A DNA stretch of 34,783 nt from a virus. Made by a program: the position numbers and the translations under genes. Shown in pieces: positions 1-34,783 of the stretch (positions within the stretch are counted from its first letter, which is position 1; every line of letters begins with the position of its first letter). The stretch lies in IMG/VR virus record IMGVR_UViG_3300048839_000573, positions 1-34,783 of that record. One strand, 5' to 3'. Under the pieces are notes generated by a model, which was not told the origin of the DNA, did not search any database, and saw only the letters and a program-made list of their open reading frames with translations.

Positions 1-339
1 CATCTTGTTTGCGGGGGTATCTTGTATACCCATTCCTAGCAGCATCTCGGCAATAGCAAAATCGCGGCGGTCTCCTATTGGTCGTTCGCCTACTAGCAGC
101 CCAGCTTGAGTTTGGTGGTTAATCGCAACCTCGAAGGCTACAAACTTGCGGTTGAGGGCCTCAAAAATCCACTCGGTGCGGTTGGGGCGTTTGCGCTTTA
201 AGACCATCGCTTGGCAGTCGCCGCCCGTCATATACCACCCGATAGCCTCATCCGCGCGGTATTCTTCATCATACGCGCCAATTAAAACGGGCGGTTCTGG
301 TTGGCGGTATTCAAATAACACAAAAACAGTAGTGCTCAT
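1..339 (-). CDS. Hypothetical protein, partial (cut by window edge)
   Basis: The frame is open from an ATG at 339 to the window edge (113 codons, no stop), so the C-terminus is missing. The ATG overlaps the stop of the upstream gene as ATGA, and GGAG lies 8 nt before it, which supports both start and reality. The protein starts MSTTVFVLFEYRQPEPPVLI and contains a WYMTGGD stretch. I recognise no family. It is the most distal visible gene of the operon driven from the promoter near 3743-3771. Confidence 0.75.
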   Translation of the reverse strand, partial: MSTTVFVLFEYRQPEPPVLIGAYDEEYRADEAIGWYMTGGDCQAMVLKRKRPNRTEWIFEALNRKFVAFEVAINHQTQAGLLVGERPIGDRRDFAIAEMLLGMGIQDTPANKM

Positions 340-608
340 TCGCTCATCTCCAGTCTATCATCACCCATTTCGCCCACTGACTCGGCGCGATCAATCCAAT
401 AGCGCGTCCACTGCGGTAAGCCGCTGCGCGGGTTGGTCCATTCGACGCGGTAGGTGTGCAAGTGCTCTTCGCAGTGCCAGCGCTCGTCTGTAATGCCCAT
501 CGTGTCGCGCAGCCATGCCATGTCCTCGATAATGCCGCGCAAAGCTGCCTCCGCGCTTGCATACACGAAGCCCGTGCCGTGGCCGCGCTCACTGCGCCAG
601 CGCCACAT
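336..608 (-). CDS. Hypothetical small protein (90 aa)
   Basis: A small soluble protein rich in Trp, Arg and Glu, starting MWRWRSERGHGTG. No family is recognised. The ATG shares one base with the stop of the upstream gene (TAATG), has AGGAG about 9 nt upstream, and the stop overlaps the next gene as ATGA. This tight coupling is the main evidence that it is a gene. Two other frames here are shadows. Confidence 0.75.
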   Translation of the reverse strand: MWRWRSERGHGTGFVYASAEAALRGIIEDMAWLRDTMGITDERWHCEEHLHTYRVEWTNPRSGLPQWTRYWIDRAESVGEMGDDRLEMSE

Positions 609-943
609 TATCCACGCTCCTGCAGGCGCTTCGCCGCTCTGCGTGCGACAGGGTTGTCATAAACGCTGCTGCGATCACCCGCGCCGACAATCAGAATGCG
701 GTTTTTGTCGTGCGTAAACATGATGCGCAGACGATCCTTCGTGTTTTTGTACACGAGGAGCGGCCATAAGCGCCCTACCAACCACTTGACCGCGCCCCAC
801 CTGTCCCGATGGCAGGCCGGGTTATCTGCTGCTGCAAGGCGATCACAGGCTTGGAAGGCGTGGCGCTCCTGCTCTTTGCTGCTCCAAGGTCCCCAGGCCC
901 CTGCAGCGACCATCACGTCTCGTTTCGGTTTAGGCTTCTTCAT
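608..943 (-). CDS. Hypothetical basic protein (111 aa)
   Basis: The N-terminus is lysine-rich (MKKPKPKRDV), followed by a Trp-rich core (WGPWSSKEQ, AVKWLVGRLWPLLVY) and an Arg-rich tail. The overall basic character would fit nucleic-acid binding, but no domain is recognised. The start overlaps the upstream stop as ATGA, with GGAG 9 nt before it; the end is coupled as TAATG to the next gene. Confidence 0.75.
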   Translation of the reverse strand: MKKPKPKRDVMVAAGAWGPWSSKEQERHAFQACDRLAAADNPACHRDRWGAVKWLVGRLWPLLVYKNTKDRLRIMFTHDKNRILIVGAGDRSSVYDNPVARRAAKRLQERG

Positions 944-1257
944 CGTAGCATCTCCAAAGATACAGCGCCTAACTCGTCGACAAAGTCGCTCAGGTCGTGC
1001 TCAGGTTGCGGCAGCATCCGGCTTACATCCCCGGTCAGCCAAAAAAACAACCAGGGATCGCCCATCACCTCGCCATCTTCGCAGGTCAGTTCACGCGCGC
1101 CTGCCTTGATGGTCCAGCCGTGCGCGTTGATCGAGAGGTCGAATTTAGAAGACGCTACCCAGTCGCGAAAGTTTACCCATCCTGAAAAGGGTAAATCCGC
1201 TTCAAGAAACGCCCTCATTCGTTTACTAAATACGCCGGGTTTCAGTCCGATGCGCAT
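940..1257 (-). CDS. Hypothetical protein (105 aa)
   Basis: Two starts are possible: a GTG at 1263 overlapping the upstream stop, or the ATG at 1257. I prefer the ATG because the GGAGG at the end of the upstream gene is then about 7 nt away, whereas it nearly abuts the GTG. The protein starts MRIGLKPGVFSKRM and is acidic towards the C-terminus (EHDLSDFVDELG). No known family is recognised. It ends in an ATGA overlap with the following gene. Confidence 0.72.
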   Translation of the reverse strand: MRIGLKPGVFSKRMRAFLEADLPFSGWVNFRDWVASSKFDLSINAHGWTIKAGARELTCEDGEVMGDPWLFFWLTGDVSRMLPQPEHDLSDFVDELGAVSLEMLR

Positions 1258-1259
1258 TA

Positions 1260-1481
1260 TCACGCCTCCATCTGCTTGAGTAGCTCTTCAAACGACAAGG
1301 CCATGCGCGGGTCGAGCCAGTCCTCGCAGACCTGATCGCGCCATTTTTGAATATATTGGTGCACCGATTGGCGCGATAGCCCATACTCGCGCTCAAACTT
1401 TTGGCGCGACTCGCCATTGAGCAAGACGCGCGCCACGATGTGCTTTTGCAGGTTGGCCGGAGTGGGGTTGGTTTTTGGCAT
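1260..1481 (-). CDS. Small helix-turn-helix DNA-binding protein (73 aa)
   Basis: This short protein consists almost entirely of a helix-turn-helix: residues about 24-47 contain SRQKFEREYGLSRQSVHQYI followed by QKWRD, the pattern of homeodomain-like or transposase-type recognition modules (helix, GLS turn, helix with SVHQYIQKW). A transcription regulator or small DNA-binding accessory protein is the natural inference; its target is unknown. The start is supported by AGGAGG 6 nt before the ATG and lies 10 nt after the upstream stop. No transposase catalytic region follows, so it is not a remnant insertion sequence as far as I can see. It is a candidate binder of the box shared by the 3743 and 12559 promoters, but nothing in the sequence proves that. 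Confidence 0.75.
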   Translation of the reverse strand: MPKTNPTPANLQKHIVARVLLNGESRQKFEREYGLSRQSVHQYIQKWRDQVCEDWLDPRMALSFEELLKQMEA

Positions 1482-1490
1482 GTCGTCCTC

Positions 1491-2396
1491 CTAGAACGGG
1501 ATTTCACTCTGATAATCAATACCTTCGTCATCGTCAAGCGCCTGCGCTTCAACTTCCGAGGCGCTCATTGGTGAAATGGACTGCACGTTGTAATACACCT
1601 TGCCCGCCTTCTCGACCACGCTAGCCACAACGCGCCAAAGGCCTTCGCGCTCGCCTTCAATGGCGCTCAGCAGGTCCTTCACGTCATCCGGCAGGAACTT
1701 CGCGTCTTCATACACCCGCACGCCTGCGCAGGGGTATTGAGATTCGCGGCCCTTGAAGAAGCCATAGAACGTCCAGAACTTATCACCCTTTGGCGAGAAT
1801 TGCCGCTCGATCTGATGCACGTCGAAGGAGATCAGGCCCGCGTTTACGTGCTGCTCTTTCTCCTTGCCATCGAAGGTCTCGAAGTGCACGGCCTCGCGCG
1901 TCTCGCGTGGATCAGCTTTGGCCACGACTTTTAGCGCAGGTGCGGCGCTCTTGGGCGCTTGCGGGGCAGGATCAGACTTCTCTTCCACTGCGCCAAACTC
2001 TTCACGCAATGCACGAATGGTCAGAAGATGCGCAATTGCGGCGCTTAGCGCGTCCTGCGGTAGCGTGTCGCTATGGACGGTCAACGTGAATTCCAGGCTC
2101 TTGAACTTGACAGGCCCCCAGACGCTCGCCAGCGGTTCATCCTGAATGCCGTCCGTGCCAATGCCAGCACGTGAGAGCGCGGTCTGCTGCGCTGCCTCGG
2201 TCAACTCCTTCACGCCAGCGTGTAGTGCGTCGTGGAGTTCAATCCAGATCGCCACCGTATGGAGCGCCAGGTCCTTCAGTTGCTCAGGCGTGAGCGACTG
2301 AGGGCTTGTAGTGTAGTCTAGCGGGCGTTGCGTGATGTGCAGGCGCGACGCGGGCACGTTGAAGAACGAGTGTGAGCTGCTGAATTTTGTGGCCAT
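1491..2396 (-). CDS. Putative single-stranded-DNA-binding or recombination accessory protein (301 aa)
   Basis: The best clue is the extreme C-terminus: an acidic run ending DDDEGIDYQSEIPF, which resembles the acidic tip of bacterial SSB (ending D-D-D-I-P-F) that recruits SSB partners. The region before it (about residues 190-275; FWTFYGFFKGRESQYP, then EGLWRVVASVVEKAGKVYY) looks like beta strands of an OB-type barrel. The N-terminal half is helical, with a Pro/Ala-rich linker near 145-165. I infer ssDNA binding during phage replication or recombination, but the N-terminal 140 residues match no family I know. The start has AGGAG about 8 nt upstream and overlaps the preceding stop as TAATG. It sits in the operon that follows the primase and helicase genes. 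Confidence 0.6.
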   Translation of the reverse strand: MATKFSSSHSFFNVPASRLHITQRPLDYTTSPQSLTPEQLKDLALHTVAIWIELHDALHAGVKELTEAAQQTALSRAGIGTDGIQDEPLASVWGPVKFKSLEFTLTVHSDTLPQDALSAAIAHLLTIRALREEFGAVEEKSDPAPQAPKSAAPALKVVAKADPRETREAVHFETFDGKEKEQHVNAGLISFDVHQIERQFSPKGDKFWTFYGFFKGRESQYPCAGVRVYEDAKFLPDDVKDLLSAIEGEREGLWRVVASVVEKAGKVYYNVQSISPMSASEVEAQALDDDEGIDYQSEIPF

Positions 2397-2956
2397 TAGT
2401 TGGTCTCCTTATAGAACGCGTGAAGGGCTTCATATACCTCATCAATGCCCTCGTAATCGGTCAGGCCCTCGGTGTTGTAGTAGGCGTCGACTGCGTCTGC
2501 CACCGTGTCATAGTCGGCCAAGCCAACGATTGCATTCTCGTTGCGTGGCATCTCAAACGAGATAGGGTTCTCTCCGCTTAAGAATGCCTGTATCCATGCG
2601 CCCAGCGCGGTAATGGTAAGAGTCTCGCCGTTGATTTCGATATACCAAACCGTGTCATCGGCGTCCGTGTACCAGGCATTGCGCGTGATGACGTGGCGGG
2701 CAGTCCACTCACTGAGCTTGCGCTGCGCTACGCGCAAATAGCGAGGCACTACCGAACTTTCGCGCCACAGGATCAGCGCGTCATGCACCCACACCACCGG
2801 GTGCGGATGAAGAAAAGCGCAGGCCGCCGTGAAGATTTCTTCAAGGATCAGCGCCTCGAAATAATTCTCCACGTCTTGTTGTTCTTCTGCCATCACGCTC
2901 TTGTCATAGTACAGCTTGGCCTGTTCGCGGCAGTAGTCGACAATTTGCATATCCAT
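2396..2956 (-). CDS. Hypothetical acidic protein (186 aa)
   Basis: An acidic, aromatic-rich protein starting MDMQIVDYCREQAKLYYDKS. The N-terminal half is predicted helical; a short beta segment (TVWYIEINGETLTI) is followed by an acidic helical C-terminus with many Asp, Glu and Tyr. No catalytic motif or family is recognised. High acidity is common in DNA-mimic and other phage accessory proteins, but that alone is weak evidence. The gene is coupled to both neighbours (the upstream stop shares base 2956, the downstream ATG shares base 2396). A second Met at codon 3 could be the true start. Confidence 0.78.
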   Translation of the reverse strand: MDMQIVDYCREQAKLYYDKSVMAEEQQDVENYFEALILEEIFTAACAFLHPHPVVWVHDALILWRESSVVPRYLRVAQRKLSEWTARHVITRNAWYTDADDTVWYIEINGETLTITALGAWIQAFLSGENPISFEMPRNENAIVGLADYDTVADAVDAYYNTEGLTDYEGIDEVYEALHAFYKETN

Positions 2957-3282
2957 CAGTTGCCATTCCTCTCATCGAAAAGTCGATCAACGGTAGTCCA
3001 TCTATCCTCGCGCCACGAGCTATCGAACTCATCGCGCACCTTATCAAGCTCAACCTCCACTTCAGCGCAGGTTGCAGCGCGGGTCAGGCCAAGCTCGTCC
3101 AACTCAATGGCCGGGGTGGATGGCGTGAGCTTGCCATAGCCTAGCGCTTCGTGCTCAGCATACGTGTCAAAGTCGACCACGTAGCCCTCACCATTGCCGA
3201 GAAACTCGATCAGCCACAAATTGGACCCGGCCCAGTACCAGCCGTCTTGGCAACGCGGCATTTCTTCGTGGTAGTCTAGCAT
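2956..3282 (-). CDS. Hypothetical acidic protein (108 aa)
   Basis: The protein is rich in Asp, Glu and Trp and starts MLDYHEEMPRCQDGWYWAG. The middle segment (NLWLIEFLGNGEGYVVDF) suggests a small beta fold, and the C-terminus is a charged helix. No family is recognised. GAAGGAG lies 7 nt before the ATG, within the end of the upstream gene, which it overlaps by 7 nt. Confidence 0.78.
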   Translation of the reverse strand: MLDYHEEMPRCQDGWYWAGSNLWLIEFLGNGEGYVVDFDTYAEHEALGYGKLTPSTPAIELDELGLTRAATCAEVEVELDKVRDEFDSSWREDRWTTVDRLFDERNGN

Positions 3283-3566
3283 GAGGTTACTCCTTCGCGT
3301 TCATTCCAAGTCTCGATAATGCGCACGGCCAGATCATAGGCTTGCCCGTGCATCGTGTCGATTGTCCAGTTGCGCGCGCCTGTCTGAGCAAAGCGCAGAG
3401 GAGCAGGTGCGCCCGCTACGTCGTTCAGCACTACTTCAAAAATGCTTGCGCGGATCGCGTCATCTGCTGCGCTTCTGTTCCAGCAAGCACGGCGCTGTTC
3501 GGCGAAGTCCTGCGCATGTGCGCGCAGGTGGTCAGAAAGCGTGATGGGCTTAATTGTGTTAGCCAT
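3276..3566 (-). CDS. Hypothetical protein (96 aa)
   Basis: I place the start at the ATG at 3566 (MANTIKPITLSDHLRAHA), not at the longer upstream frame, because GGGGAG lies 8 nt before it and the preceding 50-aa gene ends 1 nt upstream (TAAGATG). The product looks like a small alpha/beta protein with a helical N-terminus (LRAHAQDFAEQRRACWNRS). It has no recognisable domain. Confidence 0.75.
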   Translation of the reverse strand: MANTIKPITLSDHLRAHAQDFAEQRRACWNRSAADDAIRASIFEVVLNDVAGAPAPLRFAQTGARNWTIDTMHGQAYDLAVRIIETWNEREGVTSC

Positions 3567-3567
3567 C

Positions 3568-3720
3568 TTAGTATCTCCCCAGTTCATCGCGCCCTTCGCG
3601 GGCATCGGTCCAAGCCTCTTCAGCCTCGCCCGCAAAGCTTAGCTCGTGCTCGCGCTGCGAGAAATCGGGCTGAATTTCGTAGGTGTAGGTTGGTTCGTGG
3701 CGGGGTAGTTGGGGTTCCAT
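3568..3720 (-). CDS. Small acidic protein, first gene of the leftmost operon (50 aa)
   Basis: The short frame starts MEPQLPRHEPTYTYEIQPDF and is rich in Glu and Pro. The ATG at 3720 is chosen over an upstream in-frame ATG because AGGAG lies 8 nt before it and the promoter at 3743-3771 would start transcripts near 3736, downstream of the longer start. No family is recognised. It is the first gene after that promoter and is followed 1 nt later by the next ATG. Confidence 0.68.
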   Translation of the reverse strand: MEPQLPRHEPTYTYEIQPDFSQREHELSFAGEAEEAWTDAREGRDELGRY

Positions 3721-3742
3721 TTGGCTTGCTCCTGTTAAATGA

Positions 3743-3771
3743 ATCATACTACATTCCGCCCCTCTTGTCAA
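3743..3771 (-). promoter_or_regulatory. Sigma70-type promoter of the leftmost operon
   Basis: Minus strand: TTGACA (3771-3766), a 17-bp spacer, then TATGAT (3748-3743). The -35 is a perfect consensus and the -10 has one mismatch. Transcription would start near 3736, about 16 nt before the ATG at 3720. It lies in the 69-bp gap after the helicase gene. Confidence 0.8.
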
Positions 3772-3787
3772 CAACCAATTTACTGCA
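3764..3787 (-). promoter_or_regulatory. 24-bp box overlapping the -35, copy 1
   Basis: This stretch matches 12580-12603 at 20 of 24 positions. Both copies cover the -35 of a leftward promoter in the same register and share TAAATTGG. The position suggests a repressor or activator site, or an upstream element for the polymerase. It starts 3 bp after the helicase stop codon. Confidence 0.55.
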
Positions 3788-3789
3788 AT

Positions 3790-5187
3790 CTACAAGTCAT
3801 TCAGGTTCAAGCTTTGCGCCTTCTGCCCGCCATTCAGGATGCGCCCGGTGTCCGGGTTGATGAGCAAAGAGGCCCGCATTCCCGATGGGCCGCGTCTCTG
3901 CTTGAACATCTTGACTTGTATCTGCTCCGGCGTGAGTTCGTCATACCGCACGCCCATCAGCGCGTCGCTCATCTCATCCAACTTGGTCCCGCCGCGCGTG
4001 GCGGCGTCGTCCATCGTGCCATCTGTGCCACTGCGCGTTTGGGCCAGCAGCACCAAGGCCAGTCTTTCGCGCCTTGCAAAGCCTTCCACAAAATGCCCCA
4101 CGATCTGCAACTTTTGGTAGTCGCCATCGCCATCGGTAATGCGCTGCGCGTGGTCGAGCATGACCAGATCGGGCCTGCCCCGCACAAGCAGATCGCGCTC
4201 TAAGACGCGCTGCAGGTCCGCAATCCCGGCCACGCCACCGCCCGCCCGCGTCTGATCGTAAATGCGCAAACGCCCGGCAAAGCCTTCATACTCATCTATG
4301 GCGGCCTGCAGTGCCTTCACGCGCTCATCCTGCCAGGAGAAGATTTTGTTGCCGTGTTTGAAGAGCAGATCGGCGCTGATGTTGCGATTGAGAATAGGCG
4401 AGCCTGGGCGCGTGGGTTGGTCAGCAATGCCGCGCGCCATCATCCAATCAATGGCCATCATGCAGACAAGCGTTGCCGTGATGCGGTCTCGGTTGTCCTC
4501 TAGCATACAAACGGTGCAGGAGAGGCCTTGCCGCAAAAAATTTAAGACCATGTTGAGGGCCAAGCTCGTCTTGCGGCTCTTGGCGGGCGCTGCAATGCTC
4601 AATACGTAATCCATGCCCGCAGGAATGCCGCCCGCTGTCCATTCGTCAATCGTCGCTAACCCGAACTTGTGCAGCGGAGGCGGTGGCGAGGTCATGCGCT
4701 CGCGAAATGTGCGACCAAGCTCAGCAGCGGTCTCGCCATTCACGGCTTCATCCCCGGTGCGCGTGGCCTTGAGTTGGTCCTCAAGATAGGCGAGCGCAGG
4801 AGCGAGCGCGCCATTGCCTTCAATCTGCGCCGCCGTCTCGCGCAAGGCTCTGAGCGTGAGAGCGCGCGCCGCGTGCTCCTTGCATTTCTTCACATTCACA
4901 TCAAAGACGCCGCCAGTGAGGCTGCTCTTGCCCGTGTCGCCATAGGTGGTGAGGAGATTAGTCAGGTACGCCATCATCGGCGCATCGACTGCCCCAGGTT
5001 GCAGCGGCGTATTGTTGCGGCGAAAGTCTTGCATCGTCTTCCACAGGTTACGCGCTTTGCCGTCGGGCAGGTGGCGAGCATCAAAGCCCGCCTCCAGTGC
5101 GCGAATGAAGTGCTCGTCTTTGCCGTCTCGCTGCTCACCCGCCAGCACTACCAAGACGAGATCAGCACTCACCTCCCAGTTGCTCAT
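3790..5187 (-). CDS. DnaB-like replicative helicase (SF4/RecA fold) with a degenerate Walker A
   Basis: At 465 aa this matches the DnaB family in length and layout. A helical N-terminal domain (about 1-135) precedes a RecA-type ATPase (about 175-455). Walker B is the hydrophobic strand ending at D345 (RPDLVMLDHAQRI). The strand after it reads ALVLLAQTRSG (about 377-387), as in DnaB motif H3, and KQRRGPSG (429-436) matches the DnaB H4/arginine-finger loop. Its expected role is unwinding the fork with the primase encoded just upstream. The oddity is the P-loop at 200-207, APAKSRKT: both consensus glycines are replaced (A200, R205), while the key Lys206-Thr207 remains. The ATG overlaps the stop of the preceding 46-aa gene as ATGA. 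A RepA-like or RadA-like ATPase is the main alternative. Confidence 0.88.
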   Translation of the reverse strand: MSNWEVSADLVLVVLAGEQRDGKDEHFIRALEAGFDARHLPDGKARNLWKTMQDFRRNNTPLQPGAVDAPMMAYLTNLLTTYGDTGKSSLTGGVFDVNVKKCKEHAARALTLRALRETAAQIEGNGALAPALAYLEDQLKATRTGDEAVNGETAAELGRTFRERMTSPPPPLHKFGLATIDEWTAGGIPAGMDYVLSIAAPAKSRKTSLALNMVLNFLRQGLSCTVCMLEDNRDRITATLVCMMAIDWMMARGIADQPTRPGSPILNRNISADLLFKHGNKIFSWQDERVKALQAAIDEYEGFAGRLRIYDQTRAGGGVAGIADLQRVLERDLLVRGRPDLVMLDHAQRITDGDGDYQKLQIVGHFVEGFARRERLALVLLAQTRSGTDGTMDDAATRGGTKLDEMSDALMGVRYDELTPEQIQVKMFKQRRGPSGMRASLLINPDTGRILNGGQKAQSLNLNDL

Positions 5188-5324
5188 ATCAATTTACGCC
5201 TTTCAATCTCTACCATGCGGGACAGGATTGGCGCGTGTTTGCGCTTAATTCTCAGCGCCTCGCATCTCAACCGCCAACGCGCCCGCCTCTTCTTTCTGCT
5301 GTTTAGTCGGTGTGGGGTTTTCAT
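5184..5324 (-). CDS. Tiny highly basic protein between primase and helicase (46 aa)
   Basis: An ATG at 5324 overlaps the primase stop (ATGA), and the TGA at 5186-5184 overlaps the helicase ATG (ATGA), so the frame fits the gap exactly with both ends coupled. GAGG lies about 7 nt upstream. The 46 residues include 18 Lys/Arg and only 3 acidic residues (MKTPHRLNSRKKRRARWRLR at the start), which suggests nucleic-acid binding or an accessory to the primase-helicase pair. No family is recognised. It is short enough that ordinary gene calling would skip it, leaving an apparent 133-bp gap. Confidence 0.7.
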   Translation of the reverse strand: MKTPHRLNSRKKRRARWRLRCEALRIKRKHAPILSRMVEIERRKLI

Positions 5325-6310
5325 CGCCCGTCCTCGTATCGCGCTATAGTGGTCAGGTGGTTACCCGCTGCGCTGCGGTCTTGCGCAAAGGCCGAGTTGA
5401 TCGTGGTGCGAATTTCGCGCTCGCTCAGCCCATCAGCCAAGGCGCGCCCACTTAAGGCTAGCTCGGTTTGATTGCGCCCAAGTCCCGCCGCCGCGCAGGA
5501 GCAGGCCGCCGCAAAAAGCCGCGCGTTGCGCTCCCCACGCTGCGCGCCATAGGTCAGGTATTCCTCAGCCCTGCGGGGTAGTCCTGCGATCTTCTCCGGG
5601 TAATAGTCGCGCCGCTTCTTCGGTGGCGGTGGCGAGAAGTGCGCAAAATGAAAACGCAGTTCCTCCCAGGTGTAGCGGTGCGGGTTGATGCTCCCCTCCA
5701 CCGTCGCGCGCCGTCCGTCGGGGTATTTGCAGTTGAGCGAGCCGGGAAGCCTGAGCGTGTTGGAGATCGAGCACGCCTGCTCATCACCGCCCACCGCTTT
5801 GGCCATCCCCCTCAATACTCGCTTCACTTCTTCCCTTCGTGCGTCGTCAACCAACGCAAGAGGCGCATCAAGCAGCCAGTACACGTGCCAACCGCCGCCT
5901 GATTTTACGAATATGTTAGGCAGGATCGGTACATCGAGAATGGCCATGAATGCAGCATTCAGGCTGTCGCCAAAATTCTTCGCGTCCACGTCAGCCCATA
6001 GCGCGGGCAGGTGCGTGATAGATGAAGAGCGGCTCTCCTTCTCTGCGCTGATGCCAATGCGCAGGTTGCACTGCCACCCGCGCTCATTCATCTTCAGTAC
6101 GTTTGACAATGCGTCCTCGTCAATCCACTCAATGGGAAGTCGCCTCCACATCTTCCTCACTTCCCCGGTGCTTTGTTGGATCAAGCGCAATTCCGCATAG
6201 CCCTGTTCGCATCCCGCATAGAGCGCCTGCAGGAAGGAATTGGCGCTAGTATCGAAGGCGATGAAGGCGCGCAGCTTGTCGTCGGGTTGGTCCCAAAAGT
6301 CGGTTGTCAT
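5321..6310 (-). CDS. Archaeo-eukaryotic-type (RepB/PriCT-like) DNA primase
   Basis: The 329-aa product has the hallmarks of the AEP primase superfamily. Motif I is D107-V-D109 in LWADVDAK. Motif II is the SGGGWHVYWLL strand (137-146) with catalytic-type His142. Motif III is carried by D176 in VGGDEQACS and followed by LRLPGSLNCKYP (186-197), typical of RepB/primase-polymerase proteins. A proline hinge (227-230) leads to a helical C-terminal domain (about 258-312; RNARLFAAACSCAAAGLGRN) that resembles PriCT domains. It should make primers, possibly with polymerase activity, for the helicase encoded two genes downstream. The start overlaps the preceding stop as ATGA. DnaG-type motifs (zinc finger, TOPRIM) are absent. 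Confidence 0.82.
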   Translation of the reverse strand: MTTDFWDQPDDKLRAFIAFDTSANSFLQALYAGCEQGYAELRLIQQSTGEVRKMWRRLPIEWIDEDALSNVLKMNERGWQCNLRIGISAEKESRSSSITHLPALWADVDAKNFGDSLNAAFMAILDVPILPNIFVKSGGGWHVYWLLDAPLALVDDARREEVKRVLRGMAKAVGGDEQACSISNTLRLPGSLNCKYPDGRRATVEGSINPHRYTWEELRFHFAHFSPPPPKKRRDYYPEKIAGLPRRAEEYLTYGAQRGERNARLFAAACSCAAAGLGRNQTELALSGRALADGLSEREIRTTINSAFAQDRSAAGNHLTTIARYEDGR

Positions 6311-6606
6311 GACCAGCGCCTTTCTTCCACGCTATCGTACACGGGGATAAACTCGATGAAGCAATAGCCCGCCGTGCCAATGCCCATATACTGCGGCACG
6401 TTGGAAGGCTCGATGCGCTCCGGCATTTTGGGGTCCTGCCTCCAGACAACCTCCTCAGGAATTGGTGGGTAGCCATCTTCCTCGAAGCGCTCGGCCCAGC
6501 CGTGCATCAACTCTACGGCCGCTTCTTTGGCGGTCTCAAGCGTGGAATAATGGCAGTCCTCCATCACGCGGTAAGGGTCAATGTATACTCGGTAGATCGT
6601 CCTCAT
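6307..6606 (-). CDS. Hypothetical protein (99 aa)
   Basis: A GTG at 6609 and an ATG at 6606 are both in frame. The ATG is preferred because AGGAGG lies about 8 nt upstream and the pair reads TGATG with the preceding stop. The product starts MRTIYRVYIDPYRVMEDCHY, then an amphipathic helix (TLETAKEAAVELMHGW) and a Pro/Glu-rich middle. It resembles small phage proteins with a beta-alpha-beta fold, but no family can be named. It ends in an ATGA overlap with the primase gene. Confidence 0.76.
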   Translation of the reverse strand: MRTIYRVYIDPYRVMEDCHYSTLETAKEAAVELMHGWAERFEEDGYPPIPEEVVWRQDPKMPERIEPSNVPQYMGIGTAGYCFIEFIPVYDSVEERRWS

Positions 6607-6806
6607 CACTTGCCCTCCTGTTCTCTCAATTGCTTAGCCCTGCGCTCCACTGCGATCAACGCACTTACTGCCTCATCAAAGCTCAGCCCGTCGTCCCATG
6701 CCGGGGCTGCCTTCCACAGCGCCCATCCGAGTGCCGCATTCAGTACGTTGAAGTCGGACGCCGCGAGAATTTCGGCGGCGCGTAGAATAGTGGATTGGTC
6801 AGTCAT
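6606..6806 (-). CDS. Small helical protein (66 aa), first gene of the primase operon
   Basis: I start at the ATG at 6806 (MTDQSTILRAAEILAA), which has AGGAG 8 nt upstream and lies about 30 nt after the expected start of transcription from the promoter at 6844-6872. A longer upstream frame would begin before that start point. The protein is Ala/Leu-rich and helical, and ends with a charged coil (ERRAKQLREQEGK). Function unknown. Confidence 0.72.
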   Translation of the reverse strand: MTDQSTILRAAEILAASDFNVLNAALGWALWKAAPAWDDGLSFDEAVSALIAVERRAKQLREQEGK

Positions 6807-6843
6807 TCGAATTTCTCCTGTGTGATGCGTCCTGTTAACTCTC

Positions 6844-6872
6844 ATTTTACGCCACCTTGCGCCCTATGTCAG
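6844..6872 (-). promoter_or_regulatory. Sigma70-type promoter of the primase-helicase operon
   Basis: Minus strand: CTGACA (6872-6867), a 17-bp spacer, TAAAAT (6849-6844); each hexamer has one mismatch. Expected start near 6837. It lies in the roughly 100-bp gap between the methyltransferase gene and the first gene of the primase operon. The 24-bp box seen at the other two -35 promoters is not evident here, so this one may be regulated differently. Confidence 0.7.
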
Positions 6873-6907
6873 GCGCTGCTATACAAAGCTTGCATCCGGC
6901 GGCAAGG

Positions 6908-7999
6908 TTAAGCGCCGTCAAACAGGCTGAGCTGCTTGGCTCCATTGCTTAGTACGGTGGGCTTGTGCGGATCATCATTCTGCAAGCGCAGGCGGGCGAT
7001 CTGCACGTATTCCTCATTCATGTCGCACGCGATGAAGCGCCGCCCTAGACGTTGCGCCGCAATTGCGGTCGTGCCGCTGCCTGCAAACGGATCGAGCACC
7101 AGCGCGCCCGGCCGGGTGCTTACCCGTAGAATATGCTCCATCATAGCGACGGGCTTTTGTGTAGGATGCACGCGCTTGCTAGGAGGTTTGAACGTCCACA
7201 CGTTCAGCTCGTTATCGCCAGCTTCATCCAGATAGAACGCCCGCCGCAGGTCTTCGTACTCACGCCGCAGGTCTTCGTACTCACTCCGCAGGTCTTCGTA
7301 CTCACGCCGCAGGTATTCGTACTCACGCCGCAGGTATTGGCCGCCAGATTTACGATTCAGATACTCGCGCATGGCATGATATTGAATTTCTGTCGGAATG
7401 TTGTAGCCCAGCAACCAGTTGCTAACGCAGCCTGTCATGTTGCCAGTTCTGGAGGGGAAAAGCGCTGCAATCTCGCGGTGACTTGCCCCGGCCCGTGCAA
7501 ACTCATCAGCCAAATAATCAGCCAGAACGCCAAGCCTTAATTCTCGCTTTGCGTTTTCATACTGCGCGTGATACCCGTTTTCTTTCATCGCGGGGCTATC
7601 GCCTTCGAGGTGCTCAGCAAAAATCCAATGCTCAGTAACCGGGATATACGTTCTCATCGCGGTGCGATCCGTTTGCAGCGTTGTCGATTGTGACTTCGCC
7701 CACACGATGTTGTTCAGCACTCGAAAGTATTCAGCGATCAGCACTTCAACGCGGGCTTGTAGCTTGTGGCTGCACGCAATATATAGCGAACCGTTCGGAA
7801 CCAGCACCCGCTGAAATTCCTTTACGAACACGCGCAACCATTCAATAAACTCGCTTGTGCTGCGCCATTGCTGATCCCATTCATGCCCTAGCAGAAAATA
7901 CGGCGGATCCGTCACGATGGCATCCACGCTGTTTGCAGGCAGCGCGTTCAGCAGCGTTAAGGCGTCTGTGTGGTGGATTTGGTTAATTAGCTCTTCCAT
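6908..7999 (-). CDS. DNA N4-cytosine/N6-adenine methyltransferase, beta-class order, with heptad-repeat insert and clamp motif
   Basis: The 363-aa enzyme has the catalytic motif TDPPY (30-34) near the N-terminus and the SAM-binding motif DPFAGSGTT (303-311) near the C-terminus, the order of beta-class methyltransferases (N6-adenine or N4-cytosine). HPTQKP precedes the SAM motif, as usual. Between them, where the target-recognition region sits, lies a variable insert with a tandem EYEDLRR heptad (about 221-253). The C-terminus carries QLSLF (356-360), the bacterial beta-clamp pentapeptide. The start is at 7999 (MEELINQIHHTDALTLL), one base overlapping the upstream stop, with AGGGG about 5 nt before; a longer frame would run back through the initiator gene. 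It may protect phage DNA from host restriction, or partner the nuclease encoded two genes upstream. Confidence 0.88.
   Translation of the reverse strand: MEELINQIHHTDALTLLNALPANSVDAIVTDPPYFLLGHEWDQQWRSTSEFIEWLRVFVKEFQRVLVPNGSLYIACSHKLQARVEVLIAEYFRVLNNIVWAKSQSTTLQTDRTAMRTYIPVTEHWIFAEHLEGDSPAMKENGYHAQYENAKRELRLGVLADYLADEFARAGASHREIAALFPSRTGNMTGCVSNWLLGYNIPTEIQYHAMREYLNRKSGGQYLRREYEYLRREYEDLRSEYEDLRREYEDLRRAFYLDEAGDNELNVWTFKPPSKRVHPTQKPVAMMEHILRVSTRPGALVLDPFAGSGTTAIAAQRLGRRFIACDMNEEYVQIARLRLQNDDPHKPTVLSNGAKQLSLFDGA
7242..7339 (-). repeat. 21-bp in-frame tandem repeat in the methyltransferase gene
   Basis: Four full copies and part of a fifth, of a 21-bp unit (7242-7262, 7263-7283, 7284-7304, 7305-7325, then 7326 onward), differ by only one or two bases. 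Being 21 bp they preserve the frame and encode the heptad EYEDLRR. Copy-number change would lengthen or shorten a coiled coil by two turns without breaking the enzyme. Confidence 0.95.
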
Positions 8000-8955
8000 C
8001 ACGCCCCTGCCTGCATTTGCGCCCAGATCGCCGCGCGCGCCTCGTGCTGCTGCTGCCTTTGCTCGCTCTCCTGCCGAGGCTTCTGCAAAGCGCGCCATTC
8101 CAAGATGCTCTTTGGCATGGTGTCAGGCTTGCTGACAAGCGTCAAAGTCGGATGCTGCCCCTTCCACCACTGCGCCCAGGATCGCAATTCGTCGGGCGTG
8201 ACCGGTTGCGCTTTCAATTCCTCATGCACGTATTCGCTAAATGGTGCAATTGGCGTGCCACTCAGCAAGCGCTGGTATTGCACATTGCGCGCGCCCATGT
8301 AGCCCCACACGTCTTCAATGGCGTCATACATGGCGTTACGCTCGCGGGGCTTCTTCTCCTTCTTGGGCTTGGGCGCAGGCGCTATGCTGTTTTTCTCTTG
8401 AGGCAAGGTGTTGGCCTTGGCTTGATCTTCTACCATGGGGTTAGCGGGTTCAGGGTTGGGCGCTTGCTCAGCTTCCTCTGCCAAGTCAGACAGTGGTGAT
8501 GAGGCGGGCGCGTCTAATTGAGCATTCACCATGGTTGAAGTATTTTGCGATAGACCGCGCGTCTGCAAGCCGTCAGGCGTAGCAGCAATAGGTTTTACTG
8601 ATGGTTCTAATGATGGTTCTGGGTGCATGGCTGTGCAAGGGGGGGGTGCACAGTCGTGCAAGGGGGGGGTGCATGGCTGTGCAAGGGGGTACACGTAATA
8701 ACCATTGCTGCGCTGGCCTGTTTTGCTATAGCGCATCACGCGACGAATGTGTCCAAGCGCCTCCAGTCGGGCGATGATTTGCGTAATGCCGCGCTCGCTC
8801 AGCCTTACGCGCCTGGCGATGGTCTTGCGGCTCGGCCAACAATAGCCTTCGTCACTCGCCTGGTCTGCAAGCGCAAGCATAACAAGAAGGTCGTTCCCCT
8901 TGATGTGTTCGCATCCTTCACCGTTCCATATCTGAGTTAGTAGCTGGTTACTCAT
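7999..8955 (-). CDS. Winged-helix replication initiator (phage O-like)
   Basis: The N-terminal 85 residues form a winged helix of the HTH_36/replisome-organiser type: SDEGYCWPSRKTIARRVRLS, then ERGITQIIARLEALGHIRR and a wing with SNGYYVYPL. A long Pro/Glu/Ala-rich disordered linker (about 94-205) leads to a C-terminal helical domain (about 205-300; RNAMYDAIEDVWGYMG) that would contact the helicase or loader. The layout is that of lambda O-type initiators: origin-binding head, linker containing the origin at DNA level, partner-binding tail. Iteron-like repeats lie exactly in the linker-coding region. The gene is coupled as ATGA to the nuclease gene and by one base to the methyltransferase. A plain transcription regulator is less likely given the long C-terminal domain and position. 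Confidence 0.75.
   Translation of the reverse strand: MSNQLLTQIWNGEGCEHIKGNDLLVMLALADQASDEGYCWPSRKTIARRVRLSERGITQIIARLEALGHIRRVMRYSKTGQRSNGYYVYPLAQPCTPPLHDCAPPPCTAMHPEPSLEPSVKPIAATPDGLQTRGLSQNTSTMVNAQLDAPASSPLSDLAEEAEQAPNPEPANPMVEDQAKANTLPQEKNSIAPAPKPKKEKKPRERNAMYDAIEDVWGYMGARNVQYQRLLSGTPIAPFSEYVHEELKAQPVTPDELRSWAQWWKGQHPTLTLVSKPDTMPKSILEWRALQKPRQESEQRQQQHEARAAIWAQMQAGA
8624..8689. repeat. 23-bp iteron-like direct repeats inside the initiator gene (candidate replication origin)
   Basis: Units at 8624-8646, 8647-8669 and 8670-8689 follow TGCA-n6-TGCAAGGGGGGGG (the third lacks three G). The period of 23 bp is not a multiple of three, so the copies are read in different frames and encode different peptides; the similarity is therefore kept at DNA level. 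A 12-bp repeat containing tgatggttct (8599-8620) flanks them. Position in the linker region of an O-like gene matches lambdoid origins. Confidence 0.6.
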
Positions 8956-9488
8956 TTTGGTTGCTCCGCAATCTTCACTTTGTGAATGTTCTGAATATAG
9001 TGTTCAGGGATCAGGACGTTGATAGTAGTTACCTTCGCGTCGGTGGGCACTGAGATTATGCGCGCCTTGTTGCCCTCTGCGATCAGGTAGGCGTGAAAAG
9101 CCTGCTGCAAATTGCACGTCTTGACCTGCCAAATTTCTCCTATTTGGGGGCCGTAGTAAATGACCCATTCAGCAGGGGTGCGCGCGCTCCATCCAATCTG
9201 TACGCTTTTGGAATCGTGATAAACGCGGTTAAGCTCAAAAAGGATGTTACCGCTTTGGCCCAAGTAGTAGTCGCTTTTGACTTCTACTAAGACCCTGCGC
9301 CCATCTTCCATTATGACGCAAAAGTCTACGTCCTGGGCGCGAAACTCTGGAATGTCTCGGAGGTCTTGCACGCTAGCAACGCGCCGCTGACTGCGGAGGT
9401 AGTCCATGATGATCGCCTCTACTTTTGACCCAACTTCCATGTAATGACCACTATAGCTTCGTGCGTCTCTGCTTGGCTCGGCTCTCAT
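8952..9488 (-). CDS. PD-(D/E)XK superfamily nuclease
   Basis: This 178-aa protein carries the core of the PD-(D/E)XK fold: D55 in QDVDFCVIM, a hairpin with DGRRV, then E69-V-K71 in VLVEVKSDYY, giving a D-x13-E-x-K catalytic site on adjacent beta strands. Downstream, GNILFELNRVYHD and AEWVIYYGP add conserved-looking helix and strand elements. It could be a restriction-type endonuclease, a recombination nuclease or a Holliday-junction resolvase-like enzyme; sequence alone does not decide. It sits between a methyltransferase fusion and the initiator, overlapping both genes as ATGA. An internal Met17 (MEVGSKVEAIIMDYL) is an alternative start, but coupling favours 9488. Confidence 0.75.
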   Translation of the reverse strand: MRAEPSRDARSYSGHYMEVGSKVEAIIMDYLRSQRRVASVQDLRDIPEFRAQDVDFCVIMEDGRRVLVEVKSDYYLGQSGNILFELNRVYHDSKSVQIGWSARTPAEWVIYYGPQIGEIWQVKTCNLQQAFHAYLIAEGNKARIISVPTDAKVTTINVLIPEHYIQNIHKVKIAEQPK

Positions 9489-10594
9489 ACGTCATTCCCC
9501 CAAAACGTCCAGCGTTCTCGCCCTTCAACCTGTCGGGCAAATAACTCAAGATATGAAGCGCCCGGATACATGCGCTCGATTATGTCATACACCTGTTGAG
9601 GCTTGCGGCTGTGAAATGTCCTCTGCTCGTCAATATAAAGCACGGGCTTATACTCAGGAAGAAAAGACCCGCGAGAACAAATCCACAGATCCTCGGTCTT
9701 GGAATAGCCATAAAACGCCAATCCCGGCGCTTGGTGTTTGTACCAAGTGAACTTGGTCTTGTACTCAAAGCCCCAAGCCTTACACACCTTCAACCCATCT
9801 TCAAGCAGCGGATTAGTCACCCAAAGGAACAGCACAGCGTTTTCTTCAATGTCAAACTCCTGCAGCACATTGCAGATCGCACCGGTGGGCATGGTGTCGT
9901 ATTGGCTTTGTGCTGAACCATCAAAGCCTGAATTGTTGTACTGCCAAGGAGGGTCAGCATAAATGACGTTAAACGACTGATGTGGAATTGCAGCGGCTCG
10001 CCTTTCGGCCCTTACTTCTGCTTGTTCCGCCTTCTTCACTTCCCGCTTGGCCTCTTGCAGGCTTAGCTCGCCCGCTTCCACGCGCTGCAACAATTCAGGC
10101 GCGCGCTCCTGCAGGCGCTTGGCTTCGCTGACGTACCCATGGCCTACGCCCATCGCGGCGGCCGCGGCTCGGTCAGCGTGCACAGGTTCAGGATCAATCG
10201 CTTTTCCCAAATTTGGGAAAAGCGATTTTGCTTCATCAGATTTCCTATCCCCACCCGCTGCCCGCTGGCGTTCCTTGGCCTGTGCTTCATAAATCGGTAG
10301 CAACCTGACTGCAATTGCTGCGCGCTGGCTGGCGGTGAGGTGGCGGCGCGTGGCATTCATGGCGATCACAAATGCAAGCGCTTCTTCGTCACTGCCTCGG
10401 AACTGTTCAAAGCGCGGTTCAATGCCTTCGCGCTGGCAGGCTTCATAGCGGTGGCGTCCGTCAAGGATGCGATCCTGGTATAGCACAATGCTGGTTAACA
10501 ACCCGTGCTCTTTCACGCTTGCGCAAAGCTCAGCAAGCTCGCCCTCGGTCAGACGCGGAAACAAATTCGCGTATTCATGCGGTTCATATAGCAT
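9485..10594 (-). CDS. ParB-like domain fused to MT-A70 N6-adenine methyltransferase
   Basis: The start is the ATG at 10594 (MLYEPHEYANLFPRLTEGEL), with GGAG 7 nt upstream; the longer frame continues through a structured leader. Residues about 10-110 are a ParB/Srx-like domain with the signature LDGRHRYEAC (44-53) and NATRRHLTASQRA (80-92). A helical linker (about 140-200) leads to an MT-A70 methyltransferase: YADPPWQYNN (212-221) is the catalytic loop, and HSRKP with YLELFAR and FWGN near the end are family landmarks. It should methylate adenine at N6 in DNA, guided by the ParB-like head. Such fusions are known in phages and mobile elements. The stop overlaps the nuclease gene as ATGA, so the two products are probably made together. 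Confidence 0.88.
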   Translation of the reverse strand: MLYEPHEYANLFPRLTEGELAELCASVKEHGLLTSIVLYQDRILDGRHRYEACQREGIEPRFEQFRGSDEEALAFVIAMNATRRHLTASQRAAIAVRLLPIYEAQAKERQRAAGGDRKSDEAKSLFPNLGKAIDPEPVHADRAAAAAMGVGHGYVSEAKRLQERAPELLQRVEAGELSLQEAKREVKKAEQAEVRAERRAAAIPHQSFNVIYADPPWQYNNSGFDGSAQSQYDTMPTGAICNVLQEFDIEENAVLFLWVTNPLLEDGLKVCKAWGFEYKTKFTWYKHQAPGLAFYGYSKTEDLWICSRGSFLPEYKPVLYIDEQRTFHSRKPQQVYDIIERMYPGASYLELFARQVEGRERWTFWGNDV

Positions 10595-10617
10595 ACTGCG
10601 CTCCTTTGATTGGATAC

Positions 10618-10649
10618 AAAAAGCCTCGTTCGGATAGCGAAGGAAAGGC
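10618..10649 (-). terminator. Terminator- or attenuator-like hairpin before the ParB/MT-A70 gene
   Basis: On the minus strand, GCCT (10649-10646) and AGGC (10626-10623) enclose a second stem TTCG/CGAA with a 5-nt loop, followed by T5 (10622-10618). The stem is interrupted, so it is weak. It ends only 24 nt before the ATG at 10594, inside the leader of a transcript from the 10788 promoter, so attenuation is as likely as plain termination of the upstream operon. Confidence 0.4.
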
Positions 10650-10656
10650 AAGCAAC

Positions 10657-10700
10657 GCGGGTGACTAGTCCGCTGAAACCTTCGCCCCCCGAAAGAGGCC
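10657..10700 (-). other. Structured leader element, copy B of a twice-occurring hairpin motif
   Basis: GCGG/CCGC (10657-10660 with 10670-10673) closes a loop containing GACTAGT, preceded on the minus strand by a weaker hairpin around GCC/GGC (10684-10699) with a CGAA-containing loop. The same two-hairpin order and the loop YGRCTAGT recur at 12309-12347. It lies in the 218-bp gap between 10594 and 10813. Confidence 0.4.
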
Positions 10701-10787
10701 TTTTGGGTGTTCGTTAGTTTGTGAAGCATCCTGCTTGCCTTGTCTACTCAAACGCAGGTCGTCATCCCGCGCCGCTTCTACTCACTT

Positions 10788-10796
10788 ATTATACCA
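10788..10796 (-). promoter_or_regulatory. Extended -10 promoter before the ParB/MT-A70 operon
   Basis: On the minus strand TGG-TATAAT (10796-10788) is a perfect extended -10 without a recognisable -35. It lies just after the stop of the 81-aa gene at 10813. Transcripts would begin near 10781 and carry a leader of about 190 nt with the hairpins described at 10618-10700. Confidence 0.55.
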
Positions 10797-10812
10797 CAGA
10801 ATGCGCCGCGTG

Positions 10813-11058
10813 CTACTCCGTCTTTACCCAAAGCACGTCCAATTCCGCGTTGTACGCATAGCTAAATTCCACGTCCAGCGCTTTCGCGTGCTTGACGCTA
10901 TTCAGGATGGGCTTCTGATCGTAGGTATAGACGCAGTACCAATCGCGCGCGGCGGCCTCGGCAGGCAACTTTTTCAGCGTGGTCTTTCTGCTGATGGGCA
11001 GACGCTCTCCGCCTTTCAGATAGGCGACGATGAGCAGGCCTTTCAGTTTGTCGTTCAT
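10813..11058 (-). CDS. Hypothetical small protein (81 aa)
   Basis: The ATG at 11058 (MNDKLKGLLIVAYLKGGERL) has AGGAGG 4 nt upstream and overlaps the preceding stop as ATGA, so the longer frame is rejected. The sequence alternates strands and a helix (LPAEAAARDWYCVYTYD). No family is recognised. It is the last of eight tiny coupled genes. Confidence 0.75.
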   Translation of the reverse strand: MNDKLKGLLIVAYLKGGERLPISRKTTLKKLPAEAAARDWYCVYTYDQKPILNSVKHAKALDVEFSYAYNAELDVLWVKTE

Positions 11059-11300
11059 TCGTCCTCCTGTGCTGGCCAATTGGCGATGATGGTGCAAAAA
11101 CGGTTGTCCCACACGTCGCGCGTTTCGTCAGGCAGCGCGTAGCCTTTGATGCGCATCTCGATGACGATGCGCGTGATGGTATTGTAGAGGGGCTCGCCAC
11201 TCTCGTATTTGTACGCAAACCATTTGCGCGTGTCCGGGTTGGCCTCGAAAAAGGCCTTGATGATCTCACTTGTGCGTTCGCGTGCGTCGATACTGCTCAT
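11055..11300 (-). CDS. Hypothetical small protein (81 aa)
   Basis: Starts MSSIDARERTSEIIKAFFEA and is mostly helical, with aromatic residues (RKWFAYKYESGE) and an acidic tail. The ATG overlaps the upstream stop as ATGA and the gene ends in ATGA with the next. GAGGAG precedes the start. Function unknown. Confidence 0.76.
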   Translation of the reverse strand: MSSIDARERTSEIIKAFFEANPDTRKWFAYKYESGEPLYNTITRIVIEMRIKGYALPDETRDVWDNRFCTIIANWPAQEDE

Positions 11301-11491
11301 TTCTTCTCCTCCTGTATAGATTCAAGTTTCATTCGCCATGCCCGCGCGGCTCGCGCGGCCTTCACTACGGCAAGCGCGTGCAAATGAGCGCCTTTGCTCA
11401 CGTGTCGCCATTGCAGCGCGAGCAGCAGCCATTCGAGCGCCTCGGCTTCTCTTGCGCGCGCGCGGGGCAGGTCGTGCAAAAGATCGGTCAT
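11297..11491 (-). CDS. Hypothetical helical protein (64 aa)
   Basis: The start at 11491 (MTDLLHDLPRARAREAEALE) has GAGGAGG 4 nt upstream and shares one base with the preceding stop (TAATG). The product is Ala/Arg/Leu-rich and almost wholly helical, with a basic middle (KAARAARAWRMK). No family is recognised. Confidence 0.74.
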   Translation of the reverse strand: MTDLLHDLPRARAREAEALEWLLLALQWRHVSKGAHLHALAVVKAARAARAWRMKLESIQEEKK

Positions 11492-11736
11492 TATACCTCC
11501 TCGTAATGCAGCGCGTCGTAGCAATAGGGCGCGCCTTCGAGCATTCTGACTTGTTCCTGTTTGGCGTACGCTTCGAGCGCCATGCCATGCCACATGTCCA
11601 TTGAGCGCTCATACATGGGTACGAAGTCGCGCAGCTTCTCGACGGTCTGCAGCGTCTCTACGTCCTTCTTAAACGTGAGCGCCTGGGCCAAGCATTCGCG
11701 CCAATGGTAGAAGCCTTGACGGTGGGCGATCTTCAT
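11491..11736 (-). CDS. Hypothetical helical protein (81 aa)
   Basis: Starts MKIAHRQGFYHWRECLAQAL and looks helical throughout (VETLQTVEKLRDFVPMYERS). AGGAGG lies about 9 nt before the ATG, which overlaps the preceding stop as ATGA. No family is recognised. Confidence 0.76.
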   Translation of the reverse strand: MKIAHRQGFYHWRECLAQALTFKKDVETLQTVEKLRDFVPMYERSMDMWHGMALEAYAKQEQVRMLEGAPYCYDALHYEEV

Positions 11737-11912
11737 GCGAGTTCCTCCTCTTCGAGCAATTCCCGCACCGCCTGCAAGGCCGCTTTGAAGCGGGGAAGGT
11801 CAGCTTCCTCGTCGCGGGAGTAATGAATGCTGAACCAAAGATGGTAATTAACGCAGGCGGCCTCTGCGGCGTCGATCAGTTCTTGCAATACGCGTTCCTG
11901 CTTGGGCGTCAT
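11733..11912 (-). CDS. Hypothetical acidic helical protein (59 aa)
   Basis: This short gene fills what would look like a 172-bp gap. The ATG at 11912 overlaps the upstream stop (ATGA) and the TGA overlaps the next ATG (ATGA). The product starts MTPKQERVLQELIDAAEAAC and ends in an acidic helix (LQAVRELLEEEELA). It contains an aromatic segment NYHLWFSIHYSRD. No family is recognised. Confidence 0.7.
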   Translation of the reverse strand: MTPKQERVLQELIDAAEAACVNYHLWFSIHYSRDEEADLPRFKAALQAVRELLEEEELA

Positions 11913-12085
11913 GAGTTAGCCTTTCTCAGCTCTTCTTCAATTCTAAGTACTATGGCGTGAAACTCATTGCGCATTTTCAGCGCCACCTTGTTTCCTGTTT
12001 CCAAATGCTCGAACGCATAACGCGCGCGCGCATCCTTTACCTTTTGCAACTTTTGCACGAGCGCCTCGCGCTCCTCGTCGGTCAT
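11909..12085 (-). CDS. Hypothetical coiled-coil protein (58 aa)
   Basis: The ATG at 12085 (MTDEEREALVQKLQKVKDAR) has GGAGG about 7 nt upstream and overlaps the preceding stop as ATGA; the longer frame is rejected. The whole product is charged and helical, likely a short coiled coil. Function unknown. Confidence 0.72.
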   Translation of the reverse strand: MTDEEREALVQKLQKVKDARARYAFEHLETGNKVALKMRNEFHAIVLRIEEELRKANS

Positions 12086-12276
12086 GAGCGCACCTCCATA
12101 ATGCGCTTCTGCACTTCGCGCAATTCCGCGCAAGCCTGCACGTACTCGCGCCACTCGGCAGTATCCTCAAGGGCAATTCCCGTGCCCGCACCAGGGAGGT
12201 CGTACCAAAGCAGTTCTACCACATCGGCCAATTCTTCAGCATTGGCGGTCAGTTGGTCAAGCATGGGGTTGGTCAT
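12082..12276 (-). CDS. Hypothetical acidic protein (64 aa)
   Basis: Starts MTNPMLDQLTANAEELADVV and is acidic and helical, with a GAGTG turn in the middle. AGGAGAG lies about 6 nt before the ATG. It follows the tandem-hairpin element at 12309-12347 by about 30 nt. No family is recognised. Confidence 0.74.
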   Translation of the reverse strand: MTNPMLDQLTANAEELADVVELLWYDLPGAGTGIALEDTAEWREYVQACAELREVQKRIMEVRS

Positions 12277-12308
12277 GGTTAGCTCTCCTGTTTAGCCTGC
12301 CTCATCAG

Positions 12309-12347
12309 CAGCGGGCGGCTAGTCCCGCTGGAGCGCCCGAAGGCGCT
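12309..12347 (-). other. Tandem perfect hairpins between two early genes, copy A of a repeated motif
   Basis: CAGCGGG/CCCGCTG (12309-12315 with 12324-12330) has an 8-nt loop with CTAGT, and AGCGCC/GGCGCT (12332-12337 with 12342-12347) has a CGAA loop (TTCG on the minus strand, a very stable tetraloop). No U-tract follows on either strand, so it is not a standard terminator. It may be a processing or translation-control element for the gene at 12276. Confidence 0.45.
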
Positions 12348-12353
12348 TTCGGC

Positions 12354-12515
12354 TTAACCCTTCTTCAGGGCGTCGATCTGCGCCCAAAGCTTATTCAGTT
12401 CCCGGTGAGCACGCCCAGCCCGGCGAGCGTTGCGCATCTGCGCGGCGTTGTACAAAACTTTCTGCCACTCGCGCGCCTGTTCCTTCAGTTGTTCGATCTT
12501 CTGAGTGCTGGTCAT
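12354..12515 (-). CDS. Small basic coiled-coil protein, first gene of the early operon (53 aa)
   Basis: The ATG at 12515 (MTSTQKIEQLKEQAREWQKV) has AGGAG about 9 nt upstream and is the first start after the promoter at 12559-12587. The product is helical and basic (MRNARRAGRAHREL). It is below the usual length cutoff for gene calling. The stop TAA at 12356-12354 is followed at once by the tandem hairpins. Function unknown; first-expressed tiny proteins in phages are often host-takeover or anti-defence factors, but nothing here shows that. Confidence 0.68.
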   Translation of the reverse strand: MTSTQKIEQLKEQAREWQKVLYNAAQMRNARRAGRAHRELNKLWAQIDALKKG

Positions 12516-12558
12516 GGTCTGGGTCTCCTGTTTGTTGGTGGGCGCTGTCTATGATTAA

Positions 12559-12587
12559 ATAATAGCATGAATTGCCTTGCTTGTTAA
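12559..12587 (-). promoter_or_regulatory. Sigma70-type promoter of the early leftward operon
   Basis: Minus strand: TTAACA (12587-12582), a 17-bp spacer, TATTAT (12564-12559), with TGC directly before the -10 (extended -10). Each hexamer has one mismatch. The start would be near 12552, giving a leader of about 37 nt before the ATG at 12515. Confidence 0.8.
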
Positions 12588-12603
12588 GCACCAATTTACA
12601 GCA
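12580..12603 (-). promoter_or_regulatory. 24-bp box overlapping the -35, copy 2
   Basis: Matches 3764-3787 at 20 of 24 positions, with the same register relative to the -35 hexamer. Ends of the box form a partial dyad (TTG...CAA), which would suit a dimeric regulator. Confidence 0.55.
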
Positions 12604-12625
12604 AATAGGGGAATTGGGGGAATGA

Positions 12626-12654
12626 AAAAGCGCGCCCAGGACAGCGCGCCTTTT
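12626..12654. terminator. Bidirectional terminator-like hairpin between the two arms
   Basis: AAAAGCGCGC (12626-12635) and GCGCGCCTTTT (12644-12654) form a strong GC stem with A/T-rich feet, giving T4 on the plus strand and T5 on the minus strand. It lies upstream of the leftward promoter and would insulate the arms from read-through. One unpaired C interrupts the stem. Confidence 0.6.
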
Positions 12655-12886
12655 GAAACACGGGAGGCAGCCGGAAACAGGAGGGGAACCAACTGCCTGT
12701 GGGTTTCCCGTGTAAAGACATTCTACCACACTCTGCGCAAAACACGCTGCAACTATAACCTTTCCGCGGGCGGCAAACTCTCACTCGCCCTGCCCTACCG
12801 CCTTCCGCTGCCCCTCTTTTGCTTGGTTGCAAGCTCAGCAGGGCAGGGGAGGGGAAGCGATTTGCGAAATAGAAACTACTCTGTGA
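12655..12886. other. Gene-free intergenic stretch with long inverted repeats (candidate cos/pac region)
   Basis: I see no credible gene here. CACGGGA-GGCAG (12659-12670) pairs with CTGCC (12693-12697) and TCCCGTG (12706-12712), a 12-bp stem with an 8-nt bulge. Farther on, CCCTGCCC (12788-12795) pairs with GGGCAGGG (12841-12848) around an inner GCTTG-GTTG-CAAGC hairpin (12821-12834). Phage packaging sites commonly lie just before the small terminase gene, as here, but no end sequence can be identified. Confidence 0.4.
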
Positions 12887-12892
12887 TATAAT
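12884..12892 (+). promoter_or_regulatory. Extended -10 promoter of the rightward (late) arm
   Basis: TGA-TATAAT (12884-12892) is a perfect -10 with the TGn extension. A TTGCGA 19 bp upstream is a poor -35. The start would be near 12899, about 40 nt before the small terminase gene. No other promoter is evident before the structural genes. Confidence 0.6.
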
Positions 12893-12937
12893 GGGGCAAG
12901 ACTTGGGATAAGACGAACTTAGAGGCAATCGAACGCG

Positions 12938-13393
12938 ATGGCACAAGGAAAGCGAAGCGCGGCGCGCAAGATCAACATAGAAGAGCGCAGGCACGAGGCG
13001 CTTGAATTGCGCAAGCATGGCCTGTCGATGCGCGAGATTGCCAAGCGGCTTGGTGTGGGCGTGGCCACGATTCACGAGGACATTCGCCAGGCGCTAGCAA
13101 GTGCTATTGCGGAGAACGTGAAGGAAGCGGAGAGCCTGCGCACCTTGGAGATCGAGCGCCTCGACATGTACTTGAGCTCGATGGAAAAGAAGTTGCGCGA
13201 AGGCGACACGGCAGCCATTACGGTGGCCTTGCGCATTGCTGAGCAGCGCGCCAAGCTTCTTGGTCTGAATGCACCGGAGCGGCGCGAGATTACGGGCGAC
13301 AATGGCGGGGCAGTAGAAAACCGCGTGGCGATTGATTTCAGCAAGATGAACAGGCAAGAGTTGCGTGAATTTATCCAAGCCCTCAAAAGCTGA
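12938..13393 (+). CDS. terS: Terminase small subunit
   Basis: A helix-turn-helix (about residues 24-50; LSMREIAKRLGVGVATIHED) is followed by a helical oligomerisation region and the segment ALRIAEQRAKLLGLNAPERR (about 97-116), commonly seen in small terminases. At 151 aa it has the usual length. It should bind the packaging site and deliver DNA to the large subunit encoded next. The Shine-Dalgarno is weak: GAGG lies about 12 nt before the ATG. The next gene begins inside its 3' end. Confidence 0.85.
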   Translation: MAQGKRSAARKINIEERRHEALELRKHGLSMREIAKRLGVGVATIHEDIRQALASAIAENVKEAESLRTLEIERLDMYLSSMEKKLREGDTAAITVALRIAEQRAKLLGLNAPERREITGDNGGAVENRVAIDFSKMNRQELREFIQALKS

Positions 13394-14840
13394 CGTACTC
13401 CATGACGCGCAGGTGGAATACGCGCGCCAAAGCCTGACAGGCTTTAAGGAGCACATCTACACACGCTATGTGCACGCGCCTCATCTCGAATTGGTGGATG
13501 AGGCGCTCATGCGTGTAGTCGAATACATCGAGACAGGCGGCACATCGGGCACGCAGTTTTTGGTAATCGAGATGCCTCCGCGTCATGGCAAGTCTTTTTC
13601 CGTGTCGCAATTCCTGCCGGCTTGGTTTCTTGGGCGCAACCCGGATAAGCGCGTCATGCTCACGGGCTATCAGGCCGAACTCGTCACCAAATTTGGGCGG
13701 CGCGTGCGCAACATGATTTACACCACGCGCTTCCGCGAGACTTTCCCGCATACGCGCGTTTCTAAGGAGTCCTCCGCTGCACACAGCTTCGAGATTATCG
13801 ACAGCGACGGCGAAGGCGGCCTTGAGGCGCTGGGCATTCTTGGTGGCGCAACGGGTAAGGGCGCGCATCTGCTGATCTGCGATGACCTGATCAGAGGGCG
13901 CAAGGATGCGGAGAGCGAGACTGTCAGAAATAGCGTGTGGGATGCCTTCACGAATGACATTTATTCGCGCCTTGAGCCTGGCGGGGCCGTCATTGTCATG
14001 GGCACTCGCTGGCATGAAGACGACCCCATCGGGCGCATCAAAAACCAATTCGAAAACGTCGAGTGCATCACTATTCCGGCCCTCATCGAAACGGAAGAGC
14101 AAGCGGCGCGCGACCCACTTGGGCGCAAGGTAGGTGAAGCGTTATGGCCTGCGCGATACAACGCCGATACGCTCTCGCTTATCCGCACGCGCATGGGGGA
14201 ATATGGCTGGTCGAGCCTGTATCAGCAATCGCCCACGCCTGCGGGGGGCAACCTCTTCAAGCGCGATTGGTTTGCGCTGCGCGTCTCTTCGCACGATCTA
14301 CCGCGCATCATCAGGCGCGTGCGTTTTTGGGATTTGGCGATGAGCGAGAAGACAAGCGCCGATTACACAGCGGGCATTCTCTTGGCAGAGGGCGAAGATG
14401 GGCACATCTACGTTGAGGACGTGAAACGCGATATGGTCGATTGGGGCAACCTTCCCGAATGGATGGCAACGGTCATGCTGCAAGACGGGCCAAACGTGGC
14501 GCAGGGGATTGAAGAAGCGGGCTACATGAGCAAGGCCATACAGGCGCTTAACATCGATAAGCGCCTACGCGGGTATCAGATATGGGGTTATCCCAAGGAC
14601 CGCGACAAATACACGAATGCACTTCCATTCGTCGCTCATTGCGCCTCAGGCGTGGTACACTTGGTTAAAGCGCATTGGAATGAGAGCTTTGTTGGGGAAT
14701 TATGCGCATTCCCGCTAGGCGCGTATGATGACCAAGTAGACGCCGTAGCCGGGGCGTGGGGAATGCTGGCGGGCGGCGGTGATGAGGTTGCGGAGGTGGG
14801 CTATGCCGATTCAGCGCAGTTTAGTTACTCGGATTATTGA
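13365..14840 (+). CDS. terL: Terminase large subunit (packaging ATPase and nuclease)
   Basis: The 491-aa product has Walker A PPRHGKS (71-77), Walker B LLICDD (169-174), coupling-motif-like VMGTRWHEDD (about 206-215) and a C-terminal RNase H-type nuclease: FWDLAMSEK supplies the first acidic residue, GIEEAGY the second and AYDDQVDAVAGAW the third. It cuts concatemers and drives DNA into the prohead through the portal. The start is a GTG at 13365, overlapping the small-terminase gene by 29 nt in another frame, with AAGAG about 4-6 nt before. A later start would remove N-terminal residues typical of the family. Confidence 0.95.
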   Translation: MNLSKPSKADVLHDAQVEYARQSLTGFKEHIYTRYVHAPHLELVDEALMRVVEYIETGGTSGTQFLVIEMPPRHGKSFSVSQFLPAWFLGRNPDKRVMLTGYQAELVTKFGRRVRNMIYTTRFRETFPHTRVSKESSAAHSFEIIDSDGEGGLEALGILGGATGKGAHLLICDDLIRGRKDAESETVRNSVWDAFTNDIYSRLEPGGAVIVMGTRWHEDDPIGRIKNQFENVECITIPALIETEEQAARDPLGRKVGEALWPARYNADTLSLIRTRMGEYGWSSLYQQSPTPAGGNLFKRDWFALRVSSHDLPRIIRRVRFWDLAMSEKTSADYTAGILLAEGEDGHIYVEDVKRDMVDWGNLPEWMATVMLQDGPNVAQGIEEAGYMSKAIQALNIDKRLRGYQIWGYPKDRDKYTNALPFVAHCASGVVHLVKAHWNESFVGELCAFPLGAYDDQVDAVAGAWGMLAGGGDEVAEVGYADSAQFSYSDY

Positions 14841-15054
14841 TAGCCTGCGCGCGCGCTGGGCGGAGGAGCTTGCGGCCATGCCACCGGAAGCGATGGCGGC
14901 CTGGGGGGAAGATGCGTCATCCATCGAGGATGGCGGCGGTTATGATATGATAGAGACTAATGATATCCCTGAATGTATCCGAGGAGATTATGAGGGATGG
15001 GACATATCCGGCAGGCTCTCGACAAAATACGCGCGCTCTTTCGGCCTCAAGTAA
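14803..15054 (+). CDS. Possible small protein between terminase and portal (83 aa)
   Basis: An ATG at 14803 (MPIQRSLVTRIIDSLRARWA) with GGAGG 6 nt upstream overlaps the terminase end by 38 nt and the portal start by 58 nt, spanning a gap that otherwise lacks a gene. The product has a basic N-terminus and an acidic middle. No family is recognised. The good ribosome site and position favour a gene; the large overlaps count against it. Confidence 0.5.
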   Translation: MPIQRSLVTRIIDSLRARWAEELAAMPPEAMAAWGEDASSIEDGGGYDMIETNDIPECIRGDYEGWDISGRLSTKYARSFGLK

Positions 15055-16661
15055 CGCCTGAGATCATCTACCCACCGACCACGCTTAAGGCGGAGTTTGG
15101 CGAAGCGGAGGCATCTCTCATCCATGATGGCGTAGACTACCGTCAGCCGATGGTGCTGCCCGGTTGGTTGCAGCGCGAATGGCAGAAGGCGGGCACGCTG
15201 CAAGAAAACTTTTCTTCGATGGCGCAGACCTACACTAGCCAATTCGGCAACCCCTACCGCGCGCCCACCGATGGCCCGGTCAGCCCCACCACAGAAGACC
15301 CGCTGAAAGAGTGGGACTGGATGACGCGCGAGCGCGTCTTGTCTTCTACCCACGCGGCCTATCAGCGTAACCCGCTGGCCAATTCCATCGTGCAATTCAC
15401 GCGCGATTTCGTGGTGGGCGACGGCTTCAACCTGACCTGCAAAAACAAGGCTATTCATGATGCGCTGATGGAGTTCATTGAAGACCCCGACAACGCCATC
15501 CGCGAGTATGAGCAGCAGGCGATTGTGGACCTGCAAACGGACGGCGAAATCATCCTGCGTTTTTTCGAGGATGCCGAGCGCATCGTGGCTGTACCGCAAC
15601 GGCCATGGGAACTGCGCGCGATCAAGACGGAACGCGGTTTCTTCCGCAGACCCATCTCCTATGAATTTTTCTACTATCTCACCGAAGGCGATGACCCAAC
15701 GTCGCAGACCATGACGGAGCGCGAGATCGTAGACGCGAGTTCCATTCTCTTTTGCGCCATCAATCGCCACGCCTATGAATTGCGCGGGCGGCCTGACCTC
15801 TACCGCTTACTTCCTTGGTTGCAGGCTGATAAGGCCTTCCATGAGGAAAGCGCCCGACAGCACAAATGGCGGAATGCAGTGTACTGGCACGTCAAGGTCG
15901 CCAATGCAACGGCGGAAGTGCTGGCGGCGGTGAAGAGTATTTGGCGCAAACCGCCTCCGCCTGGGTCGGCTTACATTAGCTCAGACAAGCAGGAGTTAAT
16001 GGCGGTCAACAACTCGGCAAGCGGCGGCGGGGAGGAATACATTGGGCGCGCCATTCGCCTGATGGTCATTCTTGGCGCGCGCTTGCCTGAGTATTTCTTT
16101 GCCGATGGCGAGAACGCCAATCTCGCATCAGCCACCAAGCAGGAATTGCCCGCGCTAGCCAAGTTTGAAGCCTTCCAACACATTCTCGTGCGTCAGCTTT
16201 GGATACCACTCTTCAAGCGCGTCATTCAGAAGCTGGTCGATGCGGGTGAGTTGCCGGAATACGTGGAAGTACAGGACTCTAACTGGGAGCCTGTGTATAA
16301 GCCTGCGATGGATGACGAGACACAGCAGAAGGAAGACCCCGTACTCGCCATTGATGCCTTTGAGGTGGCCTATGAGCCGGTGACAAGCCAAAATCTCCTC
16401 ACGATGGCGCAGGCGTATGAAGTGATGCTCAATAACGCCTTGGTAAGCGAGCGCTCTGCACAGGAAGAGCTTGGGCTTGATCCTAGCGTGGAAGCTAAGC
16501 GCATGGCCGCAGAGCAGAGCCGCAAGATGCGCGAGATTAAGATGGGACAGCGCCCGGACCCGTTCAACCCGTTGGGCCTGAATGCACCGCCGCAGACTGA
16601 AGAGGAAGAAGAAGAGACGCCGGAGGAAGCGCGTGGGGCGCGTAACGAAGCAGCAAATTAA
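14997..16661 (+). CDS. Portal protein
   Basis: A 554-aa protein in the canonical slot between large terminase and the Mu F/SPP1 gp7-like gene. Features include the N-terminal clip/wing region with YQRNPLANSIVQFTRDFVVG (about 120-140), a long helix-rich core, the loop ANLASATKQE (about 373-382) that precedes the channel stem helix in this family, and a Glu-rich disordered C-terminus ending in ARGARNEAAN. Twelve copies should form the vertex channel for DNA. The ATG at 14997 has GGAG about 10 nt upstream. The 3' end overlaps the next gene. Confidence 0.9.
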   Translation: MGHIRQALDKIRALFRPQVTPEIIYPPTTLKAEFGEAEASLIHDGVDYRQPMVLPGWLQREWQKAGTLQENFSSMAQTYTSQFGNPYRAPTDGPVSPTTEDPLKEWDWMTRERVLSSTHAAYQRNPLANSIVQFTRDFVVGDGFNLTCKNKAIHDALMEFIEDPDNAIREYEQQAIVDLQTDGEIILRFFEDAERIVAVPQRPWELRAIKTERGFFRRPISYEFFYYLTEGDDPTSQTMTEREIVDASSILFCAINRHAYELRGRPDLYRLLPWLQADKAFHEESARQHKWRNAVYWHVKVANATAEVLAAVKSIWRKPPPPGSAYISSDKQELMAVNNSASGGGEEYIGRAIRLMVILGARLPEYFFADGENANLASATKQELPALAKFEAFQHILVRQLWIPLFKRVIQKLVDAGELPEYVEVQDSNWEPVYKPAMDDETQQKEDPVLAIDAFEVAYEPVTSQNLLTMAQAYEVMLNNALVSERSAQEELGLDPSVEAKRMAAEQSRKMREIKMGQRPDPFNPLGLNAPPQTEEEEEETPEEARGARNEAAN

Positions 16662-17679
16662 GCGCGTGCTCGATCCCGACTGGGTGCGGGCGGCTGACGT
16701 GCCCCATTTGGGGTTGCGCTATGCGGAGACGCTGATTAAGCGCCTGATCATGACGCTAGAGGCGCGGGCAGTGGAAGAGCAGGCGCGCCTCTATACACGC
16801 ACCTACCAAACCATAAGGACGAGGGCGCAGAACAGCGCTGAGCGCCTGAACGTGAATACCGCCTCATCGGATCGCATGACGGCCATCTGGCGCGCGGAAG
16901 TGAATGAGGCGCTAGAGGAAGAACTCCCGCGCCTGACGCAAAGCTTGCAGCGCACGGGCCTGCGCTATGCGGCGGCGGCTTACGTGTTGGGCTACTATGG
17001 GCAGGCGTGGGAACTAGACGTGAACACGGTAAGCGAGTTCCGCCCCAATGCACCTACGCCGCCGCCTGCGCAACTCATTGACCTGCTCAGCAGTGCTCAA
17101 CCCGTCTCGCAGGATGCCTATGCTGAAATGATCTATCAGCTACTCGGTGTCGATTGGCGCGATTTTTATGCGCCTGAGATGGACATTCTCTTACCGCAAT
17201 TGCGCGCGCAAGTTCTGCAAGGCACAAGTCAAGGAGAGAGTATCCCCGACATTATGCGCCGGTTGCGCGAGACGATGGGCATTTCAACAGACCGACGCAG
17301 GGGCTACCGCGCCAACTTTAACCGCGTGCAAACCATTACGCGCACGACAGTAAACCAAGTCAGCAACGATGGTGCATATTCCATCTTCCAGCAAAACGCC
17401 GATGTACTCAGCGGATACCAATGGATCGTAGCGAGAGATGAGCGCCTGTGTCCTAGTTGCTTAGAAAAAGCAAATCGCGTGTATAATATCAATGACGTGG
17501 AGCGACCACCGTTGCACCCCAATTGTAGGTGCACGATTATTCCGGTGATCGATCCCAACTGGCTCACGAATGCGACGGAGCCACCGCGTCAGAGTTTCGG
17601 GGCATGGTTAGAAGATTCGGGCGCTTCGGCGTTTTTGGCAGGCTTTATGGCGGCGGGCAGATCGGGGAGGATTGGATGA
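16633..17679 (+). CDS. Mu F / SPP1 gp7-like head morphogenesis protein
   Basis: I start at the GTG at 16633 with AGGA about 6 nt upstream, giving 348 aa; the longer frame merely shifts the portal's Glu-rich codons into an Arg/Lys run. The C-terminal third holds the family signature: TRTTVNQVSNDGAY, then RDERLCPSCLEKAN and PPLHPNCRCTIIPV, with four Cys and a His likely to bind metal. Family members bind the portal and are packaged in a few copies in the head, affecting DNA ejection. The stop overlaps the next ATG as ATGA. Confidence 0.9.
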   Translation: MGRVTKQQIKRVLDPDWVRAADVPHLGLRYAETLIKRLIMTLEARAVEEQARLYTRTYQTIRTRAQNSAERLNVNTASSDRMTAIWRAEVNEALEEELPRLTQSLQRTGLRYAAAAYVLGYYGQAWELDVNTVSEFRPNAPTPPPAQLIDLLSSAQPVSQDAYAEMIYQLLGVDWRDFYAPEMDILLPQLRAQVLQGTSQGESIPDIMRRLRETMGISTDRRRGYRANFNRVQTITRTTVNQVSNDGAYSIFQQNADVLSGYQWIVARDERLCPSCLEKANRVYNINDVERPPLHPNCRCTIIPVIDPNWLTNATEPPRQSFGAWLEDSGASAFLAGFMAAGRSGRIG

Positions 17680-18731
17680 AGGCATTTTTAGAAGCGCACG
17701 CGTGCGATTTGAGCGAAGCGCAGATTGACAGCGAAGCACGCGTCATCAAAAACGTGGTGCTCATCAGGCCGGGCGAGAGCAAAAACAAGCGCGAGTATCC
17801 GGAGGCGGTCTTGCAGCAGGCCGCGCCTGTGTTTGAGGGCGTCAAGGCATACGCCGATCACCCCACCGCGCAGGACCTCAAACAGCGACGCGAGCGCAGC
17901 ATCCGTGAGATTACCGGGTGGTACTCGAACGTACGCTATGAAGAGGGAGCGCTGCGGGCAGATCGCCACTTCACGCGCACGCAGGCGGGCGTGGATGCGC
18001 TGGCCATTGCCGAGGACATCCTCAGCGGGCGCGCTCCTGCAAGTCTGGCGGGCTTGTCTATCAATGCAGTGGGGCAGGCGCGCTCACGCGATGACGGCGG
18101 CTTGGTGGTCGAGGCCATCACGGCGGCCCATAGCGTGGATGACGTGACCACGCCCGCAGCAGGCGGAACTTACCTGGCGGCTTCATCGGGCGACGAAATT
18201 CTAAGCGCAGTGCTCGAAAGCTTGTCGTTTGAAGAGTGGTTTGCCATGCGCCCGGAGTACGTCAAACGGGTGCAGAATGAGATGAAGACTGTACGACAGG
18301 ACAAGGCCATTACGGAGGCAAAAGCCTTGGCGGATGAGCTGTCCGGGTCGTTGAAAGTCGAGCAGGCAAAGGCGGAGGCGCTGCAAGCGGAGATCGTGGC
18401 TGCCCGCGAGGAACTGATGCGGGTAAGGCGGGAGTTGGCAGTCAATGACGCGCTGGCGAAAGTCAAGAGTTTGCCTGCGGAATGGGTGAAGGCGCTGCGC
18501 GAGGAGTTAATGAGCAGCGACCCCAATGAGTGGGAGGGCATTATGGCCCGTGAGAAAGACAAGGCACAGGCCGTGCGAGCGCCCGTCCCGGTGCGCGGGG
18601 CAGGTCAGCAGGTGCAAGCCGTCATGGAAACAGTGAATGCTGCTCCGGTGCGGAAGATGCATGTGCTGCCGGAACCTGACGAGAATTCTGAGGACTGGGC
18701 GCGCCGCATGGCGCAAATCGGACGCAACTAA
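17676..18731 (+). CDS. Capsid maturation protease fused to a scaffold-like coiled coil
   Basis: The ATG at 17676 (MKAFLEAHACDLSEAQIDSE) has GGAGG about 6 nt upstream and an ATGA overlap with the preceding stop. Residues about 25-165 match phage prohead proteases: RPGESKNKREYP, then YADHP with His62, an ADRHFTRT strand, AGLSINAVG with Ser128 and HSVDDVTTPAAGG (152-164). His62 and Ser128 are my candidates for the catalytic pair. From about 205 to 285 there is a long coiled coil (KVEQAKAEALQAEIVAAREE) suited to scaffolding, then a Pro-rich tail. Protease and scaffold in one polypeptide are known in several phages; the scaffold would be self-cleaved during maturation. Confidence 0.78.
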   Translation: MKAFLEAHACDLSEAQIDSEARVIKNVVLIRPGESKNKREYPEAVLQQAAPVFEGVKAYADHPTAQDLKQRRERSIREITGWYSNVRYEEGALRADRHFTRTQAGVDALAIAEDILSGRAPASLAGLSINAVGQARSRDDGGLVVEAITAAHSVDDVTTPAAGGTYLAASSGDEILSAVLESLSFEEWFAMRPEYVKRVQNEMKTVRQDKAITEAKALADELSGSLKVEQAKAEALQAEIVAAREELMRVRRELAVNDALAKVKSLPAEWVKALREELMSSDPNEWEGIMAREKDKAQAVRAPVPVRGAGQQVQAVMETVNAAPVRKMHVLPEPDENSEDWARRMAQIGRN

Positions 18732-18746
18732 CGAGGAGAGACTACA

Positions 18747-19265
18747 ATGGCGGTATCAGCAAAAGACGCCGTGTTCGATATTCCGATGGAGTACAAGTTC
18801 AACATCGATTTCGGCTCGGCTTCCAACAAGATCAACCCTGGCGATTGGCTCAAGTACAGCGGGCAGGCGGTAGAGGGCACGGCCATCGGTGCGGCTTCCC
18901 CTTCTGGCGCAGGCATCGCGCTGCAGGCCAACCCCACCTTCGACCAGGCAGGTCGTATCGTGACGGCTACCGCGCTGCTCTTTGCGCGTGAGGGCGTCTT
19001 CCGCGTTTCGGCGGCATTCAGTGGCGCAATTCCGCTCGGCACTCCGGTCTATCCTACTACTACGGGTTCAGGCGTCAATGCTCCAACGGGCTTGACGGGC
19101 GTGGGTGCAACGTGGCAGACGGCAGCCCCGACGCTGGTGTCAGGCACGGCGGCTCCTTCGCTGGCGGTGGGTCGCGTCATCAAGTGGTATAATACGGGTC
19201 CGGCAGGGACTGGTCAGATGGACGTACTCATCACGTATCCCTTTAATGCCGCTGGCTACTACTAG
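18747..19265 (+). CDS. Head decoration-like protein
   Basis: A 172-aa Gly/Ala/Thr-rich beta protein directly before the major capsid gene, the usual place for a decoration protein. It starts MAVSAKDAVFDIPMEYKFNI and has segments such as KINPGDWLKYSGQAVEGTAI that resemble capsid-cementing barrel proteins (DUF2190-like). GAGGAGAG lies 6 nt before the ATG. A capsid stabiliser is inferred from context and composition; it could also be a surface glycan acceptor for the downstream glycosyltransferases. Confidence 0.65.
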   Translation: MAVSAKDAVFDIPMEYKFNIDFGSASNKINPGDWLKYSGQAVEGTAIGAASPSGAGIALQANPTFDQAGRIVTATALLFAREGVFRVSAAFSGAIPLGTPVYPTTTGSGVNAPTGLTGVGATWQTAAPTLVSGTAAPSLAVGRVIKWYNTGPAGTGQMDVLITYPFNAAGYY

Positions 19266-19276
19266 GAGAGACCGAC

Positions 19277-20386
19277 ATGGCGAAGAAAAGCACTATCATC
19301 AACATTGGCGACCCGCGCAGCGAGAGCACCTGGAAGCGCGAGACGATTGACCACGAGAACGCCGGGGAAGTGAACTTCGACGTACTCGAAGCCTATCAGG
19401 AGGCCCTCCACAAGTCGGCTTATGAGGCCAACACGCGCAACTTCCTAGAAGCCTTCGTAGGTTCCCCGGACGCACAAAACATGCTGCGCGATGGCATTCG
19501 CTACATGGCTTTCTCCACGTATCGCGGCATCGAGCCGACGTGGAATAGCTTCGCGCACGTGATGACTTCGACCCGTGAGCAGGAAGAATACCTGCGCGAC
19601 AGCGCTATCGGCACACTGCCCGAAGTTCCGAGCGGTACGGAAGTACCGGAACTGCAAGGCGGCTTCGAGGGTGGCGCGCTCATCAAGAACAAGCGCTATG
19701 CGGGTATCGTGCGCCTCAAGGTGGATGACATCCGCTTTGACCGCATTGGCAAGATCGGGCAGGTTGGCCCTGACCTGGGGCGCAGCGGTCGCATGACCGA
19801 AGAAGAGGTCGTGTATAACGCCATCACCACGACAGCCAACTATACGCGCAACGTGACGACGGGCGACAATGACATTGGCGCAAACACCGAGGCCCTGACC
19901 TTCAACGGCACGGGCTTTGAAAAGGCCGTGAATATCATCAGCACGGCGCGGGATCGCCGCAGCGGCGCTTACCTGGGCTTCCAGCCGGACACCATCATCA
20001 TCGGCCCGCGTATGGAAATCCCGGTCAAGCAGCTTCTGCTGACGGGCGATCTGACGCGCGTGGGTGGCAATACGACCAATGAGGTGCGCGGCACGGGTTC
20101 AGACATCAATCACTATCGTGGCATGATTCAGCGCATCGTGATCTCACCCTGGTTCGGCACGTCCACCGCTTACGGTTGGGCACTGGTCGATAGCTCAGTG
20201 ATGAGCTTCGTCTTCCAGCAGCTGGAGGCGTTCAACGTCGTGCAGGAAAGCCGCGGCGTGACGAGCGAATCGTGGCTCACAACTGACAGCATCCGCTATC
20301 TCGTGCAGGGTTATTTCGGCACGGGCTTCGTGGATGATCGCGCGTGGTTCTATAGCAGCTCCACAACTGCACCCACCGTCAGCTAA
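19277..20386 (+). CDS. Major capsid protein (HK97 fold)
   Basis: 369 aa, in the canonical position after protease/scaffold and decoration genes. The N-terminal arm (1-45) is charged. The core contains AHVMTSTREQEEYLRDSAIG (about 93-112), a Gly-rich E-loop-like segment (PSGTEVPELQGGFEGGALIK), a spine-like region TEEEVVYNAITTTANYTRN and late strands with DTIIIGPRMEIPVKQLLLTG. The C-terminal third (RGMIQRIVISPW) fits the A-domain. It resembles Mu-type/HK97-fold capsid proteins. AGGAGAG lies about 8 nt upstream. A GC hairpin follows the stop. Confidence 0.85.
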   Translation: MAKKSTIINIGDPRSESTWKRETIDHENAGEVNFDVLEAYQEALHKSAYEANTRNFLEAFVGSPDAQNMLRDGIRYMAFSTYRGIEPTWNSFAHVMTSTREQEEYLRDSAIGTLPEVPSGTEVPELQGGFEGGALIKNKRYAGIVRLKVDDIRFDRIGKIGQVGPDLGRSGRMTEEEVVYNAITTTANYTRNVTTGDNDIGANTEALTFNGTGFEKAVNIISTARDRRSGAYLGFQPDTIIIGPRMEIPVKQLLLTGDLTRVGGNTTNEVRGTGSDINHYRGMIQRIVISPWFGTSTAYGWALVDSSVMSFVFQQLEAFNVVQESRGVTSESWLTTDSIRYLVQGYFGTGFVDDRAWFYSSSTTAPTVS

Positions 20387-20394
20387 CAGGACGC

Positions 20395-20417
20395 GGGGAG
20401 GGGCAACCCTCCCCTTT
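20395..20417 (+). terminator. Hairpin after the major capsid gene
   Basis: GGGGAGGG (20395-20402), loop GCAA, CCCTCCCC (20407-20414), then TTT. The stem is perfect and GC-rich but the T-tract is short and broken by C, so it may be a partial terminator or a 3' stabiliser raising capsid mRNA over downstream genes. Confidence 0.55.
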
Positions 20418-20440
20418 CCCCTATCTAAGGAGAACGCAGC

Positions 20441-20896
20441 ATGATCGTATTTGAACAGAACGGCCAGATCACACCTGAGGGCCAAAAGGTCATTGACTAC
20501 ATCGAGAGCTTCCGCGAGACGCTGAATAACCCGGCGCAGTTCAACAAGCTCTCCGGTATGGTGCAGTACTACCTCGTGAACGTGAGAGAGGGCGTGCTGA
20601 CGCCTGCGCAGTATCTGCGAGACTACCCAAGCTCGGCCAATGCCGTCTTGGACCTCGTGAAGGCTGACGAAGAGAAGGCCGCGATGGCCGAGGCAGTGGA
20701 AGAGACGAGCGACAAGGTAGGCGAGTTGACTGAAGCGCTTGACACGCTGAAGCAGGAATTGGCGCAGGCCCTCGCTCGTATTCAGGAGCTTGAAAAGCCC
20801 GCCGCCCCTGCCAAGAAGAGCAAGAAGGTGGTCAAGGAATCTGACCCAGGCGAAGAACCGGAAGAACCGGAAGCCGAACCCGTAGAGGAAGAATAG
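20441..20896 (+). CDS. Hypothetical structural-region protein with coiled coil and acidic tail (151 aa)
   Basis: The N-terminal 75 residues (MIVFEQNGQITPEGQKVIDY) are followed by a coiled coil (EETSDKVGELTEALDTLKQE, about 85-115) and a low-complexity tail with a Lys run and a Glu/Pro run. AGGAG lies 8 nt before the ATG. It occupies the place of head-associated accessory genes just after the capsid gene. No family is recognised; a small head or connector accessory protein is possible. Confidence 0.78.
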   Translation: MIVFEQNGQITPEGQKVIDYIESFRETLNNPAQFNKLSGMVQYYLVNVREGVLTPAQYLRDYPSSANAVLDLVKADEEKAAMAEAVEETSDKVGELTEALDTLKQELAQALARIQELEKPAAPAKKSKKVVKESDPGEEPEEPEAEPVEEE

Positions 20897-20897
20897 C

Positions 20898-21413
20898 ATG
20901 ACGCTCACGACAGCGCAGCAAATCAGGCTACGCATCCAAGACCAGCCTCGGCGCGCTGACGTGACACGCTACGGGGATGGTACAGCCACGACCTTCTACA
21001 CAGAGCAGGCCAACCTGACGAGCGCATCGGCCTTTGTGCCTGCGGCGGGCGGTTGGTCTGCAACGGGTTGCTCATTCGACGCGAGTGGCATTGTCAGCTT
21101 CAGTGGCGTAGTGAGTGCCAATTCAGCCTTTCGCCTGACTTACACATACAGCGTGTTCAGCGATGGCGAGATTGCCCATTTCAACACAGTAGGCGGCGGT
21201 GTGTTGGGCGCAAGTTTGGAGGCGGTACAAGCCCTCATGTTTGACAGCCTCAAGCGGGCGTCATGGCGTGCCCCGGATGGCTCATCCTATGACGATACGC
21301 GGGCGATGGACATGCTTAACTCGCTGTATGCTAAGCTGAAGGAAGAGCAGCACGAGCAGGCAGACCTGAGCGCGGGCTTGCAGTCGTGGTCGATCACACA
21401 AGAGGAGATTTAG
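20898..21413 (+). CDS. Putative head-tail connector (adaptor) protein
   Basis: 171 aa. The layout resembles adaptor proteins: an N-terminal segment with QQIRLRIQDQPRRADVTRYG, an inserted beta domain (about 30-100), and a helical C-terminus (LEAVQALMFDSLKRASWRAP, about 97-116) with KLKEEQHEQADLSAGLQSWS. The beta insert (TATTFYTEQANLTSASAFVP) is unusual for a connector and looks like a small surface-exposed fold. It lies 1 nt after the preceding gene and 3 nt before the next. Assignment is by position and helix pattern. Confidence 0.6.
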   Translation: MTLTTAQQIRLRIQDQPRRADVTRYGDGTATTFYTEQANLTSASAFVPAAGGWSATGCSFDASGIVSFSGVVSANSAFRLTYTYSVFSDGEIAHFNTVGGGVLGASLEAVQALMFDSLKRASWRAPDGSSYDDTRAMDMLNSLYAKLKEEQHEQADLSAGLQSWSITQEEI

Positions 21414-21416
21414 GCC

Positions 21417-21794
21417 ATGTATCGGGGCGCAAAGGGCAAGAAGCGCATCACGGACAATACGCGCCACATCCAGGAGCAGCATGGCGAGACAGCCACGTGG
21501 CGGCGTTATGTGAGCGCGCTAACGGGCGTAAGTGTGGCAGGCTTTGGCCCGACGCCCTATTATGCTGAGCGCCTCATCACGGCTCTTTTTTATCAGGATC
21601 AGGCGCTGAAGGAAGCCCAAACCGAGGCGGGGCAGTCGACTAACGCGCGCTTCCGCGTGACGGTCAGTGAACCACTCACGGCGCAGGATGAGCTAGTGTG
21701 GCGTGGCTTCACCTTCCGCATTGAGAGCGAGAGCCAACCGCAGCGCATCAATAACACGTATAGCTATATCATAGCCAAAGGACAGGACACATGA
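21417..21794 (+). CDS. Putative head-closure protein
   Basis: 125 aa, in the usual head-closure slot after the adaptor. It starts MYRGAKGKKRITDNTRHIQE and has a beta-rich C-terminus (LVWRGFTFRIESESQPQRIN) in keeping with the small beta-barrel of stopper proteins, which plug the connector after packaging. The match is by position, length and predicted fold. The stop overlaps the next ATG as ATGA. Confidence 0.6.
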   Translation: MYRGAKGKKRITDNTRHIQEQHGETATWRRYVSALTGVSVAGFGPTPYYAERLITALFYQDQALKEAQTEAGQSTNARFRVTVSEPLTAQDELVWRGFTFRIESESQPQRINNTYSYIIAKGQDT

Positions 21795-22246
21795 CGCTAA
21801 ACTACCCTAGCGCGCACGTTATACCCGGCGTGACTACCGCGAGCGCCTACAGTGCTTATGACACGGTGGGCAGCGCCTTTGAAGTGCCGCTCGTGATCGG
21901 CAGCAAGGACGGCCTGATTACGCAGGTCTCTGTGTACGACAATGGCACGGGCAACGGCAACCTTGCCTTCCATTTCTTCGCCCGCCCGCCTTCGGCTCAA
22001 GTCGATGGCACGACCTTTACCATTGCCGACGCGGACCGCTGGCATCACCTGGGCGTGATTAGTGGCAGCACGTGGGTCACGGCGGGCACGGCGCGCAACA
22101 TGATGCAAATCAGCGACCAGCACTTGATTCTGCGTAACTTTTCTGGCAATCGCTCGGTATGGGTGAATGCTGTGGCGCTGGCGGCGGTCACGTTCGGCGC
22201 GACGGCTTCGGCGCAGGCGCTGAGCGTAAGGACACTGGAGGGGTAA
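21791..22246 (+). CDS. Hypothetical virion-type beta protein before the glycosylation cassette (151 aa)
   Basis: The product is Ser/Thr/Gly-rich and beta, starting MTLNYPSAHVIPGVTTASAY, with a jelly-roll-like pattern (GLITQVSVYDNGTGNGNLAF, then NRSVWVNAVALAAV). Such proteins are common as head fibres or accessory virion proteins. It is translated with the head-closure gene (ATGA) and immediately precedes the GT4 gene, which makes it one plausible acceptor for the glycans. No family is recognised with certainty. Confidence 0.7.
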   Translation: MTLNYPSAHVIPGVTTASAYSAYDTVGSAFEVPLVIGSKDGLITQVSVYDNGTGNGNLAFHFFARPPSAQVDGTTFTIADADRWHHLGVISGSTWVTAGTARNMMQISDQHLILRNFSGNRSVWVNAVALAAVTFGATASAQALSVRTLEG

Positions 22247-22248
22247 TC

Positions 22249-23418
22249 GTGCCTAAAATATTCATCCTGAGCGATAGCGGCGTGCCTAGCGGCTACGGGA
22301 GGATCGCGGATGAGATTGGCACGCGCCTCAAAGCCCGGAATTATGAAGTCATGGCGGCTTCGCTGCAATATGACGGGTTACTCCCGCCAATGCACGAGGG
22401 CGCGCCTTTGCCCTATTGGGTAGGGTCACTCGCAGGCCATCCCGATTGGTTGCAGAAGACCGTTAACATGATCGGCGCTTGGGGGCCTGATCTGGTGCTG
22501 AGTATTCAGGACTTTCCCTACCATGAGCAGCTCTATAATAGCGGCCTCGACTGGTCGCAGTATGGCCGCATTCTCATCACGCCCGTCGATGGCGTGCCCA
22601 TCTTCCCTGCTTGGCTCGATACGCTGGCCAAAGCTGACGAAGCCTTCACCATCTCGCGCTTCGGCAAGCAGGCATTCGCCAAAGCTGGGCATGAGGTGGG
22701 CCTGTGCATTCCGGGCGTGAACCTGAGCGCCTTCTACAAGATGCGCGACGATGAGCGGGCAGAACTGCGCAAGAAACTTGGCATTGAAGAGGGCGCATTC
22801 GTGGTAGGCACAGTCGCGATGAATCAAGGGCGCAAGTGCATTAGCTTGATGCTTCGCGCCTTCTTCGAGTTTGCGCAGGATAAGCCAAAGGCTCGCTATC
22901 TGGTCGATATGGACGCGGTCAGCCCGGCGGGTTGGGACATCCCGCAGCTTTGTAAGTCGTTTGGTTGGGATGAGAGCAAGCTCATCTACAAGCATCAGGC
23001 GCTCGCGGCGGGCCTGTTTGAATTGCGCGAGCGCTATAACGTGATGGATGCGCATATGGTCATTAGCCACCGTGAGGGCTATGGCCTGCCTTTGGTAGAG
23101 GCGATGGCTTGCGGCGTCGTATCGATGGCGCTCGACTATTGCAGCGGTACGGAGATAGTCAGCGGGCGCGGATGCCTCATCAAACCCATCCCTTACAGCA
23201 CGCCGGGCACGTGGGGCAACGCTGAAGACAAGTATCCCGATATGGACGATTTGAAAGCGCAGTTGCAGCGCTTGTATGAGGACGCGCCGTATCGTGCGCA
23301 GATGGCCGAGGCGGGCATGGCATGGGCGCGCACGCAGACATGGGACGCAGCAGCGGATAACGTGATCGCAGGCGTGGAGCGCGTGTTGAAGAAGCGCGCC
23401 CCTCTGCTAGTCGGATAG
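22249..23418 (+). CDS. GT4-family glycosyltransferase
   Basis: The start is a GTG at 22249 with GGAGGGG 5 nt upstream; the longer frame runs into the previous gene. The 389-aa enzyme has the GT-B two-domain plan: an N-terminal Rossmann domain beginning VPKIFILSDSGVPSGYGRIA, and a C-terminal domain with VGTVAMNQGRKCISLMLRAF, then HREGYGLPLVEAMACGV (about 280-296), the E-x7-E-type sugar-nucleotide motif of GT4 enzymes. Donor and acceptor are unknown. No signal peptide is seen, so it acts in the cytoplasm. The family also contains many LPS and capsule enzymes. Confidence 0.9.
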   Translation: MPKIFILSDSGVPSGYGRIADEIGTRLKARNYEVMAASLQYDGLLPPMHEGAPLPYWVGSLAGHPDWLQKTVNMIGAWGPDLVLSIQDFPYHEQLYNSGLDWSQYGRILITPVDGVPIFPAWLDTLAKADEAFTISRFGKQAFAKAGHEVGLCIPGVNLSAFYKMRDDERAELRKKLGIEEGAFVVGTVAMNQGRKCISLMLRAFFEFAQDKPKARYLVDMDAVSPAGWDIPQLCKSFGWDESKLIYKHQALAAGLFELRERYNVMDAHMVISHREGYGLPLVEAMACGVVSMALDYCSGTEIVSGRGCLIKPIPYSTPGTWGNAEDKYPDMDDLKAQLQRLYEDAPYRAQMAEAGMAWARTQTWDAAADNVIAGVERVLKKRAPLLVG

Positions 23419-23420
23419 TA

Positions 23421-23429
23421 TGGTATAAT
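23421..23429 (+). promoter_or_regulatory. Extended -10 promoter inside the late arm
   Basis: TGG-TATAAT (23421-23429), a perfect extended -10, lies in the only real gap of the cassette (23419-23462). No -35 is evident. The expected start is near 23436, inside the left half of the inverted repeat at 23431-23462. Confidence 0.6.
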
Positions 23430-23430
23430 T

Positions 23431-23462
23431 GGGGTAACGACTAATACAGGAGGCGTTACCCC
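23431..23462 (+). promoter_or_regulatory. Perfect 9-bp inverted repeat enclosing the Shine-Dalgarno
   Basis: GGGGTAACG (23431-23439) and CGTTACCCC (23454-23462) are perfect complements. The 14-nt loop contains AGGAGG, and the ATG follows the right arm directly. In read-through mRNA the hairpin would hide the ribosome site and hold the start codon; in DNA the repeat sits at the start point of the 23421 promoter and could be an operator. Confidence 0.7.
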
Positions 23463-23609
23463 ATGATTATCCTCAAGGCTTTGCTTTTTCTGCTCATGAT
23501 CTTTGCAATCTTCGTGTTTGTGGTGACGTGCATGGCCGGGCTATGGCCGCTGCCCGTGTTTGCCTTTGCAGCAAGCGCCATGTCGTATTACGCTGGGCGT
23601 GCGCTATGA
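23463..23609 (+). CDS. Small membrane protein with two transmembrane helices (48 aa)
   Basis: Starts MIILKALLFLLMIFAIFVFV; residues about 6-25 and 27-44 are hydrophobic helices with a WPLP turn between them, ending YYAGRAL. AGGAGG lies 9 nt before the ATG and the stop overlaps the next ATG as ATGA. Two short helices suit a holin-like or a membrane-anchoring role, for instance docking the glycosyltransferases at lipid-linked donors. Neither is shown by the sequence. It is preceded by its own promoter and a regulated-looking ribosome site. Confidence 0.7.
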   Translation: MIILKALLFLLMIFAIFVFVVTCMAGLWPLPVFAFAASAMSYYAGRAL

Positions 23610-23887
23610 CCTTTTACCACGCATCACATATTGCGGACGTGTGGCCCGCTTCTCCGTTTTGGCTAGTCTTCTTCGATGGTGAAGCGGAGTGGCTAGGTTG
23701 CTTTGATCGCTTCGTAGACGTCATGCATTTCATCATCGCGCAGCGCATGACGGCTAACCCGGTGGAAATCAAGGCCATTTATGAAGATGGTGCGATCCTG
23801 CTCAGTCACGAATACAGCGCAGAGCTAGAGGCCGTGATAAATGGCGTGAAAGAGACGCTGCGCAAAATGAACGGGGTGCAGGAATGA
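23606..23887 (+). CDS. Hypothetical protein of the glycosylation cassette (93 aa)
   Basis: The ATG at 23606 (MTFYHASHIADVWPASPFWL) overlaps the stop of the membrane peptide as ATGA, so the longer frame is rejected. The product has aromatic segments (WLVFFDGEAEWLGCFDRFVD) and a helical C-terminus. It ends in an ATGA overlap with the GT2 gene. No family is recognised. Confidence 0.75.
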   Translation: MTFYHASHIADVWPASPFWLVFFDGEAEWLGCFDRFVDVMHFIIAQRMTANPVEIKAIYEDGAILLSHEYSAELEAVINGVKETLRKMNGVQE

Positions 23888-24648
23888 GAATTAGCGTGAT
23901 AGTACCCGCCTACAACGACCTCGTGAGTGTCATGACGGCGCTCAACAGTTTGCAAGCGCTGAGCATTGACCGCGAGAATATCGAGTGGCTCGTGCAGGAT
24001 GATGCAAGTCCAGCGCTCTTCCTGCCCGCGCTCATCCCCAACGCCGCTACTGCGCGCAACGTGAATAACCTTGGCTTTGCGGGCAATTGCAATGCAGGGG
24101 CTAAGCGGGCAGCGGGAGATGTGCTGCTTTTCGTCAATCAGGACGTTTATGGCGTGCCTGAGTTCTCGCATGGTTGGGATGAAGCGCTGCGGGCGGCTTT
24201 CACGGACCCGCGTGTGGGCATTGTTGGTGCGCGTCTGCTCTTCCCCGATGGGCGCATTCAAAGCGCGGGTGGCCTGTTCGATGCAAAGGCCCAGCCTTAC
24301 CACCGCTGCCTCGGCTACAAAAACCCGCAGTACTGGGAAGTAGGTGAAGAGCGCACGGTGGAATGGGTGACGGGCGCAGCGCTGGCCATTCGGCGCGATC
24401 TGTTCGAGCGACTGGGCGGCTTTGATGAGGGTTACAGGATGTATTTTGAGGACGTGGACTTGTGCTTGCAGGCGAAGGAAGCGGGGTATTTAACGCTCTA
24501 CGCGCCATCGGTCACGCTCATTCACAAAGTAGGCTCCACAGGCGGCTCGCCCTACTTTGCAGCATCGGCGGCGCGCTTTCGTGTGAAGTGGCTAGAGAGT
24601 GGTAAGCTTCGCCCAGGCGGGCGAGCAGTCTATGCGAGTTTCTGGTAA
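23884..24648 (+). CDS. GT2-family glycosyltransferase (rhamnosyltransferase-like)
   Basis: 254 aa with a clear GT-A fold. The N-terminus ISVIVPAYNDLVSVMTALNS is the GT2 hallmark, QDDAS (38-42) is the first acidic motif, LLFVNQDVYG (81-90) holds the DxD-equivalent, and WVTGAALAIRRDLFERLGGF precedes the catalytic ED in MYFEDVDLCLQAKEAGY. The arrangement matches the rhamnosyltransferase branch (NNLGFAGNCNAG is typical). It should add a sugar from a nucleotide donor to a cytoplasmic acceptor. It overlaps the preceding gene as ATGA. Confidence 0.92.
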   Translation: MRISVIVPAYNDLVSVMTALNSLQALSIDRENIEWLVQDDASPALFLPALIPNAATARNVNNLGFAGNCNAGAKRAAGDVLLFVNQDVYGVPEFSHGWDEALRAAFTDPRVGIVGARLLFPDGRIQSAGGLFDAKAQPYHRCLGYKNPQYWEVGEERTVEWVTGAALAIRRDLFERLGGFDEGYRMYFEDVDLCLQAKEAGYLTLYAPSVTLIHKVGSTGGSPYFAASAARFRVKWLESGKLRPGGRAVYASFW

Positions 24649-24664
24649 ACAGGAGGAATGACTG

Positions 24665-25138
24665 ATGACAAAGAAGTGGAAATACTACGTTCTGCACAAG
24701 CACTCCCCTAACAACATCGAAGTTAAGGGGGGGTGTAACTTGCCTGAAGAGGCCCTTACTATCCCCGGTAACTGGTTGTGTATAAGAGCAAGTAAGACCA
24801 TTGACGAAGATGAAGTTCTCATCAATGGGGTCTATCGAAAGGTGGCAGATCGGGAGTTCTTGTATCGCGGGCAGTTTGACGACTACCAATATACAGAGAT
24901 GTCGTGGCGCTGGCTTGATGGCACAATTACCACTATGGGCGTAATTGGCAGGCCCAACTATTGGGCGGGGCGTCTGTTTGGCAATTACTCTTCGCTTTAT
25001 AACCCGCCTGTGCGCCCCGATATTGTGTATAAGGGGCAATGGACGGGGCCGCGAAAGGATGAGCATATCATCTATGCTAGTCCTCGATATGAGTGGATGG
25101 ACAACACAGCGCAGTTTATTACACGGGAGAATGACTGA
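24665..25138 (+). CDS. Hypothetical protein of the glycosylation cassette (157 aa)
   Basis: Starts MTKKWKYYVLHKHSPNNIEV and is rich in Trp and Tyr. It has beta-type stretches (GVYRKVADREFLYRGQFDDY) and a C-terminus RYEWMDNTAQFITREND. AGGAGG-like AGGAGGAATGACTG precedes the ATG. Base usage appears more AT-rich than its neighbours (by eye), which could reflect recent acquisition. Function unknown. Confidence 0.74.
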   Translation: MTKKWKYYVLHKHSPNNIEVKGGCNLPEEALTIPGNWLCIRASKTIDEDEVLINGVYRKVADREFLYRGQFDDYQYTEMSWRWLDGTITTMGVIGRPNYWAGRLFGNYSSLYNPPVRPDIVYKGQWTGPRKDEHIIYASPRYEWMDNTAQFITREND

Positions 25139-25620
25139 TGTACGCACTATTCAGCACTGACATTGACGACCACGACACCTATCATGGCATGTTCGCCACG
25201 CTTGAGGAAGTGGCGGAGGCGATCAAGGAAAACATAGAGCAGCGCTGGCCCCGTCAGGCCGTCGTGTATGACGAGACACGCTGCATTGGCTGGCTTGACG
25301 TTGAAGACAGCGATGAGACCGAAACCACCGAAAACGGGAAAACGCTTGTAAGGGCACATCGGCGCGCATGGTGGCGCAGCGATGATGGCGACCCTGTTTT
25401 TATCGCCGAGATGGACCTGCAGTGGGAAGAGGTTCCATATGCTTCGATTTTTTGGGGAAATCAGGGAGCCGGAGAGATTCAGTTGAGTCAGGATAGCCGA
25501 GATACCGAGGCCGCCATATTGAAAGCGATGTACGCTACAGGTAATCCACGCCCACAAATCACCGTAACCGGGTATTGGCCCATGCACGACTACAAGCGCA
25601 CGGATGACCCGCTAACATGA
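25138..25620 (+). CDS. Hypothetical acidic protein of the glycosylation cassette (160 aa)
   Basis: Starts MYALFSTDIDDHDTYHGMFA. An N-terminal alpha/beta part (LEEVAEAIKENIEQRWPRQA) is followed by strands with many Asp and Glu (WLDVEDSDETETTENGKTLV). The ATG overlaps the preceding stop by one base (TGATG) and the gene ends in ATGA with the next glycosyltransferase. No family is recognised. Confidence 0.76.
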   Translation: MYALFSTDIDDHDTYHGMFATLEEVAEAIKENIEQRWPRQAVVYDETRCIGWLDVEDSDETETTENGKTLVRAHRRAWWRSDDGDPVFIAEMDLQWEEVPYASIFWGNQGAGEIQLSQDSRDTEAAILKAMYATGNPRPQITVTGYWPMHDYKRTDDPLT

Positions 25621-26471
25621 ACATCCTTATACTTGCCAATCACTACGCCGTCGCATCGGGGCGCTATTGTCTCGATGCGCTGCGGCGCTTGGGGCACACC
25701 GTGTATAGCGTGGGGCCGGAGCACGGCGGCTTCATCTGGGGCTTGAAGTTGCCTGATGCATTCACCTGGCAACCGAACCCGCCTTATCCTGACACGCCGA
25801 TTGACCTGATCCTCATCATGGACAGCGACCCGGCGCTATTGCCCTATGCGCCCGTGTTGCGCGAGCAGTACAAAGCGCCTGTCGTAGTCTATGGTGTGGA
25901 CAATCACGTGAGGGACTACCGCGCGGCGCAGGCTGACCATTACTTTCTCGCGCACAAGGCCGTGACTATACAGCCATTCGAGGACAATACAACGTGGCTT
26001 CCATGCGCCTATGACCCGCTTTTCACGCCTTCGCTCATCCCAATGGGCAAGCGGCGTTATGACGTGGTGCTGCTGGGCGTGATGTATGAGCAGCGGCGCG
26101 CGTTGGTGGAGAGACTGCGGGCGGCGGGCTTGAGCGTACTAGCGGGCACGGGCTTGGTCTATGAGGCTTACCGAGACGCGCATCATGATGCACGCATCAG
26201 CCTATGTCTGAGCGCGCGCGGGGACGTGGCGCAGCGCATTTTTGAGAGCGCCGCGATGGGTTGCTGCATTGTCAGCGATCCGTGCGGAGATTTTGAAGCG
26301 CTGGGCATTCCGGGCGTGTGGGAAATTGAGACCGACGCAGTGGATGAGATTCGCACAATCCTTGCTTTCCCCGCTATGCTGGAAGAAAAGGCGCAGCAGG
26401 CACAAACATGGGCCATGCCTCACACGTGGGATGCGCGATGCAAGGCGATTGTCGATTGGAGACACGCATGA
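25617..26471 (+). CDS. GT-B glycosyltransferase, CgeB-like
   Basis: 284 aa, beginning MNILILANHYAVASGRYCLD. The N-terminal Rossmann half ends near residue 140 (TTWLPCAYDPLFTP). The C-terminal half has RRYDVVLLGVMYEQRRALVE, ISLCLSARGDVAQRIFESAA and MGCCIVSDPCGDFEALG, the pattern of the CgeB/Glyco_trans_1_2 branch, in which E of the RxFE segment contacts the sugar nucleotide. It is shorter than most GT-B enzymes but both halves are present. It overlaps the neighbouring genes as ATGA on both sides. Donor and acceptor unknown. Confidence 0.82.
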   Translation: MNILILANHYAVASGRYCLDALRRLGHTVYSVGPEHGGFIWGLKLPDAFTWQPNPPYPDTPIDLILIMDSDPALLPYAPVLREQYKAPVVVYGVDNHVRDYRAAQADHYFLAHKAVTIQPFEDNTTWLPCAYDPLFTPSLIPMGKRRYDVVLLGVMYEQRRALVERLRAAGLSVLAGTGLVYEAYRDAHHDARISLCLSARGDVAQRIFESAAMGCCIVSDPCGDFEALGIPGVWEIETDAVDEIRTILAFPAMLEEKAQQAQTWAMPHTWDARCKAIVDWRHA

Positions 26472-27109
26472 ATCAGAAACCCTATTTGCACTTAGGCGCA
26501 GGGACCATTACACTACCGGGTACACGGCCTGCGCATCATCATCTGATAGACGCGGCCATCTATGATTACCCGCTGTGGCATAACGTGGACAAAAACAAGG
26601 AGGTGGGCATTGATGAGACCGTCGACCTCTTCACCTACCCCTGGCCCTGGAAAGATAATAGTTTCGACGGCGCGCTGCTGGCGCATCTGGTCGAACATAT
26701 CCCGCACGCCATTCACACGCGGGGCGTTAGTGAGCGAGCAGTGGCGCTCAGTAAGTGCCAAGACGGTTGGTACGCCTTCATGGCGGAGTTGTATCGCGTC
26801 CTCACGCCTGGCGCAGTGGCGCACATTCTCTGCCCGTATGGTTGGAGCAACGGCGCGATCACGGACCCATCGCATACGCGCCTCATCACCGAACAGACCT
26901 TTACGCACTCGCTCACGCCATCGGAAGAGGGCGCGCCCTTTCGCTACAATACCGCGCACGTGAATTTGCGATTGATGAGCCAACCCACCTACACGCTCAC
27001 GCCGATGTTTGCGCACTTGCAGGAAGACCCGCAGGCGCTGTTAGAGGCATTCCAAACGAGGATCAACGTGGCGTATGAGATTTACGTGCGATTGGAGGCG
27101 ATCAAATGA
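26468..27109 (+). CDS. Class I SAM-dependent methyltransferase of the glycosylation cassette
   Basis: The ATG at 26468 overlaps the preceding stop as ATGA, giving 213 aa. The N-terminus LHLGAGTITLPG (7-18) is a variant of the SAM-binding glycine motif, and VDLFTYPWPWKDNSFDGALL then AHLVEHIPH (about 52-80) is the motif III/IV region of Methyltransf_11 enzymes often found in glycan gene clusters. DPPY-type DNA motifs are absent, so it is not a DNA methyltransferase. O-methylation of a transferred sugar is the obvious inference from context. It overlaps the gp10-like gene by 4 nt. Confidence 0.82.
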   Translation: MNQKPYLHLGAGTITLPGTRPAHHHLIDAAIYDYPLWHNVDKNKEVGIDETVDLFTYPWPWKDNSFDGALLAHLVEHIPHAIHTRGVSERAVALSKCQDGWYAFMAELYRVLTPGAVAHILCPYGWSNGAITDPSHTRLITEQTFTHSLTPSEEGAPFRYNTAHVNLRLMSQPTYTLTPMFAHLQEDPQALLEAFQTRINVAYEIYVRLEAIK

Positions 27110-27549
27110 AGGTCAGCATAGACTACACCGAACTCACGCGTGAGGTACAGCGAAGCGAAAAGCTCAAGCCGGTCATGCGGGAACGAATGAAAAAGCGATT
27201 GCGTGTGGTATCATTGGAGTTGATGGGCGAGATTAAAAAGCGAATGCCGGTAGACACGGGACGCGCGCGCGCAAGCTGGGGCGCATTCACGCCGGAGTTC
27301 CTGCGGCAACTGGGGCCGGAAGTGGACCCAAGTGATGCGGTCTGGATCGTGGGGCAGGATGGCTTTGAGATTACGCAGGGAACGCGCGTGCCCTATGTGG
27401 CCAACCTGAACGAAGGCTCATCCATGCAAGCGCCCGCCGGGTTTATTGACGCGGAAGCGACCAAAGCGGCGGACAAGCTGGCAAAGGGCATTGCGGAAGA
27501 TGTGGAGGGAGTGATCCTTGACGACAATTCACCCGAGCTCCGTATTTAA
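27106..27549 (+). CDS. HK97 gp10-like neck/tail-completion protein
   Basis: 147 aa with the family signature KKRMPVDTGRARASWGAF (about 45-62), preceded by a helix (MRERMKKRLRVVSLELMGEI) and followed by PYVANLNEGSSMQAPAGF, as in HK97 gp10-type proteins of the neck. It marks the return to canonical morphogenesis order after the insert. Its start overlaps the methyltransferase stop (ATGA), so the insert is co-translated with it. The next gene starts within its 3' end. Confidence 0.88.
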   Translation: MKVSIDYTELTREVQRSEKLKPVMRERMKKRLRVVSLELMGEIKKRMPVDTGRARASWGAFTPEFLRQLGPEVDPSDAVWIVGQDGFEITQGTRVPYVANLNEGSSMQAPAGFIDAEATKAADKLAKGIAEDVEGVILDDNSPELRI

Positions 27550-28036
27550 TGTCAGGGCCACGATCAATCAGTGGTTCATAGACGCTGCGAGCGCCTACAC
27601 GCTGCCAAGCTGGGCCTCCACCTTTTCTTATGTCTTCACCATGCCGGAGCAGGGCATCAGCGTGCCGTGTTACTCACTCTTTCACATCGACGTATCGCAG
27701 ACGCGCGAATATCAGGGCAACCATGCGTCTGAAACGGAATACGGGCAAGTGGCGAGCGCACTACTTGAGGTAAGCGCCTGGGTGAGCAGAAGTGACCCCA
27801 ACTGGCTGGCGCAGTTGGGCCTGATGGAAAGCTTCGCGCGCGCGGCGGCTGGAAAGTCGCAGGGAATTGTTATTCAGAATTACCTGACTGTGCCGGGCAC
27901 GCCGACGGCCACGACGTTCAAGATTGACCTGGGGGAATTTGAGACGCTGGAGACTTCGCCAGACCCAAATCCCGACATCGTGCGGAAACGCATGCTTATG
28001 CGTTATAATTGGGTGTATCGACAATACAAAAGCTGA
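27518..28036 (+). CDS. Putative tail terminator protein
   Basis: 172 aa, in the tail-terminator slot between gp10-like and tail tube genes. It starts with a rare TTG at 27518, supported by GGAGG about 9 nt upstream; no ATG or GTG gives a sensible start. The pattern of helix (VRATINQWFIDAASAYTLPS), strands and a C-terminus FETLETSPDPNPDIVRKRML fits the terminator family, which forms a hexamer that caps the tail. Assignment rests on position and fold pattern. Confidence 0.65.
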   Translation: MTTIHPSSVFNVRATINQWFIDAASAYTLPSWASTFSYVFTMPEQGISVPCYSLFHIDVSQTREYQGNHASETEYGQVASALLEVSAWVSRSDPNWLAQLGLMESFARAAAGKSQGIVIQNYLTVPGTPTATTFKIDLGEFETLETSPDPNPDIVRKRMLMRYNWVYRQYKS

Positions 28037-28055
28037 GCGGTAGGAGAGGCAGACA

Positions 28056-28520
28056 ATGAGTGAAGTCAGAAACAGACTAGAGGGTGAACTGCGTTGGGTG
28101 CAGGCGAGTGGTTCGGGATCGGGTCTTGCAACTGCAAGCGCACCGGCGAGTGGATTGGTGGGTTTCGTGCGTAACTTCACGTTTACCAGTGCGGCCACTG
28201 TTGCCACCATCATGGAGCGCGGTATTCCGCATCATAACAAGATGGTCAGCAAGCAGCCGATCAACGCATCTTTTACGTTCGGCTGGACAGGTACGAATGC
28301 CATCCCGGCTTCCGGCTCTGGTGCGAGCGTCCCTATGTACCATCTGGAACTGAAGTACAAGCAGCCTGAGAAGGGCAACACGGGCGTCTACTACCAGTTT
28401 TACGGCGTGCCGTTCCCCAGCCTGCAATTCAGCGAAGGCGACGAAGAGAACACCATCGCGCTGACGCTGAATAACATTCTGGCGATGAACGGCCCGACGG
28501 GTTCCGGGTATCTGGGGTAA
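28056..28520 (+). CDS. Major tail (tube) protein candidate
   Basis: 154 aa of beta-rich sequence in the tube-protein slot. It begins MSEVRNRLEGELRWVQASGS, continues with GFVRNFTFTSAATVATIMER and MYHLELKYKQPEKGNTGVYY, and ends with FPSLQFSEGDEENTIALTLN, a late segment usual in tube proteins. GGAGAGG lies about 8 nt upstream. It is followed by a second protein of similar type; which of the two forms the bulk of the tube is not certain. Confidence 0.7.
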   Translation: MSEVRNRLEGELRWVQASGSGSGLATASAPASGLVGFVRNFTFTSAATVATIMERGIPHHNKMVSKQPINASFTFGWTGTNAIPASGSGASVPMYHLELKYKQPEKGNTGVYYQFYGVPFPSLQFSEGDEENTIALTLNNILAMNGPTGSGYLG

Positions 28521-28526
28521 TGGCGA

Positions 28527-28934
28527 ATGGGTGAGGCGTATAGCTGGACTGAGGGACAGGTTCACTACTGGACAGGGGCCGTGACCGCAAGCGCCAATGC
28601 AACGGCGCTGGGGTATGCCACTGATTCGAGTGTGAACCTTACCTACGACTGGCGACGGGAACCCAATATCGCAGGTGGCTATTTACCGCATCTTGGGGGC
28701 CGTAATGGCGACGTGGTGTTAGGTTCACTCCTGACCAACAACAACCACATTTACACTATCGCCAGCACTACCGCCCTTGTGCATCTGCGCCTGCGTCAAA
28801 GCGCTTACCCCAACGGGGACAACGGGATTGTGTTGTACAGCGCAAGTATCAACGGGCTGAACTACATCGGGGGCGAGGGGCAGGTGTACCGCTTCCGCGT
28901 ATCGCTGGAAACGAATGATTGGAGCGCGTTCTGA
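28527..28934 (+). CDS. Second tail tube-like protein
   Basis: 135 aa, starting MGEAYSWTEGQVHYWTGAVT and ending EGQVYRFRVSLETNDWSAF, again a beta-sandwich pattern with an end segment typical of tube or tube-capping proteins. It could be the tube protein itself, a minor tube component or a decorating domain encoded separately. The stop shares one base with the next ATG (TGATG). Confidence 0.6.
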   Translation: MGEAYSWTEGQVHYWTGAVTASANATALGYATDSSVNLTYDWRREPNIAGGYLPHLGGRNGDVVLGSLLTNNNHIYTIASTTALVHLRLRQSAYPNGDNGIVLYSASINGLNYIGGEGQVYRFRVSLETNDWSAF

Positions 28935-29386
28935 TGGGTAAACAGGAGAAGGCAGAAAAGAAGCGCATCGACATTAAGAGCCTGGCCGACTTGCGGCCAC
29001 GCATGATCGATGCCGAGATTGAAGTGGGGGATGAGGTGCTCGTCATCCCCTGCCGTGCTTTGACGTATCAAGAGCAGATGGAAGCGGGTTGGGAAGTAAG
29101 CGACCCTGTGCCGCCTATCATGGGCGTGGGCGATGACAAGCGCCCGCTGTATGACTATCAGGACCCCGGCTATTTGAAGGCGAAGGAGCGCGCCAATACC
29201 GAGCGCATGTATCGCCGCTTGCTGCGTTTTGTGCAGCTTGAGATACCGGGCGAGACGGTGGAAGAGCGCGTCAAGGCGCTGCAAGACACGCTCGAATATA
29301 GCATCGTGACCAAGCTCACCATGCTCATGATGCGGACATTCACGGAGGGCGAAGCGCGGGCGAATTCCCGTGCTGATTCGTTTTGA
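28934..29386 (+). CDS. Tail assembly chaperone (gpG-like), upstream frame
   Basis: The ATG at 28934 (MGKQEKAEKKRIDIKSLADL) has GGAG about 8 nt upstream. The 150-aa product has a beta N-terminus (VGDEVLVIPCRALTYQEQME) and a helical C-terminus (VEERVKALQDTLEYSIVTKL), as usual for chaperones that coat the tape measure during tail assembly. It lies directly before the tape-measure gene, overlaps a second frame and ends in TTT-TGA, a likely +1 frameshift site. Confidence 0.75.
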   Translation: MGKQEKAEKKRIDIKSLADLRPRMIDAEIEVGDEVLVIPCRALTYQEQMEAGWEVSDPVPPIMGVGDDKRPLYDYQDPGYLKAKERANTERMYRRLLRFVQLEIPGETVEERVKALQDTLEYSIVTKLTMLMMRTFTEGEARANSRADSF

Positions 29387-29600
29387 TGCACACGATTTGG
29401 CAGTCCTGCGAATTTGTGCGCGCAACGGGTGGAGCATCGAGCGCGATTGGTGGGGCCTGAGTGAGCGCGAGCGCAATGAATGGCTTGCCTATGACGTATG
29501 GCGACAAAGGCGGCTTGAGTTGTATAGGACGGCGGTAGTGAAGGCGGAGTATGTAGACGCAGGGAGTTTAACCGCCCTGCTGATTGCGGAGACGCTGTAA
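29370..29600 (+). CDS. Tail assembly chaperone extension (gpT-like), probably made by frameshift
   Basis: The frame runs from a GTG at 29370 to the TAA at 29600, which overlaps the tape-measure ATG (TAATG). The GTG lacks a good ribosome site. A +1 shift at 29381-29386 would join upstream residue Phe150 to DAHDLAVLRICARNGWSIER, giving a 221-aa fusion, the usual G-GT arrangement. The segment is helical with many Trp and Arg (ERDWWGLSERERNEWLAYDV), as in gpT-type regions. Confidence 0.7.
   Translation: MLIRFDAHDLAVLRICARNGWSIERDWWGLSERERNEWLAYDVWRQRRLELYRTAVVKAEYVDAGSLTALLIAETL
29381..29386 (+). other. Candidate programmed +1 frameshift site TTT-TGA
   Basis: In the frame of the upstream chaperone gene the last codons read TCG TTT TGA. 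The Phe tRNA on TTT can re-pair one base forward on TTT (29382-29384), bypassing the TGA and entering the second frame at GAT (29385). A slow stop codon next to a slippery run is the same logic as the release factor 2 (prfB) site. Tail-chaperone +1 shifts are known in some phages, such as SPP1. Confidence 0.6.
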
Positions 29601-31843
29601 TGGCTGAGAGAACAACCCGCGTTAGGATGCGCGTCGAGGCCGATACTGCGGGCGTGGATCAGTATAACCGCAAAATGAAGGAAGCTGAGAAGACCACGCA
29701 AGACGTGGGCAAAGCTTCCAAGGGCTTTGGCGACCAAATTCAGGGTCTCAATAACACATTCTCGACCTTCATGGGCGCGGGCATTCTGGGCTTCGGGTTG
29801 GGCACGCTGAAGGGCTTCGCGGAAGAGATGTATAACGCGGGCACGGTGAGTAACCAAACCGCCGCCATCTTTGAGCAGATGATAAGCCCCATGACGAGCG
29901 TTGAAGATATGATGACCCGCCTGCGCGAAGCCACGCTTGGTATGGCCTCAGATACCGACATTCAGACGGGCGCAAACCTTCTCTTGCGCATGGGTATCGC
30001 AGAGAACCCGGAAGAGCTTGAGCAAATCATCGGCCTCGTCACGCGCCTAAAGTCCCCGACGGAAGACCTGGGCAGCGCGATCAACAACTTCGGCCTCATG
30101 ATGGCTAATCAATCGGTCATGCGCCTTGACAGCTTTGGTCTGTCATCGGGGCGAGTGAGAGACCGCATTGAAGAGTTGATTGCAAGCGGGCAAGCACTGA
30201 ACCGCGAAGAAGCCTTCAAGATGGCAACGCTTGAAGAGGGGGCGCGCGCGGTGGAGCGACTAGGGGATGCTGCGACTGTTAGTGTGACAGCCGTAGGACG
30301 TCTTCAGGTTCAGATCGAAAACTTAGCAAGCCAAGCCGCTGAGCAGTTTGCTATAAGCATTGAGTCAATAGTGGGCATGGCGCAGGTTGCGGCGGGCGTG
30401 CATCCTGTGCAGATGGATATTACTAAACAAAGGTTGCAGATTATCAAGGAAATGACCGATCAGGTTTTTGATGACCTTGGTGAACGGTCTATCATGGAGC
30501 GCCTTGCCGTTCCTGACTTTGAAACGGCTGCGCCTGACAGTTTTATTACAGACTACTTGCAGCAGGCGATAGCGCTCGCGGCGGAAGACCCGTCACTCAT
30601 CAACAATATCAATCAACTCCGCACGCGCACGATTGAGCGCTTGAACTGGGGGCAGCGCTACGCAGCAGAGAGCGGGCGATTTGATATGCAGATTGACGCC
30701 ATGAATATGATGGTGTCACGCGCAGGGGACTTGCTGCGACTGGAAAGCGAACGCGAAGAGCGGGCGCGCTCTCTAGAGGGCCTGCAGAACGCGGTCAATC
30801 GCAGTCTCGAATTTGCGCAAGACCTGTACCAAGCGGGCGCAGATGAAGTGAATAGACAGATCCAGGCGCGCGATGATGAGATGAACCTCTTCAGGCTTGG
30901 GCGCATGGAAGCACAGGCCATGAGCTTGGCGCTTAACGAAATGGGCGAAGTGCCGCGATTTATGGACCGCGAAAGCGCAGACAGCTTGTCGCGCATGGCC
31001 GAAGAGACGCAGCGCATTGCCACCGATATGAAAGAAGCCGCAGACGCTGACCCGTTGCGCTTTACGGATGAGCAGGTGAAGGCCGCACAAGACACGGCCA
31101 AGGCAGTCGGGGAGATGGCCAAAGACGCCGAAGCCGCTGCGCGTGCATTCGAGAATATCAAGCTCTCTGACATCTTCGGACAGGGCGGCGACTCGCTCAT
31201 TATGGACATCAACCGCGCTATCATGGGTGCGCTTCCCGAAGGTACAACGGATGAGCAGCGCGCGGCCATCGAGCGCCAATTGCGGCTTACAAGCGGCGAA
31301 GAAACTGAAAGCTCGCTCTACTTCCAAGAGCAACTCATCCCCGGCATTCTGGCGCAGTCAGACGACCCGGAGGTGATCGCAGCGGCCTCGCAGGCACTCG
31401 CGGACATTTTCAAGGCGGCCACGTTGGAAGGCGTGGATACAGGCGACTTGGGCTTTCTGACGGCCATTGAGAACGCACTGTCCCCTGAGAACCTGCAGGC
31501 GTTCGACGCGGAGGCGTTCGTCAGCGCGTTTCAGGAAGCGCAGACGGGCGCAGAGGGCATTGATACCGGGCTATCCAACGCGGCGACGAGTTTGGAAGTG
31601 AGTGGCCGGGCAAGCGCAGACCTGGCGACTAACTTAGAGCTTGGCAATAAAAGCTCTTCACAGATCGCGGGTAACCTGCGCAACGCCTTTGACCGTCGCT
31701 ACACGCTCAACGTCGACATTAACGCCATCGCGCCGCCTTGGTTAAGGACTGTCTTGAATGACCCAAGCGGGGCAAGCTTTGCGGCCATGATGGAGCGCAA
31801 TACCAAGGATAACGGCGGGAAGCCGCCGGGGATGGTCCCCTGA
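29600..31843 (+). CDS. Tail tape-measure protein
   Basis: 747 aa, the longest protein here, following the chaperone pair. It begins AERTTRVRMRVEADTAGVDQ, with a coiled-coil start and a Gly-rich membrane-like helix (FMGAGILGFGLGTLKGFAEE, about 57-76); the remainder is helical and Gln/Ala/Glu-rich. The C-terminus ends PPGMVP. It sets tail length; with roughly 0.15 nm per residue the tail would be about 110 nm. No lysozyme or peptidase motif is visible. The ATG overlaps the previous stop as TAATG. Confidence 0.9.
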   Translation: MAERTTRVRMRVEADTAGVDQYNRKMKEAEKTTQDVGKASKGFGDQIQGLNNTFSTFMGAGILGFGLGTLKGFAEEMYNAGTVSNQTAAIFEQMISPMTSVEDMMTRLREATLGMASDTDIQTGANLLLRMGIAENPEELEQIIGLVTRLKSPTEDLGSAINNFGLMMANQSVMRLDSFGLSSGRVRDRIEELIASGQALNREEAFKMATLEEGARAVERLGDAATVSVTAVGRLQVQIENLASQAAEQFAISIESIVGMAQVAAGVHPVQMDITKQRLQIIKEMTDQVFDDLGERSIMERLAVPDFETAAPDSFITDYLQQAIALAAEDPSLINNINQLRTRTIERLNWGQRYAAESGRFDMQIDAMNMMVSRAGDLLRLESEREERARSLEGLQNAVNRSLEFAQDLYQAGADEVNRQIQARDDEMNLFRLGRMEAQAMSLALNEMGEVPRFMDRESADSLSRMAEETQRIATDMKEAADADPLRFTDEQVKAAQDTAKAVGEMAKDAEAAARAFENIKLSDIFGQGGDSLIMDINRAIMGALPEGTTDEQRAAIERQLRLTSGEETESSLYFQEQLIPGILAQSDDPEVIAAASQALADIFKAATLEGVDTGDLGFLTAIENALSPENLQAFDAEAFVSAFQEAQTGAEGIDTGLSNAATSLEVSGRASADLATNLELGNKSSSQIAGNLRNAFDRRYTLNVDINAIAPPWLRTVLNDPSGASFAAMMERNTKDNGGKPPGMVP

Positions 31844-33417
31844 TGGCAATGGCTGAATATGTGGTGCTGATTGACTTTGACAAAGACGAGACCTACGGGC
31901 ACGCACTCTCGAATGTGACGTATTGGGTGAATGAGGCGCGTTGGTCGTATGGCGTGAAGCGGGCCTTTGATGAGTTTGCCCCGCCTGCACAGTGCATCAT
32001 CACGCTTGACAACTCGGCAGGGAATTTTGACTTTGAAAACACGGGCGCGCAATTCTACGGACTGCTCAAGCGCGGCCTGTTGGTGAAGGTGGTAGGTATT
32101 ACTTCTATCGGCACGTATGGCCTATTCGTGGGGCGTATTCGGGAATTACAATTCGATGATGTCGGGCTATTGGGCAGCAGGAAGCTTCGCCTGATCGTGA
32201 CTGACTTAACGGACGACCTGCTCTTTACGCAATTCGATCAGCCGCTATTTCGCAACGTACCACCGGGGCAGATTATTCGGGACGTGTTTGAGCGCTCCGG
32301 CATTGTTTATCCGTATGCTTCGAGTTTTGCCTATCTCGACCAGGGCTACGCGCTTGACGGCGCAGGCACAAAGCTCTTTACAAGCGCTGCCTTAACGTTA
32401 AGCGTCGGCGATGGGCAGTCTACGCTAGCCTACACGGGCGACAAGCCGATTGACAACGTGCAGGCGTATTTGCGAGACCTTGTAGCGGCGGAGTTGGGCG
32501 GCCTTTTTTTCTATGCCGCGCGCGCAGGATCGTGGACGTTTTTGGAGCGCCACTGGGCCGTAGGCGCAACGGCGGTTGATACGTTCGATGATACTGAGCT
32601 TGACGACATAGACTACAGCGTTGATGGAGATGTGGTCAATGACGTAACCGTCACCTACTACCCGCGCCGCGTAGGGACGGCGGCCTCGGTGTTGTGGTCT
32701 AACCCGGACACGTTTGAGTTGCAACCCAAAAAGACGCGCACCATCACCGCACGCTACACGGACCCCAACTCAGCCACCGGGTCAAGCGTGGGCGGCGTGG
32801 ATATGCTGCAACCGCAGGCGGGCGTGGACTACATTGGACGGCAAAATGAAAATGGTAGCGGCGCAGACTATACTAGCTCGCTGCTGCTTTCTACCACGTT
32901 CAGCGGCTCTTCAGCGACCATTACCATCGAGAACACAAGCCCTATCAATTCGGTCTTTGTGACGCTGCTCAGAGTACGGGGTACGCCGCTTATCTCTAGC
33001 CAACCGGACCGCGTGCGCGCTTTCTCTGCCTCTTCGCAAATTCTCTATAACATCATCGCGCGCGATTACACGTTTCGCTTGGTGGATGATGCGGGCACGG
33101 CGCAGGCTTTCGCCAATACCGTCGTGAATAGGTTTTCCTTTGCCCGCCCGCGCGTGAATAGCGTCAGCTTCAATGCCAACAAAAACCCGGCGCGCTTGGA
33201 GTCGGCTCATCGGCGCTTCGTTGGAGAAGTCATTCGCATTGATAGTGACCGCCTTAATCATGATAGACTGTATATGATCGTAGGCGAGCAGCACACGATT
33301 GAGGGCGGCGGAGATTCGACGCATAACGTGACGTGGATATTAAGGCCGACTGACTTTTACAATTACGCCGTATTGGACGTGAACTCGCTCGATGACGGCT
33401 CAATGCTAGCAATCTAG
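31843..33417 (+). CDS. Putative tail hub / baseplate protein
   Basis: 524 aa, placed directly after the tape measure where distal tail or hub proteins lie. The N-terminal 110 residues (EARWSYGVKRAFDEFAPPAQ, then ITLDNSAGNFDFENTGAQFY and TYGLFVGRIRELQFD) look like a tail-hub (gp27/Tal-like) barrel that measures deviations from the tube; the middle has LIVTDLTDDLLFTQFDQPLF and the later part is beta and Ser/Thr-rich. The end (THNVTWILRPTDFYNYAVLD) resembles terminal segments of hub proteins in siphophages. The start shares a base with the tape-measure stop; Met3 is also possible. Confidence 0.7.
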   Translation: MAMAEYVVLIDFDKDETYGHALSNVTYWVNEARWSYGVKRAFDEFAPPAQCIITLDNSAGNFDFENTGAQFYGLLKRGLLVKVVGITSIGTYGLFVGRIRELQFDDVGLLGSRKLRLIVTDLTDDLLFTQFDQPLFRNVPPGQIIRDVFERSGIVYPYASSFAYLDQGYALDGAGTKLFTSAALTLSVGDGQSTLAYTGDKPIDNVQAYLRDLVAAELGGLFFYAARAGSWTFLERHWAVGATAVDTFDDTELDDIDYSVDGDVVNDVTVTYYPRRVGTAASVLWSNPDTFELQPKKTRTITARYTDPNSATGSSVGGVDMLQPQAGVDYIGRQNENGSGADYTSSLLLSTTFSGSSATITIENTSPINSVFVTLLRVRGTPLISSQPDRVRAFSASSQILYNIIARDYTFRLVDDAGTAQAFANTVVNRFSFARPRVNSVSFNANKNPARLESAHRRFVGEVIRIDSDRLNHDRLYMIVGEQHTIEGGGDSTHNVTWILRPTDFYNYAVLDVNSLDDGSMLAI

Positions 33418-33429
33418 GAGGCATCTCTC

Positions 33430-33918
33430 ATGGCATGGACTGCACCAAAAACGTGGGCGGGCGACCTGCTCGCAACAAGCGACTTTAATCTGCATATCCG
33501 CGATAACCTGCTTTGGCTGAAGTCTCCCACGTCAGTCAGCGTGACGCTAGCCAACGCCATCACGACCACCTCAACAAGCTGGGCGGATGCAACGGGCTTG
33601 TCCGTGACCATGACCACCAACGGCGGAAATGTGTTGGTGATCTTCACTGCTGCCACAAAGCACAGCGCAGACGGTAGTACCTGGGTGGACTTGGACGTAG
33701 ACGGCGCATCGCAAGGAGGCACGGACGGCATCATGTTTCGTACTGGTACAGGATTGCGTAACGTAAGCTTTTCGTGGGTCGTGGAGGGGCTAAGCGCCGC
33801 CTCGCACACATTCAAAATTCGCTGGAAGGTGAGCGCAGGTACAGCTACGATGGTTGCAGACGATAGCAGTTCAGGTGAAAAGATGAAACCATTCCTATAT
33901 GTTGTGGAGGCGCTATAA
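33430..33918 (+). CDS. Tail fibre-type protein with jelly-roll domain
   Basis: 162 aa. The N-terminal segment MAWTAPKTWAGDLLATSDFN then LHIRDNLLWLK is a tail-fibre attachment motif seen in many phages. The rest is beta (SVSVTLANAITTTSTSWADA, then FSWVVEGLSAASHTFKIRWK) resembling a C1q/jelly-roll fold used in receptor-binding or virion decoration. GGAGG lies about 7 nt upstream. It ends sharing one base with the next gene (TAATG). Confidence 0.75.
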   Translation: MAWTAPKTWAGDLLATSDFNLHIRDNLLWLKSPTSVSVTLANAITTTSTSWADATGLSVTMTTNGGNVLVIFTAATKHSADGSTWVDLDVDGASQGGTDGIMFRTGTGLRNVSFSWVVEGLSAASHTFKIRWKVSAGTATMVADDSSSGEKMKPFLYVVEAL

Positions 33919-34316
33919 TGGCAGACATTGCATTCAATTTGCAGCAGACGGTCAACGCCGAGTTTTTGACGGCTGAGCTGAAGACCATCGCGGAAATAGA
34001 CGGCCTGTCCTTGGTGGGCCAATCTGCGGGCGCGCATCTGTTTGAGGCTGAGAAAGTGATTGTGCACGCGACGGGCAAATTGACGGCGGCGCAGCAGATG
34101 AGCATCCTTGACGCGATCGAGGCGCATGACCCCCGCAAGCTCACCGAGGCGCAATTGGCGCAGCAGGCGGAAGAAGCGGCCAAGGAAGAGGCGACCCTTA
34201 CGCTAAGGGAACTGGTCAATACGCTCAATGCAAGCGTGGAGAATTGGCAGAGTTTGGACGATGTGAAGCGCGACATGGCGGCCTGGCTGCCCGCGCTGGT
34301 CGAGCGCTTGGTGTAA
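33918..34316 (+). CDS. Hypothetical tail-region protein (132 aa)
   Basis: Starts MADIAFNLQQTVNAEFLTAE. The N-terminal half is mixed; the C-terminal half is a Gln/Glu/Ala-rich helix (LAQQAEEAAKEEATLTLREL) suited to trimeric coiled-coil packing. Context suggests a fibre-associated or tail protein. No family is recognised with confidence. The ATG overlaps the preceding stop as TAATG. Confidence 0.72.
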   Translation: MADIAFNLQQTVNAEFLTAELKTIAEIDGLSLVGQSAGAHLFEAEKVIVHATGKLTAAQQMSILDAIEAHDPRKLTEAQLAQQAEEAAKEEATLTLRELVNTLNASVENWQSLDDVKRDMAAWLPALVERLV

Positions 34317-34359
34317 GAGAGTACAGAATGCGTATTATTTGTAACCGAGGGGGTGCGGG

Positions 34360-34783
34360 ATGAGGAATAACCAGCGAACGCTGCTGCTGCTGAGTGGGAA
34401 GAAGGCTGCCTCTACCTATTTCGAAGCCGTCACGACTGCGCCTAACCAAACCCTCACGCTGAACAGCTTCGGCGTTTCTGCCGCCACGACCATCGAATGG
34501 GGCGACGGCCTATCTGACACCTACACGGGCACGGCCTTACGCACGCATACCTACGCTAGCGCGGGCACGTATCAAGTTATCATCAAAGAGCCGCTGAACG
34601 TCACGACGTTTGACGTAAGAGATAATAAGGCAAATGTCAGCAGCGCCAATATCAAGGGTATGCTGAATGTCGCTACGTTTATCCTCACGGGGATTAAGGG
34701 CGGGGTATTCAACAGTACAGACGTAAGTGCATGGCGGCCAACTGATTTCCGCCTGTACTCCATGCCTACGAGCTATGGTGGTA
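34360..34783 (+). CDS. PKD-like and BspA/leucine-rich-like surface protein, partial
   Basis: The ATG at 34360 (MRNNQRTLLLLSGKKAASTY) has GAGGGGG about 6 nt upstream; the frame is open to the window edge, 141 codons, so the C-terminus is missing. Residues about 30-76 match a PKD-type Ig fold: TIEWGDG (44-50), then HTYASAGTYQVIIK (63-76). From about 80 on, repeats such as LNVTTFDVRDNKANVSSANI resemble BspA-type leucine-rich repeats. Both modules occur in bacterial surface and phage adhesion proteins, so a receptor-binding or virion-exposed role is likely. Confidence 0.7.
   Translation, partial: MRNNQRTLLLLSGKKAASTYFEAVTTAPNQTLTLNSFGVSAATTIEWGDGLSDTYTGTALRTHTYASAGTYQVIIKEPLNVTTFDVRDNKANVSSANIKGMLNVATFILTGIKGGVFNSTDVSAWRPTDFRLYSMPTSYGG

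Follow-up and report, generated by a model that had tools for sequence, protein, structure and literature searches.

A conserved glycosyltransferase–methyltransferase module between the head and neck genes of an uncultured tailed-phage clade, with a probable role in building a methylated virion glycan

What sugar-transferring enzymes do in the middle of a head-to-tail operon is the question raised by the viral contig analyzed here, the whole of IMG/VR record IMGVR_UViG_3300048839_000573 (34,783 bases; hereafter the window). Its right arm runs from TerS, TerL, the portal, a minor head protein, a protein at the protease position and the major capsid protein (MCP) to the head-completion genes, a gp10-like neck gene and the tail genes. 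Eight rightward open reading frames (ORFs) occupy positions 22249–27109, between the head-completion genes and the HK97-gp10/neck gene (Table 1). Their position and strand were confirmed as given in an initial annotation, which had described them as an inserted eight-gene cassette, nearly all coupled by overlaps, that would decorate the virion with a methylated glycan. At the left border, the 20898 protein is 48–61% identical in relatives. The product of the gene at 21791–22246, which we weighed as a capsid decoration protein, is kept in a few relatives only; its predicted model is mostly β (pLDDT 63) and, used as a low-confidence query, yielded no PDB match at E ≤ 0.001. The neck gene forms a fixed right border in all contigs that span the interval, and the base composition of the block agrees with that of its surroundings.

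Table 1 Features of the head-to-neck interval and its borders (positions in the window).
Feature	Position	Strand	Evidence or remark
Major capsid protein (MCP)	19277..20386	+	phrog_371 6e-12; clade marker
MCP C-terminal tail YSSSTTAPTVS	20351..20383	+	putative O-glycan acceptor (candidate)
Head-completion genes 20898, 21417 and 21791-22246	20898..22246	+	left border of the interval
GT4 glycosyltransferase (GT-B), module enzyme 1	22249..23418	+	GTG start; PF00534 3.5e-10, phrog_2170 3.1e-22
Extended -10-like site TGGTATAAT, then GGGGTAACG/CGTTACCCC hairpin	23421..23462	+	GGAGG ribosome site in the hairpin loop
Two-helix membrane peptide, 48 aa	23463..23609	+	peak hydropathy 3.06; weak phrog_14894 0.018; probably accessory
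Protein of unlabelled function, 93 aa	23606..23887	+	window-specific
GT2 glycosyltransferase (GT-A), module enzyme 2	23884..24648	+	PF00535 1.2e-11
Protein of unlabelled function, 157 aa	24665..25138	+	window-specific
Protein of unlabelled function, 160 aa	25138..25620	+	window-specific
CgeB-like glycosyltransferase (GT-B), module enzyme 3	25617..26471	+	PF13524 4e-9, 37.1 bits, cut-off 25
Class I SAM methyltransferase (MT), last enzyme	26468..27109	+	4-base overlap with the neck gene
HK97-gp10-like / tail-completion Neck1	27106..27549	+	PF04883 1.1e-5, phrog_169 3.9e-16

The coupling by overlaps holds for most junctions, at which neighboring ORFs share 1–4 bases, the exceptions being a 44-base gap after GT4 and a 16-base gap after GT2. 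A hairpin and an extended −10-like site lie within the 44-base gap, so that the block falls short of a single, continuously coupled unit. This promoter-like site with its hairpin showed no conservation in relatives.

Four of the eight ORFs encode recognizable enzymes. The GT4, GT2 and CgeB-like calls pass the curated Pfam cut-offs, and the catalytic motifs of all three glycosyltransferases (GTs) are near-invariant across the clade of relatives delineated below, with GT4 retaining the EX7E motif (E276–E284) and R195-K196, and GT2 retaining QDD, NQD and Y-x-ED-x-D. The clade profile of GT4 gave a full-length HMM match to PDB 3oy2, the chlorovirus glycosyltransferase B736L, the acceptor of which is itself uncertain (PMC9614988). 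The GT2 profile aligned end to end with polypeptide GalNAc-transferases, and the best NCBIfam match of GT2 was MftF (2e-27, far below the family cut-off); both likenesses provide hints and do not amount to a functional assignment. For the MT, the Pfam match is sub-threshold (PF08241, 1.8e-3), and its assignment to the class I SAM methyltransferases is backed by phrog_6636 (3e-4), by the conserved blocks LxLGxG (motif I), NxD, HxxEHxPH and DPxHTR, and by an AlphaFold model of moderate confidence (pLDDT 64), for which class I SAM methyltransferases head the PDB matches (E 2.9e-5).

Relatives were collected from IMG/VR with an MCP-based search, which is blind to the GT content of its hits. It was seeded with the window and one contig originally found via GT4, leaving all remaining MCP hits GT-blind. 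Single window proteins (MCP, CgeB) used as queries recovered no relatives from IMG/VR, and two-member alignments were needed; an alignment of GT4 from six phages proved too divergent as a query. The search delineated an uncultured tailed-phage clade with MCPs 36–53% identical. No cultured member was found, nor any close named relative by MCP, the best named match being Myxococcus phage Mx4 at 24%. In GT-blind contigs extending beyond the head-completion genes, the conserved gene that follows is always GT4, and those long enough to include gp10 all carry GT4, GT2, CgeB and MT in that order. Pooling all searches, including contigs found via GT2, yielded 24 contigs spanning the interval, corresponding to 19 distinct loci after merging identical GT2 genes (L016 with L017, L020 with L024, and L050–L053). 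GT4, GT2 and MT are present in the interval, on the same strand and in the same order, in 24/24 of these contigs, and a CgeB-like orthologue in 22/24; no empty site was seen. The MCP contigs devoid of the enzymes (L027, L029, L031, L033, L034) stop before the interval. Recurring in all 24 spanning contigs, the arrangement is not a product of chance. The GT block adjoins the virion genes throughout the clade, and no relative within it has the block far from these genes, the situation that the initial annotation had named as speaking against a virion target. A tblastn comparison of the CgeB-like protein with named phages gave no match, and the GT2 matches in phage records, mostly unannotated faecal scaffolds, were left out of the evidence. 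The sole genomic match, a 4.3-kb contig in a Thiobacillus MAG that ends before the interval, is too short to serve as a reliable pointer to the host.

Mean identities within the clade are 44–46% for GT4, GT2 and CgeB, 40–43% for MCP and tail tube, and 37% for the MT. Between pairs of clade members, identity in each of the four enzymes correlates with identity in MCP, the protease-position protein, gp10 and the tail tube (n = 15–25, r = 0.38–0.78, permutation p ≤ 0.001); in a smaller six-genome test the signal of co-inheritance was weak for the MT. This tracking of capsid and tail genes indicates, on the level of sequence comparison, that the four enzymes are a core module inherited alongside the capsid genes and not a fresh insertion. 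Together with the presence of the enzymes across the clade, it contradicts the description of the cassette as inserted.

Of the proposed eight-gene cassette, all eight ORFs are present in the window, whereas only these four enzymes are conserved in relatives. The membrane peptide and the 23606, 24665 and 25138 proteins have no homologue among the ORFs filling the same gaps in relatives, where different small ORFs and genes for HNH endonucleases are found instead, and the latter three proteins have no Pfam, PHROG or NCBIfam match. Judged by their distribution, the four are probably filler and not acceptors, and we ruled them out as required partners because they are not conserved. This includes the 24665 and 25138 proteins, previously suggested as acceptors or accessory factors, which are poor candidates for either since they are absent from all relatives. 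Small ORFs and HNH endonuclease genes coming and going between the enzymes, as well as the promoter-like site and hairpin after GT4, would fit a spot in the late operon that tolerates insertions and at which unrelated sugar genes land with no common function. For the filler ORFs such a hotspot may apply; for the four enzymes it is already contradicted, as across the clade these are orthologues in collinear order, inherited together with the capsid genes, and as the empty sites that it predicts do not appear. We thus regard it as a very unlikely explanation of the module.

The best-supported reading is that the module builds a short methylated glycan on the phage's own virion protein or proteins, which we consider quite probable based on its linkage to the virion genes, its co-inheritance with them and the absence of alternative machinery; it is from these that we infer the target. 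Synthesis would take place in the host cytoplasm during late expression, with GT4, GT2, the CgeB-like enzyme and the MT presumably all acting on one glycan. Up to three sugars, where at least three transfer steps had been proposed, would be transferred stepwise onto a virion protein from the same operon, and the MT would cap a sugar with a methyl group. No PF01370 epimerase was found in the window or in the contigs of six relatives, and the sugar donors are therefore probably nucleotide sugars of the host. The acceptor would be a virion protein, perhaps the MCP through its Ser/Thr-rich tail, as SSSTTAPTVS or a close variant thereof is present in 9/9 of the C-terminally complete MCPs aligned. 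Since glycans have been reported at the C-termini of mycobacteriophage capsid and tail-tube subunits (PMC12619734), we regard this tail as a testable candidate and no more. The benefit might lie in particle protection or in altered surface binding. Masking from immunity, which had been suggested, is not implied, given that the hosts of the named phages carrying related GT4 genes are free-living bacteria.

The late-operon position shows the timing and not the target of the enzymes. Two observations count against a virion target: distant GT4–GT2 pairs sit with aminotransferase and nucleotide-sugar epimerase genes in other contigs, because of which the enzyme family alone gives no target, and S-EIVl, a named relative, has its GT4 beside a primase. 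Such neighborhoods, along with the small membrane peptide of the window, would suit a module that, late in infection, alters O-antigen, capsule or wall glycan, keeping progeny from being trapped or excluding superinfecting phages, and surface-polysaccharide clusters commonly contain members of the GT4, GT2 and CgeB-like families. We consider a host-surface target unlikely, as a GtrA flippase (PF04138) is present in 0/7 records (the window and the contigs of six relatives) and as no transmembrane segment is predicted in GT4, GT2, the CgeB-like enzyme or the MT, and thus no membrane-anchored GT as in GtrABC-type seroconversion clusters. The membrane peptide, moreover, is absent from relatives, and genes that modify the host surface are usually active in a prophage or soon after infection rather than as part of a late head–tail operon.

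Likewise, the GTs might hypermodify the phage DNA, placing sugars on a modified base as a defense against restriction. Virus-encoded GTs that glycosylate DNA are on record (Pyle 2024, as cited in PMC12619734), and the phage of the window itself also encodes DNA methyltransferases. A TET/JBP or thymidylate-synthase-family hydroxymethylase occurs in 0/7 records, the contigs of which may be incomplete. Furthermore, DNA modification genes usually sit with the replication genes and not between head and neck, and we give this target hardly any credence.

A virion glycan as the product of the module can be compared with known systems. In the literature consulted, few phages, mostly mycobacterial, have been shown to carry glycosylated virions; similar gene sets are known in a few phages, whereas here the set belongs to the core of an entire lineage and keeps its order. 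In mycobacteriophage Corndog, an O-methyltransferase, two glycosyltransferases and an N-acetylglucosaminyltransferase lie between portal and protease, for which the authors proposed capsid modification (PMC4351075). Corndog and Cluster O thus share with the window an O-methyltransferase and several GTs within the virion gene operon, although, compared by description, the window set is placed differently, between head completion and gp10. For mycobacteriophage Che8, covalent glycans on the capsid are reported in PMC11256854, which cites Freeman 2023. Che8 likewise encodes GTs together with an O-methyltransferase, its gp108 being a fusion of GT2 and O-methyltransferase; its genes, however, are located at the right end of the genome and are not linked to virion genes. 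No similarity was detectable between the window GT4 clade and gp108 or between the GT2 clade and gp110, and the GT2 clade showed only a weak match to gp109 (hhalign 54%). Belonging to this kind of virion glycosylation system does not depend, however, on being homologous to the enzymes of Che8.

Among other phages, the Pontimonas phage phiPsal1 has the order MCP–GT4–MT–GT2–neck with a homologous GT4 (23%), but its MCP is not detectably related, its MT lies on the opposite strand and its GT2 is not detectably orthologous. The podovirus ctKR88 from Manatee Spring carries GTs and two MTs, one of them similar to the window MT, between MCP and a phage stabilization protein, differing in its short tail and in its GTs, which include a GT2–GT4 fusion. 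In S-CBS4 a GT and MT set separates portal from protease, and in Mae-JY09 the MCP and head–tail adaptor genes flank GT genes. With GT sets among the head genes of all four, the arrangement recurs across unrelated capsids. Beyond phages, A064R and A061L of chlorovirus PBCV-1 exemplify viral GTs and SAM methyltransferases that make a methylated MCP glycan (PMC9614988). We offer this combination of GTs with a SAM methyltransferase as an analogy; PBCV-1 is a eukaryotic virus with N-linked glycans and multi-domain enzymes. That a GT/GT/GT/MT module is conserved like the capsid suggests that, among environmental phages, a sugar coat on the particle can be a basic and old trait, and the clade offers a clear gene set, natural variants with swapped enzymes and a candidate acceptor tail for probing the role of such glycans.

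These variants come from deeper relatives, in which enzymes are swapped or added at the same position, comprising GT4, GT17, a second MT and a B12-radical-SAM protein, so that at this interval the position stays constant while the chemistry appears to change. It is conceivable, though we hold it to be somewhat doubtful, that the lineage has a mandatory glycan-building station between head and neck, with enzymes swapped or added in place and sister phages differing in their methylated virion glycans. If true, the swapped enzymes would represent a modular, evolving sugar coat on environmental phage particles. Contigs L057 and L058 both lack CgeB and harbor two MTs and an additional GT4, to which L057 adds a GT17-type enzyme; L049 has two copies of CgeB. 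In L048 and L050, a B12-binding radical SAM protein resembling, among others, AprD4 of apramycin biosynthesis is encoded between the MT and gp10.

The extended -10-like site TGNTATAAT is present in four perfect copies in the window versus 0.4 expected, a count matched by 0/100 shuffles, and no such sites were found at the corresponding places in relatives. Immediately 5′ of the ATG of the membrane-peptide gene, positions 23431–23462 comprise a perfect inverted repeat, GGGGTAACG-N14-CGTTACCCC, exhibiting a folding z-score of −3.2 and carrying the ribosome site GGAGG within its loop. This element may serve as an operator or a translational switch.

Short hydrophobic peptides were observed repeatedly close to the glycosyltransferase/methyltransferase module among relatives; phmmer yielded no link between the window membrane peptide and those of L022, L028 and L021. 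HNH endonuclease genes lie inside the module of relatives, the one in L022 having no Pfam match. In a sub-clade, a gene for a B12-binding radical SAM protein sits between the module methyltransferase and gp10, its product showing partial similarity to AprD4 (aminoglycoside chemistry).

Features of the window and of IMG/VR contigs of its relatives (L numbers)
Feature	Sequence	Position	Strand	Remark
TGNTATAAT site	window	10788	(-)	shortly upstream of leftward ParB/MT-A70 gene
TGNTATAAT site	window	12884	(+)	shortly upstream of TerS
TGNTATAAT site	window	19185	(+)	shortly upstream of MCP gene
TGNTATAAT site	window	23421	(+)	shortly upstream of membrane-peptide gene, within block
Hydrophobic peptide	L022	13779-13946		
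Hydrophobic peptide	L022	18367-18531		
Hydrophobic peptide	L028	16040-16258		
Hydrophobic peptide	L021	7625-8011		
HNH endonuclease	L017	12088-12723		
HNH endonuclease	L050	6569-7387		
HNH endonuclease	L022	16072-16821		phmmer relation to L017 gene
Radical SAM protein	L048	12333-13595		
Radical SAM protein	L050	9385-10665		

The window also carries DNA methyltransferase genes. The product of the leftward-arm gene 9485–10729(-) combines a ParB-like amino-terminal part with a carboxy-terminal MT-A70 methyltransferase domain (PF05063, 1.8e-19), and 6908–8098(-) encodes an N6/N4 DNA methyltransferase (PF01555, 4e-45), which contains a short LRREYEDLRSEY-type repeat at approximately residues 258–285.
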